Assembly (NCBI GenBank): GCA_951812575.1 | Contig: OX638322.1 | Coordinates: 1,611,925 to 1,675,924, forward strand | Length of the DNA: 64,000 nt | Source: Candidatus Binatia bacterium | GTDB lineage: Bacteria; Desulfobacterota; Binatia; Bin18 | Direction of reading: 5' to 3' | Shown here: piece by piece, positions 1-64,000 of the stretch | Position numbering within the stretch: position 1 is the stretch's first letter | Layout: every line of letters starts with the position of its first letter | Made by a program: the position numbers and the translations under genes | Notes under the pieces: model-generated | What the model saw: only the letters and a program-made list of their open reading frames with translations | Told to the model about the DNA's origin: nothing | Databases searched by the model: none

Positions 1-91
1 TTGACGACAGCTAAGCTCAGTTCCACCCTTTTCCTCGGCCTATTCTGATTGCCTGCGCAATGCGCCCCATCTGTCGGCCTGCTGTGCTGAG

Positions 92-1477
92 ATGCGACCC
101 AACGACCGATACACGCTGCTCACTGCGCTTTTTCGGACGGCCGTTGATGCGGTCCATCCGCGCCATCTCATTCCACAGACCGTTACGATTGAAAATGAGC
201 GGCTGATCGTCCGGCCACAGGGCGAGACTGTTGACGCGTTGACGCTCGCGTTGACGGGTCGCCTCTTCCTGATTGGGGCAGGTAAGGGGGCAGGTAGCAT
301 GGCCCAGGCGCTGATGCCCGCGCTGGGCCAGAGGAGAATAGGCGGCTGTATTATCATTCCGAGCGAGCAAGCGGTCTCTGACCTGTTTCTGCCTGGAGTG
401 CGGGTTGTGCAAGGAGAGCATCCATTACCCGGACCGAGCAGTGAGTACGCGACCCAAGTGCTTGTGGAGAGCCTCTCTCAGGTCCAACCCCACGACCTCG
501 TCCTGGTGTGTCTGACCGGCGGGGCCTCCAGTCTGCTGGTACGTCCCGCGGTCGGGCTGACGCTCGCAGACAAGACCGTCACCAATGCCGTTTTATTGGA
601 ATGCGGGGCGGACATCCTGGCGCTGAACACCGTGCGCAAACATATATCCCAGGTAAAAGGCGGCTGGCTCGCGCACCACGCGCAGCCCGCGACTGTGGTC
701 AGTCTGATTCTGTCGGACGTGATTGGTGACGATCTGAGCGTGATCGGCTCAGGCCCGACCGTCGCTGATCCAACGACGTTTATGGACGCGTGGCGGGTGG
801 TGGAGCAGTACGGCATTGCACCGCGGCTCCCCCAGTCCGTGTGCACGCACCTGCAGCAAGGCGTCCGCGGGAGCATACCTGAGACGCCAAAACCCGGAGA
901 CTCGCTCTTCTCTCGCGTCCACAATATGCTGATTGGGTCGAATCATCTGGCGTTGCAGGCTGTCCGCGAGGCTGCCGCGCACCGAGGGCTACGCTCTCAC
1001 CTGATTGCTCAGCCTCTCGCCGGTGACTCACTCGTGGCCGGACATGATTTTGCCCAAACTCTGCGTACCGTTCGTCAGCACTGTTCTGGCCCGACGTGTC
1101 TGCTGGCTGGTGGCGAGACAACGGTACAGGTCCGAGGCACAGGGAAAGGAGGGCGCAATCAGGAGTTTGCGCTGGCTGTCGCCCAGGAACTCGCCGGAGA
1201 AGCCGGGTGGAGCCTGCTGAGTGCGGGAACGGACGGCATAGATGGTCCGACCGATGCCGCTGGCGCGTTTGTGGACGGCCGGACGCTGGATCGAGCGCGT
1301 CGTAAAAATCTCGACCCCGTTCAATTCCTGCGTAATAATGACACTTATACCTTCTTTTCTGCTCTCGGTGACTTGTTTCGCCCAGGCTCAACGGGCACAA
1401 ACGTGATGGATATGAAAATTGCGCTTGTGTATCCTCCCGGCGCTGAAGAGTGCCACGGCAAACAGGACAGCGAGTAG
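92..1477 (+). CDS. Glycerate 2-kinase (DUF4147/MOFRL family)
   Basis: This 461-residue protein should phosphorylate D-glycerate to 2-phosphoglycerate in the cytosol. The N-terminal half has the nucleotide-binding loop GAGKGAGSMAQAL (about residue 67) and VCLTGGASSLL. The middle has NTVRKHISQVKGG and LILSDVIGDDLSVIGSGPT. The C-terminal MOFRL domain has GGETTV, GKGGRNQEFAL and SAGTDGIDGPTD. Length and motif order match full-length family members. In methylotrophs such a kinase feeds the serine cycle; elsewhere it serves glycerate or tartrate catabolism, so the pathway here is not settled. The stop codon lies 3 bases before the next gene, so the two are probably co-transcribed. Confidence 0.9.
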   Translation: MRPNDRYTLLTALFRTAVDAVHPRHLIPQTVTIENERLIVRPQGETVDALTLALTGRLFLIGAGKGAGSMAQALMPALGQRRIGGCIIIPSEQAVSDLFLPGVRVVQGEHPLPGPSSEYATQVLVESLSQVQPHDLVLVCLTGGASSLLVRPAVGLTLADKTVTNAVLLECGADILALNTVRKHISQVKGGWLAHHAQPATVVSLILSDVIGDDLSVIGSGPTVADPTTFMDAWRVVEQYGIAPRLPQSVCTHLQQGVRGSIPETPKPGDSLFSRVHNMLIGSNHLALQAVREAAAHRGLRSHLIAQPLAGDSLVAGHDFAQTLRTVRQHCSGPTCLLAGGETTVQVRGTGKGGRNQEFALAVAQELAGEAGWSLLSAGTDGIDGPTDAAGAFVDGRTLDRARRKNLDPVQFLRNNDTYTFFSALGDLFRPGSTGTNVMDMKIALVYPPGAEECHGKQDSE

Positions 1478-1480
1478 AGT

Positions 1481-1831
1481 ATGTCTCGGCTCCTGTTGTT
1501 ACGCGGAGTGGCGGCTTTTAACGCGGGCCGTTTCCTTACCGCGCATGAAATCTGGGAAGCTGTCTGGAATGAGACGGTTGGCGAAGAGAAACGTTTTGTC
1601 CAGGGGCTTGTGCAGTTGGCCGCCGGTTACCTCAAGCTTTCCAGCGCCCAGTATCAAGGCGCCCTCAAACTTCTCACGCGTGGTTGCCAGACTCTACGGA
1701 CATATCCGCCACTATATGCCGGCCTCCGGATCAGCCTGCTGTCTGAGGCCAGCCTCACCGTTATCCGTCAACTGGAAACGGGGAGGACGGGGACAGACAT
1801 TCAGCTCCCGCAAATCCAAACGGTGTCATAA
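1481..1831 (+). CDS. DUF309 domain protein
   Basis: This 116-residue helical protein carries the DUF309 signature: a GVAAFNAGRFLTAHEIWEA motif near the N-terminus, then FVQGLVQLAAGYLKL. Biochemical function of the family is unknown; the His-Glu-Trp-Glu motif is its most conserved feature. It begins 3 bases after the glycerate kinase stop codon, so translational coupling is likely. There is no signal peptide or membrane segment. The ATG is the only sensible start because the family motif begins within the first 20 residues. Confidence 0.8.
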   Translation: MSRLLLLRGVAAFNAGRFLTAHEIWEAVWNETVGEEKRFVQGLVQLAAGYLKLSSAQYQGALKLLTRGCQTLRTYPPLYAGLRISLLSEASLTVIRQLETGRTGTDIQLPQIQTVS

Positions 1832-1852
1832 GAACCCCCACCCCTCGTGTCC

Positions 1853-1906
1853 TGAATGGACATTCAGTCAGTTTTTCTTGACAAAACCCAACCGTCAGTA
1901 GTATGA
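1853..1906 (+). promoter_or_regulatory. Possible promoter and palindrome upstream of thrB
   Basis: A short perfect inverted repeat (TGAATG, GA, CATTCA at 1853-1866) is followed by a consensus -35 hexamer TTGACA at 1878-1883. No good -10 hexamer sits at 16-18 bases; the nearest candidates (TAGTAT, GTATGA) match poorly. It lies in the only space between the DUF309 gene and the homoserine kinase gene, so it could start a new transcript. Weak call. Confidence 0.3.
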
Positions 1907-1971
1907 CTGGATGTCTGGACAGTATGAGGGTGGAGGGGAAAAGGTTGAGGTCTATGTCCGAAGAAGTCTGC

Positions 1972-3009
1972 ATGGCTGTCTACACCGTCCTCGACCGCAA
2001 AGCAGTGAATCGTCTTGTCAAAGACTATGGATTAGGGCGCTTGTCAACCGTTCAAGGCATTTCTGCCGGGTCGGTAAACACCCATTATTTCCTTGAGTCC
2101 GCTAAGGGGAAATTCGTTCTGCGGATTGATGAGGTCAAAGACGCGAGCGATGCGCAGCGCGAAATCGACTTTCTGCTCTTCTTGCGGAAACAGGGCTTTC
2201 CGTGCCCACGGCCAGTGGCCGATAAAAACGGTTTTTATCTCCAGGACTACGAAAAGAAGGCGGTCTCCATCTATCGTCATCTGGCCGGCAAAGACTTCTC
2301 GGCCGCAACGCTCACCAATGCCCATATAGAAAAGATTGGACAGACCCTGGCTCGGCTCCATCTCACCGGCCAGGAATACGATACCCCGATCAGAAACCGG
2401 TTTGCTTTTGACCGTGTACACAGTATCTATCAAAACCTGCGCGGCCGCATTGCGGTTCATCTGAAGCATATCGGCCATGTCCTGGATGATGAAATCGCCC
2501 ATCAGGAAGAATATCGGGAAGAAAAGCTGCCAAAAGGCATGATCCACGGTGACCTCTTTCCTGATAACGTCCTGTTTCGTGGTGGGAGAGTCGTTGGTGT
2601 GCTCGACTTTGAAGCGGCCTGTTTTGGGAAATTCATTGCCGACCTGGCAACTGTCGTAAATGCCATGTGCTATCACGAGGAGCGCTACCATATTGGTCGA
2701 TTTAACGCCCTCCTTGACGGTTATCAGTCCGAACGTACGCTGTCGCTGGCCGAGTGGGACGCCTTTCCGAATGAGCTCCGTTTTTCTGCCTTCCGCTTTA
2801 CCCTGACCCGCCTGCGTGATTTTTTCTTTCGTCACATGGATGAAAAACGGCGGGTGAATAAGGATTATCGGGAATTCTTTCACCGTCTCAGAATCCTCCG
2901 CCGGGAGCGGATCGGTGGAATGGACCAAATGCTCCTCACGATGGCAACGGGCTATGATTACCGCAAGTATCAAAAGATCCATGCTGAGGAAAAAGGCGTA
3001 AACGCCTAA
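1972..3009 (+). CDS. thrB: Homoserine kinase, ThrB type II (aminoglycoside phosphotransferase fold)
   Basis: A 345-residue cytosolic kinase, expected to make O-phosphohomoserine for threonine synthesis. Type II ThrB proteins begin with MAVYT or similar, which sets the start at 1972, although the frame is open to 1903. The kinase signature is clear: the catalytic loop MIHGDLFPDNVLF and the metal-binding GVLDFEAACFG. The N-terminal lobe has GSVNTHYFLES and KFVLRIDE (ATP lysine). A related choline or ethanolamine kinase-like role cannot be excluded, but the N-terminus and length favour ThrB. No other threonine gene is adjacent. Confidence 0.82.
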   Translation: MAVYTVLDRKAVNRLVKDYGLGRLSTVQGISAGSVNTHYFLESAKGKFVLRIDEVKDASDAQREIDFLLFLRKQGFPCPRPVADKNGFYLQDYEKKAVSIYRHLAGKDFSAATLTNAHIEKIGQTLARLHLTGQEYDTPIRNRFAFDRVHSIYQNLRGRIAVHLKHIGHVLDDEIAHQEEYREEKLPKGMIHGDLFPDNVLFRGGRVVGVLDFEAACFGKFIADLATVVNAMCYHEERYHIGRFNALLDGYQSERTLSLAEWDAFPNELRFSAFRFTLTRLRDFFFRHMDEKRRVNKDYREFFHRLRILRRERIGGMDQMLLTMATGYDYRKYQKIHAEEKGVNA

Positions 3010-3059
3010 GTTCGGCACCCCCCGCGCCCTGACAACGTTGCGAAGACATCCAGACCACT

Positions 3060-4556
3060 GTGTTTTCAAAGATACTCATTGCAAACCGGGGTGAGATCGC
3101 CACTCGTATCGCTCGGACCTGTCGCGAAATGGGTCTTGCAACAGTGGCCGTGTACTCAGAGGCTGACCGTTCTTCACCCCATCTGTATGGAGCGGACGAG
3201 GCCGTGTGTGTGGGGCCGGCTCAGGCGAGCGAGAGCTATCTCAACATGGAGTCCATTCTGGCCGCGGCCCGCCAGACCGGGGTTAACGCGGTCCATCCGG
3301 GATATGGATTTTTATCGGAGAATGCGACCTTTGCTCGGGCCGTGGCTGAGGCCGGCCTGACCTTTATCGGTCCTGCTCCGGATGCCCTGTCTGCGGTTGG
3401 CAACAAGATTGTCGCCCGCCGGACAGTGGCTCAGCTCGGCGTTCCGGTGATTCCCGCGCTTGAAGACCCGGCGACCGACCCCGAGACCGTGCGTGAGCAA
3501 GTCGCAGCCCTCGGCTACCCCCTCCTGATTAAAGCGGCCGCGGGTGGTGGCGGGAAAGGAATGCGCATTGTGCGCGAGGAAGCCGAGTTGGTCGAGGCCT
3601 TGTCTGCGGCGCAGCGCGAAGCCGAAGCGGCCTTTGCCGAAGGCACGGTGTATGTCGAGCGTTTTCTCGAACGTCCCCGTCATGTGGAAGTCCAGATTCT
3701 TGGTGACACTGCCGGGAATATCGTCCATCTTGGCGAACGGGAATGCTCCATTCAGCGCCGCTATCAGAAAATAGTCGAAGAGGCTCCCTCGCCAGCCGTG
3801 TCCGAGTCCCTGCGGCAGGAGATGACCAGGGCCGCGCTGACCGTGGCCAGAGCCGCCGGTTATGACAATGCCGGAACCGTGGAGTTCATCCTCGACAACG
3901 ATGGGAAATTCTATTTTCTGGAAGTCAACGCTCGCCTCCAGGTTGAGCATCCGATTACCGAGTGGATTACCGGTCTGGATCTGGTACGAGAACAAATCCG
4001 GATTGCCGCCGGGGAAACGCTGGGCTTCCAGCAAGATGACATCCGCCGCAACGGTCACGCCCTTGAGTGCCGTCTGTACGCGGAAGATGCCGCCCACGGA
4101 TTCCTGCCATCGCCCGGACATGTCCTGGCCTGGTATGCGCCCCAGGGGCCGGGGGTACGGGTCGATTCCGGAGTCGAGTCGCAGACCGAGGTCCCGATAT
4201 ACTACGATCCCATGATTGCCAAAATTTCGACCTGGGGGGCGGACCGCGAACAAGCCCGCAGACGCATGGCTGGGGCTCTGCGTCAAACGGCAATTCTGGG
4301 CCTCACGACCAACCTGCCTTTTCTCATTGAGCTCATGGACCATCCTGCCTTTGCCGCTGGCGATATCCACACCGGCTTTCTGTCCGAGCATTTTCCGAAC
4401 TGGCAACCTGGCGAGCAGCCACATACGCTTGCGGCGGCTTTGGCCGCCAGCCTGCACCGTGGTCCATATCGGAACGGTGATGGACAGACCGCTTTACCCT
4501 CGCAGGACCCCTCGACTCCATGGCGACAGCTTGGCGGCTGGCGCCTCGGTTCCTGA
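3060..4556 (+). CDS. Biotin carboxylase subunit of an acyl-CoA carboxylase
   Basis: A 498-residue ATP-grasp enzyme that carboxylates biotin on a carrier protein using bicarbonate and ATP. It begins MFSKILIANRGEIATRIART, typical of AccC and the alpha subunits of propionyl- or methylcrotonyl-CoA carboxylase. Conserved parts include the glycine-rich ATP loop GGGGKGMRIV, the RECSIQRR segment and EVNARLQVEHPITE. It is about 45 residues longer than housekeeping AccC, with an unrelated-looking C-terminal tail. The start is GTG with no strong ribosome-binding site. The carrier protein is encoded 18 bases downstream. No carboxyltransferase gene lies beside it, so the acyl-CoA substrate is open. Confidence 0.9.
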   Translation: MFSKILIANRGEIATRIARTCREMGLATVAVYSEADRSSPHLYGADEAVCVGPAQASESYLNMESILAAARQTGVNAVHPGYGFLSENATFARAVAEAGLTFIGPAPDALSAVGNKIVARRTVAQLGVPVIPALEDPATDPETVREQVAALGYPLLIKAAAGGGGKGMRIVREEAELVEALSAAQREAEAAFAEGTVYVERFLERPRHVEVQILGDTAGNIVHLGERECSIQRRYQKIVEEAPSPAVSESLRQEMTRAALTVARAAGYDNAGTVEFILDNDGKFYFLEVNARLQVEHPITEWITGLDLVREQIRIAAGETLGFQQDDIRRNGHALECRLYAEDAAHGFLPSPGHVLAWYAPQGPGVRVDSGVESQTEVPIYYDPMIAKISTWGADREQARRRMAGALRQTAILGLTTNLPFLIELMDHPAFAAGDIHTGFLSEHFPNWQPGEQPHTLAAALAASLHRGPYRNGDGQTALPSQDPSTPWRQLGGWRLGS

Positions 4557-4574
4557 TACCCGAAGTATTCTGAA

Positions 4575-5096
4575 ATGAAGACCTTACTCTATGTTGAGGG
4601 TGAAGAGCTGGTGCTGGAATATAACCAACACGGCGATAGTGACGATGTGTACGACTTGGTCTGGAACGGACAGGCTCGGCAACCGGCACACGTAGCCGCT
4701 ATTCGGGATGATACGATCACCTTCCTCGTTGACGGTCATCCTCTTCATGCCTATGTGGTCCGGGATGGCGACCGCAGCCTGATATCCATCGAGGGGCGGA
4801 CCTACGAATTCAATCACACTCCTCCCAGACACGCCCGCGCCCGTCAGCGGGGGACGAGCGGGAGCTTTGAGCCTGAGATCCGCTCCCCCATGCCAGGGAA
4901 AATTCTCGCCGTCAAAGTCGTCACAGGCGAGGTCGTCGAAGACGGCCACACTCTCGTGCTGCTCGAAGCGATGAAAATGGAGAATGCGCTGACTGCCGAG
5001 GGGAATGCCCGTGTCGCTACCATCCATGTGGCCGACGGGGATCTCGTCGAACTTGGTCAGGTGCTGGTCGAGCTTGAGCCCATCGAAGCAGAGTAG
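4575..5096 (+). CDS. Biotin carboxyl carrier protein
   Basis: A 173-residue protein ending in a biotinyl domain: SPMPGKILAVKVVTGEVVEDG followed by LLEAMKMENAL, where Lys134 in EAMKMEN is the biotinylation site. The N-terminal half (YVEGEELVLEYN through FLVDGHPLHAYV) resembles the BT linker domain found between carboxylase and carrier domains in propionyl-CoA carboxylase alpha chains. So this gene plus the preceding one look like a normally fused alpha subunit split in two. They are separated by 18 bases and probably form one operon. Confidence 0.88.
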   Translation: MKTLLYVEGEELVLEYNQHGDSDDVYDLVWNGQARQPAHVAAIRDDTITFLVDGHPLHAYVVRDGDRSLISIEGRTYEFNHTPPRHARARQRGTSGSFEPEIRSPMPGKILAVKVVTGEVVEDGHTLVLLEAMKMENALTAEGNARVATIHVADGDLVELGQVLVELEPIEAE

Positions 5097-5144
5097 ATGG
5101 GGAAGGACGAGGACCGTGTGCGCGTACACGTATTCTCGTGAACC

Positions 5145-5172
5145 CGTAGGGGCAAGCCGCGTTGCCCCTACG
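5145..5172. repeat. Hairpin at a convergent gene junction
   Basis: A perfect 11-bp inverted repeat (CGTAGGGGCAA, 6-base loop, TTGCCCCTACG) lies between the carrier gene (+, ends 5096) and the formyltransferase-fold gene (-, ends 5187). There is no T tract, so it is not a classic intrinsic terminator. Its position and its resemblance in style to the hairpin at 52494-52515 suggest a small dispersed repeat that may also end transcripts from both sides. Confidence 0.6.
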
Positions 5173-5186
5173 CACTGACATGGCTC

Positions 5187-6101
5187 TCAGCCGAGTTGGG
5201 ACCCGACCTCAAGCCCAATATGCCCGGCGAGTTCGTCAGCGGCGATTTTGCCCGGCTCACCGCGCAATTTTTTGGCTACGACCGTGCCACCGTTCAGGGC
5301 AATGCTGACAGTCCCGTCCCCAAGAGCGACCACTTGTCCCGGTGTTGCCGACCCGCCAGACAGCTCCAGGCGACAGTCATACAGGCGAATTTTCTGTCCG
5401 CGCCATAGTGTCGATGCGCCGGGCTGTGGGTCGCAGCCGCGGATATGATCAAAGACGGCCTGGGCTGGCTGGGACCAGTCAATGCCGGAGTGTTCATCCC
5501 GACACAACGGATCGTAATTGGCCTGGGATTCGTCTTGGACAATACGTGGCGGACTGCCAGCGTGAATCAGATCGATCGCTTCACCAGCAGCCTCAATACC
5601 GAGCGGGAAGAGCTTATTGAAGTACAGGGTTCCGGTTGTATCCTCTGGGCCGATCTCGACTTCTTTTTGAATCAGTATCGGACCGGTATCAATGCCCTCG
5701 TCTACCCAGAACCAGGAGATGCCGGTCTTTTTCTCACCATTGATCAGGGTCCAGTTAATCGCACTCCCGCCGCGATACTTGGGTAAAAGCGAAGGGTGAA
5801 AACAAATACTGCCGAGTTTGGGCGCGCCAAACACTGGGGGCGGGACAATTTGGGTCACGAAGGCCAATACGGCGAGATCAGCGTCGAGTGCTTGAAATTG
5901 CTCCAGGACCTCAGGGCCCTTCATGGAGCGGTGTTGATACACGGGAATATCGAGTTCCTCTGCCCGCTTTTTGACCGGATCAAACTTTCCCTCGACTCTA
6001 TCCGGCGGGCAGAACACCGCCAGGACGTCCTCGCCCTTATCTCTGAGCTTATCGAGTGCGCTCGAAGCAAACGCGGCTTGACCGATGAGAATAATACGCA
6101 T
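5187..6101 (-). CDS. Formyltransferase-fold protein, 10-formyl-THF hydrolase-like
   Basis: A 304-residue protein with the Fmt/FDH fold. The N-terminal Rossmann part (MRIILIGQAAFASSALDKL) is followed by FHPSLLPKYRGGSAINWTLI and WVDEGIDTGPILIQ, closely matching the N-terminal hydrolase domain of 10-formyl-THF dehydrogenase. His102 and Asp138 correspond to the catalytic His and Asp of that family. A Fmt-like C-terminal OB domain follows (DWSQPAQAVFDHIRGCDPQP). It likely releases formate from 10-formyl-THF or moves a formyl group. It is unlikely to be the housekeeping methionyl-tRNA formyltransferase, because the Asn of the Asn-x-His site is replaced by Cys (SICFHPS). The next gene upstream on the same strand is an N-formylglutamate deformylase, 44 bases away. 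Confidence 0.78.
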   Translation of the reverse strand: MRIILIGQAAFASSALDKLRDKGEDVLAVFCPPDRVEGKFDPVKKRAEELDIPVYQHRSMKGPEVLEQFQALDADLAVLAFVTQIVPPPVFGAPKLGSICFHPSLLPKYRGGSAINWTLINGEKKTGISWFWVDEGIDTGPILIQKEVEIGPEDTTGTLYFNKLFPLGIEAAGEAIDLIHAGSPPRIVQDESQANYDPLCRDEHSGIDWSQPAQAVFDHIRGCDPQPGASTLWRGQKIRLYDCRLELSGGSATPGQVVALGDGTVSIALNGGTVVAKKLRGEPGKIAADELAGHIGLEVGSQLG

Positions 6102-6145
6102 GTGGGTTCTCCTTTCCGTACGTTCGACAGTCTATTTGGGTGTTT

Positions 6146-6880
6146 TCAGCGTGGCAGAAATAAATCCTTCAGCACGTGGCCCAGCTTGCGGCCCATTGCG
6201 GCCATACTCGTCCTGTCCAGCAATAAGCCGTTATTGATTTCGATTTCGAGATAGACGAGACGATGACGCTCGCCATGACTCCGGACGCTGAAGATAAGAC
6301 CGTCATAACCGGAGTAGGGCTCGTTATAGCGCACCCGATAGCCGGTATGGCTCAGCCGTTGCTCGAACTCCTGAGCAAGGGCTTCGTAGCGGTCGAAGAG
6401 AATGCCTAAATCAAACGATCTTTTCTTCTCACCCAGGACCGGGGTAAAGCTGTGAATGCTGAGCAGAAAGACAGGCGGAGGAATTTTCTGCGTCAGCATG
6501 TGGTCAATGGCCGTATGATAGGGTTGGTAGAACTGCGTAATGCGTCGCTGTCGCTCTTCATCGGTCAGATGCATATTAGCCGGAACGCACGTGCCATCGC
6601 TCTCGGGAATAATGAGATCATCGTCTGACAGGGCACGGTTGCAGTCGATCAAGAGGCGCGAGTACTGAGATAAAATGGCTGTGGAATCAACATATTGGAG
6701 AATTTCTTGGACAACCGCTCGCGCACCAACGTCCCAGCCGATATGTCGCCGTAACTCGTCAGGAGGAACCCCAAGCGTCCCGTATTCAGGCGGGAGTGCG
6801 TATGAGGCGTGTTCACAGGTGAGCACCACCGGAAAGGTGCCGTTCGGGTTGAGAATCGTGAAGGAAGACGCTGTGCTCAC
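6146..6880 (-). CDS. N-formylglutamate amidohydrolase family
   Basis: A 244-residue metal-dependent deformylase-like protein. Signature segments are VVLTCEHASYALP near residue 18, LRRHIGWDVGARAVV, LLIDCNRAL and LLSIHSFTPV. The family (HutG/FGase) hydrolyses N-formyl-L-glutamate to glutamate and formate, usually as the last step of one histidine-degradation route. No other hut gene is nearby, so the substrate may be another N-formyl compound. It lies upstream of a formyl-THF hydrolase-like gene on the same strand and divergent from an IclR regulator. Confidence 0.85.
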   Translation of the reverse strand: MSTASSFTILNPNGTFPVVLTCEHASYALPPEYGTLGVPPDELRRHIGWDVGARAVVQEILQYVDSTAILSQYSRLLIDCNRALSDDDLIIPESDGTCVPANMHLTDEERQRRITQFYQPYHTAIDHMLTQKIPPPVFLLSIHSFTPVLGEKKRSFDLGILFDRYEALAQEFEQRLSHTGYRVRYNEPYSGYDGLIFSVRSHGERHRLVYLEIEINNGLLLDRTSMAAMGRKLGHVLKDLFLPR

Positions 6881-6915
6881 GTCGAAAATTCCTACAAAAC
6901 AATTTTATAACTCTG

Positions 6916-6970
6916 TTGACAATTGAATGGGGTTTAAATTAGAACAGTTTTTCCATTAGAAAACCGTTCT
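6916..6970 (+). promoter_or_regulatory. Promoter with palindromic operator upstream of the IclR gene
   Basis: A consensus -35 hexamer TTGACA is at 6916-6921. Just downstream is a strong inverted repeat: AGAACAGTTTT at 6941-6951 and AAAACCGTTCT at 6960-6970, matching at 10 of 11 positions around an 8-base centre. It lies between two divergent genes, an amidohydrolase (-) and an IclR-type repressor (+). The natural reading is the operator bound by the IclR protein, controlling itself and perhaps the divergent formyl genes. The -10 element is unclear; TTAGAA after a 17-base spacer is the best candidate. Confidence 0.55.
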
Positions 6971-6992
6971 TGTTTCTGGCTAAGGAGATACC

Positions 6993-7772
6993 GTGGTGCG
7001 ACGAGAAAAAAGCAATTATATTATCCAGGCGGTCGCCCATGCCCTCGACGTTCTTGAGCAATTCCATACTGATGCGGAACTCGGTGTGACCGAACTGAGT
7101 AAACGACTCACCCTGCACAAAAATAACGTCTTCCGAATCCTAGCAACATTGGAATCATGCGGCTATATCGAACAAAACCGTTCGACTGAGAACTATCGTC
7201 TGGGCACAAAATGTCTGCAACTCGGGCAGACCTATATCCAACACATGGGGCTGTTGCAACAAGCCAAGCCGGTCCTGAACGAGGTCGTCCAAGCCTGTCG
7301 TGAGGCGGCCTATGTGACTGTGATGCGGCAGGGAAAAGTTGTGCCGGTTGACATGGTTGAACCCGACCAGGCCGTTCGCATCGTCTCGCATATTGGGGAG
7401 AGCCTGCCGCTGCACTGCACGGCTGCGGGGAAAGTCCATTTAGCCTTTGAGACCAGAGAAGAGGTCCAGCGTTCTCTGCTCGATTCGCTCCAGACGCATA
7501 CCGAGCAAACCATTACCGACCGGACGCTGTTGGAAGCCCAACTCAAAGAGGTGTCCCAGAAAGGCTATGCGCTTGAAAACGGAGAGCACCTGACCGATGT
7601 ACGGACGGTGGCCGTGCCGATCCGAGATTACACCCGTACGGTCGTCGGGAGCTTGGCGGTCAGCGGCCCTGCCTATCGGATCGGGCTCGAACGGCTTGAG
7701 CAAGAGTTAGCCCCTCTGACCATCCAGGCGGGCAAAGAGATCTCCAGCCGTCTTGGTCATCCGCTTTCTTGA
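6993..7772 (+). CDS. IclR family transcriptional regulator
   Basis: A 259-residue regulator with an N-terminal winged helix (about residues 10-70; LDVLEQFHTDAELGVTELSK, LHKNNVFRILATLESCGYIE) and a C-terminal IclR effector domain (residues 85-255; VAYVTVMRQGK-like segment, LHCTAAGKVHLAF, GYALENGEHLTDVRTVAVP). The start is GTG at 6993, preceded by TAAGGAG at a good distance. It faces the formyl genes divergently and precedes etfBA by about 140 bases, so it could control either set. The ligand is unknown, probably a small organic acid as for most of the family. Confidence 0.9.
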   Translation: MVRREKSNYIIQAVAHALDVLEQFHTDAELGVTELSKRLTLHKNNVFRILATLESCGYIEQNRSTENYRLGTKCLQLGQTYIQHMGLLQQAKPVLNEVVQACREAAYVTVMRQGKVVPVDMVEPDQAVRIVSHIGESLPLHCTAAGKVHLAFETREEVQRSLLDSLQTHTEQTITDRTLLEAQLKEVSQKGYALENGEHLTDVRTVAVPIRDYTRTVVGSLAVSGPAYRIGLERLEQELAPLTIQAGKEISSRLGHPLS

Positions 7773-7912
7773 GTTGGACGGGTCGGAGGATGCATGGCTC
7801 CTCCTGACAGTCTGGTCGTGCACGCTTGACAGCCAGGGTGCGAAGCGTTGAACTAGGGGCCGCGCCTGAAGCGAGCCATACTTGCGTAATTTATGACAGG
7901 AGGAAAACACTG

Positions 7913-8668
7913 GTGAAAATACTTGTGACGGTCAAACGGGTCCCTGACCCGGAGACAACGATCCGTGTGAAATCTGATGGATCTGGTATCGAGACGGATA
8001 ATATCAAATATGTCATCAATCCGTTTGATGAGATCGCTCTTGAGGAAGCCCTGCGTATCAAGGAAAAACTGGGCGCCGGTGAGGTGGTATTAGTCAGTAT
8101 TGGCGACAGCGTGGTGACCGAGCAACTCAGGACCGGGCTGGCGATGGGTGCTGATCGGGCTATCTTGGTTGGCTGTGGCCAGGATTTGGACTCCTTGGCC
8201 GTGGCCCGGATCCTGGCCAAAATTGTTGAAGAAGAAAATCCTCAACTCGTCCTGATGGGCAAGCAGGCGATTGACGACGACGCCAATCAGGCCGGCCAGA
8301 TGCTGGCGGCGTTGTTGGGCTGGTCCCAAGCCACCTTCGCCTCCGAAGTTGTGCTGTCCGATGACCAGCAAGCCGTCAAGGTCACACGCGAAGTGGACGG
8401 CGGACTGGAAACAATCGGCTTTGCCCTGCCCGGTATTATTACCTCTGATTTACGGCTCAACGAACCCCGCTACGCCTCCCTGCCCGGCATTATGAAGGCG
8501 CGCAAAAAAGAGATCAAAGAAGTCGTCGCGGCAGACCTCGGCGCTGATATTACTCCCCGCTTGACGATCAATAGCCTTGAACCGCCAACCCAGAAAGAGG
8601 CCGGCCAAAAAGTCGAGACCGTGGAAGAGTTGATCGGTCTGCTGCACGACGAGGCGAAAGTGATCTAA
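7913..8668 (+). CDS. etfB: Electron transfer flavoprotein beta subunit
   Basis: A 251-residue ETF small subunit that, with EtfA, takes electrons from acyl-CoA or similar dehydrogenases and passes them to the quinone pool. It starts at GTG 7913 (VKILVTVKRVPDPETTIRV) behind a strong GACAGGAGG site at 7895-7903; the frame is open further upstream but without a family match. Conserved segments are NPFDEIALEEALRIKE, GLAMGADRAILV, LMGKQAIDDDANQ and LRLNEPRYASLPGIMKARKK. It sits 39 bases upstream of etfA. Confidence 0.95.
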   Translation: MKILVTVKRVPDPETTIRVKSDGSGIETDNIKYVINPFDEIALEEALRIKEKLGAGEVVLVSIGDSVVTEQLRTGLAMGADRAILVGCGQDLDSLAVARILAKIVEEENPQLVLMGKQAIDDDANQAGQMLAALLGWSQATFASEVVLSDDQQAVKVTREVDGGLETIGFALPGIITSDLRLNEPRYASLPGIMKARKKEIKEVVAADLGADITPRLTINSLEPPTQKEAGQKVETVEELIGLLHDEAKVI

Positions 8669-8707
8669 CGCTGCTGCGCTATGCGATGACATCTGGAGAC
8701 GAGAATA

Positions 8708-9676
8708 ATGGGAAATATACTTGTTTTTGCGGAAACTCAAAAAGGGCGCGTCCCCAAGAGTTCGCTGATTGCCATTCAAGCCGGTAAAGATGCGGCGAGT
8801 AAACTCGGTGGCGACGTGCTCGTGGCCGTCTTGGGCTCGGACACCGCGGCCGCTGCCCAGGAAGCGGCAGGCTATGGGGCGGCAAAGGTCGTGGCCGTCA
8901 ACGATACGGCGCTCGAAAACTATCTCGCGGACGCTTATGCGGCCACGCTCGAACAACTCGTGCAGGCAAACGAGGTCACGTTAGTGGTGGCGACGGCCAC
9001 GGCGGTGGGCAAAGACCTTTTTCCGCGGGTGGCGGCCCGACTGGGAGTGGGCATGGCCAGCGATGTGGTCAGCTTCAATGACGATGGCACATTGCAGCGG
9101 CCCATGTATGCCGGCAACACCATGGCAACCGTGACGCTTGCGGACACGATTAAGGTCGTGTCTGTCCGCAGCACTGCATTTGACGCCGCTCAGCCAGGAG
9201 AACAGTCCGCGGTGGAACAGGTCAGCGTCAGCCTCGACGCCGCCGCGACCAAAATGCAGTTTGTTGAGTTTAATGAAACCAAGTCCGATCGACCCAACCT
9301 GACGGAGGCCAGCATTGTGGTGTCTGGCGGGCGCGGACTAAAGTCGGGCGAGAATTTCACAACCTATCTGGAGCCTTTGGTGAACGAGCTGAACGCGGCC
9401 ATGGGTGCCAGTCGGGCCGCGGTGGACGCTGGCTTTGTCCCCAACGATCTGCAAGTGGGGCAGACCGGGAAAGTCGTGGCGCCGGAGTTGTATATTGCGG
9501 TGGGAATTTCCGGTGCGATTCAGCACCTCGCCGGCATGAAGGATTCGAAAGTCATTGTGGCGGTGAATAAAGATCCTGACGCACCGATTTTCAACGTGGC
9601 TGACTACGGCTTGGTCGCGGACCTGTTCAAGGCCGTGCCCGAGTTGACCGAGGCGGTAAAAAAAGCCAAGGAGTAG
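8708..9676 (+). CDS. etfA: Electron transfer flavoprotein alpha subunit
   Basis: A 322-residue ETF large subunit holding FAD. The N-terminal domain begins [20 protein letters not shown]. The C-terminal FAD domain is well conserved: [50 protein letters not shown] and [21 protein letters not shown] good GGAGACGAG ribosome-binding site precedes the ATG. It forms an operon with etfB. The fused acyl-CoA carboxylase gene follows after 160 bases. Confidence 0.95.
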
Positions 9677-9741
9677 AGATATAAAAGAACGGAGACAGGG
9701 GAGAGACCCTCTCCTGGGCCGTCTCTTTCGACAATGCATGT

Positions 9742-9760
9742 GCTCACCCGGACGGTGAGC
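9742..9760. other. Hairpin between etfA and the fused carboxylase gene
   Basis: A perfect 7-bp stem (GCTCACC, 5-base loop, GGTGAGC) is followed by a pyrimidine-rich stretch CTCTTTCCC. A bulged GGGGAGAG/CTCTCC stem lies about 40 bases upstream. Together these could reduce read-through from etfBA, but there is no T run, so the terminator role is uncertain. Confidence 0.35.
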
Positions 9761-9836
9761 CTCTTTCCCAGGGCTGGGATGTGAAGCGCCCCTCCAGTCC
9801 ATTCTATACAACCTGCCCAATCGGAAGGTAAGATGC

Positions 9837-12800
9837 ATGGGCCTGACGAGTCTTTTGATCGCCAATCGAGGGGAAATCGCTATCCGTATCGCCCGCGCGG
9901 CTGCCGAACTCGGCATACGGACCGTTGCTATTTTCTCTGAAGATGATGCGCAGTCGCTCCATACTCAAAAGATGGACGAAGCGCTGCCGCTCCAGGGCCG
10001 GGGTGCTGCGGCCTATCTCGATATCGAGCAGATCCTTGCGCTGGCCGCACAGGCGGGCTGCGCTGCGATTCATCCCGGCTACGGGTTTCTGAGTGAAAAC
10101 GCGGAGTTCGCCAGGCGCTGTGCCGAGGCTGGGATAAATTTTGTTGGACCCCAGGTCGAAACGCTGGCGCTGTTTGGCGACAAAGGACAGGCTAGAACGC
10201 TGGCCGAAGGATGCGAGGTGCCGGTTCTGCCGGGGACGTCCGGTCCGACGAGTGTGGACGAGGCCAAAGAGTTCCTGGCATCTCTGGGTGCTGGCGGGGC
10301 GGTGATGATTAAAGCCCTGGCCGGTGGTGGCGGCCGCGGTATGCGGGCGGTGCAGACGGTCGATGATCTTGAAGCGGCTTACGCGCGGTGTCAGTCCGAA
10401 GCAACAGCGGCGTTTGGCAACGGCGATGTGTATGTCGAACAACTCATTCCCCGTGCGCGGCATATTGAGGTCCAGGTCGTTGGGGACGGGTCTGGTGCGG
10501 TCAGCTATCTTGGCGAGCGTGAGTGCAGCATCCAGCGTCGCAACCAGAAGCTGGTGGAAATCGCTCCGTCGCCCGGGCTGTCGCCTGCGCTCAGAGAGCG
10601 CTTGAGTTCCGCCGCGGTTCGACTCGCCCAGGAGGTGCAGTACGCCAGCCTGGGTACGTTCGAGTTTCTGGTTGATGCGGAACATGGCGGCGACAACGCG
10701 ACATTTGCCTTTATTGAAGCCAACGCACGGCTGCAAGTCGAGCATACCGTCACCGAAGAAGTGACGGGCGTGGATCTCGTTAAGACACAACTCCGTTTGG
10801 CCGGCGGTAGTTCGCTCGCCGACCTGGGACTCACTCAGGAACGTATTTCCGAGCCGCGCGGCTTTGCCATGCAGGTTCGTATCAATATGGAGACCATAGC
10901 CTCTGACGGCACACCACGCCCGTCGGGTGGGACCTTAGCCGCGTTTGAAGTGCCGTCGGGTCCCGGTCTGCGAACCGATACGTTCGGCTATGTCGGCTAT
11001 ACCACCAGTCCGAGCTTCGATTCCCTGCTGGCCAAACTGATCGGTTCTTCTCCCTCGTCGGATTTTTCCGACGTCGTGACCAGGACCTACCGGGCGCTGT
11101 GTGAATTCAAGATCGAAGGCGTGGCCACGAATATTCCATTCCTACAGAGCCTCTTACGGCATCCGGCCTTTGTGAAGAATCAGATCTATACCCGCTTTGT
11201 CGAAGACCACAGTGCGGAGCTGGTTCAGGCGGATCACCATCAGCGCTTCTTTTTCCATTCCGACCGGGCCCAGCGCGAGCCCCCAACGTTGGCTGGTGTA
11301 AAGGTGGATAGCGTTGATCCGTTGGCCGTGCTTGAGCACGGCAAGGCTGCGGGTTCGATAGCAGATGTTGCCGTGGCTCCGGTCGGACAGACACCCGAGG
11401 TGAGCGGTCCTGACGGGACCGTCGCCGTCCCGGCTCCCCTCCAGGGCACTATTGTCAGTCTGAACGTCAGTGAAGGAGACGAGGTGCACGTCGGCCAGCA
11501 ACTCCTCATCATGGAATCCATGAAGATGGAACATGTGATCTCGGCGGAAACGAGCGGTATTATCCGCCAACTGACCGTCAGCCAGGGAGACGCCGTTTTT
11601 GAAGGTCATCCGCTTGCCTTTATCGAGGAGACCGAGGTGGAGGTGACGGCGGTCGAACAGGCGACCGACCTTGACCTCGACTATATCCGCCCGGACCTGG
11701 CCGAGATCGTTGAGCGGCATGAACTGGGCATGGACGCCGCTCGGCCCGAGTCGGTTGCGCGGCGACGGAAGACCGGCCAACGCACGGCACGCGAGAACAT
11801 CTACGATATCTGTGACCCCGATACCTATGTCGAATACGGGCCCATGGTCATTGCGGCCCAACGGCAGCGGCGTTCGTTGGACGATTTAATCCGCCGCACC
11901 CCGGCGGACGGCATGATCGCCGGGGTCGGCAGGGTCAACGGCGGTCTGTTTGACGAAAAAGCGGCGCAGTGCATTGTCATCTCCTACGATTATACTGTGC
12001 TGGCCGGGACGCAGGGCTTTAAGAATCACTATAAAAAAGACCGGATGTTCGAGTTGGCCGAGCGCTGGAAGCTACCGGTTGTCTTCTTTGCCGAAGGCGG
12101 TGGTGGTCGTCCGGGCGATACCGATTGGTCGAGTCCATCCGGGTTGGACGTCCCGGCCTTTTACCTGTGGGGTAAGCTCAGCGGCATGGTACCCCTGGTC
12201 GGTATTACCTCAGGCCGGTGTTTTGCCGGCAATGCGGTGATTCTGGGCTGCTGTGATGTGATTATTGCGACCGCAGGATCGAATATCGGCATGGGTGGCC
12301 CGGCCATGATTGAGGGGGGTGGACTGGGGGTCTTCCGGCCGGAAGAGGTGGGGCCGATGGAAGAGCAGGTGCCGAACGGCGTGGTGGATATCCCGGTCAA
12401 AGACGAAGCCGAAGCGGTCCAGGTGGCGAAGCAATATCTGTCCTATTTTCAAGGACCAATCGCCGAGTGGGACTGCGCCGACCAACGCCTGTTGCGTTAT
12501 ATCGTGCCGGAGAACCGTTTGCGTGTCTATGAAATCCGCGATGTGATCGAGACCCTGGCCGACACCGGTTCCGTGCTGGAGATCCGCAAGCATTTTGGTA
12601 TCGGCATGGTCACGTCCCTTGTGCGGATTGAGGGACGCCCGGTTGGTGTGATTGCCAACAACCCCAAACATCTGGGTGGAGCCATTGATTCTGACGCGGC
12701 GGACAAAGCTACGCGATTCATGCAGCTGTGTGACGCGTTTGACATTCCCATCCTCATGCTGTGCGACACACCGGGCAATATGGTTGGCCCCGAGTACGAA

Positions 12801-13241
12801 AAGGCCGCGCTGGTCCGTCACTGCTGTCGCATGTTTGTGACCGGCGCGAGCCTGACCGTGCCGTTCTTCACTATCGTGTTGCGAAAATCGTACGGACTCG
12901 GCGCGCAGGGGATGGCCGGGGGGAGCTTTAAAGCTCCGGCTTTTGCAGTGTCCTGGCCAACGGGCGAGTTTGGCGGCATGGGGCTGGAGGGTGCGGTAAA
13001 GCTGGGCTACCGCAAAGAGTTGGAAGCTGAGACGGACCCGTATAAGCGCAAGGAACTCTACGAACAGCTCGTTGCCAAGATGTATGAAAGCGGCAAAGCG
13101 CTCAGCACCGCAACCTATTTTGAGATTGATGACGTGATTGATCCCGCCGAGTCCCGGCGCTGGATTATGGCTGCCCTGCGCTCCTCACCCCCACCCGCCC
13201 CGCGAACAGAGAAAAAACGGCCGTGTATCGACACGTGGTAA
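9837..13241 (+). CDS. Single-chain acyl-CoA carboxylase (BC-BCCP-CT fusion)
   Basis: This 1134-residue enzyme carries a whole biotin-dependent carboxylase. Residues 1-460 are biotin carboxylase (SLLIANRGEIAIRIARAA, GGGGRGMRAV, EANARLQVEHTVTEE). Residues about 525-600 are the biotinyl domain (SMKMEH with the biotin lysine, VPAPLQGTIVSLNVSEGDEV). Residues about 620-1120 are a complete carboxyltransferase with both halves (GGRPGDTDWSSPSG, GCCDVIIATAGSNIGMGG, GVIANNPKHLGGAIDSDAA, LCDTPGNMVGPEYE). This domain order resembles the single-chain long-chain acyl-CoA carboxylases. The substrate (acetyl-, propionyl- or longer acyl-CoA) cannot be told from sequence. The ATG follows GGAAGGTAAG. Confidence 0.93.
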   Translation: MGLTSLLIANRGEIAIRIARAAAELGIRTVAIFSEDDAQSLHTQKMDEALPLQGRGAAAYLDIEQILALAAQAGCAAIHPGYGFLSENAEFARRCAEAGINFVGPQVETLALFGDKGQARTLAEGCEVPVLPGTSGPTSVDEAKEFLASLGAGGAVMIKALAGGGGRGMRAVQTVDDLEAAYARCQSEATAAFGNGDVYVEQLIPRARHIEVQVVGDGSGAVSYLGERECSIQRRNQKLVEIAPSPGLSPALRERLSSAAVRLAQEVQYASLGTFEFLVDAEHGGDNATFAFIEANARLQVEHTVTEEVTGVDLVKTQLRLAGGSSLADLGLTQERISEPRGFAMQVRINMETIASDGTPRPSGGTLAAFEVPSGPGLRTDTFGYVGYTTSPSFDSLLAKLIGSSPSSDFSDVVTRTYRALCEFKIEGVATNIPFLQSLLRHPAFVKNQIYTRFVEDHSAELVQADHHQRFFFHSDRAQREPPTLAGVKVDSVDPLAVLEHGKAAGSIADVAVAPVGQTPEVSGPDGTVAVPAPLQGTIVSLNVSEGDEVHVGQQLLIMESMKMEHVISAETSGIIRQLTVSQGDAVFEGHPLAFIEETEVEVTAVEQATDLDLDYIRPDLAEIVERHELGMDAARPESVARRRKTGQRTARENIYDICDPDTYVEYGPMVIAAQRQRRSLDDLIRRTPADGMIAGVGRVNGGLFDEKAAQCIVISYDYTVLAGTQGFKNHYKKDRMFELAERWKLPVVFFAEGGGGRPGDTDWSSPSGLDVPAFYLWGKLSGMVPLVGITSGRCFAGNAVILGCCDVIIATAGSNIGMGGPAMIEGGGLGVFRPEEVGPMEEQVPNGVVDIPVKDEAEAVQVAKQYLSYFQGPIAEWDCADQRLLRYIVPENRLRVYEIRDVIETLADTGSVLEIRKHFGIGMVTSLVRIEGRPVGVIANNPKHLGGAIDSDAADKATRFMQLCDAFDIPILMLCDTPGNMVGPEYEKAALVRHCCRMFVTGASLTVPFFTIVLRKSYGLGAQGMAGGSFKAPAFAVSWPTGEFGGMGLEGAVKLGYRKELEAETDPYKRKELYEQLVAKMYESGKALSTATYFEIDDVIDPAESRRWIMAALRSSPPPAPRTEKKRPCIDTW

Positions 13242-13382
13242 TGAGCGTGGGCCATGGCTTGCCCTGTGTAGACCGGCCGCTCATACGCTGCTCCCCATGA
13301 CCCATCCCGAAGGCGCGCTCCGTACTGCAGCTTGAAGCCGGCCGCCCCCGGGACCTTGCGCCCGTTCTGCTCCGGGCTGAGG

Positions 13383-14165
13383 CTACCGCCCCACAAAATT
13401 TCCGGGTCGCCGCTCAGCCACGGCTTTAAGACCCTCTTTGTGGTCTTGTGTTTGCTGGAGTCGATGCTGCTCTCGAAACTCGTGGTCCGTTGCCGCTTTG
13501 ACCGCGGCGGCAATGCCGTCCCGCATGGTCGCCCGCACGGACTGCACGGCCAGGGGTGCGTTCTCGGCGATTTCCTGGGCGAGGGCGAGCGCGGCCGAGC
13601 GGACGTTATCCTTTGTGGTCAGGACCTCGCCCAAGCCCCAGCTATAGGCCTCTTCGCCCCCAATCCGCCTGCCGGTTTGAAAGATCAGGTTTGCACGCGG
13701 CTCGCCGATCAGACGGGGCAGGGTATAGGTCAGGCCGAAGCCTGGGTGAAAACCGAGTTTGACAAAGTTTGCCGCAAAGCGCGTCTCCGGGCACAGCACG
13801 CGGAAATCCGGCACCAGCGCGAGGCCAAAGCCGCCCCCAATGGCCGCGCCCTGGATCGCGCCGATAACCGGCTTTTTGCAGGAAAACAGCCGCACGGCTT
13901 GGGCGTAGAGCGGGTTGCCGGTTTCAACATCGCGCAGATCACGCTCCGCCTGGCCACTATGAAAATTTGCCCCGGCACAAAAATGTTTACCGTCTGCCGC
14001 GAGGACGATCGCTCGACAATCCGTTTCTTCATCCAGAGCTTCAAACGCCTCGGCCAGGGACTGAATGAGAGCTGTATCAAAGAAATTGTTGGGCGGTCGT
14101 TGAATCTCGGCGGTTGCCACATGATTAGCCAGACTTATTTCAACATCTCCATAGCGTGTCTCCAT
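13383..14165 (-). CDS. Enoyl-CoA hydratase/isomerase family protein
   Basis: A 260-residue crotonase-fold protein. It shows the oxyanion-hole segments ADGKHFCAGANF and IGAIQGAAIGGGFGLALVPDFRV and the helix ETRFAANFVKLGFHPGFGLTYTLPRLIG. The start ATG follows AAGGAGCAC, a strong ribosome-binding site. Position 2 of the usual Glu pair is not obvious, so hydratase versus isomerase or another crotonase activity is undecided. It converges on the fused carboxylase gene; the 141 bases between them hold no recognisable gene. Confidence 0.88.
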   Translation of the reverse strand: METRYGDVEISLANHVATAEIQRPPNNFFDTALIQSLAEAFEALDEETDCRAIVLAADGKHFCAGANFHSGQAERDLRDVETGNPLYAQAVRLFSCKKPVIGAIQGAAIGGGFGLALVPDFRVLCPETRFAANFVKLGFHPGFGLTYTLPRLIGEPRANLIFQTGRRIGGEEAYSWGLGEVLTTKDNVRSAALALAQEIAENAPLAVQSVRATMRDGIAAAVKAATDHEFREQHRLQQTQDHKEGLKAVAERRPGNFVGR

Positions 14166-14430
14166 CGGTGTGCTCCTTTTATTTTATCAATCTTGCTTTC
14201 ACAGCAGGGCTGTCGTTGCCCATCGGATATAGCACTATCCTGACGCTCCCGGTAGCGTTCCCGTACCGTGTTCTCCTCCAAACTCTGATGGCATGGAAGA
14301 GCGTATGGAATTTGATGCGGTCCTGGCGATGAACTATGCTGACCAAATCTGCATGGTGGATTAGTGCGGCTTGGCTATGTACTGTCTACCCGGACATCGC
14401 CTCAAGTCTTCCCCTACGAAAAGGACGCTC

Positions 14431-15339
14431 ATGGCAGGACAACATATTCTCGGGCCGACCTCGCATTATTTCTACTCGCAGCGTCTCAAGCTGCACTATG
14501 TTGACTGGGGCAATCCTGACAAACCCTTGCTCGTCCTGATTCATGGCGGGCGGGATCATTGTCGGAACTGGGACTGGGTCGCTCAGGCGCTGCGCGAGGA
14601 CTATCACATCGTTGCCCCGGATTTACGCGGACATGGCGATTCGGAGTGGGCTCGCGGCAGTGAGTACTCGATGATTGACCACGTCGTCGACATTGCGCAG
14701 CTTTTGGCTCAGCTCGACTCGTTTCCGGTCACGTTGATCGGGCATTCTCTCGGTGGTGGCATTGTGCTCCAGTATGCCGGTGTGTACCCCGAAAAGGTGA
14801 CGAAAGTCGTGTCTATCGAGGGCTGGGGACCCCCTCCGCAGATGCTCAAAGAGCAGCCGAAAAGCGCGTTTGAGCGGATGCAACACTGGGTCGATGAAAT
14901 GCGGGGGTTCGCCGGTCGCCTGCCGAGGCGCTACCGGACGCTGGAAGAGGCGGTCGAACGTATGCGTGAAGCCAATCCCCACCTCAGTCCGGAGCAGGCT
15001 CACCATCTGACTTTGTATGGAACCCACCGCAACGAGGATGGAACCTACACCTGGAAGTTTGACAACTATGTCCGTGCCCGCTCACCGTATCGCTTCAATA
15101 TGGCGGATGCCCAAGAAATCTGGGGACGGATTACCTGCCCGCTACTCTTGATGCGAGGCAGCGAATCGTGGGCGGTTGATTTGGAGAAAGATAGCGAACG
15201 CGCAAAAGCATTCCGCCATCCTGCTCTGGTGACGATTCCCAAGGCCGGCCACTGGGTTCACCACGACCAACTGGAGCACTTCTTGCGGGTGACCATGGAG
15301 TTTTTGCTCCAAAGAGGAAACGTGCCCTCCAACATATAA
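14431..15339 (+). CDS. Alpha/beta hydrolase
   Basis: A 302-residue alpha/beta hydrolase. Oxyanion motif LIHGGRDHCRNWDWV, the nucleophile elbow GHSLGGG, an acid position after LLMRGSESWAVD and the catalytic His in KAGHWVHHDQ are all in place. The start is set at the ATG preceded by AAGGACG; the frame is open 60 bases further without support. The family covers epoxide hydrolases, esterases and C-C bond hydrolases, so the substrate is unknown. It is flanked by divergent and convergent genes and probably stands alone. Confidence 0.85.
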   Translation: MAGQHILGPTSHYFYSQRLKLHYVDWGNPDKPLLVLIHGGRDHCRNWDWVAQALREDYHIVAPDLRGHGDSEWARGSEYSMIDHVVDIAQLLAQLDSFPVTLIGHSLGGGIVLQYAGVYPEKVTKVVSIEGWGPPPQMLKEQPKSAFERMQHWVDEMRGFAGRLPRRYRTLEEAVERMREANPHLSPEQAHHLTLYGTHRNEDGTYTWKFDNYVRARSPYRFNMADAQEIWGRITCPLLLMRGSESWAVDLEKDSERAKAFRHPALVTIPKAGHWVHHDQLEHFLRVTMEFLLQRGNVPSNI

Positions 15340-15422
15340 AGAAGCTGGGTACGTTTTTTCTTTCATCCAGATCAGCGGGATAGCTGCGCCGCTGGAGCGG
15401 CGTATTGCGAGAAGCGGTCCGC

Positions 15423-16511
15423 TCATTCACGTCTACACACAGGTGGTGCGGTGTAATCCAGGTTCAGCAGACGGAAATAATTTTGGCCCAGGGCAATATT
15501 CCGAAAAGCGGTGTCGTTCAAATAGCGATTGATGCGACTCGTAATGTGTAACTCCTCCTGATACACCTCGAAGTCCTTGTTGTCTGAGGCGACGAAATCG
15601 GTGCCGGGCAGAACGCGCTCAGAGTACTCGTTCAGGAATGTCGCGTAGAGTGCCCGTTTTTCGGGGTCCGAAAAATAGTGGTCATCAATGACGCGCCAGG
15701 AAATGTCCAACATCAGGTTCGGATAGCGGTCCAACAGTGACCCCATAATATGAATGTGCCGTGTCGCGTCCATGTTGACCAGTTCTCGGGAGAGCCCGAG
15801 ATGCATCCAGACGATCACATTATCGGGATACAAATCCAGCACCTTTTGTATCCAGGCCAGATATTTGGTTGGTTCGTTGTCGTTGCCCAGGTCCGAGTGA
15901 ATCGCGAGTGGGATGTTCCGTTCGCGGAGCACCTGCATGAAGGCGCTCCATCCATCGATCTCAGCCAGGGGCACGGCCCTGTGCCCGTTTCCGAACAATG
16001 CCTGTTTCACCAGATTGACCTCACCCATCCAGGTGAACAGGCCGGGGTACTCTTTGTCCAGGAGTTGCATCCCTTGCAAAATAGAGTCGGGTTGGGACAA
16101 GTCGGGGAAGGTCATGGCGAGCGTTAGGTGGACGTGTTCCGACGCCTCCATAATAAAGCTCGCCGCGTTCACAAAATCGTTCTTCAGCGTGGGTTTCACC
16201 AGCGTGCCGGGACAGTCCAGGTAGTAGGTGCAGGAAGACGTGACCGGTAGCATCTGGCCGATGCCATAGATATTGGCGAACAGGACGCCAGTCCGTTCGA
16301 GGTAGGAGACCACCTCTGAGAATGGAATGGCGGAACCGCCGAACGGACGGAAGTGCACATGGCTGTCCACGATCGAAGTCTGAGGGTGGACGGCCCGGTC
16401 GTAACACTGGCCGGTACTGCCCTGCAACGTGGACAAGGTGAGTGACGAGGCGCGCCCGGCCAGTCCGGCTATGCAGAACGCAATGAGCAGGGTGCTTGCT
16501 ATCTTACGCAT
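15423..16511 (-). CDS. Exported amidohydrolase family (TIM-barrel) protein
   Basis: A 362-residue protein with a typical signal peptide (MRKIASTLLIAFCIAGLAGR, then ASS), so it likely acts in the periplasm. The metal-binding start of the amidohydrolase-2 fold is visible as VDSHVHFRPFGG. Later His and Asp positions fit the barrel: LAIHSDLGND, VIVWMHLGLSREL and LPGTDFVASDNKDF. The substrate is unknown; the family includes decarboxylases, lactonases and hydrolases. A good GGAGACAG site precedes the ATG. It lies downstream of an esterase gene on the same strand. Confidence 0.75.
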   Translation of the reverse strand: MRKIASTLLIAFCIAGLAGRASSLTLSTLQGSTGQCYDRAVHPQTSIVDSHVHFRPFGGSAIPFSEVVSYLERTGVLFANIYGIGQMLPVTSSCTYYLDCPGTLVKPTLKNDFVNAASFIMEASEHVHLTLAMTFPDLSQPDSILQGMQLLDKEYPGLFTWMGEVNLVKQALFGNGHRAVPLAEIDGWSAFMQVLRERNIPLAIHSDLGNDNEPTKYLAWIQKVLDLYPDNVIVWMHLGLSRELVNMDATRHIHIMGSLLDRYPNLMLDISWRVIDDHYFSDPEKRALYATFLNEYSERVLPGTDFVASDNKDFEVYQEELHITSRINRYLNDTAFRNIALGQNYFRLLNLDYTAPPVCRRE

Positions 16512-16599
16512 TCTGTCTCCTGTTCGGTGGTGAGGTGCGTCCGATTGGCCAGCCCAGCCGTCTTGAACGAACGATCCCGACTCAGACTGCGGAGCGGAT

Positions 16600-17277
16600 T
16601 CAGGACGCCAAGGTAATCGGTGATACTACTTTTTCCTGGAGCCAGTTGGACAGGTCGGTCAGGCTGCGGGCATTGATTTCGTGACCCATATCATATTCCC
16701 GGTAGGTCACGGGTGCTTTGACATCCCGCAGGATTTCGACGGACTGACGGGCGCGGCCCACGTCAATCAGCTCATCCTTACTGCCGTGCTGGACCAGCAC
16801 GGGTAGTTGCTCGGTTGCCGGCACATCCGGTAATGCGGTCAGCATATCTTTCGGCAGCCACGAACTGAGGGCCGCTAATCCGGCAAAGCGCTCAGGCTCG
16901 CCCAGGGCCAGGCTATAGGCCATCACCCCGCCCTGACTAAAACCCAGCACGCACAGTTTTTTGGAATCAACCGGGTAGCGCTGCAGTGCTTCGTCAAGGA
17001 AGGTACGAACGGCCTCGCGCGCCGAGAGAACCGCCTGAACATCGATCGGTCCGTCGCTCGTCAGCGGAAACCAGCCGTGACCAACCATGTTCGGACCGAT
17101 AGGGACCTGAAGCGGGCCCTGCGGACAGAGTACGAGAAACTGGCCTCGACACAGATGGGGAGATAAGCCCAGGAGGTCGAGTGCGTTAGCACCCCAGCCG
17201 TGCAGGGCGAGAATGGTTGGATGTGGGCCTGCGCCCTCGGGCTCAAAAGCCGTGTGGATAAGATTCATGCTCCTCAT
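16600..17277 (-). CDS. Phospholipase/carboxylesterase family hydrolase
   Basis: A 225-residue alpha/beta hydrolase of the lysophospholipase/carboxylesterase (YpfH-like) type. The nucleophile elbow is LGFSQGGVMAYSLAL, the acid is in LVQHGSKDELIDVGRA and the His in EYDMGHEINARSL. The length matches the family. A second Met four codons in (MNLIHTAF) is an equally good start. It is probably cytosolic, since there is no signal peptide. It lies 77 bases downstream of the MoxR gene on the same strand. Confidence 0.85.
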   Translation of the reverse strand: MRSMNLIHTAFEPEGAGPHPTILALHGWGANALDLLGLSPHLCRGQFLVLCPQGPLQVPIGPNMVGHGWFPLTSDGPIDVQAVLSAREAVRTFLDEALQRYPVDSKKLCVLGFSQGGVMAYSLALGEPERFAGLAALSSWLPKDMLTALPDVPATEQLPVLVQHGSKDELIDVGRARQSVEILRDVKAPVTYREYDMGHEINARSLTDLSNWLQEKVVSPITLAS

Positions 17278-17354
17278 CTTGCCATGACCCTTGCCTCTCT
17301 GCGAGGGGCAGGAGAAGTGAAATACAATCAGGAATACTGTGGACAGGACTTTAT

Positions 17355-18389
17355 TTATTTCTTGGGGACCTGTTTCAGCAGCAGTTCGATGATCTGATCG
17401 GCGCTAATGCCCTCTGCCTCAGCCTGAAAGTTCAGCAGGCAGCGATGCCGCAGGGCCGACAGCGCAACATCGATGATGTCCTCAAAACTGACATGTACCC
17501 GCCCGTCAAGCAGGGCGTTGACCTTGGCCCCTAGGGTGAGCGCCTGAGCCCCACGCGGGCTGGGGCCGTAGCGGAGATAGCGGGTGACCTCAGGCACCGG
17601 AGAATTCGGGTTGCTGGGTGTGGCTGCCTCGATAAGCCGGGCAATATACAAACTCAGCGGAGGAGCCAACAGGACTGCACGCACCAGATTCTGCATCTCG
17701 GCGATGACTGCCGGAGCCGTGTCTGCCGACAGCACAGGCTTGATGCGGTACTGCGTCTCTTGTGTGGTGCGCTCTACAATTTCAGCCACCTCAGCCGCGC
17801 TGGGCGATTCGATAATCAGCTTGAGCAGAAAACGGTCCAATTGCGCTTCGGGGAGCGGGTAGGTCCCCTCAATTTCAACCGGGTTCTGGGTCGCCGCCAC
17901 AAGAAAAGGTGGCGTGAGGGTATGCGTCTCCCCAAAAACGGTGACCTGCTGCTCCTCCATTGCTTCAAGAACAGCCGACTGGGTTTTGGGTGTGGCGCGA
18001 TTAATTTCATCCGCCAGAACGATGTTGGCAAAGACCGGGCCGGGCTTGAATTCAAAATAGCGTCTGCCGTCAGCGCCTTCAGACAGGACTTGAGTCCCAA
18101 CGATATCAGACGGCATCAGGTCTGGCGTAAATTGAATCCGCTTGGCGCTTAGCGCCAGGGCCTGGCTGAGCGACTTGGCCATCAGCGTCTTGCCCAGACC
18201 CGGCACACTTTCAATAAGGACATGCCCACCGGCAAAAAAGGCGGTTAAGATCTTCCGCAGGATACTCCGCTGGCCAACGATCACCTGACCGACCTCTTCT
18301 TCGATGGTCGCAAAGATGTGTCGAAAGCGTTCAACCCGCTGTTCCGGGGATAATAGCTCTGAGGATAAAGGTGATGGCGAGGCTGGCAT
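17355..18389 (-). CDS. MoxR family AAA+ ATPase
   Basis: A 344-residue AAA+ protein. Walker A is LIESVPGLGKTLMAKSL, Walker B is VLADEINRATPKTQSAVLEA, the sensor segment is VAATQNPVEIEGTYPLPEAQ, followed by an arginine-finger-like RF and a C-terminal lid (RYLRYGPSPRGAQAL). MoxR ATPases act as chaperones for maturing enzymes or envelope complexes, usually with DUF58 or VWA partners. No DUF58 or VWA gene is adjacent. Instead the upstream gene is a Gln-rich membrane protein, itself overlapping mltG, which suggests an envelope role. Confidence 0.92.
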   Translation of the reverse strand: MPASPSPLSSELLSPEQRVERFRHIFATIEEEVGQVIVGQRSILRKILTAFFAGGHVLIESVPGLGKTLMAKSLSQALALSAKRIQFTPDLMPSDIVGTQVLSEGADGRRYFEFKPGPVFANIVLADEINRATPKTQSAVLEAMEEQQVTVFGETHTLTPPFLVAATQNPVEIEGTYPLPEAQLDRFLLKLIIESPSAAEVAEIVERTTQETQYRIKPVLSADTAPAVIAEMQNLVRAVLLAPPLSLYIARLIEAATPSNPNSPVPEVTRYLRYGPSPRGAQALTLGAKVNALLDGRVHVSFEDIIDVALSALRHRCLLNFQAEAEGISADQIIELLLKQVPKK

Positions 18390-18400
18390 GCTGCTCCTAA

Positions 18401-18452
18401 AAAGTAAGCGTACCAGCAGCTATGTATGACGTGGAGGGCACGCTTACTCTTT
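18401..18452. repeat. Intergenic palindromic repeat, copy A
   Basis: Left arm AAAGTAAGCGTACC (18401-18414) pairs with right arm GGCACGCTTACTCTTT (18437-18452) around a 22-base centre containing TGTATGACGTGGAG. Copies B, C and D lie at 29915, 27197 and 31357 and share arms and centre. The right arm contains the stop codon of the upstream membrane-protein gene. The element fills the space between that gene and moxR. Confidence 0.75.
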
Positions 18453-19913
18453 CTGTAAGATGGCTCGATATTCGAGGGGAATGCGCTGCTGAGGGGTATT
18501 TTTCTCCGGCGGACGGTCGGCGAGTGGGGCGTTGCTATACGGCGTGGTTGGGACAGCCGGGCTGGTATTTTCGGTCAGTTCCTGGCTGTCCTGTTCCGCC
18601 TTGATACCGGTCGGAATACGAACTTTGACATAGCGGGCAGCCTGAGTCAGAAATCCGCCGGGCTGCTCGCCCGGTTTGTAAAAACGCTCGCCTTTTCCCC
18701 GCCCACCGGATTGTCCGAACTGCTCGCCTGACTGCTCTGGGGCCTGCTGAGGCTGTTTTTGCTCGTTGCTCTGCTGCGTGGCGTGACGGTGCTGCTCGTG
18801 TCCGGCTTTGTGTGGGTCTACTCCGGAAGGTGGCTGCCGAGTGTCCGGTTGTTGGCCCGGTTGCGGAGCCTGTTGCTGCTGACCGGATGTATTCTGCTGG
18901 GTCTGCTGCTTCCCCTTTTGTTCTTGAGGCTGGGGCTGGTCAAATTTGATGCCACCGCCGGATTCCTGGGGGGTATTTTGCTGCTTTTGTGACGGTTGAT
19001 TGTCTGCTTGATCCGTCTGGTTTGTATTTTGCGCGCCCGGCTGCGACTCATTCCTCTGCGCAGACAGCGACTGCTTGAGTTGCTCCAGATTTTCAGTTGT
19101 CTTTGCCAGCGGCGTATTCTCCGGCTGTGGGCTGTCACCCTGGTTGCCCGGACTATCGTCTTGTTTGCTGTCGCTGCCAAAGAGCTTGAGATCAAGGGGA
19201 AGGATCTGCGGCACTGGCAGCGGCAGATTCATACGTTTTTGCGCCTCATCAATCAGGCGTATCTTCTCCTGCGGGGTCAGAGCTGGGTTCCTGAGATCCT
19301 GAGCAAGCACGAGGAGCTGTGCTCCGGCTTGCTGTTCTTCAGGAGAAGACTGTGAGCGGACCAACTGCCGGGCCATGTCTTCAATATCCTGGAGCAGGGT
19401 CTCTGGCGTCGGCACAACGGGTGAGAGGCCACCTGGAGCGAGGGCCGCGCTGCCGGATGGCAAAAACAAGAAGAGCAGGCCGCTCAGGACTGCGCCGACA
19501 CAGGCAAACGGAACCCGCCTGTCGAGTTGGAAAGGCAGGTCGCGCTCGGGAACGAAGAAGGCGGCCTTCCTGGCGGCTTGGTTCCGAACCTGGGCTAAGA
19601 AGTCTGAGGAAGCTGGAAGCGTCGCCAGGGTGAGAAAACGCTCTTGGCCAGCCGTCTTCTCGTCCAGCAGGCCGGCGATGCGCTCGTCTTGGCAGCTCTT
19701 TTTTTCCTGTCTGAGGGAGTTCAGCAGCACACCGAAGACGATGACGGGTGGAAGAAAAGAACCCCAGATGGGCAGCGAACATGCCAGTACCAGACCATAC
19801 CCCAGGAAAAAAACAGCAATCCCCAGGGGCAGAAAAAATCCGAGAGTATTGGCACTCCGCTGCCACAATACCCGGCGGGCCGTAGTCGCAAACAGATGGG
19901 ACAAGCTATCCAT
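18444..19913 (-). CDS. Gln/Pro-rich membrane protein of unknown function
   Basis: A 489-residue protein starting MDSLSHLFATTARR. Two hydrophobic helices occur near residues 20-65 (FFLPLGIAVFFLGYGLV and PPVIVFGVLL) and one near residues 130-150 (FACVGAVLSGLLFLFLP). A helical region with RLIDEAQKRMNLPLP follows, then about 200 residues very rich in Gln, Asn and Pro, and a charged tail. I do not recognise the family. Its start overlaps the mltG stop by 8 bases and moxR follows, so the three are probably one operon. The low-complexity region suggests a flexible extracytoplasmic or scaffold part. The frame is open further upstream, but that extension lies inside mltG. Confidence 0.7.
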   Translation of the reverse strand: MDSLSHLFATTARRVLWQRSANTLGFFLPLGIAVFFLGYGLVLACSLPIWGSFLPPVIVFGVLLNSLRQEKKSCQDERIAGLLDEKTAGQERFLTLATLPASSDFLAQVRNQAARKAAFFVPERDLPFQLDRRVPFACVGAVLSGLLFLFLPSGSAALAPGGLSPVVPTPETLLQDIEDMARQLVRSQSSPEEQQAGAQLLVLAQDLRNPALTPQEKIRLIDEAQKRMNLPLPVPQILPLDLKLFGSDSKQDDSPGNQGDSPQPENTPLAKTTENLEQLKQSLSAQRNESQPGAQNTNQTDQADNQPSQKQQNTPQESGGGIKFDQPQPQEQKGKQQTQQNTSGQQQQAPQPGQQPDTRQPPSGVDPHKAGHEQHRHATQQSNEQKQPQQAPEQSGEQFGQSGGRGKGERFYKPGEQPGGFLTQAARYVKVRIPTGIKAEQDSQELTENTSPAVPTTPYSNAPLADRPPEKNTPQQRIPLEYRAILQKE

Positions 19914-20958
19914 TGCGCGAGCGACTTTTCTGGAACCGGCGAACCGCGCGATTATGATCTGCGAGCCGGGAAGAGAATACGTGTGTGCCGTCTCCCCTGG
20001 CAACAAAATAGAGGTAGTTCGTTTCGGCTGGGGAGAGGACGGCCTGAATAGCCGCGAGTCCTGGGCTGGCAATCGGGCCAGGCGGAAGGCCGGTAAACAG
20101 ATAGGTATTATACGGCGTGGGCGTGCGCAGATGACGACGGGTCAGATTCCCGTCAAAGTTCGGAATGCCGTAGATGACGGTCGGATCACACTGGAGCGGC
20201 ATATTTTGCCGGAGTCGATTGTGAAAGACTCCGGCAATCAGCGGGCGTTCCTCTGCCGCCCCAGTTTCTTTCTCAATGAGCGAGGCCAGGGTCAGGACCT
20301 CATGCTGGGAGAATCCCAACTCCTGGGCCTGCTGTTGCAGGGCTGGACTGAAGACTTCAGACAGACGGGTGACCATACGACCCAGAATATCCGCCGCAGA
20401 GCTTGGCTTTGAAAAAAAGTAAGTGTCCGGGTACAGGTAGCCTTCGAGTCCGTATTCCTGGAGGTCCCATGTGGCTAAGAACTGAGGAGAGGTGCTCAGA
20501 GACAGGAATTGTTCTTGGGGGCCAAACCCCTGGTCTTCCAGTCTTTTGGCAATCTGTTTGAGTGTCAGTCCTTCCGGGATCGTCACCATGTGGTGGATGA
20601 CCTGACCCAGGGTCAATGTCTCAAGCAACCTCCGTGGGGTCAACGGGGTTTCCAGGATATACTCCCCACTTTGTATGGAATGGTCTTTGCCTGTGAATTG
20701 CGCCCAGAAACGAAATGGCTGGACACTTGCCAGTATGCCTTCGGCAACCAGCATCTGTGCTGTTTGTTGGAGAGTGCTGCCCGGAGAGATAAAGATCCGA
20801 GCGGGCGCCGCTAAAGGCGGACCTGGGGTGTTGAGCCGTGCATAGACGTAACAGGCGGTAAGTCCGCTGACGCCAATAACAAGATACGCAATAAGAGGCA
20901 GGACCTTTTTCACTGCCGCCCAACCTACCATCGGTATGGAAATGAAACAATGTCGCAC
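19906..20958 (-). CDS. mltG: Endolytic murein transglycosylase MltG
   Basis: A 350-residue inner-membrane lytic transglycosylase that cuts nascent peptidoglycan strands. An N-terminal membrane anchor (VLPLIAYLVIGVSGLTACYV) is followed by a LysM-like region and the YceG catalytic domain. The catalytic Glu is in LASLIEKETGAAEERPLIAG, with VFHNRLRQNMPLQCDPTVIYG and FVARGDGTHVFSSRLADHN after it. The full length is typical. The stop overlaps the start of the downstream membrane-protein gene by 8 bases. A divergent M23 peptidase gene starts 48 bases away, so two wall enzymes share one control region. Confidence 0.93.
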   Translation of the reverse strand: MRHCFISIPMVGWAAVKKVLPLIAYLVIGVSGLTACYVYARLNTPGPPLAAPARIFISPGSTLQQTAQMLVAEGILASVQPFRFWAQFTGKDHSIQSGEYILETPLTPRRLLETLTLGQVIHHMVTIPEGLTLKQIAKRLEDQGFGPQEQFLSLSTSPQFLATWDLQEYGLEGYLYPDTYFFSKPSSAADILGRMVTRLSEVFSPALQQQAQELGFSQHEVLTLASLIEKETGAAEERPLIAGVFHNRLRQNMPLQCDPTVIYGIPNFDGNLTRRHLRTPTPYNTYLFTGLPPGPIASPGLAAIQAVLSPAETNYLYFVARGDGTHVFSSRLADHNRAVRRFQKSRSRNG

Positions 20959-21006
20959 CCCAATATCACTTGACTTTTGCGTATTTCACTGGCACCTTCT
21001 GTGACC

Positions 21007-22518
21007 ATGCAGAGCCGGTGGTTGGAGTATTGCAAGGAAATACTCTGCATCTCCCTTGGGCGCCAGAATGGCTACGTTCAGGCGCTGCTTATCGCCCCCA
21101 TCCTGGCAATCGGTTTTCTCGGGTTTATTGTTCGGGCGGCAAACCCGGCCGTTGACCCCTCTTTTGCCAAAAACGAGGTGACCGCTCAGGTCCAACAACG
21201 TTTGAACGAGATTCAACAAAGAAGCGATGTTCTGGGTCATGTAGAGCCGGCTTCGACCGTAACGTACCCAACTTCGGAAGAGAAAGAAGACACGGTCCCG
21301 CCAGTTCTCGTTACCCTTCCCCCGCTGCCTGAGCCAGTAACGCCGATAGGTACGTCGCACCACATCGTGCATGCCATTAAGCCGCACGAGACGTTTGCGG
21401 GGATTCTGAAAAAAGAAGGCCTCTCGCCTCAACAGACCGCCGCGTGGATCAGTGCGGCGCAACAAAGGGCTGAGGTGCGGAGGTTGCAAATCGGACGTAC
21501 CATAACGTTCTCCTATGAGTCCGATCACAATGGAACGCCAACGCTACGAACCGTTTCCTGTAGTATTAATCAGCATACCTCGCTCGTGTTTGAGCAGGAT
21601 GAGAGCGGACATGTTCAGTCACGAATCGAGACCGCCCCTACAACTCTTGTCTGGCGTGCCGTTGGTGGCCGCATTACCCATAGCCTGGGCCGGACCGCCA
21701 GAAAAATAGGTGTCCCGGCCAGCATCATCGATGCGGTGGCAGATATGGGTTGGGATCTGAACCTTTCGTACGACCTTCAGCCGGGTGACCCCTTCAAAAT
21801 CGTTTTTGAGGAAATTCAGCATAACGGGCAAGCAGTGAAGCATGGTAGAGTGCTCGCCGCAGAAATCGTGAACAAGGGGGAAAGGCACCTCGTCTTTCCT
21901 CTTGACGCAGAAGAAGGAATTGGGGGTGGACGGCGGTTTCTGCGCTACCCCGTCCGATTCACCCGTATCTCGTCGGTTTTTAGCGATGCCCGGCTACATC
22001 CTATTTACAAACGGAAACGTCCCCACCGTGGCGTGGATTTTGCCGCCCCAACGGGAACACCGGTACGCGCGGTGGCAGATGGTAAGGTCACCTACGCCGG
22101 CTGGAGAGGTGACTATGGCCGTTTTCTCAAGATTGCCCATGCCGGACCCTATAGCTCGGCATACGCCCACCTGCGACGGATCAAAAAAGGGGTGCGAGCT
22201 GGAGCTTTTGTAAAAAGGGGACAGGTGATCGGCTATGTCGGGTCTTCGGGCGCCGCAACCGGCCCGCACCTGCACTTTGAGATGCATAAAAACGGCAGGT
22301 ATATCAATCCATTGAAAAAAATGCCGACGCAAAATGTCTTTGCTGGGCAAAAAAGACCGCCTACAGCACGGTCTGACCCACAGCTCGCGGCAATACGAAA
22401 GAAACTGGAAGAGTATCTCGCCCGGCTGAGCGTACAGAACGGACCTGAGAGCCGGATTTACACGGCTATCCCACGGATTCAAACCGCTGCCAGCGAGGCC
22501 GTTGAGCCACAGGCGTAA
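21007..22518 (+). CDS. M23 family metallopeptidase (MepM-like murein endopeptidase)
   Basis: A 503-residue membrane-anchored or exported peptidase. An N-terminal hydrophobic segment (ALLIAPILAIGFLGFIV) is followed by a LysM/OapA-like region (HAIKPHETFAGILKKEGL) and a C-terminal M23 domain. The zinc motif is HRGVDFAAPTGTPVRAV, with TGPHLHFEMHKNGRYINP as the second half; both are complete, so catalysis is expected. Such enzymes cut peptidoglycan cross-links. The start chosen is the ATG before the hydrophobic segment. It is divergent from mltG. Confidence 0.9.
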   Translation: MQSRWLEYCKEILCISLGRQNGYVQALLIAPILAIGFLGFIVRAANPAVDPSFAKNEVTAQVQQRLNEIQQRSDVLGHVEPASTVTYPTSEEKEDTVPPVLVTLPPLPEPVTPIGTSHHIVHAIKPHETFAGILKKEGLSPQQTAAWISAAQQRAEVRRLQIGRTITFSYESDHNGTPTLRTVSCSINQHTSLVFEQDESGHVQSRIETAPTTLVWRAVGGRITHSLGRTARKIGVPASIIDAVADMGWDLNLSYDLQPGDPFKIVFEEIQHNGQAVKHGRVLAAEIVNKGERHLVFPLDAEEGIGGGRRFLRYPVRFTRISSVFSDARLHPIYKRKRPHRGVDFAAPTGTPVRAVADGKVTYAGWRGDYGRFLKIAHAGPYSSAYAHLRRIKKGVRAGAFVKRGQVIGYVGSSGAATGPHLHFEMHKNGRYINPLKKMPTQNVFAGQKRPPTARSDPQLAAIRKKLEEYLARLSVQNGPESRIYTAIPRIQTAASEAVEPQA

Positions 22519-22598
22519 TTGCCCGTCTTGGGCTTCCCTATTCTGCTCCTACCCTTTGGGAATACGCGACTTTCCCGTTCAGAAACTCCGATAAAATC

Positions 22599-22991
22599 AT
22601 GCTGTCCCATACGGAAAAACTTCGAGTGCGGTGGGTCGATACCGATGCGTCGGGCCGTATTCATTACACGGCAGCGTTCCGGTATTTTGAGATAGCCGAG
22701 TGGGAATTGATGCGGCAGGCTGGGTTCCCGCTGTCCGACCACCGCAAGCTATCAGGGCTGCCACGGGTGAATGTCTCGGCAACATTTTATGTTCCCCTCT
22801 TTGTTGATGAACCGATTGAAGTGAAGGTCCGGGTTGAGCGGATGGGAACCACCTCCATCACCTTTGCCGGGGAAATCTACCGAGCCGGAGAGCGCTGCGT
22901 CAGTGGGTCGATCACCGCAGTTTTTGTGAATTCGCACGACCAGCCCCAGCCCATTCCCCAGCCCATTCGCCACGCTCTGAATACTGAGTGA
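22599..22991 (+). CDS. Acyl-CoA thioesterase (4HBT/YbgC family)
   Basis: A 130-residue hot-dog-fold thioesterase. The family motif is VRWVDTDASGRIHYTAAFRYFE, with the catalytic Asp in WVDTDASG, followed by WELMRQAGFPL and INVSATFYVP-like segments. YbgC-type enzymes hydrolyse short acyl-CoA or acyl-ACP thioesters. The ATG is the only reasonable start. It lies about 50 bases upstream of rplU, but that operon probably has its own promoter. Confidence 0.87.
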   Translation: MLSHTEKLRVRWVDTDASGRIHYTAAFRYFEIAEWELMRQAGFPLSDHRKLSGLPRVNVSATFYVPLFVDEPIEVKVRVERMGTTSITFAGEIYRAGERCVSGSITAVFVNSHDQPQPIPQPIRHALNTE

Positions 22992-23042
22992 CGGAGCACC
23001 TGGGAGTTGACAGAAAAAACACGCTCGCATAGGTAACGGGAG

Positions 23043-23363
23043 ATGTCATACGCAGTAATTCGTACGGGTGGAAAACAATATCGAGTGACGCAGGGTGAGC
23101 TTCTGCGAGTGGAGTCTCTCCCGGGAGAGCTAGGGAGTGATATTACGTTCTCCGATGTGCTGCTCACCTCAGCCGAGGGCGCGGTTCACATTGGGACTCC
23201 GCTTGTTCCCGGCGCTTCAGTGACAGCTCGCGTTGTTGAGCATGGCAAAGAGAAAAAGATTATTGTTTTTAAGAAGAAACGGCGCAAGGGGTATCGGCGC
23301 AAACATGGCCACCGGCAGCACTTTACGGCCGTACAGGTCAAATCGATCAACCTGGGAGGATAA
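23043..23363 (+). CDS. rplU: Ribosomal protein bL21
   Basis: A 106-residue 50S protein. It starts [15 protein letters not shown] and carries the bL21 signature [20 protein letters not shown]. Length is normal. rpmA follows 2 bases after the stop codon, the usual rplU-rpmA arrangement. Confidence 0.98.
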
Positions 23364-23365
23364 AC

Positions 23366-23620
23366 GTGGCACATAAAAAAGGACAAGGCTCCAGTCGGAA
23401 TGGCCGAGACAGCCCAGGACAGCGCCGCGGCGTCAAGCTTTATGCCGGACAATTTGCAAAAGCAGGGAATATTATTGTTCGTCAACTTGGAACGCGTATC
23501 TATCCAGGGACCAATGTTGGCATGGGACGAGATTATACTCTGTTTGCGAAGACCGACGGGGTGATTCAATTCGAACGCATGGGCAAAACGCGCAAGCGGG
23601 TCTGCGTGTACCCGCAGTGA
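23366..23620 (+). CDS. rpmA: Ribosomal protein bL27
   Basis: An 84-residue 50S protein with GTG start ([20 protein letters not shown]). It has the usual short N-terminus without the cleaved extension seen in some Firmicutes, then [21 protein letters not shown] and [12 protein letters not shown]. It follows rplU by 2 bases, with GGGAGGATAA in the rplU end serving as ribosome-binding site. A terminator follows at 23657. Confidence 0.98.
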
Positions 23621-23656
23621 ACTGCACGGCCACGCGCGCGAGCAAAAGATCGTAGG

Positions 23657-23683
23657 AAAAGCCCCACTTCGGGGCTTTTTTTA
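23657..23683. terminator. Rho-independent terminator after rpmA
   Basis: A stem AAAAGCCCC, loop ACTTC-type, GGGGCTTTT, followed by a run of seven T residues. It is a textbook intrinsic terminator ending the rplU-rpmA transcript, about 40 bases past the rpmA stop and 40 bases before obgE. The A run on the left would let it work in the other direction too. Confidence 0.93.
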
Positions 23684-23723
23684 TGAGCCTGCTTCGCTCC
23701 CCCATTCCTGATATACATGGGCT

Positions 23724-24767
23724 ATGAACTTCGTTGACGAAGTGACCATGACGGTCAAAGCCGGTGATGGCGGGCGTGGCTGTGTCAGCTTTCTGCGCGA
23801 GAAGTTTCGGCCCTGGGGAGGGCCGAACGGCGGCAATGGCGGCAATGGCGGAGACGTCATCCTGCGCGTCGACCCGCAACGCAACACCCTGCTTGAGCTC
23901 GCCCATCGGCATCACGTCAAAGCGGCCCGGGGCGATCATGGACGGGGTAAGGATCAACACGGAAAAAACGCAAAGGCCCTCATTCTTCCCGTTCCGGCCG
24001 GAACCGTTGCACGCGATATGGAGAGTGGAGAAATCCTCGCCGACCTGCGAACTGTCGGGCAACGGGTCGTGGTCGCCCACGGCGGCAAAGGCGGAAGAGG
24101 GAACGCCTCTTTTGCTTCCTCCACCAATCGGGCCCCCCGGTTCGCCCAACCGGGGCTGTCCGGAGAGACGCGGCAGATCCAGCTGGAACTCCGCCTACTG
24201 GCGGATGTCGGCTTGGTGGGGTTTCCCAATGTCGGGAAATCGACGCTGATCTCTGCCGTGTCTGCCGCCCGTCCGCGGGTTGCCGACTTTCCCTTTACGA
24301 CCCTTGTTCCGCACCTCGGCGTTGTGCGCTATGGCGATGCGGGCTCCTTTGTCATGGCTGACGTGCCGGGACTCATTGAGGGGGCGCATGCCGGACATGG
24401 GCTGGGTGTGCGCTTTCTGCGCCATCTCTCGCGAACTTCTATTCTGGTTCATCTTCTTGATATATCTGATCCAGCACGTGATCCGTATGCCGACTACCGC
24501 GTCATCAATAGTGAGCTCGCCGCTTTTGATACTGCCCTGGCTCGACGTCCGCAGATCGTGGCCGTCACAAAAGCCGACCTGCCGATCACCCACGACCGGT
24601 TTCCCGAGGTGCAGGAAGTTTTTGCTCGGCATGAGAAAAAATTACATCGCATCTCTGCGGTAACGGGGGAGGGGAAACAGGAATTGGTGAGAGAAATTGC
24701 TCATCTGCTCGAACAGAGACCGTGCCGGATGGGCGACGAGGGGGAGACCGAGGGTTCCCCACCATGA
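23724..24767 (+). CDS. obgE: Obg family GTPase
   Basis: A 347-residue GTPase for late 50S assembly. The N-terminal Obg fold is glycine-rich (VKAGDGGRGCVSFLREKF, GGPNGGNGGNGGDV). The G domain has G1 GFPNVGKSTL, the G2 region FPFTTL, G3 DVPGLIEGAHAGHGLG and G4 VTKADL. No long C-terminal OCT domain is present. Its stop codon overlaps the proB start in ATGA. It follows rplU-rpmA, the standard neighbourhood. Confidence 0.96.
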   Translation: MNFVDEVTMTVKAGDGGRGCVSFLREKFRPWGGPNGGNGGNGGDVILRVDPQRNTLLELAHRHHVKAARGDHGRGKDQHGKNAKALILPVPAGTVARDMESGEILADLRTVGQRVVVAHGGKGGRGNASFASSTNRAPRFAQPGLSGETRQIQLELRLLADVGLVGFPNVGKSTLISAVSAARPRVADFPFTTLVPHLGVVRYGDAGSFVMADVPGLIEGAHAGHGLGVRFLRHLSRTSILVHLLDISDPARDPYADYRVINSELAAFDTALARRPQIVAVTKADLPITHDRFPEVQEVFARHEKKLHRISAVTGEGKQELVREIAHLLEQRPCRMGDEGETEGSPP

Positions 24768-25909
24768 GTGATTGCAATATCCAGCTCACACATAAAGCGC
24801 GTATTCTCGAGAAGACGCGGCGTATTGTGGTGAAAGTCGGGAGCAGTGTGCTGTCCGACGGCGATGGTGTCTATGCCCCGCGGGTTCGCCAACTCGCAAC
24901 GACCCTTTCCACCCTGCGGCAGGTGGAGGTGGTCTTAGTGACTTCGGGAGCCGTTGCTGCGGGAATGGGTGCACTCAATATGAAACAGCGCCCGAGGACG
25001 ATACCGGCGAAACAAGCGGCCGCAGCCATTGGACAGATTACGCTCATGGCGTTGTATGAAGAATGCTTTTCGCGGCATGCCATCCGGGTGGCGCAGATTC
25101 TTCTCACCCATGACGATCTGGCCAACCGACGCCGCTATCTGAACGCCAAGCATACGCTTTTGACTCTGATCGAGTCCGGGGTTGTGCCCATTGTCAACGA
25201 GAATGACACCGTGGCGGTTGAAGAAATCCAGTTTGGCGACAACGATAATCTCTCCGCCCAGGTCGCCGTCCTGGTCGAGGCGGATCTGCTGATCATATTG
25301 AGCGATGTTGCGGGTTTATACGAAACAGACCCCCGTCTGGACCGGCACGCAAAACGTATTGCCCTGGTCGAGCGGTTTGACGACCAGTTGATGCAGCGGT
25401 GCGGGCAGGCCGGTCCGTTAGGCCGCGGCGGTATGACTTCTAAAATCGAAGCCGCCCAAAAGGCGGCCCTGTCAGGTATTCCCTCCCTTCTTATCGATGG
25501 GAGGAGCAATGAAGAGCTCTACGCGGCTTTTGACCCGCAGCGGGAAGCGGGCACGCTGTTTCTACCAGTTTCGGATAGGATTGCGAGTCGGAAGCACTGG
25601 ATTGCCTACACGCTGAAGCCGGCCGGCTCACTCCGTCTTGATGCCGGGGCGGCGGCGGCGATTCGACGGGATGGGAGGAGTCTGTTACCTGCCGGGGTGC
25701 GTGGAGTACACGGAAGCTTTGAAGAAGGGGACTGTGTGACCTGTCTCGACGAAAGCGGGGATGAATTTGCCCGAGGCTTAGTGAACTATAGCGCTACGGC
25801 TCTGAGGCAAATTCAAGGCGTACACACGAGTCAGATTGAACAGACCCTCGGCTATAAGGTGGGCGATGAAGTGATTCATCGTGACGACTTGGCCTTGCTA
25901 CAAGACTAG
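24764..25909 (+). CDS. proB: Glutamate 5-kinase
   Basis: A 381-residue enzyme for the first step of proline synthesis. The amino acid kinase domain has IVVKVGSSVLSDGDG, VTSGAVAAGMGAL, NENDTVAVEEIQFGDNDNLS and GRGGMTSKIEAA. The C-terminal PUA domain (about residues 290-370) is present (SLLPAGVRGVHGSFEEGD). The start is the ATG overlapping the obgE stop (ATGA), giving translational coupling; the frame is open 42 bases further but inside obgE. proA follows 24 bases later. Confidence 0.95.
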   Translation: MSDCNIQLTHKARILEKTRRIVVKVGSSVLSDGDGVYAPRVRQLATTLSTLRQVEVVLVTSGAVAAGMGALNMKQRPRTIPAKQAAAAIGQITLMALYEECFSRHAIRVAQILLTHDDLANRRRYLNAKHTLLTLIESGVVPIVNENDTVAVEEIQFGDNDNLSAQVAVLVEADLLIILSDVAGLYETDPRLDRHAKRIALVERFDDQLMQRCGQAGPLGRGGMTSKIEAAQKAALSGIPSLLIDGRSNEELYAAFDPQREAGTLFLPVSDRIASRKHWIAYTLKPAGSLRLDAGAAAAIRRDGRSLLPAGVRGVHGSFEEGDCVTCLDESGDEFARGLVNYSATALRQIQGVHTSQIEQTLGYKVGDEVIHRDDLALLQD

Positions 25910-25933
25910 TGAAAAGACACAAAGGAAGAGGCG

Positions 25934-27190
25934 ATGAGTCTTGAAAATATGGTGGTCGCATTAGCCCAAACTGCAAAAAAAGCCGCCCGAATACTGGCGA
26001 CCGTGTCAACCCACACGAAGAATCAGGCGCTGCTCGCCGCCGCGCAGCAACTCCGGGATCAGACGGAAGTCTTACTGACTGCCAATGCCCAAGATGTTGC
26101 TCGGGGAAAGGACAACGGCTTATCTGCTGCGCTGCTCGATCGGCTGACGCTGAACCAAACGCGCCTACAGGCTATGGCCACAGGGCTCGAAATTATGGTC
26201 GATCTACCGGACCCGGTCGAGGAAACGGTCGCCACCTGGAAGCGACCAAATGGCCTGGAAATCAGTCAGGTCCGCGTCCCGCTCGGGGTTGTTGGGATTA
26301 TCTACGAGTCGCGGCCGAACGTCACGGCCGATGCCGCCGGCCTGTGCCTCAAGGCTGGCAATGCGGTTGTGCTGAAAGGAGGGTCGGAGGCGTTTGCGAC
26401 CAACAGTGCCATCGTTGATGTGCTGACCCAGGCCTTTGTCGAAGCGGGCTTGCCGGACGGGGCGGTCCAACTGGTCCGTTCGACCGATCGACAGGCCGTC
26501 ACCTTTCTCCTTCAGCAGGACCGCTGTATTGATGTCATTATCCCACGCGGCGGCGAGGAATTGATCCGCGCTGTCACGCGCGCCTCCGCCATCCCGGTGA
26601 TTCAGCATTTCTCCGGCGTGTGTCACACCTATGTCGATGCTGCGGCTGATATTGAAAAAGCGCAGCAAGTGTGCCTGAATGCCAAGGCCCAAAGGCCGTG
26701 GGTGTGTAACGCTATGGAGAACCTGCTGGTGCACGAGGCCGTTGCCCCCCGTTTCCTCCCAGCCTTTGTCGCGCGACTCGAACAAGAGAGTGTCGAGGTG
26801 CGGGGCTGTGACCAGACGTGCCAGATCGTCCCTCAGGTGAGTGTCGCGACTGAGACGGATTGGCAAACCGAGTATCTTGATAAAATTCTCTCTGTCAAAG
26901 TGGTGCACTCGCTTGATGAAGCGCTGGATTTTATTCATACCAACGGGTCAGGGCTGGCCGATTGTATCGTCAGCGAAGATTACTCCTGCGTCCGGCGGTT
27001 TCTGCGTGAGGTCGACTCTGCGACGGTCTATGCAAACGCTTCGACGCGCTTCACCGATGGCTTTGAGTTCGGATTCGGAGCTGAGGTCGGCATTTCGACG
27101 AACCGACTCCACGCCAGGGGGCCCATGGGCCTGCGTGAGCTGACAACCTATAAATATGTGGTCTACGGAGATGGCCAGATACGAACATGA
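25934..27190 (+). CDS. proA: Gamma-glutamyl phosphate reductase
   Basis: A 418-residue NADPH-dependent enzyme for the second step of proline synthesis. It belongs to the aldehyde dehydrogenase superfamily. Conserved parts are VPLGVVGIIYESRPNVTADA, CLKAGNAVVLKGGSEA, DVIIPRGGEELIRAV and the catalytic Cys in FSGVCHTYVDAAAD. It ends with FGAEVGISTNRLHARGPMGL. It follows proB in the same operon. A palindromic repeat (copy C) starts 6 bases after its stop. Confidence 0.96.
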   Translation: MSLENMVVALAQTAKKAARILATVSTHTKNQALLAAAQQLRDQTEVLLTANAQDVARGKDNGLSAALLDRLTLNQTRLQAMATGLEIMVDLPDPVEETVATWKRPNGLEISQVRVPLGVVGIIYESRPNVTADAAGLCLKAGNAVVLKGGSEAFATNSAIVDVLTQAFVEAGLPDGAVQLVRSTDRQAVTFLLQQDRCIDVIIPRGGEELIRAVTRASAIPVIQHFSGVCHTYVDAAADIEKAQQVCLNAKAQRPWVCNAMENLLVHEAVAPRFLPAFVARLEQESVEVRGCDQTCQIVPQVSVATETDWQTEYLDKILSVKVVHSLDEALDFIHTNGSGLADCIVSEDYSCVRRFLREVDSATVYANASTRFTDGFEFGFGAEVGISTNRLHARGPMGLRELTTYKYVVYGDGQIRT

Positions 27191-27196
27191 CAGACG

Positions 27197-27252
27197 AAAA
27201 AGAGGCAACACGCCGACCGCTTTATATGAGTTGGAGGGCCGGTTGACTCTCT
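27197..27252. repeat. Intergenic palindromic repeat, copy C
   Basis: It lies between proA (stop 27190) and nadD (start 27266). The left side AAAAAGAGGCAACACGCC pairs with the right side GGCCGGTTGACTCTCT less perfectly than in the other copies, with one bulge. The centre has TATATGAGTTGGAGG, clearly the same as in copies A and B. It probably forms a hairpin just upstream of the nadD start. Confidence 0.62.
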
Positions 27253-27265
27253 CAGACTCTTGCGT

Positions 27266-27934
27266 ATGAAAGTCGGGCTGTTCGGCGGAACGTTTAATCC
27301 CATCCATTTGGGCCATTTACGTAGTGCGGAAGAAGTCTGCGCAGCGTTTACACTTGACCGCATATACTTCATTCCTTCTGCTTCTCCTCCGCACAAGCGT
27401 ACAATGGATATCGCCCCTGCTCACCACCGTTACAATATGGTGGAGCGGGCCGTGGCCGCCAACCCGGCCTTCTTTGCCTCTCGTATCGAACTGGACCGTA
27501 CAGGTCCTTCGTTTTCGATTGATACGATCCGTGCCTTTCGGGCAAGAGGAACGTTGACCTCCCTCGCCTTTCTGATCGGGATGGACGCGTTTCGTGAGAT
27601 AGAAACATGGAAGGATTATCTGGAGATTCCCAGCTTATGTGACCTGATTGTCACGTCGCGTCCCGGAGTCCCTACACCGTCACTTGACCAACTCCTTCCC
27701 GTTGCTCTCCGGTCCGCCTTTTGGTATGATCCGACCCAACAGAGATACCAGCACGAATCAGGGCATACATTGACGCTCTATACACTGAACGGTCTCCATA
27801 TTTCGGCCTCCGGCATACGTGACAACCTGCGCGCCGGTCGGCCCACGCCCTGCCAACTCCCGCCCGCCGTAGCGGACTATATTGCCGCTCACGCCCTCTA
27901 CCGGATACAAAAGGCTTCTTCCCTTGAAGGCTGA
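27266..27934 (+). CDS. nadD: Nicotinate-mononucleotide adenylyltransferase
   Basis: A 222-residue NAD biosynthesis enzyme. MKVGLFGGTFNPIHLGHLRS carries the nucleotidyltransferase GGTFNPxHxGH motif, and HISASGIRDNLRAGRP is the second conserved motif (ISxTxIR type). The ATG at 27266 starts the conserved fold; a TTG two codons earlier is possible. The 3' end may overlap rsfS. The neighbours proBA and rsfS are a common arrangement. Confidence 0.94.
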   Translation: MKVGLFGGTFNPIHLGHLRSAEEVCAAFTLDRIYFIPSASPPHKRTMDIAPAHHRYNMVERAVAANPAFFASRIELDRTGPSFSIDTIRAFRARGTLTSLAFLIGMDAFREIETWKDYLEIPSLCDLIVTSRPGVPTPSLDQLLPVALRSAFWYDPTQQRYQHESGHTLTLYTLNGLHISASGIRDNLRAGRPTPCQLPPAVADYIAAHALYRIQKASSLEG

Positions 27935-28319
27935 CGACAGCTGGCAAAAAGCCCTGCGGTGCGCTCAGTCCGCGCTGGACAAAAAGGCATACGACCTGGT
28001 TGTCCTCGACGTGGAAGCGTTGACTTCTGTTGCCTCCTATTTTGTGATTTGTACCGGGCGGTCAGACATTCAGGTGCAGACGATCAGCCAAGCGATTGAG
28101 AAGGTCCTCCGGCAGGAAGGTCATCGCCCCTTAGCCCTTGAGGGCATCTCGCACGGACAATGGATCCTCATGGATTTCGGGGATGTGATTGTCCATATTT
28201 TCTACGAAACCGTACGAGAATTTTACAATCTTGAAGGGCTCTGGGCCAAGGCTCCACGCTGTACGCTGCCCGAACCCTACTCGACGCAAGCCATGGACCT
28301 CCGACTCGAAACCGGCTAG
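27924..28319 (+). CDS. rsfS: Ribosome silencing factor RsfS
   Basis: A 131-residue protein that binds uL14 and blocks subunit joining during starvation. Conserved segments are KKAYDLVVLDVEALTSVASY, FVICTGRSDIQVQTISQAIE and GQWILMDFGDVIVHIF. No ATG lies near the conserved start. I chose TTG at 27924 (LKADDSWQKAL); another TTG at 27882 is in frame. Either start overlaps the end of nadD, so coupling is likely. Start confidence is low, identity is high. Confidence 0.88.
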   Translation: MKADDSWQKALRCAQSALDKKAYDLVVLDVEALTSVASYFVICTGRSDIQVQTISQAIEKVLRQEGHRPLALEGISHGQWILMDFGDVIVHIFYETVREFYNLEGLWAKAPRCTLPEPYSTQAMDLRLETG

Positions 28320-28425
28320 CAGCCTTCCTTCGGCGTCGAGAAAATCCGCCTTCTCTTTCTTTCCACACGCCTTTCCCCTTATACTAGGGGCCGGAACCAG
28401 CGAGAGAAACTCGGTGGGAGATGCT

Positions 28426-28830
28426 ATGGGTCGAACGGCTTCTGCTCAAGAGATTCTATATTACGGCAGTACCCCTAAACACCAGTATTGGGAAAACGAA
28501 AAACAGACCCTGCGTCTCGTCCGCGACCGGTCTGCGTCCGTCTGGCGGGCGTATCACAAGCAAAACGGCCGATATCGCCCTCTGCTCGTGAAGTCCCGCT
28601 CCTCGGCAGGACTCCGAAAAGGAAAACGGAAATCGACGCCGCTGACGGGCAGAAGCGCTGAAGAAGTCGTGGCGAATATCAAGCGTGACTATCAGCTGCG
28701 GTTGGTGCTTGAGCAACGACTGCGCCGCTGGATGGACAAGTCGTCAGGAAAGCGTGTGCTGGCCTTTCTCGACCCCAACCAGGGAGGGGCGCCAGCGATG
28801 ACAGACCCAGGCACGTATAATGCCCAATAA
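28426..28830 (+). CDS. Hypothetical basic protein
   Basis: A 134-residue basic protein starting MGRTASAQEILYYGSTPKHQ behind GGTGGGAG. It is rich in Arg and Lys (KSRSSAGLRKGKRKSTPLTG), has no signal peptide or membrane segment, and includes a predicted helix EEVVANIKRDYQLRLVLEQR. I do not recognise a family. Codon use is like its neighbours, which supports a real gene. Its job is unknown; the basic character would suit nucleic acid binding. Confidence 0.55.
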   Translation: MGRTASAQEILYYGSTPKHQYWENEKQTLRLVRDRSASVWRAYHKQNGRYRPLLVKSRSSAGLRKGKRKSTPLTGRSAEEVVANIKRDYQLRLVLEQRLRRWMDKSSGKRVLAFLDPNQGGAPAMTDPGTYNAQ

Positions 28831-28904
28831 GACCAGTTTCTATGCTCTCGCAACAGGAAAGTCTTGAAAAGTCGACTGCTTAATCAACCCGCAGCGGCAC
28901 GATC

Positions 28905-29879
28905 CTACCAGCGTGCAACCGACGCCCCCCAGGTGAGTCCGCCCCCACAGCCGTTAAGCACGACAATATCGTCCGCATGGACTTTGCCTGCTCGAACAGC
29001 CTCATCCAGAGCTATCGGAATGGAAGCCGCAGACGTATTTCCAAAGCGGTCCACATTGCAGTGCACTTTGTCCATACTTGCTCCCAGGCGGTCGGCCACC
29101 GCTTGGATAATGCGTAAATTCGCCTGGTGGGGGACCATCAGCTTGATATCTTCCGGAGCCAGACCGGCTTTTTCGAGGGCTTTTTTTGTCACGTCCGACA
29201 GGGCGCGAACGGCGACCTTGAACAGTTCGGGACCTCTCATCTGAATCCCCCAGTCCGGCTCCTGTTCTCCGGCCTGATCAAACGTTTGCCGCAGACCGGA
29301 CCGAACGTGGAGCAACTGCCACAGGGCACCGCTGGACTCGACGACAGTGCTGAGCAGGCCTCGATCGTTTGACTGATTTTCTAAGACGACGGCCCCGGCG
29401 CCATCACCGAACAGTACGCAGGTCGTCCGGTCTCCCCAGTTGACCATGGAGCTCAGAGCATCTGCACCAACCAGCAGAATGCGGTTATACTCGCCGCTTT
29501 TGAGGTAGCTATGGGCAACCGACATGCCGTATACAAACCCCGCACAGGCTGCCGCAACATCAAAGGCGGGAATATTATCCACGCCCAGACGCGTTTGGAG
29601 TAAGCAGGCAGTGGAAGGAAAGGCGTACTCCCCAGAGACTGTGGCGATCAGAATCACATCCAAGTCCTGCGCGGACAGGCCCGCCGCCTTGAGTGCTGTT
29701 TCGCTTGCCGCGTGAATGAGGTCGAGCAAAGCCTCATCCTTTCGGATGACACGTCGTTCCTGTATGCCAGTCCGGGTGACGATCCATTTATGATTGGTGT
29801 CAACCCGCCCGGCCAGATCATCATTGGTGAGACAGGTCGAAGGGACGGCGGAACCCGTGCCGATAATACGTGCGCCCAT
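28905..29879 (-). CDS. fabH: 3-oxoacyl-ACP synthase III
   Basis: A 324-residue condensing enzyme that starts fatty acid synthesis from acetyl-CoA and malonyl-ACP. The catalytic triad is visible: Cys in DVAAACAGFVYGMS, His in LMVPHQANLRIIQAV and Asn in RFGNTSAASIPIAL. It begins MGARIIGTGSAVPSTCLTND. It is downstream of fabF on the same strand, with copy B of the palindromic repeat in between. No acpP, fabD or fabG is present here, so the fab genes are scattered in this genome. Confidence 0.95.
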   Translation of the reverse strand: MGARIIGTGSAVPSTCLTNDDLAGRVDTNHKWIVTRTGIQERRVIRKDEALLDLIHAASETALKAAGLSAQDLDVILIATVSGEYAFPSTACLLQTRLGVDNIPAFDVAAACAGFVYGMSVAHSYLKSGEYNRILLVGADALSSMVNWGDRTTCVLFGDGAGAVVLENQSNDRGLLSTVVESSGALWQLLHVRSGLRQTFDQAGEQEPDWGIQMRGPELFKVAVRALSDVTKKALEKAGLAPEDIKLMVPHQANLRIIQAVADRLGASMDKVHCNVDRFGNTSAASIPIALDEAVRAGKVHADDIVVLNGCGGGLTWGASVARW

Positions 29880-29914
29880 GCGCTACCTCTTTAATCCTTC
29901 TTGCCCAGCGAGAT

Positions 29915-29968
29915 AAAGAGTCAACGTGCCAACAGCTTTGTATGATTTGGAGGGCACGTTTATTCTTT
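29915..29968. repeat. Intergenic palindromic repeat, copy B
   Basis: Left arm AAAGAGTCAACGTGCC (29915-29930) pairs with right arm GGCACGTTTATTCTTT (29953-29968) at 14 of 16 positions around a 22-base centre containing TGTATGATTTGGAG. It lies between fabF and fabH, upstream of the fabH start on the minus strand. Confidence 0.78.
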
Positions 29969-30054
29969 CAGGCTTATCAGTACGTCTCATACTGTTTCGC
30001 TCAGGGCAGGTTCTGATTGCTTCGGTCCCAGTGTTCTCGTTACTCTGGCCCGTT

Positions 30055-31332
30055 CTACCGATTCGTACTCTGCCCGTTTTGATCGTTGTCCCATTTGCGG
30101 AAGACGAGGCAGGCGTTGGTTCCTCCAAAGCCGAAGGAATTGGATAAGACGGCCCGGACCGGCGCCGAGCGGGAGGTGTTGGGCACATAGTCCAAATCGC
30201 ACTCCGGATCAGGCTCCTCATAGTTAATGGTGGGCGGTATGATCTGATGGTGGAGCGCCAAGGCGGAATAGACGGCTTCGACGCCACCGGCAGCGCCGAG
30301 CAAGTGACCGGTCATGGATTTGGTTGAACTGATAGCGAGCTGGGCCGCGTGTTCGCCAAAGACTCTTTTCAGAGCCAGGGTCTCGGTCGCGTCGTTATAC
30401 GGTGTTGAGGTCCCGTGGGCGTTGACGTAATCGATCTCGGTTGGATCAAGCCCGCTGCTGCGTAGGGCCATCCGCATGCACCGGACCGCGCCTTCGCCTT
30501 CGGGCGAGGGGGCGGTGATGTGATGCGCATCTGCGTTGGCACCATAACCAACCACTTCGCCGTATATTTTTGCCCCGTGACTCTGTGCGAATTCGAGCTC
30601 CTCCAACACCACAATGCCGGCGCCTTCGGCCATGACAAAGCCGTCACGATTTTTGTCAAACGGACGACTGGCCTTCTCGGGCTCGTCGTTCCGCGTCGAG
30701 ACGGCCCGCATGGCAATAAAGCCGCCCAGCCCTAAAGAGGTCAGGGCCGCCTCTGCTCCCCCGGCAATAACGGCATCCTGATCGCCCAGCCGAATGGCCC
30801 GAAAGGCTTCACCAATAGCATGCGCACCGGAAGAGCAGGCGCTCGTTGGCGTATAATTAATGCCTTTGGCGCCATAGCGGATAGAGATCTGGCCGGGTGC
30901 CAGGTTGCTCAACAGCTTGGGGATAAAGAAGGGAGAAACTTTTTTGAGTCGCGTATCAAGAAAGTGCAGGTGATATTCTTCAATACTGGTCAGCCCGCCA
31001 ATCCCGACCCCGACGATGCACCCAATCATATCCTCGTTTTCCGGCGTGATTGGGATTTTGGCTTCACCCATCGCCATTTGGGCGGCGGCAACACTATACT
31101 GGATGAAGAGGTCCATCTTTTTGACCTCTTTCTTCTCGATAAAATCGGTGGGCGTGAAGTCACTAACCTCGCCAGCGATCCGCGTGGGAAAGTCTGAGAC
31201 ATCAAAGCGGGTTAACGGTCCGACTCCAGAACGTCCCGCAAGCAATGCTTGCCAGTTTTTCTCCACCCCAGTCCCAAGTGGAGTGACCGCCCCCAGCCCA
31301 GTAATGACGACACGGCGTTGCCCGTCTTGCAT
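30055..31332 (-). CDS. fabF: 3-oxoacyl-ACP synthase II
   Basis: A 425-residue elongating ketoacyl synthase. It starts [20 protein letters not shown]. The Cys-His-His triad is complete: [26 protein letters not shown] and [11 protein letters not shown]. The glycine-rich end [15 protein letters not shown] is intact. fabH is downstream on the same strand. Confidence 0.96.
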
Positions 31333-31356
31333 GATATCCTGCCTTACAAACTACTG

Positions 31357-31412
31357 AAAAGAGTAAACGTGTCCTCCACGAGACACGAGCGGCTGGACAC
31401 GTTTACTCTCTT
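31357..31412. repeat. Intergenic palindromic repeat, copy D (inverted)
   Basis: Left arm AAAAGAGTAAACGTGTCC (31357-31374) pairs with right arm GGACACGTTTACTCTCTT (31395-31412) at 17 of 18 positions. The 20-base centre, read on the minus strand, has CTCGTGGAG and matches the centre of copies A and B, so this copy is inserted in the opposite orientation. It sits just upstream of the fabF start on the minus strand. Confidence 0.75.
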
Positions 31413-31659
31413 GCTACCATCCCACCTTCCCAAGGATGTACCCAATAGCTTTTTACCAGCACCTCTCCGTTTCCCAAACACTCTGCTCAGGCCGTGTATC
31501 TTAAAGACTCCAAGAACCCCCTGCAACCAGTACAGCCGTCTCCTCGCGGACCCGGATCGAGTGAACGAGCACCACAGGGAGTCCCTTTTCTGACCGCGGG
31601 CTGCTATACGGAATACTCCAAAAGGCAGTACCGCGATCAGGAGGAGTTGACAGAGGCGT
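31413..31659. other. Non-coding stretch upstream of phnA
   Basis: With copy D of the palindromic repeat this fills the 327 bases between fabF and phnA, which diverge. I see no gene, RNA or clear promoter in it. GAGGAG at about 31641, just before the phnA start, is the ribosome-binding site. Confidence 0.5.
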
Positions 31660-32910
31660 ATGCCAGAACAGGACCAGGATCGACACCCTCAAACAGTGCG
31701 CCTGAACCAACGTGCCTACGCCTTCCCGTATCGGCCTGTGGTCGCAATCTGTATAGACGGGTGTGACCCAGCCTATATCAAGGCCGGCCTGGCCCAGAAC
31801 ATTCTGCCCAACGTCCAGCGCTTTCTCACCCAAGGGTTTGGCACCTGGGCGGACGCGGTCGTCCCAACGTTTACGAATCCGAACAATCTGTCCATTGTCA
31901 CGGGCAGTCCGCCCGCCGTACATGGGATTTCGGGGAATTATTTTCTTGATCCGACAACCGGACAGGCGGTCATGATGGCTGATCCCCACCAGCTCCGCTC
32001 AGAAACCCTGCTGGCGCGCTTCTCCCACAGCGGGGCCAAAGTCATCGTCATTACCGCCAAAGAGAAACTGCGCCGTTTGCTCGGCCACGGAATCGCCGAC
32101 GGCATGTGTTTCTCTGCCGAAAAGGCGCAAGACTGTACCATCCCCGTGCACGGTATTGAGAACGTTTGCCAGCGGATTGGCCGTCCACAGCCCGATGTCT
32201 ATTCTGCCGAGCTGTCACTTTTTGTCCTGGAAGCCGGCCTCGCCCTGCTCGAACAGCACCGGCCGGATCTGATGTATCTCTCGCTGAGCGACTATGTCCA
32301 ACATAAACATGCGCCCGGGAGTGCGGAAGCGAACGCGTTCTATGCCGCGCTTGACCGGGCCTGCGGTCAACTGGCTGAGGCGGGCACCCTGGTCGCCCTC
32401 ACCGCCGACCATGGGATGAACGCCAAACCGCGAGTCGTGTTTCTCCAGGATATTCTGGACACGAGCTGCGGTCCGGGTCAGACACGCGTGATCTGTCCGA
32501 TTACCGACCCCTACGTGGCACATCATGGCGCCTTGGGGTCCTGCGTCCGCGTCTACTGTCCTGGCGCCGACCGGGCTGCCGTGCGGGCTGTCATCGCCAA
32601 CATTCCCGGGGTTGAGGCGGTCTACGATACACCCACCGCGTGTGAGCAGTTTCTCCTGCCACCTGACCGTGAGGCCGATCTCCTTGTGCTTGGCGATACA
32701 CATACGGCCATTGGCGCGGCAGAACGAGACCATGATTTGTCTGGGTTAGGCGATGCGCCGCTCCGCTCTCACGGTGGCCGTGCAGAGCAGGTGGTGCCGT
32801 TCATCCTCTCCGAGCCCGTCTCCGAGGCGTACCATACACGCGCGGCAACCGGCCGGCTCAGAAACTTTGACCTGTTCGACTACGCTTTGAATGGGACAAG
32901 TGGGTTGTAG
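31660..32910 (+). CDS. phnA: Phosphonoacetate hydrolase
   Basis: A 416-residue alkaline-phosphatase-superfamily enzyme that would split phosphonoacetate into acetate and phosphate, cutting the C-P bond. Zinc and nucleophile positions are conserved: ICIDGCDPAY, the Thr nucleophile in TFTNPNNLSIVTG, SLSDYVQHKHAPGS, LTADHGMNAKP and RSHGGRAEQ. Length matches known PhnA. No phosphonate transporter or transaminase gene is adjacent, so it appears to work alone or with genes elsewhere. A generic nucleotide pyrophosphatase is the main alternative but fits less well. Confidence 0.85.
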   Translation: MPEQDQDRHPQTVRLNQRAYAFPYRPVVAICIDGCDPAYIKAGLAQNILPNVQRFLTQGFGTWADAVVPTFTNPNNLSIVTGSPPAVHGISGNYFLDPTTGQAVMMADPHQLRSETLLARFSHSGAKVIVITAKEKLRRLLGHGIADGMCFSAEKAQDCTIPVHGIENVCQRIGRPQPDVYSAELSLFVLEAGLALLEQHRPDLMYLSLSDYVQHKHAPGSAEANAFYAALDRACGQLAEAGTLVALTADHGMNAKPRVVFLQDILDTSCGPGQTRVICPITDPYVAHHGALGSCVRVYCPGADRAAVRAVIANIPGVEAVYDTPTACEQFLLPPDREADLLVLGDTHTAIGAAERDHDLSGLGDAPLRSHGGRAEQVVPFILSEPVSEAYHTRAATGRLRNFDLFDYALNGTSGL

Positions 32911-32976
32911 TCTTCTGCGCTTTTTCCGTTGCCTCACGCCTTGTGTCGGGAAAATGGAGTCTATAGACTGAAGATA

Positions 32977-33609
32977 ATGGATGTCTCAGGCGTGGTGCAG
33001 CAACTGTCCATTTGGGTACTGCCAGTCCTTGTGGCGGTCATCTTGCACGAGCTTGCGCATGGCTATAGCGCCTATCTGCTGGGTGATCCGACCGCCGCCC
33101 GCATGGGCCGCCTGACCCTGAATCCAATTGCCCATATCGATCTGCTTGGAACCCTCTTGTTACCCTTCCTGCTAATCATGACTGGCGCACCGTTTCTGTT
33201 TGGCTACGCCAAGCCCGTTCCCGTAGACTTTACGAACCTGCGCAACCCCCGGCGAGATATGGTCCGCGTGGCCGCGGCTGGTCCGATCATGAACCTGATA
33301 TTAGCCGTGCTGTCCGCCTTTACGCTGAAGTTCCTGCTGTCCCTCCAACTTATCACCGATGGACTGGTCGCCCGCAACCTGTTGAACAGCGTCCTGATCA
33401 ATGTGGTACTCGCCGTCTTTAATTTGTTTCCGCTCCCGCCGCTCGACGGTGGGCGGGTCGCCACCGGACTGTTGCCCCGGCAGCCGGCTCTGGCGCTCGC
33501 CAGGCTTGAGCCCTATGGCATGTTGATCGTGATATTCCTGTTGATGACCGGGATTCTTGGCGACATACTCCAACCGCCGGTGCTCTTTGTTCTCAACACC
33601 CTCTTGTGA
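32977..33609 (+). CDS. Site-2 protease family (M50) membrane metalloprotease
   Basis: A 210-residue integral membrane protein of the rhomboid-independent M50/SREBP type. The zinc motif HELAHGYSAY sits in the first membrane segment. The second conserved motif is NLFPLPPLDGGRV, with NPIAHIDLLGTLLLPFLLI in between. Four to six hydrophobic helices are visible. Chosen start MDVSGVVQQL; the frame is open 48 bases more. No PDZ or CBS domain is present, so it is the short type. It is followed closely by trpS, an arrangement seen in many bacteria. Confidence 0.88.
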   Translation: MDVSGVVQQLSIWVLPVLVAVILHELAHGYSAYLLGDPTAARMGRLTLNPIAHIDLLGTLLLPFLLIMTGAPFLFGYAKPVPVDFTNLRNPRRDMVRVAAAGPIMNLILAVLSAFTLKFLLSLQLITDGLVARNLLNSVLINVVLAVFNLFPLPPLDGGRVATGLLPRQPALALARLEPYGMLIVIFLLMTGILGDILQPPVLFVLNTLL

Positions 33610-33619
33610 GATTTTCTGC

Positions 33620-34645
33620 ATGACCGACACCACACCGACGCGACAAACGATTGTGAGTGGCTTTCGTCCAACCGGTAAGCTGCATCTTGGACATTTGCAC
33701 GGGACGCTCACCAACTGGGTCCGACTCCAGAGCGAGTACCGGTGTTTCTTCTTTGTGGCCGACTGGCACGCCCTGACCACCGGGAAGACGGACGCCGACA
33801 GCATTCGGAGCAATACCGAAGAGATGGTGATTGACTGGTTAAGCGTCGGGCTCGACCCCAACCAGTCTGTGATTTTTCGGCAGTCCGACGTGAAAGAGCA
33901 CGCCGAGCTGCACCTTTTGTTTTCGATGATTACGCCGACACCGTGGCTGATTCGAAACCCCACCGTCAAAGAGCAAGCGCGTGAGCTGGGTTTTATTGAC
34001 TCTGATGATGAGGCCGCGGTGGCCACGATTCACTATGGCCTGCTCGGTTATCCTGTGCTCCAGGCGGCCGACATCCTGATGTATAAGGCGCAGCGGGTTC
34101 CGGTCGGGGTCGATCAAGTCCCGCATATCGAGCTGACCCGCGAGATTGCCCGGCGCTTTAATACGGTCTATGAGGCCAGCATTTTTCCTGAACCCCAGGC
34201 TCTGCTGACGGAGATTCCAAAGATTCTTGGTGTTGACGGCCGCAAAATGAGCAAGAGCTATGGCAACGCGGTCGTCCTGTCAGACCCGCCGCAGGAGGTC
34301 GATACGAAACTGTCGCGGATGATGACCGACCCGCGCCGGGCGCGGCGGCGCGACCCCGGCGACCCGGCCGACTGCCCGGCTTTTCACCTGCACCGTCTCT
34401 ACTGCACGCCGGAAGAAATCGAATTTGTCACGAACGGGTGTAAAACCGCGGACATTGGCTGTCTCGAATGTAAGAAGATTATGATCAAGCACGTGCTTGA
34501 CGATCTGGCGGAATTCAGGGAAAAACGAAGGTACTGGGAAAACCACCGCGACGATGTGCGCGACGTCCTCCGGGAAGGGGAACGTCAGGCTGTTGATATC
34601 GCCCGTCAAACCATGGCGGAGGTGCGGGAGGTGGTTGGTGTGTAA
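33620..34645 (+). CDS. trpS: Tryptophanyl-tRNA synthetase
   Basis: A 341-residue class I synthetase. HIGH-type motif TGKLHLGHLHGTLTNW and KMSKS motif DGRKMSKSYGNAV are both intact, with GLLGYPVLQAADILMYKAQRVP between them. Start MTDTTPTRQTIVSGFRPT lies 10 bases after the M50 gene stop. Length is typical. It is the expected housekeeping copy; no second trpS is seen in the window. Confidence 0.96.
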   Translation: MTDTTPTRQTIVSGFRPTGKLHLGHLHGTLTNWVRLQSEYRCFFFVADWHALTTGKTDADSIRSNTEEMVIDWLSVGLDPNQSVIFRQSDVKEHAELHLLFSMITPTPWLIRNPTVKEQARELGFIDSDDEAAVATIHYGLLGYPVLQAADILMYKAQRVPVGVDQVPHIELTREIARRFNTVYEASIFPEPQALLTEIPKILGVDGRKMSKSYGNAVVLSDPPQEVDTKLSRMMTDPRRARRRDPGDPADCPAFHLHRLYCTPEEIEFVTNGCKTADIGCLECKKIMIKHVLDDLAEFREKRRYWENHRDDVRDVLREGERQAVDIARQTMAEVREVVGV

Positions 34646-34755
34646 GGTGACGGAAGGGTCAGGCCACGAGCGTTGGTAGGACAGTGTCGGCCCTCCCTTT
34701 TGCCATATGGGAAATGACGAACGGCGAAGAGTGTCCAGCCGACAAAGCCCTTTCC

Positions 34756-35502
34756 ATGTTCTATCGCGTTAAACTCGACGTTTTTGAGGGTCCGCTCGAT
34801 TTATTGCTCCATCTCGTCAAAAAGAACGAAGTGGAGTTGCCCGACATTCCCATTGCCGAAATCACCGACCAGTATTTAGCCTATCTCGACCTCCTCAAAC
34901 AGCTCGACCTTGACATCGCGGGAGAATACCTGGTGATGGCGGCGAGCCTGCTCTATCTCAAATCGCGCCTCCTGCTGCCTATTGAGGAAGCACCTGAAGA
35001 AGACGAGGGCGAAGACCCGCGCGCGGAGTTGGCCCGACAACTGCTCGAATATCAACGCTTCAAAGAAGCGGCCGAGACGCTGATAGGTCAAGAGATGCTC
35101 AACCGCGACGTTTTTAGCCGTCCACCCATGCCGGTTGAACCGGATGGCAAAGACGATACCGTGTATGATCTGTCGCTGGGCGATCTGCTCGATGCCCTGC
35201 ACGATGTGATGACCCGTGCAGACTCTCAAGAGGCGCATCAGATCATGCTTGAGCATGTGTCTTTGCGTGATCGCCTGCGGGCGGTGCTGGATACCCTACG
35301 GGAAAAAAGAGAGGTGCTCTTCGAGCAGCTCTTTCCCCAGGATTCAACCCGACTACAGGTTCTGGTGACCTTCCTGGCCGTCCTCGAACTGGTTCGTAAT
35401 CGGATGGTCCAGGTGCGCCAGGAGAATCCTTTTGGCCCGATCGTTGCCTCCCTGGCGGTGAGCCCAGAGGAGTCCTTACCAGAAGCGCTGGAACACCTAT
35501 GA
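34756..35502 (+). CDS. scpA: Segregation and condensation protein A
   Basis: A 248-residue kleisin of the SMC-ScpAB condensin. It starts MFYRVKLDVFEGPLDLLLHL, the family N-terminus, and contains YLAYLDLLKQLDLDIAGEYL and MAASLLYLKSRLLLP. The frame is open to GTG 34684 with another ATG at 34714; the conserved start is preferred. The stop overlaps the scpB start (ATGA). Confidence 0.92.
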   Translation: MFYRVKLDVFEGPLDLLLHLVKKNEVELPDIPIAEITDQYLAYLDLLKQLDLDIAGEYLVMAASLLYLKSRLLLPIEEAPEEDEGEDPRAELARQLLEYQRFKEAAETLIGQEMLNRDVFSRPPMPVEPDGKDDTVYDLSLGDLLDALHDVMTRADSQEAHQIMLEHVSLRDRLRAVLDTLREKREVLFEQLFPQDSTRLQVLVTFLAVLELVRNRMVQVRQENPFGPIVASLAVSPEESLPEALEHL

Positions 35503-36194
35503 AAACAGATGACATCAAGGCGATCGTCGAAAGTCTGTTATTTGCCTCTGGCGTACCCCTGCCGCTTCGCCGTCTGGTTGAGGTCGTTGGCGCAACCAAG
35601 ACGGAAGTGAAGGCAGCACTCGCCGCCCTGCGCGCCGAGTATACCGGCCCCTACCGCGGGGTCCGGCTCAGAGAAGTGGCGGGCGGCTATCAGTTTCGGA
35701 CGGTTGCCGACTATGCCGACTACGTGAAAGCCCTCGGTCGGGATAAGCCGGTCAAGTTGAGCCGGGCGGCCCTCGAAACCCTCGCCATTATTGCCTATCG
35801 TCAACCCGTGACCAAGATTGAGATTGAAGCCATTCGTGGCGTCGATGTGGACGGCGTGTTAAACTCGCTCCTCACCCGCAAGCTCATTACGGTCCTGGGG
35901 CGCAAAGATGTGCCCGGCCGGCCGTGGATATACGGCACGAGCCAGCAGTTTCTTGAAATTTTCAATCTGGAGAGTATTACCGACCTCCCCCCGCTGCCCG
36001 ACATCCACGAGCCAACGGCCAATGCATACGCAGAAGACATCTCAGACCCAACGGTTGCAGAAGATCCTGAGTCAGGCCGGGATCTCCTCGCGACGGGCGG
36101 CGGAGCAGTTGATCCAAGCCGGTCGCGTACAGGTGAATGGACAAACGGTCACACGTCTGGGAACAACGGCGGATCCGCGACAGGACCACATTGA
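35499..36194 (+). CDS. scpB: Segregation and condensation protein B
   Basis: A 231-residue winged-helix partner of ScpA. Conserved segments are IVESLLFASGVPLPLRRLVE, LREVAGGYQFRTVADYA, LSRAALETLAIIAYRQPVT and LITVLGRKDVPGRPWIYGTS. The conserved part ends near residue 175; the last 57 codons are Gly, Ser and Asp rich. That tail overlaps the start of rluB in another frame. It overlaps scpA by 4 bases. Confidence 0.93.
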   Translation: MKTDDIKAIVESLLFASGVPLPLRRLVEVVGATKTEVKAALAALRAEYTGPYRGVRLREVAGGYQFRTVADYADYVKALGRDKPVKLSRAALETLAIIAYRQPVTKIEIEAIRGVDVDGVLNSLLTRKLITVLGRKDVPGRPWIYGTSQQFLEIFNLESITDLPPLPDIHEPTANAYAEDISDPTVAEDPESGRDLLATGGGAVDPSRSRTGEWTNGHTSGNNGGSATGPH

Positions 36195-36801
36195 AGTTGA
36201 TGGGCACCTGATCGAGTTGCCCACCGGTTGGCTCTATTACCTGCTGCATAAACCGCCGCGTGTGGTCAGCACCCTCAAAGACCCGGAGGGGCGCCCTACA
36301 GTCCGCGATTTGCTCTCCGGCGTGCGCGAACGCGTCTTTCCGGTCGGTCGCCTCGATTACGACTCGTCCGGGCTGCTGCTGCTGACCAATGACGGCGCGC
36401 TGACGGAACGCCTCCTCCACCCGCGTTTTCAGGTGCCTCGCACCTATCAGGCCAAGGTAGGCGGTGTGGTTGCCAGAAGAGCGCTGGCCGAGCTTCGCCA
36501 CGGCGTACAATTGGACGACGGCACGCTCGCGGCCCCTGCCAAGGCGTATATTCTCCGGACAACGACCCGCAAAACCTGGCTCGAACTGGTGCTGCGCGAA
36601 GGACGCAACCGCGAGGTGCGCCGGATGTGCGAAGCGCTCGGCTATCGGGTAGAAAAACTGGTCCGGGTGCAGTACGGCCCACTCAGTTTGGACGTGCCGG
36701 TCGGTACCTATCGCCCGCTTACTCCCCAAGAGATCAAACAGCTGAAGCGTCTGGTTGAAAAGCCCGTGCACTCACGGCCTGAAATCCAGTCTCGGTCTTG
36801 A
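36022..36801 (+). CDS. rluB: 23S rRNA pseudouridine synthase RluB/RsuA family
   Basis: A 259-residue enzyme with an N-terminal S4 domain (RLQKILSQAGISSRRAAEQL, IQAGRVQVNGQTV) and the RsuA/RluB catalytic domain with FPVGRLDYDSSGLLLLTNDG, which holds the catalytic Asp. REGRNREVRRMCEALGY is also present. The start ATG 36022 lies 173 bases inside scpB in a different frame. The order scpA-scpB-rluB is common, but such a long overlap is unusual. Confidence 0.93.
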   Translation: MHTQKTSQTQRLQKILSQAGISSRRAAEQLIQAGRVQVNGQTVTRLGTTADPRQDHIEVDGHLIELPTGWLYYLLHKPPRVVSTLKDPEGRPTVRDLLSGVRERVFPVGRLDYDSSGLLLLTNDGALTERLLHPRFQVPRTYQAKVGGVVARRALAELRHGVQLDDGTLAAPAKAYILRTTTRKTWLELVLREGRNREVRRMCEALGYRVEKLVRVQYGPLSLDVPVGTYRPLTPQEIKQLKRLVEKPVHSRPEIQSRS

Positions 36802-36860
36802 CTCGCCCGTTTCAGAGCGATACATCTGTCCCACGCGGCACACGCCGCATTGCCATCCTG

Positions 36861-36934
<74 letters not shown>

Positions 36935-36939
36935 CCTAT

Positions 36940-36974
36940 GAGAGTCCCGTCAGTTCAAGAACTGCGGGACTCTC
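36940..36974. terminator. Strong hairpin after tRNA-fMet
   Basis: A 10-bp stem GAGAGTCCCG/CGGGACTCTC is followed, after one unpaired base, by a 6-bp stem CAGTTC/GAACTG with a 2-base loop. It starts 6 bases after the tRNA. There is no T run, so it may be a processing or Rho-type stop signal, but the stem is long and perfect enough to end the tRNA transcript. Confidence 0.65.
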
Positions 36975-37015
36975 GCCATGTATACGGCCCGCTAAACAAG
37001 CGAGATTGTGTACCT

Positions 37016-38755
37016 ATGGAATCAGACACGACGCGCGGCAAAGCCTCCATTCGCTACGAACCCAACGAAAACCCACCGCCCCTGCTCTCCTTCGGTATCG
37101 GCTTTCAGGCGGCCCTGCTCGTGATAGGCGGGATCGTGCTAACCCCTGCGATCGTGATCCGGGCGGCCAACCAGAGCGAGGTCTATCTATCCTGGGCGAT
37201 CTTCGCGGCGCTTATCATCAGTGGGTCAACCACCGTCCTGCAAGCCGTCCGGGTCGGGCGTTTCGGCGCCGGTCACATCCTGATCATGGGCACCTCCGGC
37301 GCCTTCATCGCGGTGTGCATTACTGCCCTGGTAGAGGGTGGGCCGGCCTTGCTGGCGACGCTCATCTTCATCTCCTCCCTGTTTCAGTTCGCCCTGGCGA
37401 CTCGGCTGTCGCTCTTGCGGCGGATCATTACGCCGGTTGTTTCGGGTACGGTGGTCGCGCTGATTGCCGTGACCATTATGCCCATCGCATTTCAGATGGT
37501 GTCGGCCGTGCCTCAGGGCGCGTCGCCGGCAGCGGCGCCAGTGTCCGCCACGGCCACCCTGGTCGCGATTGCGGTGTTAGCCTTGCGTGCGTCAGGAGTA
37601 TGGCGGCTCTGGGCACCGGTCATCGGCATCGCGGTGGGTTGTGTGATGGCCTCGTTCTTTGGCCTGTACGACGTTGCGCGCGTGGTCGAGGCGGATTGGG
37701 TCGGCATGCCGACATCCGGCTGGCCCGGCTTTGACCTGTCGTTCGGGAGCGAATTCTGGGTACTTCTGCCGGCGTTCGTGTTTGTGACCCTGGTCGGTGC
37801 CATTGAAACAATAGGCGATTCGGTGGCCATTCAGCGCGTCTCTTGGCGCACCCCCCGAGCCATCGATTTCCGAACAGTCCAGGGTGCGGTGAATGCCGAT
37901 GGCCTGGGCAATCTGTTGTCCGGTCTGGCCAGTACTGTGCCGAATACGACCTATTCGAGCAGTATCCCGCTCACCGAATTGACCGGCGTGGCGGCGCGCA
38001 ATGTCGGGGTCAGCCTCGGTCTCGTCTTCATCGCCCTCGCGTTTCTGCCCAAGGTGGCGGCCCTGATACTCGCCATTCCCAGCCCGGTGGTGGCTGCCTA
38101 TCTCATGGTGTTGATGGGCATGCTTTTCGTCCAGGGTATGAAGATTGTCATGCAGGACGGGCTCGACTATCGGAAAGGCGTGGTGGTCGGGATTTCCTTC
38201 TGGCTCGGCGCGGGCTTTCAGAACCAGGCCATCTTCGCCGACCAACTCGGCGAGCAGTGGGGGGCGCTGCTCGGCAACGGCATGACGACCGGCGGCCTGG
38301 CCGTCCTCGTCCTGACCCTGTTCACCGAACTGACGGGACCGCGTCGCCACCGCCTGGAAATGGGCCTGGACATCGAGGCCCTGCCCAAGATCGACGGGTT
38401 TCTGCGTGAGTTGGCCTCACGCTTCGGCTGGAATACCGCCTCGACGGAGCGCTTGTGCGCGGCCGGCGAGGAAACGCTGCTCAGTCTGATACGACCGGAG
38501 GACGAGGATAGTCCCGACAAGCGGCGTCTCTTTGTTGTTGCGCGTGGCGACGGCGCGGCAGTCGAGTTGGAATTTGTGGCTGCGGTCGGGGATGAAAATC
38601 TCGAAGACCGCATGGTTCTGCTCGGTGAGGGAAGTGCCACACCCGAAGAGCACGAGATTTCCCTCCGCCTGCTGAAACATTTTGCGGCCTCGGTCCGCCA
38701 CCAGCAGTACCACGATATCGACATCGTGACCGTGCGAGTTGAAGCGGCACGCTAG
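37016..38755 (+). CDS. Uracil/xanthine (NCS2) permease with extra C-terminal domain
   Basis: A 579-residue membrane transporter. About 12 hydrophobic helices cover residues 20-430 with NCS2 motifs such as LLSFGIGFQAALLVIGGIV, GHILIMGTSGAF and GVVNADGLGNLLSGLASTVPN-like segments; the conserved Glu occurs in FVTLVGAIETIGDSV. The last roughly 145 residues (from GLDIEALPKIDGFLRELA) are soluble and look like a GHKL/anti-sigma regulatory fold (ERLCAAGEETLLSLI), without a clear ATP-binding Asn. The start was set at MESDTTRGKAS. The substrate is a nucleobase or a related compound. It lies downstream of the tRNA hairpin. Confidence 0.85.
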   Translation: MESDTTRGKASIRYEPNENPPPLLSFGIGFQAALLVIGGIVLTPAIVIRAANQSEVYLSWAIFAALIISGSTTVLQAVRVGRFGAGHILIMGTSGAFIAVCITALVEGGPALLATLIFISSLFQFALATRLSLLRRIITPVVSGTVVALIAVTIMPIAFQMVSAVPQGASPAAAPVSATATLVAIAVLALRASGVWRLWAPVIGIAVGCVMASFFGLYDVARVVEADWVGMPTSGWPGFDLSFGSEFWVLLPAFVFVTLVGAIETIGDSVAIQRVSWRTPRAIDFRTVQGAVNADGLGNLLSGLASTVPNTTYSSSIPLTELTGVAARNVGVSLGLVFIALAFLPKVAALILAIPSPVVAAYLMVLMGMLFVQGMKIVMQDGLDYRKGVVVGISFWLGAGFQNQAIFADQLGEQWGALLGNGMTTGGLAVLVLTLFTELTGPRRHRLEMGLDIEALPKIDGFLRELASRFGWNTASTERLCAAGEETLLSLIRPEDEDSPDKRRLFVVARGDGAAVELEFVAAVGDENLEDRMVLLGEGSATPEEHEISLRLLKHFAASVRHQQYHDIDIVTVRVEAAR

Positions 38756-38772
38756 GCTGGGATCATCAATCC

Positions 38773-40188
38773 CTATTCAACGGATGGCCTAGCCCCCTGC
38801 CAGGGACATAGCTTCTCGAACGCTGCGGAGGCGCGCAGCACGCCGGCGTCGTCAAACCGTCGTCCCACAATTTGGAGTCCGACTGGCAAGCCATCTTTAG
38901 TAAACCCGCATGGAATGGACGCCGCGGGATTACCGGTCAGGTTGAAAGGAAACGTAAAGGTGAGCCACTCGTACGGGGCGAGCCGGGTGCCGTTCACCGA
39001 TTTGGCATTGTCGAGCCCGACCGCAAACGGCGGACAGGGCAGGGTCGGAGTGAGCAGCAGGGTGTATTTCTCAAAAAACTTCTGGACCCCGGTATTCCAG
39101 TCCAGGCGCGCGAACCACGAGTCAATATAGTGGTTGGCTTTCCATTTATGCGTTTTCTCAATCAGCTTGACCAGATTGGGATCAATATCCGACCGGCGCG
39201 TTTTAAGCGCCGGCCCCAACCGCGCGGCAATCCCGCCGCAAAACAGCCCTTCCCAGGCCGGTTGCGGGTTTGGCCACTTGGGTTTGACAGTCTCGACCCG
39301 ACACCCCAAATCCCTGAACCGCCGGGCCGCCTTGGCGCACAGGGCTTTGACCTCCGGGTCGAGCGCCTTGGTAGAACCCAGATCGTCACACCAGGCCACC
39401 CGCCATCCTTTCATCGAGCCCTTGAGGGCTTTGACATAGTCGGCCGTATCAGCCGGTAAAGAGTACTGATCGCGACCGTCCGGCCCTGCCGTGACGTTCA
39501 GCATGAGCGCGGCATCGGCCACCGTTCGCGTCATCGGCCCAACATGAGACAAACTCCAGGCTCCGCTCGGCGGATACACCGGAATCCGGCCAAAGGACGG
39601 CTTGATCCCATACACCCCGCTGAACGACGAAGGGATACGAATCGAGCCGCCGCCGTCCGTTCCTATGGCCAGGGGTCCCAGGCCGGCTGCAATCGCCGCT
39701 CCGGCCCCGCCGCTTGAGCCGCCTGGCGTCAGGGCGACATTCCACGGATTCCGGGTTGGCCCGAACAAGAGATTGTGCGTGACTCCCAGCCAGCCAAACG
39801 TTGGCGTATTTGTCTTGCCGAGCTGAATGCCTCCGGCCGCTTTCATGCGCGCCACCATGGGGGCATCCTCGGTCGGGACGTTGTCGGCGAACAGCGGTGT
39901 CCCAAACGTCGTGCGAACCCTCTTGGTTATCACCAGATCCTTGGTTGAGAACGGAACGCCGTGGAGTGGGCCAAATGAAGCCGAGTTCTGCATCAGCATC
40001 TTCTCAGCTTTGCGCGCGTCGCGCAGCGCGGCTTTGTCCGTCAGGGTGACAAAGGCGTTGAGCTGCGGGTTGAGTTGGTCAATGCGATCGAGTATCGCTC
40101 GCGTGACCTCGACCGGAGAGAGCTGTTTACGCCGAATCGCTTTCGCCAGTTCGGTTGCGGACAGCCAGCAGATATCATCCTTTGCCAT
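38773..40188 (-). CDS. Amidase signature family protein
   Basis: A 471-residue amidase with a Ser-cisSer-Lys triad: Lys in STKDLVITKRV, Ser in TPGGSSGGAGAAIAAGLGP and Ser in GTDGGGSIRIPSSFSG. It starts MAKDDICWLSATELAKA behind AAGGAGGATG. It is longer and less specific than GatA and there is no gatC or gatB beside it, so it more likely hydrolyses a free amide. It is divergent from the alpha/beta hydrolase-dimethylformamidase genes, hence a possible joint role in amide breakdown. Confidence 0.9.
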   Translation of the reverse strand: MAKDDICWLSATELAKAIRRKQLSPVEVTRAILDRIDQLNPQLNAFVTLTDKAALRDARKAEKMLMQNSASFGPLHGVPFSTKDLVITKRVRTTFGTPLFADNVPTEDAPMVARMKAAGGIQLGKTNTPTFGWLGVTHNLLFGPTRNPWNVALTPGGSSGGAGAAIAAGLGPLAIGTDGGGSIRIPSSFSGVYGIKPSFGRIPVYPPSGAWSLSHVGPMTRTVADAALMLNVTAGPDGRDQYSLPADTADYVKALKGSMKGWRVAWCDDLGSTKALDPEVKALCAKAARRFRDLGCRVETVKPKWPNPQPAWEGLFCGGIAARLGPALKTRRSDIDPNLVKLIEKTHKWKANHYIDSWFARLDWNTGVQKFFEKYTLLLTPTLPCPPFAVGLDNAKSVNGTRLAPYEWLTFTFPFNLTGNPAASIPCGFTKDGLPVGLQIVGRRFDDAGVLRASAAFEKLCPWQGARPSVE

Positions 40189-40261
40189 GGCATCCTCCTT
40201 TTCCTTACTCTGTGTACGAATCTTCCAAACAAGAGGCAAGCTCCTACAGGACAAGAAAACT

Positions 40262-40290
40262 TTGACACGGCTATATCCCTCTCTGATAAT
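40262..40290 (+). promoter_or_regulatory. Sigma-70-type promoter
   Basis: Perfect -35 TTGACA (40262-40267), 17-base spacer and -10 GATAAT (40285-40290; five of six matches). Transcription would start near 40297, about 85 bases upstream of the alpha/beta hydrolase gene at 40380. It is the best promoter I could find in the window and may drive the hydrolase-dimethylformamidase genes. Confidence 0.6.
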
Positions 40291-40379
40291 CCGACCTTGT
40301 CACTGTTCGGGCTGAATGGTAGGGTTCCCCTCGATTTTATGGTTCGCCCCTCGACTGGAACATATTCAGGAGTGCATAC

Positions 40380-41258
40380 ATGTCCGAACAGCAAGCAGAC
40401 ATTTCAGCCCAACGCGTGACCTATCACGTTGAAGAAGAACTCAGCATTGTCGGCGACGCCTGGGGAGACGCCGAGAACCCGCCCGTCCTGCTCTTGCACG
40501 GCGGCGGCCAAACGCGCTTTGCCTGGGGGAATACGGCTCGGACCCTGGCCGAGCAAGGCTGGTATGCGGTATCGCTGGACCTGCGCGGTCATGGTGAGAG
40601 TGGCTGGGCTCCGGACGGCAACTACAATATAGAGAAGTTTTCCGCTGACCTCCACGTTGTGTTGGGTCACTTCGATCAGCGTCCGGTCCTGGTGGGGGCG
40701 TCTCTTGGCGGCATCACCTCAATGCTGACCGAAGGGGAAGCGCCGCAGCCGGTAAGCGCCGGGGTGGTGCTGGTCGATGTTACGCCACGGGTGGAGCAGA
40801 AGGGCGTGGACCGTATCCGGGCGTTCATGACCGCCAAGCCCGACGGATTTGAGAGCCTGGAAGAAGTTGCCGATACCATCGCCGCCTATATTCCCCACCG
40901 CCCCCGCCCAAAGGATGTCAGCGGTCTGGCCAAAAACCTGCGCAAGGGAGAGGACGGCCGTTACCGCTGGCACTGGGACCCGAACCTTATGAGTCCGGCC
41001 CGCTTGCGGCGCGACCCCGAACGGCTCATGGCCGCGGCTCGCGGGCTGCGGCGGGTGCCGACCCTGCTGGTCCGGGGGAAGCTCAGCGATGTGATCAGCG
41101 ACGAAACGACCCAGGAATTTCTCGACGCCGTGCCGCACGCCAAATATATCGATGTGTCTGATGCCGGCCATATGGTCGCCGGGGATAAGAACGACATCTT
41201 CAGCAAGGCCGTGATCGAGTTCCTGACCGATATCAAGACAACCGCGCCGGCAGCCTAG
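40380..41258 (+). CDS. Alpha/beta hydrolase
   Basis: A 292-residue alpha/beta hydrolase. Segments are LLLHGGGQTRFAWGNTARTL, SLDLRGHGESGWAPDGNY, the elbow LVGASLGGITSML (nucleophile Ser in GASLGG) and the catalytic His in VSDAGHMVAGD. It may act on a small ester or amide. It lies 185 bases before the dimethylformamidase small-subunit gene on the same strand. The junction holds a short hairpin at 41291. Confidence 0.87.
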   Translation: MSEQQADISAQRVTYHVEEELSIVGDAWGDAENPPVLLLHGGGQTRFAWGNTARTLAEQGWYAVSLDLRGHGESGWAPDGNYNIEKFSADLHVVLGHFDQRPVLVGASLGGITSMLTEGEAPQPVSAGVVLVDVTPRVEQKGVDRIRAFMTAKPDGFESLEEVADTIAAYIPHRPRPKDVSGLAKNLRKGEDGRYRWHWDPNLMSPARLRRDPERLMAAARGLRRVPTLLVRGKLSDVISDETTQEFLDAVPHAKYIDVSDAGHMVAGDKNDIFSKAVIEFLTDIKTTAPAA

Positions 41259-41290
41259 GCAAGTTGCGATTCTGTGTAGCCGCCCGCTGG

Positions 41291-41311
41291 ATGCCGGATC
41301 ACGTCCGGCAT
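41291..41311. repeat. Short hairpin between hydrolase and dimethylformamidase genes
   Basis: A perfect 8-bp stem ATGCCGGA/TCCGGCAT with a 5-base loop, inside a 184-base gap without genes. It looks like a small dispersed hairpin sequence of a type common in GC-rich genomes. It could weaken read-through between the two genes. Confidence 0.45.
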
Positions 41312-41442
41312 GACGGGAGCCCCCTGCACGAAACTCGTCGTTGGGTCGCATAAGCGCTTGCCGAAAAATCTTGGCTTTCGCAATGGAGCCGGCTAGGCTA
41401 GGGGCTCGCTCGTGAGCCCTTGGGAGACGAAAGGAGGACCAC

Positions 41443-41865
41443 ATGGAAAACAAGCCGGAAAAAACAGCCCTGCAAGACGATTACTCCTACCGGGCGGTCG
41501 ATGCCTATAACACCCGAATGTACCTCCTGCCGGCGCTCGCCAACCCCGAGCGCCGCGCCGCGCTTATTGCCGAGCACCGCGCCCGTCCGCTGTATGAGGC
41601 CGCCCAGCCCGGCGAGCCGGCCCCCATGGACAGCCCGGACCTGGCCCGTTTGTTGGACCGCCTGCGCGTCGTCCCCCAGCAGGACAAGCACGTCATTATC
41701 GAAACGCTCCCCTGGGAGGAATATCGTATTGGTGTTCTGCCCGGCGTCCGGGGCAAGGCGGTTGCAATAACGGATGAAGCCTATCCGACTCGTGAAGACG
41801 CCGAGCATGCGATTTTCCTCAAACGCCTTGATGCCTTACTCGACGCGTACGGGATTACCGACTAA
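41443..41865 (+). CDS. Putative dimethylformamidase small subunit
   Basis: A 140-residue acidic helical protein starting MENKPEKTALQDDYSYRAVD behind AAAGGAGGACC. It lies 24 bases upstream of a large dimethylformamidase-like gene, as the small subunit gene does in known N,N-dimethylformamidase operons, and it has the same size as that 130-140 residue subunit. The C-terminal part (YRIGVLPGVRGKAVAITDEA, then EDAEHAIFLKRLDAL) agrees with my memory of that subunit, but I could not align it. So the call is based on position, size and partial resemblance. Confidence 0.65.
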   Translation: MENKPEKTALQDDYSYRAVDAYNTRMYLLPALANPERRAALIAEHRARPLYEAAQPGEPAPMDSPDLARLLDRLRVVPQQDKHVIIETLPWEEYRIGVLPGVRGKAVAITDEAYPTREDAEHAIFLKRLDALLDAYGITD

Positions 41866-41889
41866 GCCGCGGTTTGCAAGGAGAGACGT

Positions 41890-44259
41890 ATGACGACACT
41901 GGGTATCACCGGCTATAGCGACCGTATTTCCGTTCAGCCCGGACAGACTATTCAATTCCATGTGCACTCCGAACGCAGCGAATCCTACCGGGTCGATATC
42001 GTCCGGCTCATCCACGGCGATACCAATCCCGACGGTCCCGGCTATAAGGAAGAAGAAATTACAACCTGTGGCGAATATCCGGGGCGTCATCAAGCCGTCC
42101 ATGCCGGCGCGTATATCTGTGTGCCACACGATGCACGGTTCGATATCAGCAGTTTCACCCTGATGGCCCTCGTCTTTCCCACGACGCCCACCAAAGGCGT
42201 GCAGGGTATTATCACAAAATGGTCCGGGCCGGAGGAGACGGGCTATGGCCTGTTTATTGACGAGCAGGGCGAGCTGGCCGTGCGGATAGGCCGGGGAAAG
42301 GGCGTGGTCGAACAGATTTCTTCGGGCAAACCGCTGCTCCGTAAGGTGTGGTATCTGGTAGCCGCGAGCTTTGACGCGGCCAGCGGTCATATGACCCTGG
42401 TGCAGGAGCCGATTGTGACCAGCACCAACACGGGACACGGGATGCGTTTTATCCATCCTATCGAAGAAACCCGTGCCGCAGTCGAGCGGGCTGGCTCTCC
42501 CCAGGCCCCCGCCCCGAATGACTGTCCGGTGCTGATTGCCGCGGCAACCACCCAGGCGCATTCAGGACGGCACATCTGTGGCGGGCATTTCAGCTACGTG
42601 CACTCGCCCATCGAGATTCCGGAGCACGAAGCCAAGTTTAACGGACGCATAGAACGACCGGCTATCGCCAATCGCGTGCTTAACCGGGCGGAAATCGAAC
42701 GCGTCCTGCAAGGTCCCCGGCCCCTCCCGACCGAGCTGCGACCGGCGCTGGTCGCGGCCTGGGATTTTGCGGCCAATATCGTTCCAAACGCGGCCTCAAC
42801 CCAGGTGCTGGACGACTCCTTGCACCGCCTGCACGGTCACTGCATCAATATGCCGTCACGCGGCATGCCCGGTCACAACTGGACTGCGGATTATATGAGT
42901 TTTACTGCCGCGCCACAGGAGTACGGGGCGATTCATTTTCATGACGACGCCGTAGACGACGCGCGCTGGGAGGTTGATTTCGAGTTTCCTGTTCCCGAAG
43001 ACCTGAAAAGTGGAGTGTACGCCGCCCGGCTGCGTTTGGGCGGGCAGGACACGCCCGGCAGTGAAGACTACATCCCCTTCTTTGTGCGTCCCCCGGCGGG
43101 CAGACCAACCGCCAGGGTCGCGGTGATCATTCCCACGGCCAGCTATATGGCCTATGCCAACGAAAATCTCAGCGCGGACTCGCAGGTCGCCCAGCTCCTG
43201 ACCGGCCGCGTGCCGCTGATGCAACCAGGGGACCTCTTGCTCCAAGAAAAGGACGGCTACGGCTACGGTACCTACACCGTCCATAGCGACGGCTGGGGGG
43301 TGCACATCTCCTCGCGGCTGCGACCCATTCTCAATATGCGACCTAAATACACGCATGTGCTGTCGCCGTCAGTCTGGCAACTGAACGCCGACCTGCATCT
43401 GACCGACTGGCTTGAAGCCATGCAATTTGACTTTGATGTGCATACGGACGAAGACCTGCAACGTGAAGGGGTCGAACTGCTCAAGCAATACCGCGTCGTG
43501 CTGACCTGTCACCATCCCGAGTATTGCTCGGAAGAAATGCTGGACGCCTACGAAGCCTACCAGCAGCAGGGCGGCCGCTGGCTGTATCTGGCGGCCAACG
43601 GTTTTTACTGGTGTACGGTGTTTCACCCCGATAATCCCGCTCTCATCGAAGTGCGCAAAGGCGACAACGGCACGCGGGCCTGGACTATCAACCCAGGAGA
43701 GTATTGTAACGCCTTTGACGGAAAACACGGCGGCCTGTGGCGGGTACGGGGCCGGAATATGAGCAAGCTGACCGGTGTGAGTTTTACCTCGTTCGGTCTG
43801 ACGGCCTCAAGCTATTATCGCCGCGCCCCGGACAGTCTGCGCCCGGAATGTGCCTGGATGTTTGAAGGCATAGGCGAAGACGAGCCGATCGGGAATTTCG
43901 GTCTGGTCGGCGGGGGAGCCGCCGGACTGGAGCTCGACCGCTACGACCTGGAACTCGGCACACCCCATAACGCCTTTCTGCTCGCCCACTCCGAGGGGCA
44001 TAACGATATTTTTGTGACGGTCTCAGAGGAGTCGACGTTCAACGCGCGCGGCTATTTTGCGGCCGGCGGCACCGGCGACCAGAATCCCTATATCCGGGCG
44101 GATATTGTCTACTTCAAGACGCCGAATGACGGGGCAGTGTTCTCGGCCAGCTCCATGGCCTGGTGCGGGAGCCTCTCACACAACAACTATGACAATAATG
44201 TGTCGCGTCTGACCGCCAATGTCATTCGCGGCTTTCTCCAAGACGGGCCGTTGCCGTAA
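41890..44259 (+). CDS. N,N-dimethylformamidase-like large subunit
   Basis: A 789-residue protein matching the beta-subunit family of N,N-dimethylformamidase, which hydrolyses dimethylformamide to dimethylamine and formate at a mononuclear iron held by two Tyr and one Glu. The start MTTLGITGYSDRISVQPGQT is typical. The N-terminal third contains a LamG-like insertion (TLMALVFPTTPTKGVQGIIT). The core has SYMAYANENLS and CHHPEYCSEEMLDAYE; His542 and Glu544 of the HPE triplet are likely active-site residues. SSMAWCGSLSHNNYDNNVSR ends the core. The true amide substrate is unproven. Confidence 0.85.
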   Translation: MTTLGITGYSDRISVQPGQTIQFHVHSERSESYRVDIVRLIHGDTNPDGPGYKEEEITTCGEYPGRHQAVHAGAYICVPHDARFDISSFTLMALVFPTTPTKGVQGIITKWSGPEETGYGLFIDEQGELAVRIGRGKGVVEQISSGKPLLRKVWYLVAASFDAASGHMTLVQEPIVTSTNTGHGMRFIHPIEETRAAVERAGSPQAPAPNDCPVLIAAATTQAHSGRHICGGHFSYVHSPIEIPEHEAKFNGRIERPAIANRVLNRAEIERVLQGPRPLPTELRPALVAAWDFAANIVPNAASTQVLDDSLHRLHGHCINMPSRGMPGHNWTADYMSFTAAPQEYGAIHFHDDAVDDARWEVDFEFPVPEDLKSGVYAARLRLGGQDTPGSEDYIPFFVRPPAGRPTARVAVIIPTASYMAYANENLSADSQVAQLLTGRVPLMQPGDLLLQEKDGYGYGTYTVHSDGWGVHISSRLRPILNMRPKYTHVLSPSVWQLNADLHLTDWLEAMQFDFDVHTDEDLQREGVELLKQYRVVLTCHHPEYCSEEMLDAYEAYQQQGGRWLYLAANGFYWCTVFHPDNPALIEVRKGDNGTRAWTINPGEYCNAFDGKHGGLWRVRGRNMSKLTGVSFTSFGLTASSYYRRAPDSLRPECAWMFEGIGEDEPIGNFGLVGGGAAGLELDRYDLELGTPHNAFLLAHSEGHNDIFVTVSEESTFNARGYFAAGGTGDQNPYIRADIVYFKTPNDGAVFSASSMAWCGSLSHNNYDNNVSRLTANVIRGFLQDGPLP

Positions 44260-44302
44260 GGGGGATATTGCAGAGGGGTACCAATCCTGCGTCTATCTTG
44301 TG

Positions 44303-44596
44303 TTAAGCGGCATGCTCAACGGCTTCCTCAAGAAGCTCATGCAGCAGGGTTTGATACGGTTTTTGTCTCTTTGCCGCCAGTTTCCGTAGTTTGGCCAGCA
44401 GTCCGGGATCGAGCCGAATCGCGATTAATTGCTTGGAGCGATCTTTCCTGGGCCGGCCAACGCGCCTGCCCCGTGACAGCTCTTCGTCGCTCATCTCCGG
44501 AATATCGCTGAAGTCAATTTTGGAGTCTGGCATATGCCGCACGTTCTTTACGCGACGCTTGGCGTGCGCTGATGATTCGGGTTGTTTCTGTGCCAT
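44303..44596 (-). CDS. brnA: BrnA-type antitoxin
   Basis: A 97-residue antitoxin. The start ATG 44596 has a strong CAGGAGGCTCC site. An acidic middle (MSDEELSRGRRVGRPRKDRS) is followed by a ribbon-helix-helix domain (KQLIAIRLDPGLLAKLRKLA, KPYQTLLHELLEEAVEHA) that binds DNA. It overlaps the toxin gene by 83 bases and follows it, the normal BrnT-BrnA order. Confidence 0.85.
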   Translation of the reverse strand: MAQKQPESSAHAKRRVKNVRHMPDSKIDFSDIPEMSDEELSRGRRVGRPRKDRSKQLIAIRLDPGLLAKLRKLAAKRQKPYQTLLHELLEEAVEHAA

Positions 44597-44804
44597 TACG
44601 GAGCCTCCTGATGGTGTAAATGACAAGTAAAATTCTTTCAGAAGCTGATACCCCAAGTCTCTTGAAACGTCTTTCAAGTGCTGAATGCCGAGGATCGTCG
44701 AAATCAAGTCCGTCCGTATCGACAAAAACAGTCGCGGCTTCCTCGAGCGAGACCCCATGCTTTTCATAATTTGAGATCGCTTTTTGTATATCCCAGGAGA
44801 ACAT
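44514..44804 (-). CDS. brnT: BrnT-type toxin
   Basis: A 96-residue RNase toxin. It has the BrnT pattern: FSWDIQKAISNYEKHGVSLE, EAATVFVDTDGLDFDDPRHS, ILLVIYTIR and the end RIISARQASRKERAAY. It overlaps the brnA start, so both are co-translated. No ribosome-binding site is visible before the ATG and a palindrome covers it (see the operator entry). Confidence 0.88.
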   Translation of the reverse strand: MFSWDIQKAISNYEKHGVSLEEAATVFVDTDGLDFDDPRHSALERRFKRLGVSASERILLVIYTIRRLRNGTETTRIISARQASRKERAAYARLQN

Positions 44805-44826
44805 ATTTCTGTATATACAAAAATAT
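44803..44826 (-). promoter_or_regulatory. Operator palindrome over the brnT start
   Basis: A 24-base inverted repeat with one mismatched pair, built on the perfect core TGTATATACA (44810-44819) with ATATTT/AAATAT flanks. It overlaps the brnT start codon and the region where a -10 element (TATATT) would lie. This suits autorepression by the BrnA antitoxin. It also suggests a very short or leaderless mRNA, since no ribosome-binding site exists there. Confidence 0.55.
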
Positions 44827-44907
44827 AGAGAAAGAAGGACGATTATTCCACCTTCCTCCCAACGAGTGCTCTTATTTGCTTGGGCGAAAGATCAATAGAG
44901 GGATGAG

Positions 44908-45486
44908 ATGAAACTGCTCACCCGCTGCGCGTGGGCCAAAAACGAGTTGTCGATTCAGTACCACGACGAGGAATGGGGCGTACCGGTGCACGACGACCGG
45001 ACCTTGTTCGAGTTTCTCATCCTCGAAGGAGCCCAGGCCGGTCTGAGTTGGGATACCATTCTCAAGAAGCGCGCCCACTATCGGACCGCCTTTGACCGCT
45101 TCGACCCCGTTCGTGTCGCCCGTTATACATCACGCAAAGTTGAGCGGCTGCTGGCCGACCCCGGTATCGTGCGAAACCGGCTGAAGGTCGAGTCTGCCAT
45201 AAAGAACGCCAAGGCATTTCTCGCTGTCCAGAAAGAGGCGGGCAGCTTCGATGCCTATATCTGGCGGTTTGTCGATGGGCGAACGCGTCAGAACACGTGG
45301 CGCGTACTGAAAGAGGTCCCAGCCCGTACCGTGCAGTCGGACGTGATGAGCAAGGACCTCAAGAAGCGCGGCTTCTCTTTTGTGGGGTCAACAATCTGTT
45401 ACGCCTTCATGCAGGCTACTGGCATGGTCAACGACCACACCGCAGACTGTTTTCGGTATGCTGAAGTAGAATCTCTTAGCCCGTAA
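44908..45486 (+). CDS. tag: DNA-3-methyladenine glycosylase I
   Basis: A 192-residue base-excision repair enzyme. Signature: RCAWAKNELSIQYHDEEWGV, FEFLILEGAQAGLSWDTILK and KKRGFSFVGSTICYAFMQAT. Zinc-ligand Cys and His positions near both ends are present. Start MKLLTRCAW. It converges with the alcohol dehydrogenase gene, overlapping it by 11 bases. Length is normal. Confidence 0.95.
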   Translation: MKLLTRCAWAKNELSIQYHDEEWGVPVHDDRTLFEFLILEGAQAGLSWDTILKKRAHYRTAFDRFDPVRVARYTSRKVERLLADPGIVRNRLKVESAIKNAKAFLAVQKEAGSFDAYIWRFVDGRTRQNTWRVLKEVPARTVQSDVMSKDLKKRGFSFVGSTICYAFMQATGMVNDHTADCFRYAEVESLSP

Positions 45487-46486
45487 TGACGATCTTGCCA
45501 AAATGCGTGGCGCTTTCCATGAGTTTCAGGGCTTCCTGAGCTTCCTCAAACGGATACACCCGATCAATCACCGGCTTGATCTGATTCACGGCCATGGCCG
45601 TATTCATCTCTTCAAACATCTCGCGTGAGCCAACATAGACACCCTGGAGTCGCAGGCTCTTCATCAGCACCGGAATGGGGTTCACCTCACCATCTGTGCC
45701 GGCCAGAATCCCGATCAGTCCAATAAAGCCGCCGACCCGCGTAGCCTCCATCGACTGTACCAGCGTCCCGGCCCCGGCTACTTCGACCACCTGATCAACC
45801 CCCACACCATCGGTGAGTTCCAACACCTTTTTACCCCACTCTTGGGTGGTCTTGTAATTAATGACTTCGGACGCGCCGAGCTGTGTGGCGCGTCCGAGTT
45901 TTTCGTCACTGCTCGATGTAATAATCGTGCGCACCCCGGCGGCTTTGGCAAACTGAAGGGCAAAGATCGAGACGCCACCGGTTCCCAGAATCAAGATCGT
46001 GTCACCGGCTTTCATATTGCCCAGCGTGACCATACTCTGCCAGGCGGTGACTGCGGCGCAGGGCAGCGTGGCCGCGTCTTCATACGTCATATAATCGGGA
46101 ATCTTCACCACCCCGTCTTCGTGCAAGATGACCAGTTCGGCCCACATGCCGTCCAGGGCACCACCGAGCGCTGAGGCCCCATGGGACGCGTCCGGCCCAC
46201 CGGCCAGCCAGTTCTGAAAGAAAATACCCGCGACCCGGTCACCCGGTTTGACCCGCGTCACGCCCTCGCCCGTGGCAACCACCTCGCCCGCGCCGTCGGA
46301 CAGGGGAATCAACGGCATCTTGAGGCCCCGCATCCCACCGTATTTGACGGTCATGAGGTCCCGATAATTGAGTGACGTGGCTTTGACCCGAATAGTAATC
46401 TGACCGTGACCGGGCTGCGGGTCGGGCCGGTCCGCGAGGGTTAAATTTTCAATGCCGAATTCCTGATTGATTTGCCACGCGCGCAT
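45476..46486 (-). CDS. Zinc-binding-type alcohol dehydrogenase / quinone oxidoreductase family
   Basis: A 336-residue MDR-superfamily enzyme. N-terminal GroES-like fold (IRVKATSLNYRDLMTVKYGG, DGAGEVVATGEGVTRVKPGD) and Rossmann fold with AGDTILILGTGGVSIFALQF. The structural and catalytic zinc ligands are not complete, so it resembles the zinc-free, NADP-linked quinone reductases. A strong AAAAAGGAG site precedes the ATG. It is in line with an LLM oxidoreductase gene upstream. Confidence 0.88.
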   Translation of the reverse strand: MRAWQINQEFGIENLTLADRPDPQPGHGQITIRVKATSLNYRDLMTVKYGGMRGLKMPLIPLSDGAGEVVATGEGVTRVKPGDRVAGIFFQNWLAGGPDASHGASALGGALDGMWAELVILHEDGVVKIPDYMTYEDAATLPCAAVTAWQSMVTLGNMKAGDTILILGTGGVSIFALQFAKAAGVRTIITSSSDEKLGRATQLGASEVINYKTTQEWGKKVLELTDGVGVDQVVEVAGAGTLVQSMEATRVGGFIGLIGILAGTDGEVNPIPVLMKSLRLQGVYVGSREMFEEMNTAMAVNQIKPVIDRVYPFEEAQEALKLMESATHFGKIVITG

Positions 46487-46507
46487 GTCAGCAACTCCTT
46501 TTTGTTT

Positions 46508-47524
46508 TTACGCGGAAAACGCTTTGACTATCGAGCGCCAGCGAGCATCGTTCACGCCCGGGCGGTCGGGATGGTAGAAAGCCACCCGGTCGAGCAAGCC
46601 GTTGTATTTTTCTTTGAGCATGGCCGGGACTTCATCCGGGGGGCCGGTCACTGCATACTCGTCCAGCATCTCGTCGGTCACGTCCTTAGCCATGGCCTGC
46701 CATTCGCCCTTGGCCGCTTTGGCGTTCAGGCTGAGACAGGCGTCGCCCCAGCCGTGGACGTCCAGCACAGGTTTATACGTTCGGGTCGAGGCATAGAACG
46801 CAATCTGCATGCGCACCTTTTCGCGCATGGCGTCTATTTCTTTTTGCGTGTCGCCCATAATCACAAAAGACGAGCTTGAGACCACAAGGTCTTTTCGGCT
46901 ACGACCGGATTTCCGCGCTCCCTCTTCGATCTGGGGGATCACCCGTTCACGCAGAAATTTTGCGGAGTGAAACGGATGGGCATGAAAGCCGTCGCACAGC
47001 TCACCCGCCAAACGGCAGATATAGGGGTTGACCCCGGCAATATAGATGGGAATCTGTGGATGGTCGATTTTCCCTGGCGAAAAGGCCGGAGTCATCAGCG
47101 TATGCTGATAAAACTCGCCCTGAAAATCCAACGGGGTACCGTTCTGCCAGCAGTCCCAAATCGCCCGCAGCGCCAGAACAATCTCGCGTAACTTCGGACC
47201 CGGCGATTCCCATTTCACACTATACCGACGCTGATTATGGCCTTTCACCTGGGTGCCGAGTCCCAGAACGAAGCGCCCGTTTGAGGCGCGTTGCAGGTCC
47301 CAGGCCGTATAGGCCAGCGACATCGGGCTGCGTGGAAACGACAGGGCAATCGCCGTACCGAGCGTGAGCTTGGTGGTTGTAGTCGCCGAGACGGCGAGCG
47401 ATAGAAAGGGGTCGTGCTGGTTCTCCATGCTCCACACCCCGTCAAAACCCATGTCCTCGGCAGTGCGCGCAATCGTCATCGCTTCGTCGAGCGAGCGGGC
47501 GGTCAGTAAGCTGTCGAGTTTCAT
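46508..47524 (-). CDS. LLM class F420-dependent oxidoreductase (TIGR03617-like)
   Basis: A 338-residue luciferase-like TIM-barrel enzyme. MKLDSLLTARSLDEAMTIAR, GFDGVWSMENQHDPFL, LTLGTAIALSFPRSPMSLA and GRFVLGLGTQVKGHNQRRYS fit the TIGR03617 group, thought to use coenzyme F420. The ATG follows GGAGGAGAG. The cofactor cannot be proven here; FMN is the alternative. It is upstream of the dehydrogenase gene by 21 bases, probably one operon. Confidence 0.85.
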   Translation of the reverse strand: MKLDSLLTARSLDEAMTIARTAEDMGFDGVWSMENQHDPFLSLAVSATTTTKLTLGTAIALSFPRSPMSLAYTAWDLQRASNGRFVLGLGTQVKGHNQRRYSVKWESPGPKLREIVLALRAIWDCWQNGTPLDFQGEFYQHTLMTPAFSPGKIDHPQIPIYIAGVNPYICRLAGELCDGFHAHPFHSAKFLRERVIPQIEEGARKSGRSRKDLVVSSSSFVIMGDTQKEIDAMREKVRMQIAFYASTRTYKPVLDVHGWGDACLSLNAKAAKGEWQAMAKDVTDEMLDEYAVTGPPDEVPAMLKEKYNGLLDRVAFYHPDRPGVNDARWRSIVKAFSA

Positions 47525-47583
47525 CTCTCCTCCGTTTCTGTCCTCAGGATGCCCGAGACGCTATGGGAAACACACCCCCCATG

Positions 47584-47702
47584 GGAAATCAACGTCTAGT
47601 GTTTTCCCAGCCGCTCCCCCTCTAAGGAATCGACCTGGCGTAATTGCGGAAAGATACGCGCCCACAGACCAACAATGGCCAGGGTGCCGAGTCCGCCCAG
47701 CC
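47584..47702. repeat. Direct repeat, left copy (MFS 3' end)
   Basis: About 119 bases that match 49978-50096 with 11 differences by hand count, about 91% identity. The right copy is the 3' end of the intact MFS gene. The two copies flank an AT-rich segment of about 2.3 kb. Homology ends at CGCCCAGC; the next bases differ. Confidence 0.85.
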
Positions 47703-47763
47703 AGCGCAGACCGTTAAAGACTGCTCGTAAAGCATGCCGCCGCAGGGGCACCGCTTCTGTCAT
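47596..47763 (-). pseudogene. Fragment of an MFS transporter C-terminus
   Basis: A 55-codon open frame whose last 33 residues (LGGLGTLAIVGLWARIFPQL onwards to GERLGKH) repeat the C-terminus of the MFS protein at 49990-51273. The first 22 residues (MTEAVPLRRHALRAVFNGLR) do not match the MFS protein. Too small to be a transporter and best seen as a leftover from duplication or recombination. A real small protein is possible but unlikely. Confidence 0.7.
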
Positions 47764-48117
47764 CAACGTCACATAGGGCGCGACTAACGCTCACTCCTCA
47801 TCGCTCACAGTGCTCAGATATGCTCTCCGCTCCATCCTCTTTGTCAAAATTCATTTCTTATGGGCAATGGAATGTGGCCTATGAGATAACCAGAAGTCAA
47901 GTTAGTAAAATACGCACGGCCAAATCTAAGACAATTATTTACAAGGCTGAATGTGATCCCAACGCGGCTGAACATCCACGACCGACCAGCCTCCCCTTAA
48001 GGAGTTTGGTGGTTGTGAGCAAAATCAATTGAGTCTTTGCAAATAATATGGCTTAAATATGCAATGAATACACATCGTTCTTCATTAAAAAACAACGACT
48101 TACGACATTGCATTGCA
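47764..48117. other. AT-rich stretch without a recognisable gene
   Basis: Roughly 350 bases between the MFS fragment and the GHKL ATPase gene end. Base composition drops clearly (many A and T runs). A 70-codon open frame on the plus strand has no match that I recognise. No tRNA, promoter or repeat is obvious. Confidence 0.5.
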
Positions 48118-49557
48118 TCAGGATTTGCTTCCCTCTTCTTTATCAGAAGCAATAGAAGAATAAGTGGGGCCTGGGAACCACAGGGCGGCTCGTGTGGTTC
48201 CTTTATGGTGAATTTCGCCCTGGTTTCTGAGTTCTCGAAGCAAGGTCTGAACTTGAGGCCTCGTTAGCGTAGGAAGAACCTGTGACAATTCCTTCAACGG
48301 ACTGCCATTTGCGTTCTCTTGGATATGTTTCAAAAGCAGTGCTTTATTAGCATCACGGTCTAATCCTTTTCTGCGTGTGTAGTGTCCCCTTTGACCGGTC
48401 ATAGCATAGTATTTACGAGAGAGAATGTATCGAACCCCACGACCTCGGCCGAAACGTTCGATAGCACCTATATCGACTAACGAATGCAAACGAGGTTGCA
48501 GTTTCTCCGGCACAGGCTTTCCTCGGTGGATAACATCCAAAAGCAGAAAATCTGAGGTACTGAACAATGCCTGTTTCTCCCTATCTATTTTTTCAAGGAA
48601 TTCTAGGAAACGGGTATCCCTCACTTCACCGTCAAGCGTCAAATTCACCTGATACTGGTCTGTCCCAGAGAAGTCGGGCCTCAATTTACCTTCCTTGATA
48701 TTCGTCTCGAACATCAGGTTCATCCCTTGACCAGAACGCTCGACCAACCCGCACTTGGCAAAGATGTCTGCAATGCGTCGATTACGTGGTTCTTGTCGAT
48801 CAAGGACATTTGATTCGTTTATACCAAGAGGGAATCCACCGGGACTTTCGATGCGCAAGTAGCGTGGATATTGCCTCACAAAGACACTTCCGCCGAGTTG
48901 ATAGTCACGATGGCTGACAGCATTCAGTACTGCTTCCCGCACGGTACGCTCAGAAAAAGTGGGAACGTCCAGTATGAAAAGGCCCGATTGAAAATTCTGT
49001 ATATCATTGCGACGATTGATGAGATCCCAGAGTTTGTCATAGTAGCCGAAAAAGCCTTGCCGAAACTCTTCTCGATGCTGAGCCGGGCCGGAGGTATCAG
49101 AGGAACGATACTCAAAGACGGTTTCGCTTTGGGCAAGATATTTTCCCAGAGATTGTCGCGTTCCGAAAAGGACCAACGCAGCAAACGTGACCTGCCCATC
49201 GACAAGTGCCTCGGCATCGGTGAGCAATTGTTCATGACTTAATGTCAACAAGCTGCGAATGAGCACCACTATACCTACAAGCAATGCCGTAAGATGTCGT
49301 GTGCAAAAAGCTAGTACTGGTCTCCTTCGCGTATTGTTAAGAACTTGATTAATAAATTCGCTGGCAGACTCGAATCCACGCTTCCTAGCCGTATACACGT
49401 CGTTTGAATACGATTCTAAACTATCCCACATATGGTCCGGTAGATTGTCTACAACGTCATGCAAATCGGAAGGTAAGTTATTGAGGTCATAATCGCCGGC
49501 GTTTTCAGATGCTATCTCTAGCGCAGCCTTAAACTGATTATACTTAGCCTTTGACAA
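48118..49557 (-). CDS. GHKL ATPase protein (AlbA_2-family C-terminus) with replaced N-terminus
   Basis: A 479-residue frame. From about residue 105 it is a typical C-terminal part of the Schlafen-AlbA/HATPase proteins: LSHEQLLTDAEALVDGQVTF, VREAVLNAVSHRDYQLGGSV (N box), ESPGGFPLGI (G1) and CGLVERSGQGMN (G2), then two winged-helix-like segments. The AlbA_2 domain that normally precedes it is absent. Instead residues 1-100 have an unrelated sequence with a membrane-like helix (LTALLVGIVVLIRS). The only start in this frame is TTG without a ribosome-binding site. The upstream frame at 49518-49721 may be the lost beginning. These proteins act in regulation or defence; the role here is unknown. Confidence 0.65.
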   Translation of the reverse strand: MSKAKYNQFKAALEIASENAGDYDLNNLPSDLHDVVDNLPDHMWDSLESYSNDVYTARKRGFESASEFINQVLNNTRRRPVLAFCTRHLTALLVGIVVLIRSLLTLSHEQLLTDAEALVDGQVTFAALVLFGTRQSLGKYLAQSETVFEYRSSDTSGPAQHREEFRQGFFGYYDKLWDLINRRNDIQNFQSGLFILDVPTFSERTVREAVLNAVSHRDYQLGGSVFVRQYPRYLRIESPGGFPLGINESNVLDRQEPRNRRIADIFAKCGLVERSGQGMNLMFETNIKEGKLRPDFSGTDQYQVNLTLDGEVRDTRFLEFLEKIDREKQALFSTSDFLLLDVIHRGKPVPEKLQPRLHSLVDIGAIERFGRGRGVRYILSRKYYAMTGQRGHYTRRKGLDRDANKALLLKHIQENANGSPLKELSQVLPTLTRPQVQTLLRELRNQGEIHHKGTTRAALWFPGPTYSSIASDKEEGSKS

Positions 49558-49721
49558 TGGCGGTGTTTGGCTATTAGGAATCCTATAGCTACTTGTAAAG
49601 CGTCATTCTTTCCACTTTGTTCGTCTAAATCGGACATAATTCCTTTAATAAGGACGCTAAGGTCCTCAAAATGGACTTCAACATCTTTCAAACTGTTAAG
49701 GGAGAACTTCTCTGCTTTCAT
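49518..49721 (-). pseudogene. Out-of-frame N-terminal fragment before the GHKL gene
   Basis: Starts MKAEKFSLNSLKDVEVHFED and runs to about IGFLIAKHRH before leaving sense. The GHKL frame read upstream of its TTG continues PNSQTPPLSKAKYNQ just where this frame reads GFLIAKHRH, so one base change near 49575 could have joined the two. I see a likely frameshift (real or sequencing error) or two overlapping genes. Confidence 0.45.
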
Positions 49722-49746
49722 TATGGTGCCCCTAAATGAATCCAAT

Positions 49747-49878
49747 TTATGCGGGTCTCTGCACAAGAACCTGGCTAGTGTTCCCGTTGTAGGTCATTAT
49801 TAGATCTTTAAGAAATGACCGGCCAAGCAGGGCTTCATGCTGCTGGCCACCTTCAATAACCAATCTACTTTTTTGCAT
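49747..49878 (-). pseudogene. Remnant of a retropepsin-like protein
   Basis: About 43 codons from MQKSRLVIEGGQQHEALLGR through SFLKDLIMTYNG to the end resemble the C-terminal part of bacterial retropepsin-like (aspartyl protease fold) proteins, where LLGRxFL and YDG-like motifs occur. The front half with the catalytic Asp-Thr/Ser-Gly is missing. Probably a decayed gene, or a chance match; low confidence. Confidence 0.35.
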
Positions 49879-49977
49879 TCCTGTCTTCTTTCTCCGGTGT
49901 TGTTGTATTACAGACACGGAGGCTAGGGAACTGTAGCCCGCGTGAATTTTTTGTTGCAGATTGAACCCACCCTCTGC

Positions 49978-50096
49978 GGAAATCAACGTCTAGTGCTTTT
50001 CCAGTCTCTCTCCCTCTAAGGAATCGACTTGGCGCAACTGCGGAAAGATACGCGCCCACAGGCCAACAACGGCCAGGGTGCCGAGCCCGCCCAGCA
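49978..50096. repeat. Direct repeat, right copy (3' end of the intact MFS gene)
   Basis: Matches 47584-47702 over about 119 bases, about 91% identical. It covers the last 35 codons of the MFS gene plus 12 bases after its stop. Identity begins abruptly at GGAAATC, right where the AT-rich insert ends. Confidence 0.85.
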
Positions 50097-51273
50097 CCAC
50101 TGCGGGTACAACCCCAAACCAGGCCGCGGTGACGCCGGACTCAAATTCCCCGAGCTCGTTTGACGCACCAATAAAGACCGATTCGACCGCGCTGACCCGG
50201 CCGCGCATCTCGTCCGGGGTTTTCACTAAAACCAGGACCCGGCGAATGACGACGCTGATCATGTCTGACGCGCCCAGGATCGTCAGGGCCAGCAGCGACA
50301 GCCAGAGATTGTGAGATAGCCCAAAGACGACGATGGACAGACCGAAGACTCCGACTGCCCCCAGAAGAATCGCACCCGCATGACGCTGAATAGGCCAGCG
50401 CGCGACAATCAGTGCCGTGACCAGCGCGCCAACTGCCGGCGCGCTTCTCAGCAGCCCGAGCCCCCAGGGACCAACGTACAGAATATCCCGCGCATAGATC
50501 GGCAGCAGGGCGGTTGCTCCGCCCAACAGCACCGCAAACAGGTCGAGCGATGCGGCACCCAGGACAACCGGCTGGCCCCGAATAAAGGAAATCCCGGCTA
50601 CCACAGACTCCCAGGTGGCCGCTACTTGCTCCCTCTCGCGGTGTTCAATATGGATGGTGTTCACTAGGAAAACGGACAGAAGAAACATCAGAACGCAACA
50701 CCCATATACCGCCTCCGGCCCAATGGCGTAGAGCAGCCCGCCGATAGCCGGGCCGACAATGGTCGCGACCTGCCACGAAGACGAACTCCAGGCTGCGGCA
50801 TTGGTAAAGAGGCGCTGGGGCACGAGATTGGGCATCAGGGCGACCGAAGCCGGAAACTCAAAGGCGCGGGCCGTCCCGAACAGGACAAGCACCCCAAAGA
50901 GGAAGAGCGTATTTGTGCCGCCTTGCAGCGTAAACGTCAAAAAGAGCACAGCGCAGATCGCCTCAACGATGATGCAGAGTGCCATAACGGTCCGTCGGTC
51001 ATAGCGATCAGCGACATGACCGGTTACCAGGGCGAGGCCGAGCGACGGGAGAAATTGAGCCAGGCCGACCAGGCCGAGGTCGAGCGGCCGACGCGTCAGA
51101 TCGTAGATCTGCCAGCCAATGGCCACCGCCTGCATTTGAATGGCCAGGGTGACACACAGCCGGGCGGCCCAATAGCGCTGAAAGCCGGGGTAGGTAAAAG
51201 CCGAGACTGAAGAAAGGGCTGTCCGTTGTTCCAAAAAACCCGCCTGGCTGCTCCCTGTTGGGCTCGGGCTCAA
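49990..51273 (-). CDS. MFS transporter (enterobactin-exporter/DHA3-like)
   Basis: A 427-residue major facilitator protein with about 10-12 hydrophobic helices. Motif A is GHVADRYDRRTVMALC, and the family feature FEFPASVALMPNLVPQRLFTN is clear. It resembles the MFS_3/EntS type exporters. The substrate is unknown. Its 3' end is duplicated 2.4 kb away (47584-47702). It is divergent from a small gene at 51423. Confidence 0.9.
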   Translation of the reverse strand: MSPSPTGSSQAGFLEQRTALSSVSAFTYPGFQRYWAARLCVTLAIQMQAVAIGWQIYDLTRRPLDLGLVGLAQFLPSLGLALVTGHVADRYDRRTVMALCIIVEAICAVLFLTFTLQGGTNTLFLFGVLVLFGTARAFEFPASVALMPNLVPQRLFTNAAAWSSSSWQVATIVGPAIGGLLYAIGPEAVYGCCVLMFLLSVFLVNTIHIEHREREQVAATWESVVAGISFIRGQPVVLGAASLDLFAVLLGGATALLPIYARDILYVGPWGLGLLRSAPAVGALVTALIVARWPIQRHAGAILLGAVGVFGLSIVVFGLSHNLWLSLLALTILGASDMISVVIRRVLVLVKTPDEMRGRVSAVESVFIGASNELGEFESGVTAAWFGVVPAVVLGGLGTLAVVGLWARIFPQLRQVDSLEGERLEKH

Positions 51274-51422
51274 AAGAAGAGGAGTGTAGACACGAACGTA
51301 GAGAGCGTCAATGAAGCGGGCGCTTGGGTACTGTCCTCATGAGGCAGTTGGAACATTTTTTGGGGGAATTGAAAGAAACGCGGGAACCCAGCATAAAGAC
51401 TCATAAGGAGGACATCACAAAA

Positions 51423-51614
51423 ATGGTACAGATCAGACAGGGCGAGCCAGGCGATGAAATGGAGTACACCATCAATCTGGACGCGATTGCCTATATAGAC
51501 CGGGATCGCCGGGGGCCTGCTAACTCCGTCACCATTCATTTTATTGGTGGTGAAACCCTGACCCTCCATGATCTTAAATTAGGAGAGATACAGAGGCTCA
51601 GTGGACACCATTAG
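51423..51614 (+). CDS. Small hypothetical protein
   Basis: 63 residues, MVQIRQGEPGDEMEYTINLD onwards, with a beta-rich pattern (IAYIDRDRRGPANSVTIHFI, GGETLTLHDL). A perfect AAGGAGG site about 12 bases upstream of the ATG supports expression. It recalls short proteins of unknown function with a LytTR- or PH-like sheet, but I cannot name a family. It lies between an MFS gene and an enoyl-CoA hydratase gene. Confidence 0.6.
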   Translation: MVQIRQGEPGDEMEYTINLDAIAYIDRDRRGPANSVTIHFIGGETLTLHDLKLGEIQRLSGHH

Positions 51615-51700
51615 GCAGGGCAGCGTCAAATGAGGACACGACCGGCGCTTGGCGGTCTGCCTCGCTCAGGGCATACTAACAAGCCTAAGGAGGAGACTGT

Positions 51701-52486
51701 ATGTCAGAACCAGTCCTCATGCTTGAGAAAGCCGATGGGATCGCAACCCTGACCCTGAACCGCCCGCAGGCGATGAATGCCCTGTCTCGTGAACTCCGAC
51801 TCGCAATTGTCAGTGCCTTTGCAGCACTGCAAAGCGACCCGGCTACCCATGTCGTTATCCTGACCGGAGCCGATCGGGCGTTTTGTGCGGGTATGGACCT
51901 CAAGGAGCTGAGCCGGACGAGCGAGCCCTTACAGGAACCGCAACCAACAACGGGCAGCATGGACGTGGTGCGGATCATGGAAGCGTTCGACCGGCCCATT
52001 ATTGGGGCGATCAACGGTTTTGCCATTACGGGCGGGTTTGAGCTGGCCCTGGCCTGCGATGTATTGATTGCATCCAGCGACGCGCGTTTTGCGGACACAC
52101 ATGCCCGGATGGGGGTCATGCCGGGGTGGGGCCTGAGCCAGAAACTCTCGCGCGTGATTGGCATTTACCGGGCGCGTGAATTGTCTTTGACCGGAAACTA
52201 TCTGTCCGCCCAGCAAGCCGAAGCCTGGGGGCTGGTGAACCGCGTTGTTGCGCCCGATGACTTGCTGCCGACCTGTCATGCCTTGGCCAAAGATATGCTG
52301 TCGTGTCCGCCCGACATGTTGCGCAATATGAAGCGCGTGATTAACGAAGGCTACGCCCGGACGCTCGGCGACGGGCTCCAACTCGAATCAACCGCCTGGC
52401 GGGAACAGGTCCGAGGCGTTACTCCGGAGGCGATTGCCACCAAGGTGGAGGGCGTGAAACACCGGGGACGGACGCAGACAGGGTAG
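51701..52486 (+). CDS. Enoyl-CoA hydratase
   Basis: A 261-residue crotonase-family enzyme. ATLTLNRPQAMNALSRELR, the oxyanion segments RAFCAGMDLKEL and IGAINGFAITGGFELALACD, and TRMGVMPGWGLSQKLSRVIG-like segments are clear. It hydrates 2-enoyl-CoA in acyl-CoA breakdown. AAGGAGGAG precedes the ATG. It converges with an LLM oxidoreductase gene across a hairpin at 52494. Confidence 0.92.
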   Translation: MSEPVLMLEKADGIATLTLNRPQAMNALSRELRLAIVSAFAALQSDPATHVVILTGADRAFCAGMDLKELSRTSEPLQEPQPTTGSMDVVRIMEAFDRPIIGAINGFAITGGFELALACDVLIASSDARFADTHARMGVMPGWGLSQKLSRVIGIYRARELSLTGNYLSAQQAEAWGLVNRVVAPDDLLPTCHALAKDMLSCPPDMLRNMKRVINEGYARTLGDGLQLESTAWREQVRGVTPEAIATKVEGVKHRGRTQTG

Positions 52487-52493
52487 ATACGCC

Positions 52494-52515
52494 GGGCGGA
52501 CACGGGGGTCCGCCC
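52494..52515. repeat. Hairpin at a convergent gene junction
   Basis: A perfect 8-bp stem GGGCGGAC/GTCCGCCC with a 6-base loop, followed by CTAC. It sits between the enoyl-CoA hydratase (+, ends 52486) and an LLM gene (-, ends 52522). Like the hairpin at 5145 it may be a dispersed element used as bidirectional transcript end. No T run. Confidence 0.6.
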
Positions 52516-52521
52516 CTACAG

Positions 52522-53397
52522 CTAGACCCGCCCAATAACCGTGTCGCCAATCTCTTTGACGTAATCCGTAATTTCTGTCTCAGTCGCACTGAGGGTGAAC
52601 AGGGCATCCCCTTTGGGCGGGAAGAGCAGAATCAAACGATCCACACCCAGGTCCGCATACCGTTTGGCCTTGTCGAGATCGATCCGTCCAACCGGCGTCA
52701 CGCTGATTTCCAGTTTGCCTAAGCTGCTCGGGCGTTCATTGTGTTCTCCGGCAGCCTGCAAACCGTCGAGGCATTTTTTGGTTCCGTCCACATCAAGGGC
52801 AAAACCGTACCAGCCGTCGCCATGGGTCACGGAACGCTGGAACGCCTGGGGGGTCATGCCGCCAAACACCACCGGTGGACCGGACTGCTGGACTGGCTTG
52901 GGAAATGCCTTGACACCGCTAAAAGAGGCGAACTGTCCCTGATAGGACGGGTCGTCCTGGCTCCAAATCGCCCGCATGGCATCAACGTAATCGAGCGTGC
53001 GCGGTCCTTTATGACTGAATGGCGCTCCGAGGGCGTCAAATTCCGGCTTGAGATAGCCAATGCCAACGCCAAAGATCAGGCGTCCGCCTGACAAGACATC
53101 CAGGCTGGCCATCTCTTTTGCCAGCACCAGCGGATTCCGCTGCGGCAGGATAATAATGCCGGTTCCCATGCGGATGGTTTGGGTCTGGCCAGCCAGAAAG
53201 GCAAAGGCAATATTGGGGTCGAGCATGGGGTAGGTTGGGGGTAAAGGCGAGGGGGGCTCCTGCGGGTCCGGCAACACAATGTGCTCGCCTGCCCAGACGG
53301 ATTCAAACCCCGCCGCCTCGGCTGCCTGCGCTACCCGCGCCGATGCGTCCGGCGTACTGCACGGTCCCATATTGATGCCAAAGAGTCCGAGTTTCAT
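52522..53397 (-). CDS. LLM class F420-dependent oxidoreductase (TIGR03619-like)
   Basis: A 291-residue luciferase-like enzyme: MKLGLFGINMGPCSTPDASA, GFESVWAGEHIVLPDP, IRMGTGIIILPQRNPLVLAK and GGRLIFGVGIGYLKPEFDAL. These are hallmarks of the Rv2161c-like group, likely F420-dependent. A good AAAAGGAGGGAAG site precedes the ATG. It is the last of three LLM genes in tandem on the minus strand. The substrate is unknown. Confidence 0.88.
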   Translation of the reverse strand: MKLGLFGINMGPCSTPDASARVAQAAEAAGFESVWAGEHIVLPDPQEPPSPLPPTYPMLDPNIAFAFLAGQTQTIRMGTGIIILPQRNPLVLAKEMASLDVLSGGRLIFGVGIGYLKPEFDALGAPFSHKGPRTLDYVDAMRAIWSQDDPSYQGQFASFSGVKAFPKPVQQSGPPVVFGGMTPQAFQRSVTHGDGWYGFALDVDGTKKCLDGLQAAGEHNERPSSLGKLEISVTPVGRIDLDKAKRYADLGVDRLILLFPPKGDALFTLSATETEITDYVKEIGDTVIGRV

Positions 53398-53475
53398 GTC
53401 TTCCCTCCTTTTATCAGTCGAAGAAGCTTACTCGCACACCATATCCGGTGAGACGAGGGCCGGGAGTACGCCACG

Positions 53476-54348
53476 CTATCTCTCCGGCGCTAACACCTCA
53501 ATCGCCCGCTCGTCCGGTACCATACCACCCTTGGGGCTCAGCGGCATGATACACACGTGGGACGCCCCGGCCTCATAATAGGCGGCAATCCGCTCACGAA
53601 TTTTTACTTCGTCTCCCCAGGCAATGACCGCGTCCACGAGCCGGTCACTGCCGTCGTTTGCCACATCGGCGTCGGTAAAACCGACTTCTTTGAAGCGTTG
53701 GACGTAGTGATCGATTTGGAGATAGGTCTGCATATAACTGCGGGCGGCAGTACGGGCCGTATCCGCGTCCGACTCCAGCATGACGCCCAATTCGGCACAC
53801 AGCCACGGCTCCGGTCCAAGGGCCTTGCGGGTCGCCGCAATCTGCTCAACTACAGTGAAATAGGTATGCGTCCCCTGAGTCTGCGTTGCGGCCAGGGCAA
53901 GCATCTTGGGCATCATCCCGGCCAGCACGACAGGTGGATCGTTTTGCGGGGCTGGTGCGGCGTACGGTACGGCTTTCATCCTGGTCAGATACTCACGCGT
54001 GAAGCTGAGAGGCTTGCCATACGGAATGCCGCGCCGGGCATTGCCCTGCGCGTTGCTCACGCCCAGGCCGAGCACAAAGCGGTCGCCGTAGATCTCGGCG
54101 AGCGTCCGGGTGGCATTGGCAATCGCAATTGGCTCATACGCATAGGTCACCACAATACCGGTGGCGATGATCAGACGCTCGGTCTGGCTCAGCAAATACG
54201 AGGCAAACGAAAAGCTTTCACGGCCCAGGGTCTCGGGAAACCACAGGGCGCTATAGCCGAGCTGTTCGACTTTACGGGCGAGTCGGCCGGTCCGTTCGCC
54301 CGTGAGGCCATCCAGAAAGGTAAAAACACCGGGGGGTCGGAGGTCCAT
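53476..54348 (-). CDS. LLM class F420-dependent oxidoreductase (TIGR03620-like)
   Basis: A 290-residue luciferase-like enzyme beginning MDLRPPGVFTFLDGLTGERT. LGYSALWFPETLGRESF, LIIATGIVVTYAYEPIAIAN and GDRFVLGLGVSNAQGNARRG fit the TIGR03620 (MSMEG_4141) group. AGGAGCAAG precedes the ATG. It lies 15 bases after the next LLM gene, so the two are co-transcribed. Confidence 0.87.
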   Translation of the reverse strand: MDLRPPGVFTFLDGLTGERTGRLARKVEQLGYSALWFPETLGRESFSFASYLLSQTERLIIATGIVVTYAYEPIAIANATRTLAEIYGDRFVLGLGVSNAQGNARRGIPYGKPLSFTREYLTRMKAVPYAAPAPQNDPPVVLAGMMPKMLALAATQTQGTHTYFTVVEQIAATRKALGPEPWLCAELGVMLESDADTARTAARSYMQTYLQIDHYVQRFKEVGFTDADVANDGSDRLVDAVIAWGDEVKIRERIAAYYEAGASHVCIMPLSPKGGMVPDERAIEVLAPER

Positions 54349-54363
54349 ACTTGCTCCTGCGGA

Positions 54364-55389
54364 CTAGCGAAAGGCCGGAATAACTTTGCTGGTAAACAGC
54401 TCCAGATGGGGCTGAATCCAACTCGCCGGCAGGCCCGGCGGCAGCGTCCACGAATAATAATGCGTCAGCGGGGTCTCTAGGGCATAGTCGCGGATCATCT
54501 GAATGCAGGTATCCACATCTACCACCTGGAACAGGCCCGATTCGCGTAATGCGGCGGTATCCGGCACTTTTGGAAACAGGGGCATGCCGGCCTTTTCCGA
54601 CCATTCGGCATAGGCATTGACCTGATAGCGGACGTGTTCAGCGGCTTCATTCCAGGTCTTGTCCGGGTCCTCAGACGGAATCAGCCAGAAATAGCCACCC
54701 GCGAGACGAATATCCGTGGTGGACTTCCCGACTTTTTCCAGGGCGGTCACATAGCGTTCATACGCCTCTTTCAGCGGGCCGACACCGATATAGCCGTCGC
54801 CATACCTTGCCGCCCGCCGGAGTGCCGGCGGGGTGAAGCCGCCGACCCAAATCGGTGGCCGGGGTTGCTGAATCGGCTCCGGGGTGAGCTTGGCTTTGGT
54901 CACCGTGTAGTATTTCCCCTCAAACGTCAGGGTTTCGCCCTCCCACAGGCGGCGAATGATTTCGAGGCCCTCATTCGTGCGAGCGCCGCGCTCTTTACTC
55001 GAAATTGCGAAGCTCTCAAACTCTTCGACTTTATACCCCACGCCCACACCCAGCTCGAATCGACCACCCGAAATCACGTCCACTGTGGCTGCGTCTTCAG
55101 CCATCCGGACCGGATTGTGGAAAGGCATGAGCACCACGCTCGTCCCGATATGAATTTTCTTGGTTCGGGAGGCAATCGCGGCAGCAATCGGCATTAGCGA
55201 AGGAGAATATCCATCCTCGATAAAATGGTGCTCGGACAGCCAGATATCGTCAAAGCCGTTCTCCTCTCCCCACACGATCTGGTCGATGATTTCGCTGTAA
55301 AGCTGGTCATAGGGCCGTTTCCAGGCAGGCGGGTTGCGAAAGTCATACCACATGCCAAAGCGAATTTTCGGATTGCCGTTCTCACTCAT
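54364..55389 (-). CDS. LLM class flavin-dependent oxidoreductase
   Basis: A 341-residue luciferase-like enzyme. MSENGNPKIRFGMWYDFRNP, DDIWLSEHHFIEDGYSPSLM, IHIGTSVVLMPFHNPVRMAE and GGRFELGVGVGYKVEEFESF are typical. EHHF is closer to FMN-using bacterial luciferase relatives, so the cofactor may differ from its two neighbours. AAAGGAGGGCAG precedes the ATG. It is first in the tandem trio. Confidence 0.88.
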   Translation of the reverse strand: MSENGNPKIRFGMWYDFRNPPAWKRPYDQLYSEIIDQIVWGEENGFDDIWLSEHHFIEDGYSPSLMPIAAAIASRTKKIHIGTSVVLMPFHNPVRMAEDAATVDVISGGRFELGVGVGYKVEEFESFAISSKERGARTNEGLEIIRRLWEGETLTFEGKYYTVTKAKLTPEPIQQPRPPIWVGGFTPPALRRAARYGDGYIGVGPLKEAYERYVTALEKVGKSTTDIRLAGGYFWLIPSEDPDKTWNEAAEHVRYQVNAYAEWSEKAGMPLFPKVPDTAALRESGLFQVVDVDTCIQMIRDYALETPLTHYYSWTLPPGLPASWIQPHLELFTSKVIPAFR

Positions 55390-55614
55390 CGGACTGCCCT
55401 CCTTTGGAATCGATTGCGTATCTTATGGTCTCGGGGTGAAAATGGAAAGCGGACGCTGCTACAATTGATTCGTCAGATGACCCTTCTTCGCTCTGGAGTA
55501 CCCTGGGCCTTCCCACCTAGTTGACGGGTCGCAGGGTTCTCTGTATAGCGAACGGGTTTCACGAGAGAAGAGCGCTGGAGAGAACAGGCTCTCTCTCCTT
55601 GAGAAAGGTATGGC

Positions 55615-57039
55615 ATGACGGATCAGATTGGCTCTGAAACAAACCCCCTCCGCGTCGCTATTTTCGGCTCGGGACCGGCTGGATTCTACGCGGTTGGCGA
55701 ACTGCTTCGGCAAAAAGATATTGCTGTTCGGGTTGACCTGTTTGACCGCCTGCCGACTCCGTATGGGTTGGTCCGGGGCGGCGTGGCGCCGGATCATCAA
55801 AAAATTAAAGCGGTCATTCGACAGTACGAAAAATTTGCCAGTCGGCCCGGCTTTCGCTTTTTCGGAAACGTGACCTTTGGCGAAGACCTCCGGCTGGCCG
55901 ATACCCTGGCCCACTACCATCAGGTGTTGTTTTCAACCGGCGCGGAATCCGACCGGCAGCTCGGCATTCCGGGTGAAGACCTGGGCGGTAGCGATCCGGC
56001 GACGATCTTTGTCGGCTGGTATAACGGGCATCCCGATTATCGTGATCTCAACTATGACCTGAGCAATGTTGAACGCGTCGCCGTGATCGGAAACGGCAAC
56101 GTGGCCATGGATGTCGCCCGGATTCTGGCTCGCTCGATTGAAGAACTCTCAAAAACGGATATCGCCGACTATGCGCTCGAAGCGCTCAAGAAAAGCGCGG
56201 TCAAGGAGATCTATCTGCTGGGGCGACGGGGGCCGGCGCAGGCGGCCTTTACCAATCCCGAGATTCGGGAACTGACCGACATGCCGATCACCGATCTGGT
56301 CGTCGAGCCGAAAGACCTCGAACTTGATGAGGCGAATGCCGAGTTCCTGGCACAGGCCACAGAGCCGGTGCATCAGCGGAATATGGATATCCTGACGGCC
56401 CAGATTCCCAAGGGCGAGGGAACGGCCCCCAGGAAGATTCGGGCGCGCTTTTTTGTTTCTCCGGTCGAACTTTACGGGACCGAGCACGTTGAGGGCGTAA
56501 AGCTCGAAAAAAACCGTTTGGTAAAGGATGATAGCGGGACGCTGCGCGCGCGCGGAACCGGAGAATACGAGGAGCTGCCGAATATCCAGATGGTCTTTCG
56601 CTCCATCGGCTATAAAGGCCATCCGCTGAAGGACGTTCCGTTTGACGAGCGCGCCGGGATTATTCCGAATCAAACCGGGCGGGTCATTGATCCGGAAACA
56701 CAAGCACCCGTTGAGCGGCTATATGTTGCCGGCTGGATCAAGCGCGGTCCGTCCGGCGTGGTGGGCACGAATAAGCCGGACGCGATTGAAACCGTCGGGC
56801 TGATGCTGGAGGACCTGCAACAGGGTAAAGTGCCTAATACCATCAACGCCAGCGAGGAAGCAATTTCTGCTCTGCTGGCTGAGAAGGGTGTTCGTTACGT
56901 CTCTTTTGCTGACTGGAAATATCTGGATCAGATAGAAGTCGAGAACGGGAAAAAAGTGGGTAAGCCGCGCGAGAAGATGACGACCGTCGCGGAGATGCTG
57001 GCCGCACTCGATACCCAGGATTTGCAAGCTGCTCAATAA
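55615..57039 (+). CDS. FAD-dependent ferredoxin/adrenodoxin-type NADP reductase
   Basis: A 474-residue enzyme of the FprA/adrenodoxin reductase type that moves electrons between NADPH and ferredoxin. FAD site FGSGPAGFYAVGELL, then PYGLVRGGVAPDHQKIKAV, NADP site VAVIGNGNVAMDVARILARS, and FRSIGYKG with VAGWIKRGPSGVVGTNKPDA. Such enzymes feed monooxygenases with electrons. It is divergent from the LLM trio and followed by a quinone reductase gene 31 bases downstream. Confidence 0.92.
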   Translation: MTDQIGSETNPLRVAIFGSGPAGFYAVGELLRQKDIAVRVDLFDRLPTPYGLVRGGVAPDHQKIKAVIRQYEKFASRPGFRFFGNVTFGEDLRLADTLAHYHQVLFSTGAESDRQLGIPGEDLGGSDPATIFVGWYNGHPDYRDLNYDLSNVERVAVIGNGNVAMDVARILARSIEELSKTDIADYALEALKKSAVKEIYLLGRRGPAQAAFTNPEIRELTDMPITDLVVEPKDLELDEANAEFLAQATEPVHQRNMDILTAQIPKGEGTAPRKIRARFFVSPVELYGTEHVEGVKLEKNRLVKDDSGTLRARGTGEYEELPNIQMVFRSIGYKGHPLKDVPFDERAGIIPNQTGRVIDPETQAPVERLYVAGWIKRGPSGVVGTNKPDAIETVGLMLEDLQQGKVPNTINASEEAISALLAEKGVRYVSFADWKYLDQIEVENGKKVGKPREKMTTVAEMLAALDTQDLQAAQ

Positions 57040-57070
57040 AGGCTAACCGCCGTGGAAGTGAGTAAACGCC

Positions 57071-58048
57071 ATGAAAGCTATTCGGATACACGAGTTTGGT
57101 GAACCAGAAGTATTGCAGCTCGAAGAAGTCGCGGATCTGACCCCTGAGGCGGGGCAAGTCGTGGTGCGTATGCACGCGGTCGGCGTTAATCCGGTTGAGA
57201 CTTATATTCGGTCTGGTATTTACCCCAAGCCGCCTACCCCATTCACGCCCGGTTCGGACGGGGCCGGCGTGATTGAGGCCGTGGGTGAGGGCGTAGACCG
57301 GGTTGCCGTGGGTGACCGGGTGTATCTGGCCGGTTCTCTCAGCGGCACGTACGCCGAACAGGCATTATGCAAACAGGAGCAGGTGCACCCGCTCGGCGAA
57401 CAAGCGTCGTTCGCCCAAGGGGCTGCGGTGTTCGTGCCCTATGGGACTGCCTATCAGGCCCTCTTTCACTGTGGTCATGCCTCGCCTGGCGAAACGCTTT
57501 TCGTGCATGGGGCCAGCGGTGGGGTGGGTATCGCCGGGGTGCAACTCGGTCGGGCCGCCGGCATGACGGTAATTGGAACCGCGAGTACGGAGCGCGGCCG
57601 CCAGCTCGTATCCGAACAAGGCGCGCAGCACGTTCTCGACCACAGTGCCGCGTCGTATCTGGAAGACGTGCAGACCCTGACGGATGGGCGGGGCGTTGAT
57701 GTGATTTTGGAGATGTTGGCCAACGTCAATCTCGCCAAGGACCTCGACCTCCTTGCCTTGCGGGGTCGTGTTGTTGTCATTGGCAATCGGGGCGAGAAGA
57801 ATCAGGGCACGATCGAGATCAACCCGCGGGCAGCCATGATGCGGGACGCCTCCATCATCGGTATGACCCTACGCAACGCCACGCCGCAGGACCATGTCCG
57901 CATCCACTCAGCCCTCGTTGCCGGCCTGGCCAACGGCACGCTCCGACCCGTGATCGGACAGGAACTCCCCCTGGCCGAAGCCGCCCAGGCCCACCGCGCC
58001 GTAAGCGGGGCGGGCAAAGCCTACGGGAAGGTCGTGCTGATACCGTAG
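57071..58048 (+). CDS. NADPH:quinone reductase family (MDR)
   Basis: A 325-residue zinc-free MDR enzyme: MKAIRIHEFGEPEVLQLEEV, VNPVETYIRSGIYPKPPTPF, PGSDGAGVIEAVGEGVDRV and the NADPH loop GETLFVHGASGGVGIAGVQL. It ends AHRAVSGAGKAYGKVVLIP. A second, diverged copy of this 3' end occurs at 58762-58836 beyond the vapBC insertion. It follows the ferredoxin reductase gene, likely in one operon. Confidence 0.92.
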   Translation: MKAIRIHEFGEPEVLQLEEVADLTPEAGQVVVRMHAVGVNPVETYIRSGIYPKPPTPFTPGSDGAGVIEAVGEGVDRVAVGDRVYLAGSLSGTYAEQALCKQEQVHPLGEQASFAQGAAVFVPYGTAYQALFHCGHASPGETLFVHGASGGVGIAGVQLGRAAGMTVIGTASTERGRQLVSEQGAQHVLDHSAASYLEDVQTLTDGRGVDVILEMLANVNLAKDLDLLALRGRVVVIGNRGEKNQGTIEINPRAAMMRDASIIGMTLRNATPQDHVRIHSALVAGLANGTLRPVIGQELPLAEAAQAHRAVSGAGKAYGKVVLIP

Positions 58049-58144
58049 AATTGTGCCTCATCTTTCCTATCCGTCGCCTCACTACTCTACCGACACCCTC
58101 AATGACAGCCTGAAACGGGGAATTTCAGGAATGATCATATAGGC

Positions 58145-58185
58145 TTGCCCTGGGCCGAAGTTGCTATATACTTTGTGTATATAGC
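58145..58185 (+). promoter_or_regulatory. vapB promoter and operator
   Basis: TTGCCC (58145-58150), a 16-base spacer and TATACT (58167-58172) make a good promoter. The perfect inverted repeat GCTATATAC (58163-58171), 5-base loop, GTATATAGC (58177-58185) overlaps the -10, as expected for autorepression by the antitoxin complex. A ribosome-binding site CAGGAGG follows, then the ATG at 58203. Confidence 0.75.
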
Positions 58186-58202
58186 TCAGGAGGGTGTTTT
58201 CA

Positions 58203-58436
58203 ATGCCTATTGGTTCTGTATTTGTTAATAACCGGACCCAGGCGGTCCGGTTACCCGCCGGTACTCGTTTTCCGGACAAAGTGAAACAAGTCACTGTTCG
58301 TGTGGTCGGGAAGGATAGGGTGTTATCTCCTGTGGATAGCTCATGGGACAGCTTCTTTTTCTCTAAAGAGCGTGTGAGCGATGATTTTCTGGAAGAACGG
58401 GCGTCCCAGGAGCAAGCTGAGCGGGAAGCCTTTTGA
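58203..58436 (+). CDS. vapB: VapB-type antitoxin
   Basis: 77 residues: MPIGSVFVNNRTQAVRLPAG is the AbrB-like DNA-binding start, and the acidic-helical end (SDDFLEERASQEQAEREAF) would bind the toxin. The ATG follows CAGGAGGGTG. The stop overlaps the toxin start (TGATG). The gene looks intact while its toxin is damaged. Confidence 0.9.
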   Translation: MPIGSVFVNNRTQAVRLPAGTRFPDKVKQVTVRVVGKDRVLSPVDSSWDSFFFSKERVSDDFLEERASQEQAEREAF

Positions 58437-58690
58437 TGTTGAAATACATGCTCGATACCAATATTGCCATTTATGTTATCAAGCGCCGCCCGATAGACGC
58501 CTTGGAGACCTTTAACCGGCATGCCGGCCAGTTGTGTATCAGTTCAATTATCCAGCGCTGGAACGGAAGGGGACGCCTATCGGCGTGAACGATTTACATA
58601 TAGGTCACTCCAGAAGCGAAGGCTTAACCTTGGTCGCCATAACCTGAAGGAATTTGAGCGGGAGGAATGCTCGCGTCTGAGAATTGGTTT
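58436..58690 (+). pseudogene. vapC: Decayed vapC toxin
   Basis: The first 39 codons (MLKYMLDTNIAIYVIKRRPI, then AGQLCISSI) match a PIN-domain VapC with the first catalytic Asp. The frame then changes and stops at 58588 after 50 codons, where about 130 are normal. Another frame from about 58580 encodes NDLHIGHSRSEGLTLV and EFERE-like residues, the usual VapC C-terminus. So about 45 central residues are lost and one or two frameshifts have occurred. Confidence 0.8.
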
Positions 58691-58761
58691 CAATTTTGAA
58701 GATGAAAAATCTCAGATTCCCCCCTACCCTGACTACCTGCCTGAGAACCGGAGAGGGGCAG

Positions 58762-58836
58762 GGCGAAGCCGCCCGAGCTCGTCAGGCCATGAGCGGGGAG
58801 GGTAGAGTTTACGGGAAGGTGGTACTGGTGCCATAG
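58762..58836 (+). pseudogene. Orphan 3' end of a quinone reductase gene
   Basis: 25 codons in one frame (GEAARARQAMSGEGRVYGKV, then VLVP and stop) match the C-terminus of the quinone reductase at 57071-58048. Over the last 50 bases 38 are identical. The sequence before it is not recognisably homologous. It follows the decayed vapC. Confidence 0.75.
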
Positions 58837-58902
58837 GTCCCACGGTTGAAGTCTGTGGTGAGCATGTCGCAACTTGGCCCCTTAGAGAGAGGAGGTTGCC
58901 GA

Positions 58903-59814
58903 ATGGATGACGAGACTATCAGTGAGTTGGACGAAGCGATCCGGTTCGATCCAACAAATGCCACCGCCTACAACGACCGGGGAGTCACCTACTCCGAACA
59001 AGGTGAGTATGACCGGGCGATTGCCGACTACAACGAAGCCATCCGGTTTGATCCTGGGCTTGCCGTAGCCTACATCAATAGGGGAGAAGCTTATATCAAC
59101 AGAGGATACGCCCATGGCCACAAAGGCGAGTACGACAGTATTGCAGACTACGACAAGGCTATTGCGGACTTGAACGAGGCTCTCCGGCTCAATCCGCACT
59201 ATGCCCTAGCCTACAACAACCGAGGACGCGCGTACATCAACAGGGGGTACGCTCACCGCCACAAAGGCGAGTACGACAGTATTGCAGACTACGACAAGGC
59301 TATTGCGGACTTGAACGAGGCTCTCCGGCTCAATCCGCACTATGCCCTAGCCTACAACAACCGGGGGAATGCCTATCGCCAAAAAGGCGAGTATGACCAG
59401 GCCATCGCGAACTATGATGAAGCCCTTCAACTTGACCCTCAATATGCCAAAGCCTACCGCAACAGGGGACGCGCTTACAGCGACAAAGGTGATTATGATC
59501 AAGCTATCGCAGACTATGACAACACGGTCAGGCTTTGCCCTAATTATGAGACTGAGTTCGTCGACTCTAACTTCAGAAATGGGCGAGGAATCACCCCGGC
59601 TGAAGCTGGAAGGGCTATTGAACTATTGAACAGCGTCATTGGTTATCCCTCTTCTCCTAAGAGTGCCTCCGACTACTACTACTATGGAGTAAGGGCACTA
59701 TTTAGAAACTACAGACATTACGCCCGTAGGTATTTCGAGATAGCCCTGAAGCTGGGGTATGAAGACCAAGCCAAGATTAAGAAGCATCTTGAGAACCTGA
59801 AGAATCGGAGATAG
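58903..59814 (+). CDS. TPR-repeat protein
   Basis: A 303-residue protein built from six or more tetratricopeptide repeats such as ATAYNDRGVTYSEQGEYDRA and YAKAYRNRGRAYSDKGDYDQ. The tail (KSASDYYYYGVRALFRNYRH) is different. The ATG at 58903 follows AGAGAGGAGG. There is no signal peptide. Repeat units 3 and 4 are almost exact copies at DNA level (see repeat entry). TPR proteins hold protein complexes together; the partner is unknown. It converges with the NERD helicase gene. Confidence 0.88.
   Translation: MDDETISELDEAIRFDPTNATAYNDRGVTYSEQGEYDRAIADYNEAIRFDPGLAVAYINRGEAYINRGYAHGHKGEYDSIADYDKAIADLNEALRLNPHYALAYNNRGRAYINRGYAHRHKGEYDSIADYDKAIADLNEALRLNPHYALAYNNRGNAYRQKGEYDQAIANYDEALQLDPQYAKAYRNRGRAYSDKGDYDQAIADYDNTVRLCPNYETEFVDSNFRNGRGITPAEAGRAIELLNSVIGYPSSPKSASDYYYYGVRALFRNYRHYARRYFEIALKLGYEDQAKIKKHLENLKNRR
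59104..59364 (+). repeat. Recent tandem duplication inside the TPR gene
   Basis: A 141-base (47-codon) unit starting at 59104 is repeated at 59245. Bases 59118-59222 and 59259-59363 are identical by eye over 105 positions, including synonymous sites, so the duplication is recent or kept alike by gene conversion. Confidence 0.88.
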
Positions 59815-59883
59815 CGATCTCTGTAGTTGAGCAGGGCATGTAAGGCTTCACGGCGGGATTTTAGTAGTACGGACTGGCTGTTC

Positions 59884-61809
59884 CTACAGGCCGGGCGGCT
59901 CAAAGAAGTCCTTGTAGCTCTCCTGAGCAACAATAATAAGCATTGCCTTGGCCCGACTCATGCCAGTATAGAGTATTCTTCGCAGATATTCATATTGGGG
60001 CAGAGCGACGCCTCCGGCCAACTTTGCCTGTCGGTCGGTAACGGGGAGAACCAAGATGGCCACTTCGCTTTCCAATCCCTGGAAGTCATACACATCACTG
60101 TACCTGAGCGTTTTTGGAGAGGAGTCGCCACTGACGGATAGGACATCTTCGTTGTCTTTGAGGGATTTGTGGGCCTTTTCTTCGGCTTCGCCTGCATTGA
60201 GCAGTTTCCAGCCTCCATATAAGCGTTCAGCATCAAATCCACCGTCGCTGACGCTGGACAGCAGGATGATCTGCCGGGAGTAGAACTTTCTATCTTTCAA
60301 ATCGCAGACTAGGCCGTCCAGCACGCTCCCCAACGTTTCTTGGGATTCAAAGTATTTGATTTGAACGAGTGGCCCGTGTACGCCGGAAATTGGGGGTGAT
60401 TCGATATCAACGAACTTGGCAACTGCCTCGGCAATCTCGTGTGTATTCCGGCAATTAGTTTCCAGCTTGTCATTGGACCAGTTGAGGCCCCTGACCTTCA
60501 GCGCGTCCCTCCCGTCTTTACCGAATTGTGAAGAGATTATATTCTGATTTGTAAAATCACCAAATAGCGTCCAGCGCCCGCTCTCCAGCCCATCTTTCAA
60601 CAGGGCGTCCTGAAGATTCAGAAACACCTCGTCACACAGATTCTGTGCTTCGTCAACAATCAGATAGTCGAAAATACGCTCTGTACCCAAGTCTTTAATC
60701 GTCTCGTTTATGAACGACTTCCAGTTGTGATCTGGATAGCCGAACTTCAACGATTCTTCAAGATTAGGCGAATGGTCTAATCTCTGTTGGTATCTGCTCG
60801 CGAGAGCGGGGTCCACTCCAAAAGCCTTGAGCGGCAGCGTCGTAGGCGTGCCTGCCACAACCCGGCCCCCCTTGTCATTGAGAATCGTCTCCGTCCACCT
60901 CTCAAAACGGCGGCTCAGATTGGGGTTGCTACACAGCAGGGCGACCCTTTCGCCTTGTTCGCACAGCTGTCTTGCAAGTTCCATGGCCAGGACGGTCTTG
61001 CCCGTACCTGCCGCGCCGTCAATCACACAACGGTCGTTTATCTCTACTCGCTTCAAGCTGTTACGTTGATCGTTTGTCAGGAGTAGCAACTGCGGGCGGA
61101 GAGATTCCAGACCGGCGCGGGTTATCGTTTCCGGTCTTGGTGTGATCGTCATATCCATCTCCAGGTAATTTTGCAGTCTATATACCGCCTCTTCTGCTTT
61201 AATCTTTGCCTCTCTATATTTACTTGAGTCGCGAGTAAGTTTTTTTATCCATCTCTGCTCTTCATTCTGTTTTCCACGAACCATCTCTCTGGTATAAGTT
61301 GCTAACTGATTGCAGAGTTTATCGGGAGTCCTGGCATCCTTGCCCTCGATTATAAATACTCCATCAATGATAAACGACTCACCATGTGGTCTCGTTACAC
61401 TCTCCAATGTAAGGTCACCATCAATAAATGTAACCGCACACCCAAGTGAAAGCAGGGATTGGTTACGAAAAGGTGAAGGTTTAAGTTCATTTTCAAAGGC
61501 GTGCATCGCAGTCTTGGATTGTCGGAGTGGAGAATCTACCTCTTCCCGAGATGGCATACGATACCATACCTTGCTTCTAGTCTCGTAAGAGCCGCTTTTT
61601 GCCTCAAGACAGATGACAGAGAATCCCTCTGGAATGACAATGATGAAATCGATCTCTCGTGTCTTTGTAGTGTTTTTGGGCTGCTTGACTAATTGCGAAT
61701 GAAATACCCGCCAATCTCTGGCTTGGGGAGCGTGCATAAGGTTTTTGAATATGATTTTTTCAGACCATGGAGCATTGTCAGGAATCTCCGGGGGAATCAT
61801 TATGGCCAT
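59884..61809 (-). CDS. NERD-domain superfamily 1 helicase-like protein
   Basis: A 641-residue protein. The N-terminal NERD nuclease-related domain has REIDFIIVIPEGFSVICLEA followed by Lys-Ser-Gly (Asp and Glu-x-Lys of the PD-D/ExK fold). The helicase part begins near residue 260: Walker A DGAAGTGKTVLAMEL, Walker B FDYLIVDEAQNLCDE and the C-terminal VYDFQGLESEVAILVLP and LYTGMSRAKAMLIIV. Start MAIMIPPEIPDNAP was preferred over an upstream ATG. Such proteins are often part of mobile or defence clusters. It is next to a TPR gene and an AbrB-type gene. Confidence 0.85.
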   Translation of the reverse strand: MAIMIPPEIPDNAPWSEKIIFKNLMHAPQARDWRVFHSQLVKQPKNTTKTREIDFIIVIPEGFSVICLEAKSGSYETRSKVWYRMPSREEVDSPLRQSKTAMHAFENELKPSPFRNQSLLSLGCAVTFIDGDLTLESVTRPHGESFIIDGVFIIEGKDARTPDKLCNQLATYTREMVRGKQNEEQRWIKKLTRDSSKYREAKIKAEEAVYRLQNYLEMDMTITPRPETITRAGLESLRPQLLLLTNDQRNSLKRVEINDRCVIDGAAGTGKTVLAMELARQLCEQGERVALLCSNPNLSRRFERWTETILNDKGGRVVAGTPTTLPLKAFGVDPALASRYQQRLDHSPNLEESLKFGYPDHNWKSFINETIKDLGTERIFDYLIVDEAQNLCDEVFLNLQDALLKDGLESGRWTLFGDFTNQNIISSQFGKDGRDALKVRGLNWSNDKLETNCRNTHEIAEAVAKFVDIESPPISGVHGPLVQIKYFESQETLGSVLDGLVCDLKDRKFYSRQIILLSSVSDGGFDAERLYGGWKLLNAGEAEEKAHKSLKDNEDVLSVSGDSSPKTLRYSDVYDFQGLESEVAILVLPVTDRQAKLAGGVALPQYEYLRRILYTGMSRAKAMLIIVAQESYKDFFEPPGL

Positions 61810-61939
61810 ATAGACGTCTCCAGTCTCTGACGCGATACGTTCAGCGTGCAAAAGTTTCAGATTAAGTCGAATTCACGAATTACGTTACTATCGTTTTTTC
61901 CTGTGAGGAGTCGTCTTAATTTCCCGTATGGCAGGAGGC

Positions 61940-61968
61940 TTGATATAGATAATCAATACTATCATAAA
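61940..61968 (+). promoter_or_regulatory. Possible promoter of the AbrB-type gene
   Basis: TTGATA (61940-61945), 17-base spacer and CATAAA (61963-61968). It lies in the 262-base gap between the helicase gene and the AbrB-type gene. Both hexamers are imperfect, so this is a tentative call. Confidence 0.35.
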
Positions 61969-62071
61969 ATCAGTCAGCAGAAAGAGATGCGATATGGAGG
62001 TGCTGATCTATTTCGGAGGTTTTACCCCAGCAGAAACAGTGACTTACAGCGCAAACTGTACCAGCACCGAT

Positions 62072-62332
62072 ATGGATACAACGGTACAGGTCCGACAAAG
62101 GGGCACGCTGACGTTACCGGCCAGCCTGCGAGAGCGGTACAATATTAAGCTGGGGGATACATTCAGAATTGTCGATCTTGACGGTATCTTAGTCCTGACT
62201 CCCATGGTCCCCATGGTGCCCGAATTGGCGCGAGAGATAGAACGCGCTCGGATTGAGGCTGATCTCAGCGTCGAGGATATGCTTGATTCGCTGCGCGATC
62301 AGCGGACCCGATACGTTCAAGAGAGGACTTAA
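62072..62332 (+). CDS. AbrB/SpoVT-type antitoxin-like protein
   Basis: 86 residues. The swapped-hairpin DNA-binding domain is clear: MDTTVQVRQRGTLTLPASLR, then NIKLGDTFRIVDLDGILVL. A helical tail follows (ELAREIERARIEADLSVEDM). It looks like an antitoxin, but no toxin gene follows: pmoB ends 52 bases on, in the opposite direction. The start was chosen as the ATG right before the domain. Confidence 0.8.
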   Translation: MDTTVQVRQRGTLTLPASLRERYNIKLGDTFRIVDLDGILVLTPMVPMVPELAREIERARIEADLSVEDMLDSLRDQRTRYVQERT

Positions 62333-62339
62333 AGAGGGG

Positions 62340-62394
62340 GCTGCCTGTGGGGGCAGCGGTGGGTCGATAATGCAGGGCCAGACGCTACTGGCCC
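62340..62394. terminator. Double hairpin between the AbrB-type gene and pmoB
   Basis: Stem GCTGCC/GGCAGC (62340-62357) is followed by a perfect 7-bp stem GGGCCAG/CTGGCCC (62375-62394) that covers the pmoB stop codon. The genes converge here. There is no clear T run, so this is a possible bidirectional stop, with moderate confidence. Confidence 0.45.
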
Positions 62395-63695
62395 ATACTT
62401 CCAAAATCAATCTGGATGTTGGAATAGACTTCGTTCAGGCTGGAGATATGATCCCACGGGACGCCCAAACCTTCACGGCTGTTTCCCATCATGATGGGTT
62501 GCAGATCTTCTCTGGCAAGAGGCTGAGCGTCAGTGAAGACGAGCACGCCGGCCGCGGTGATCTGAGGTTGATCGAACTCGATAAAGCGGTCGGTTTCCCA
62601 GATGGCATCCTGCATCGTCAGCGTCAGCATCTTTGTCTCGCCCGGTTGGAAGAGTCCGTCGGGCTCCACCTGCATCGTCGGAATCTCGTTTTGCAAATCC
62701 GAATAGAGGTCTTGCGTAGCGGGGTTGATAAAAGACAGATAACTGGTCGTGAACTTGCGTAGGACCACAGCCTGATCCGAAGCGTTTGTGGCTTCAACCT
62801 GTATACTCAGGGTGCGCTCGGTGGTGTTATAGCGCAACTCTTTGACCTCGGTCTGGACGGCACTCGGGACCGGGAGGCCGGACAGGTCCCACATTCTGGC
62901 GGCTTGGTGTGGAATGATCGGCGGGCGGCCCGAGTTCGTGACCAATAACCCTCCGATAACCACGACCACCAGGACCACACCAAAAATAAGAGACGTTCGA
63001 CGATCAGCGGGCGTGATTTGTTCTTCATCAACCCCGTTAACCAGCAGGGCGTAACGGACGAGCATCGGCCGTCTGGCCCAATAGATAAGCCAGGCCAGCC
63101 CGAGAATCCCAAACGCAATATGCCAGCCGACAACCCGCCCAAACCCGTAATGCTCCAGGTCTATGGTCTCGCCGGTTGCCGGAATCTGTACGGTATAGGA
63201 CGGTGGAGTGTCGCCCGGCACAACGGTGATCCACTTGGCCGGACCCACCAGCCCACCCGTACCGGACAGATTAATCAGCGGGTGGACATGATACCGGCCC
63301 GGCTCGCGCGCCTGGAGAATCATCCTGAAATCGTAAATCTCTCCTAACTCAATATTAAACGCGTTCTGGATAAAACGGCCATTCATCCAGCGTTCGCGTA
63401 CGGCGAGTTTCGGACCCGGCACCAGGACGCCAACCCATGCCAACTCCGGCGTGGTCAGCATGCGCGGCCAGGAGTTCATCGCTCTGAACTTGCCAGTGAT
63501 GGTCATAGTCTCGTTGACCGCGAGCCGCTCGTGCGAGAACTCCACATTGAAGAACGAGATCCCGCGCATGCGGATAAACGGTTCGAGGTTGTGCTCACCA
63601 TGGGCGTGGACAACCGGCGCCTGCATAAACGAGGCCCCGAACACGCACAGGCAGATGAGGCTGACGGCGAGGCAGGCTTTTCCAAGTGGAGACAT
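62385..63695 (-). CDS. pmoB: Copper membrane monooxygenase subunit B (PmoB/AmoB family)
   Basis: A 436-residue periplasmic-facing subunit of the particulate methane/ammonia/alkane monooxygenase family. A signal peptide ends at APVVHA, leaving the mature N-terminus HGEHN. His32, His136 and His138 (in GRYHVHPLINLSG) match the three histidines of the dicopper site CuB. The position of the second-site His (His48 in Methylococcus) is Ser47 in RMRGISFFN. Two membrane helices follow (WHIAFGILGLAWLIYWARRP, LIFGVVLVVVVIGGLLV), then a second cupredoxin-like domain. pmoA ends 15 bases upstream. The substrate cannot be told. Confidence 0.93.
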   Translation of the reverse strand: MSPLGKACLAVSLICLCVFGASFMQAPVVHAHGEHNLEPFIRMRGISFFNVEFSHERLAVNETMTITGKFRAMNSWPRMLTTPELAWVGVLVPGPKLAVRERWMNGRFIQNAFNIELGEIYDFRMILQAREPGRYHVHPLINLSGTGGLVGPAKWITVVPGDTPPSYTVQIPATGETIDLEHYGFGRVVGWHIAFGILGLAWLIYWARRPMLVRYALLVNGVDEEQITPADRRTSLIFGVVLVVVVIGGLLVTNSGRPPIIPHQAARMWDLSGLPVPSAVQTEVKELRYNTTERTLSIQVEATNASDQAVVLRKFTTSYLSFINPATQDLYSDLQNEIPTMQVEPDGLFQPGETKMLTLTMQDAIWETDRFIEFDQPQITAAGVLVFTDAQPLAREDLQPIMMGNSREGLGVPWDHISSLNEVYSNIQIDFGSMGQ

Positions 63696-63710
63696 GAATG
63701 CCTCTACCAG

Positions 63711-64000
63711 TCAGGTTTGGCGCAGGACTTTCCGCATCGGCATAATGCCGAGCAGTTTCCCCAAGCCGATACCAATCCAATACATAAAGGTGCAGGCGAT
63801 ACCGGCCATTAATATGCTGATCCAGATACGCTGGCCCAGGAAGGCTTGCAGCGTACCTTCATCAATCCGGCGTAAGTATTCCGGGGTCTGGGGGCGGATG
63901 AAGTAATAGCCCATCAAATCGGCAATGGTGAAGGTCTTGCCAAACAGCGTCACCGGCTGCAGGAAGGGCATGAGCATCAGCCAGTTCACCGGATAAAAGA
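63711..64000 (-). CDS. pmoA: Copper membrane monooxygenase subunit A (PmoA/AmoA), C-terminal part
   Basis: The last 96 codons of subunit A, cut by the window edge. The motifs fit PmoA/AmoA: FYPVNWLMLMPFLQPV, TLFGKTFTIADLMGYYFIRP and TPEYLRRIDEGTLQAF, then a final membrane helix (ISILMAGIACTFMYWIGIGL). The frame is open to base 64000. The stop is 15 bases before the pmoB start, giving the canonical order A-B; subunit C is expected beyond the edge. Phylogenetic placement would need the whole gene. Confidence 0.9.
   Translation of the reverse strand, partial: FYPVNWLMLMPFLQPVTLFGKTFTIADLMGYYFIRPQTPEYLRRIDEGTLQAFLGQRIWISILMAGIACTFMYWIGIGLGKLLGIMPMRKVLRQT

Follow-up and report, generated by a model that had tools for sequence, protein, structure and literature searches.

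Copper membrane monooxygenases (CuMMOs) of sponge Binatota have already been published (PMC8262859, PMC8163846, PMC9999580). It is known that Bin18 has CuMMO genes (two of two genomes), that two Binatota genomes carry two copies and that pmoA is transcribed in sponges (PMC8262859, PMC9999580, PMC8941161). The enzyme has been treated as pmoA for methane in some studies (PMC9999580, PMC8941161) and as hmo for hydrocarbons in another (PMC8163846), and two clusters have been named for Binatota PmoA (Murphy et al., PMC8262859). These papers appear to describe no separate deep clade of sponge Binatota CuMMO and treat the enzyme as one thing, whereas the genomes carry two unrelated operons. It must therefore be asked which of the two is transcribed and on what substrate each acts. 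What appears to be new here is that one of the two operons (copy 1) is a distinct deep lineage, along with precisely where it occurs and which ligands it has.

Results

A complete pmoCAB operon across the window edge

The window (the whole stretch of 64,000 nucleotides that was analysed, G000:C1:1611925-1675924) comes from a genome that is a single contig of 5.18 Mb. Reading the contig past the window edge completed pmoA and revealed an intact pmoC that begins 534 bases beyond the edge. Copy 1 is therefore a complete pmoCAB operon, with its genes contiguous on one strand in the order pmoC-pmoA-pmoB (Table 1). A sequence-only reading of the window had reported no amoC-type genes in view, which was an edge effect; the rightward extension that it proposed yielded both the full pmoA and pmoC. 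The start of pmoC was set at MAATS from comparison with relatives. The copy-1 genes have no stops and no signs of decay, and their GC content is 56.3%, versus 57.1% for the window. A promoter and terminator scan for copy 1 gave nothing usable.

Table 1. Coordinates of the features discussed (window numbering, except where a genome position is given)
Feature	Position	Strand	Evidence or remark
pmoB (copy 1), complete, 436 aa	62385..63695	(-)	PF04744 (Monooxygenase_B) 4.1e-99; phmmer 6e-74 to 6cxh_A
pmoA (copy 1), C-terminal part in window	63711..64000	(-)	PF02461 6e-16 over 95 residues
pmoA (copy 1), whole gene, 247 aa	to 64454; G000:C1:1675635-1676378	(-)	PF02461 3.0e-60
pmoC (copy 1)	64534-65385, beyond window edge	(-)	PF04896 1.9e-43
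PmoB leader, residues 1-31, hydrophobic	63603..63695	(-)	sequence and alignment to pMMO chains
PmoB H32, CuB ligand (M. capsulatus H33)	63600..63602	(-)	alignment
PmoB S47 replacing H48	63555..63557	(-)	alignment; bis-His site lost
PmoB R71 replacing H72	63483..63485	(-)	alignment; bis-His site lost
PmoB H136-V-H138, CuB ligands	63282..63290	(-)	alignment
second pmoCAB (copy 2)	G000:C1:3947861-3951189		pmoA and pmoB separated by a small additional gene

Downstream of copy-1 pmoB in the window (58082-62332) are a MazE-like antitoxin and a large ATPase, and congeners have other short genes there (L035, L036, L037). This stretch looks insertion-prone, since its content differs between congeners. 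A TPR protein at 58846-59814 contains a block of repeats that is duplicated near-perfectly.

Metal sites

As in the copper membrane monooxygenase superfamily, the A, B and C subunits of copy 1 are encoded together, and PmoB has the N-terminal His and the HxH motif. The sequence-only reading saw in PmoB an intact signal peptide, a mature N-terminal His and an HVH pair, and the alignment agrees: the open reading frame begins with a hydrophobic leader, and H32, H136 and H138 align to H33, H137 and H139 of M. capsulatus, so that all CuB ligands are kept. The leader is predicted to be cleaved before H32, and the motif AHGEHN lies at the mature N-terminus; solved pMMO chain sequences begin at HGE. 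PmoC retains the CuC and CuD ligands with the spacings D-x3-H-x12-H and N-x3-H-x13-H. Its motifs, DAVWHQIVVRDTAFTPSH and NELGHSSWITEELFVQPYH, contain the counterparts of D156/H160/H173 and N227/H231/H245 (M. capsulatus numbering), which we take, from the motif spacing, to be the CuC and CuD ligands. The CuB, CuC (D..WH..H) and CuD (N...H..H) ligands are intact in every copy-1 member examined.

The optional bis-His site of PmoB is a different matter. The earlier reading correctly saw Ser47 at the position of H48 but missed Arg71, which replaces H72; because both histidines are replaced, the site is entirely absent. In the sister genus, position 48 is Ala. HMO-type enzymes such as that of NBB4 likewise lack the site in the alignment.

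An AlphaFold model of copy-1 PmoB has a mean pLDDT of 62, and its top Foldseek match is pMMO/AMO (E 2.5e-31, TM 0.41). With these values, the structure match adds little.

Distribution and selection

The genome is assigned to the class Binatia, among the groups that the sequence-only reading had named for comparison, and the sponge symbiont "bin18" is one of its named congeners. Close relatives of the copy-1 PmoA (91-98% identity) are Candidatus Binatia/Binatota records, including 'Desulfurellaceae bacterium bin18' (MPMI01), a symbiont of the sponge Aplysina aerophoba (Murphy et al., PMC8262859; Ramirez et al., PMC9999580). Judging by the sample prefix, the records CO36406bin_18 and bin_19 probably belong to the sponges surveyed by Robbins et al. 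(PMC8163846).

Copy 1 is present in all seven genomes of the genus and both genomes of a sister genus, and absent from the other 139 of the 148 genomes of the class. Copy 2 accompanies it in each case (7/7 and 2/2). Six other members of the family have copy 2 only, and one further member has neither (by PmoB). Among the family members with the copy-2 type only is one from groundwater (G008). So copy 1 tracks two genera, some of whose members are known symbionts of sponges.

Compared pairwise with the window copy, pmoA and pmoB of the genus and sister genus give dN/dS values of 0.05-0.21 and contain no internal stops; copy 1 is under purifying selection in nine of nine genomes. It evolves faster than copy 2, for which dN/dS reaches 0.13. 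The faster evolution could mean relaxed constraint, as has been proposed for verrucomicrobial pmoCAB3 (PMC6215863).

Upstream, the conserved neighbours of copy 1 in the genus are an AstE/AspA-like gene and a GCS2-CBS gene. Neither was found in the sister genus, and pmoCAB is therefore the inherited unit. Contamination of the assembly is an unlikely source of copy 1, given its presence in nine genomes, its conserved flanks in the genus and a GC content equal to that of its surroundings.

The second operon

Copy 2 belongs to the HMO type (Actinobacteria/SAR324/Binatota). Three neighbouring genes encode a multicopper oxidase, a secreted protein that is cupredoxin-like, and a PQQ dehydrogenase from the methanol/ethanol family. 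At this locus (L004:4949-13813; G000:C1:3942948-3951812), pmoCAxB is packed together with these three genes. The locus also encodes two secreted proteins, each with a single transmembrane segment, that look alike by eye and have no Pfam match.

Phylogenetic position of copy 1

In a careful concatenated tree (58 rows, LG+C20+F+G4; Verrucomicrobia, NC10 and archaeal CuMMOs not included), copy 1 forms its own clade (100/100), and the stem that leads to it measures 1.31 changes per site. Neither the pMMO/AMO/TUSC clade (100/100) nor the HMO-type clade of Actinobacteria, SAR324 and Binatota (99/97) includes it. Copy 1 is also a separate long-stem clade in the single-gene trees. The PmoA and PmoB trees agree with the concatenated one, with weaker HMO support for PmoA (90/60), and the HMO side is not resolved in the PmoC tree. 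Verrucomicrobial and NC10 PmoA and PmoC fall with the proteobacterial group (Khadka et al., PMC6215863), and copy 1 lies outside that group. Outside the two genera, identity is at most about 46% for PmoA and about 35% for PmoB. In a scan of named genomes limited to matches with either of two short PmoA motifs, the next-best relative drops from 78% to 39% (up to 46% in partial alignments), and other Binatia PmoA are at most 43% identical.

Two possible origins were rejected. Duplication of copy 2 within the lineage would put both copies in a common clade, which fails the AU test (p=2e-49; reduced sequence set, simple model), and a common clade with TUSC-type sequences is also rejected (p=1.8e-5). 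The sequence-only reading had proposed that the enzyme may represent a CuMMO clade that has been little studied and is unlike those of known methanotrophs or nitrifiers, and had counted placement in a known clade, a missing pmoC or decayed genes against it. A complete, undecayed operon that forms a clade of its own among the sequences sampled, and groups neither with copy 2 nor with the TUSC type, bears this proposal out.

A more serious alternative is that copy 1 is a very divergent actinobacterial HMO (Mycobacterium/Rhodococcus, NBB4-type), gained by transfer, for C2-C4 alkanes or alkenes. In the PmoA and PmoC trees, the outside rows that come closest to copy 1 include HMOs of Mycobacterium and Rhodococcus. 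Copy 1 and NBB4 have Arg in common at the H72 position of PmoB, and copy-1 PmoA, like HMO, is without the Glu100 of proteobacterial pMMO. Robbins et al. (2021, PMC8163846) assigned every bacterial CuMMO from sponges to the hmo clade. The AU test of a common clade is split: a simple model does not reject it (p=0.24), but a mixture model disfavours it (p=0.022). In addition, the HMO-type clade closes at 99/97 without copy 1, and identity is only about 40% for PmoA and 36% for PmoC. On balance we regard this origin as unlikely, although it deserves to be kept in mind.

Three side observations concern other CuMMO-bearing records. In L116:56-1318 (genome G416, same phylum), the N-terminal half of PmoA runs in frame into unrelated Lon-protease-like sequence, possibly an assembly chimera. 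The metagenome records L046, L089 and L093, titled 'Klebsiella pneumoniae', are clearly mislabelled, since one is from this Binatia family and the others resemble CuMMO records of Gammaproteobacteria. In the long-branch CuMMO of an Alicyclobacillaceae MAG (L041), the two histidines of the PmoC CuD motif stand one residue further apart.

Substrate and onward metabolism

The sequence-only reading left methane, short alkanes and ammonia as candidate substrates. The hydrocarbons are now favoured and ammonia has become less likely. No HAO-type multihaem cytochrome was found in this genome or in six relatives, by a search that was positive in three methanotroph genomes; oxidation of methane or short hydrocarbons is therefore likelier than nitrification. 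It is improbable, in our view, that copy 1 is an ammonia monooxygenase with which the bacterium oxidises ammonia of its host. Ammonia is abundant in sponges, and the NCBIfam AmoB, AmoA and AmoC models outscore the mixed methane/ammonia models on copy 1. However, all NCBIfam matches are below the cut-offs (the highest is AmoB, 334.6 versus 336), so the substrate cannot be read from these models, and copy 1 is outside the clade with the solved bacterial AMOs. Furthermore, Thaumarchaeota were the sole ammonia oxidisers in the sponges surveyed by Robbins et al. (PMC8163846).

Fae was not found in the genome by a search whose positive control matched, and the H4MPT route for formaldehyde is thus without support; absence of Fae has also been reported for Binatota (Murphy et al., PMC8262859). 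The genome has four full-length PQQ-dehydrogenase loci, 43-100% identical to the one linked to copy 2, which passes TIGR03075. Two of the loci have XoxJ-like neighbours, as judged by eye. The DYDG motif suggests that these dehydrogenases are of the lanthanide type, and XoxFJG is reported in Bin18 (Murphy et al., PMC8262859). Together, the HAO, Fae and PQQ results fit a path from hydrocarbon to alcohol and onward, but they do not separate methane from C2-C4 gases or reveal the division of labour between the two copies. The surroundings of copy 1 count against this reading: there is no dehydrogenase, multicopper oxidase or PmoD-like gene beside it, and the genes conserved next to it in the genus point to no function in C1 or alkane metabolism.

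Discussion

We think it probable (roughly 65%) that copy 1 encodes a complete, working CuMMO of its own deep clade, the second in a genome that also has an HMO-type operon, and that it oxidises a small gaseous hydrocarbon. The CuD/CuC site of PmoC, supported by CuB of PmoB, would hydroxylate methane or a C2-C4 alkane or alkene in the cytoplasmic membrane. The alcohol product would then be taken up by the methanol/ethanol-family PQQ dehydrogenases that the genome encodes. Activity, substrate and the hand-over to dehydrogenases are predictions from sequence. That copy 1 is instead a paralogue that has degenerated or can be dispensed with, and that catalyses nothing today, seems very improbable: it evolves faster than copy 2 and has lost the bis-His site, but HMO-type enzymes such as NBB4 are missing that site too, the catalytic copper ligands are all kept, selection is purifying, there are no stops, and copy 1 is retained in nine of nine genomes.

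We speculate, quite tentatively, that copy 1 might be a further major lineage of bacterial CuMMOs beside pMMO/AMO and HMO, fixed in the ancestor of two sponge-tied Binatia genera, and that it might have its own substrate or affinity, suited to trace hydrocarbons within the host, and work alongside the HMO-type enzyme. A deep lineage that has complete catalytic sites and no bis-His site is a point of comparison for the basis of substrate choice in CuMMOs.

The closest described systems each resemble copy 1 in part. The HMO-type CuMMOs of Binatota (Murphy et al. 2021, PMC8262859), including copy 2, are like it in organism group, pmoC-A-B order, and the ligands of PmoB CuB and PmoC. However, they are only about 31-38% identical to it, a common clade is rejected, and copy 1 has neither the additional gene that separates pmoA from pmoB in copy 2 nor the multicopper oxidase, cupredoxin and PQQ-dehydrogenase neighbours found there. 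The HMOs of Mycolicibacterium chubuense NBB4, M. dioxanotrophicus and Rhodococcus rank with the nearest sequences, by distance, in the trees for PmoA and PmoC and have the same Arg for His72 and the same PmoA without Glu100, but at about 40% PmoA identity their grouping with copy 1 is unsupported in the best-model tree. The TUSC cluster 2-type CuMMO also occurs in Binatia and has a complete CuB site; we infer that this second cluster reported for Binatota is the one represented by L113 and L052. It retains His72 and belongs to the pMMO/AMO clade, whereas copy 1 does neither. Lastly, although copy 1 is separated from proteobacterial pMMO in the tree (100/100) and is without both of its bis-His ligands, it shares with the M. 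capsulatus enzyme (3rgb/1yew) the sequence family, the CuB, CuC and CuD ligands, and the pmoCAB order.
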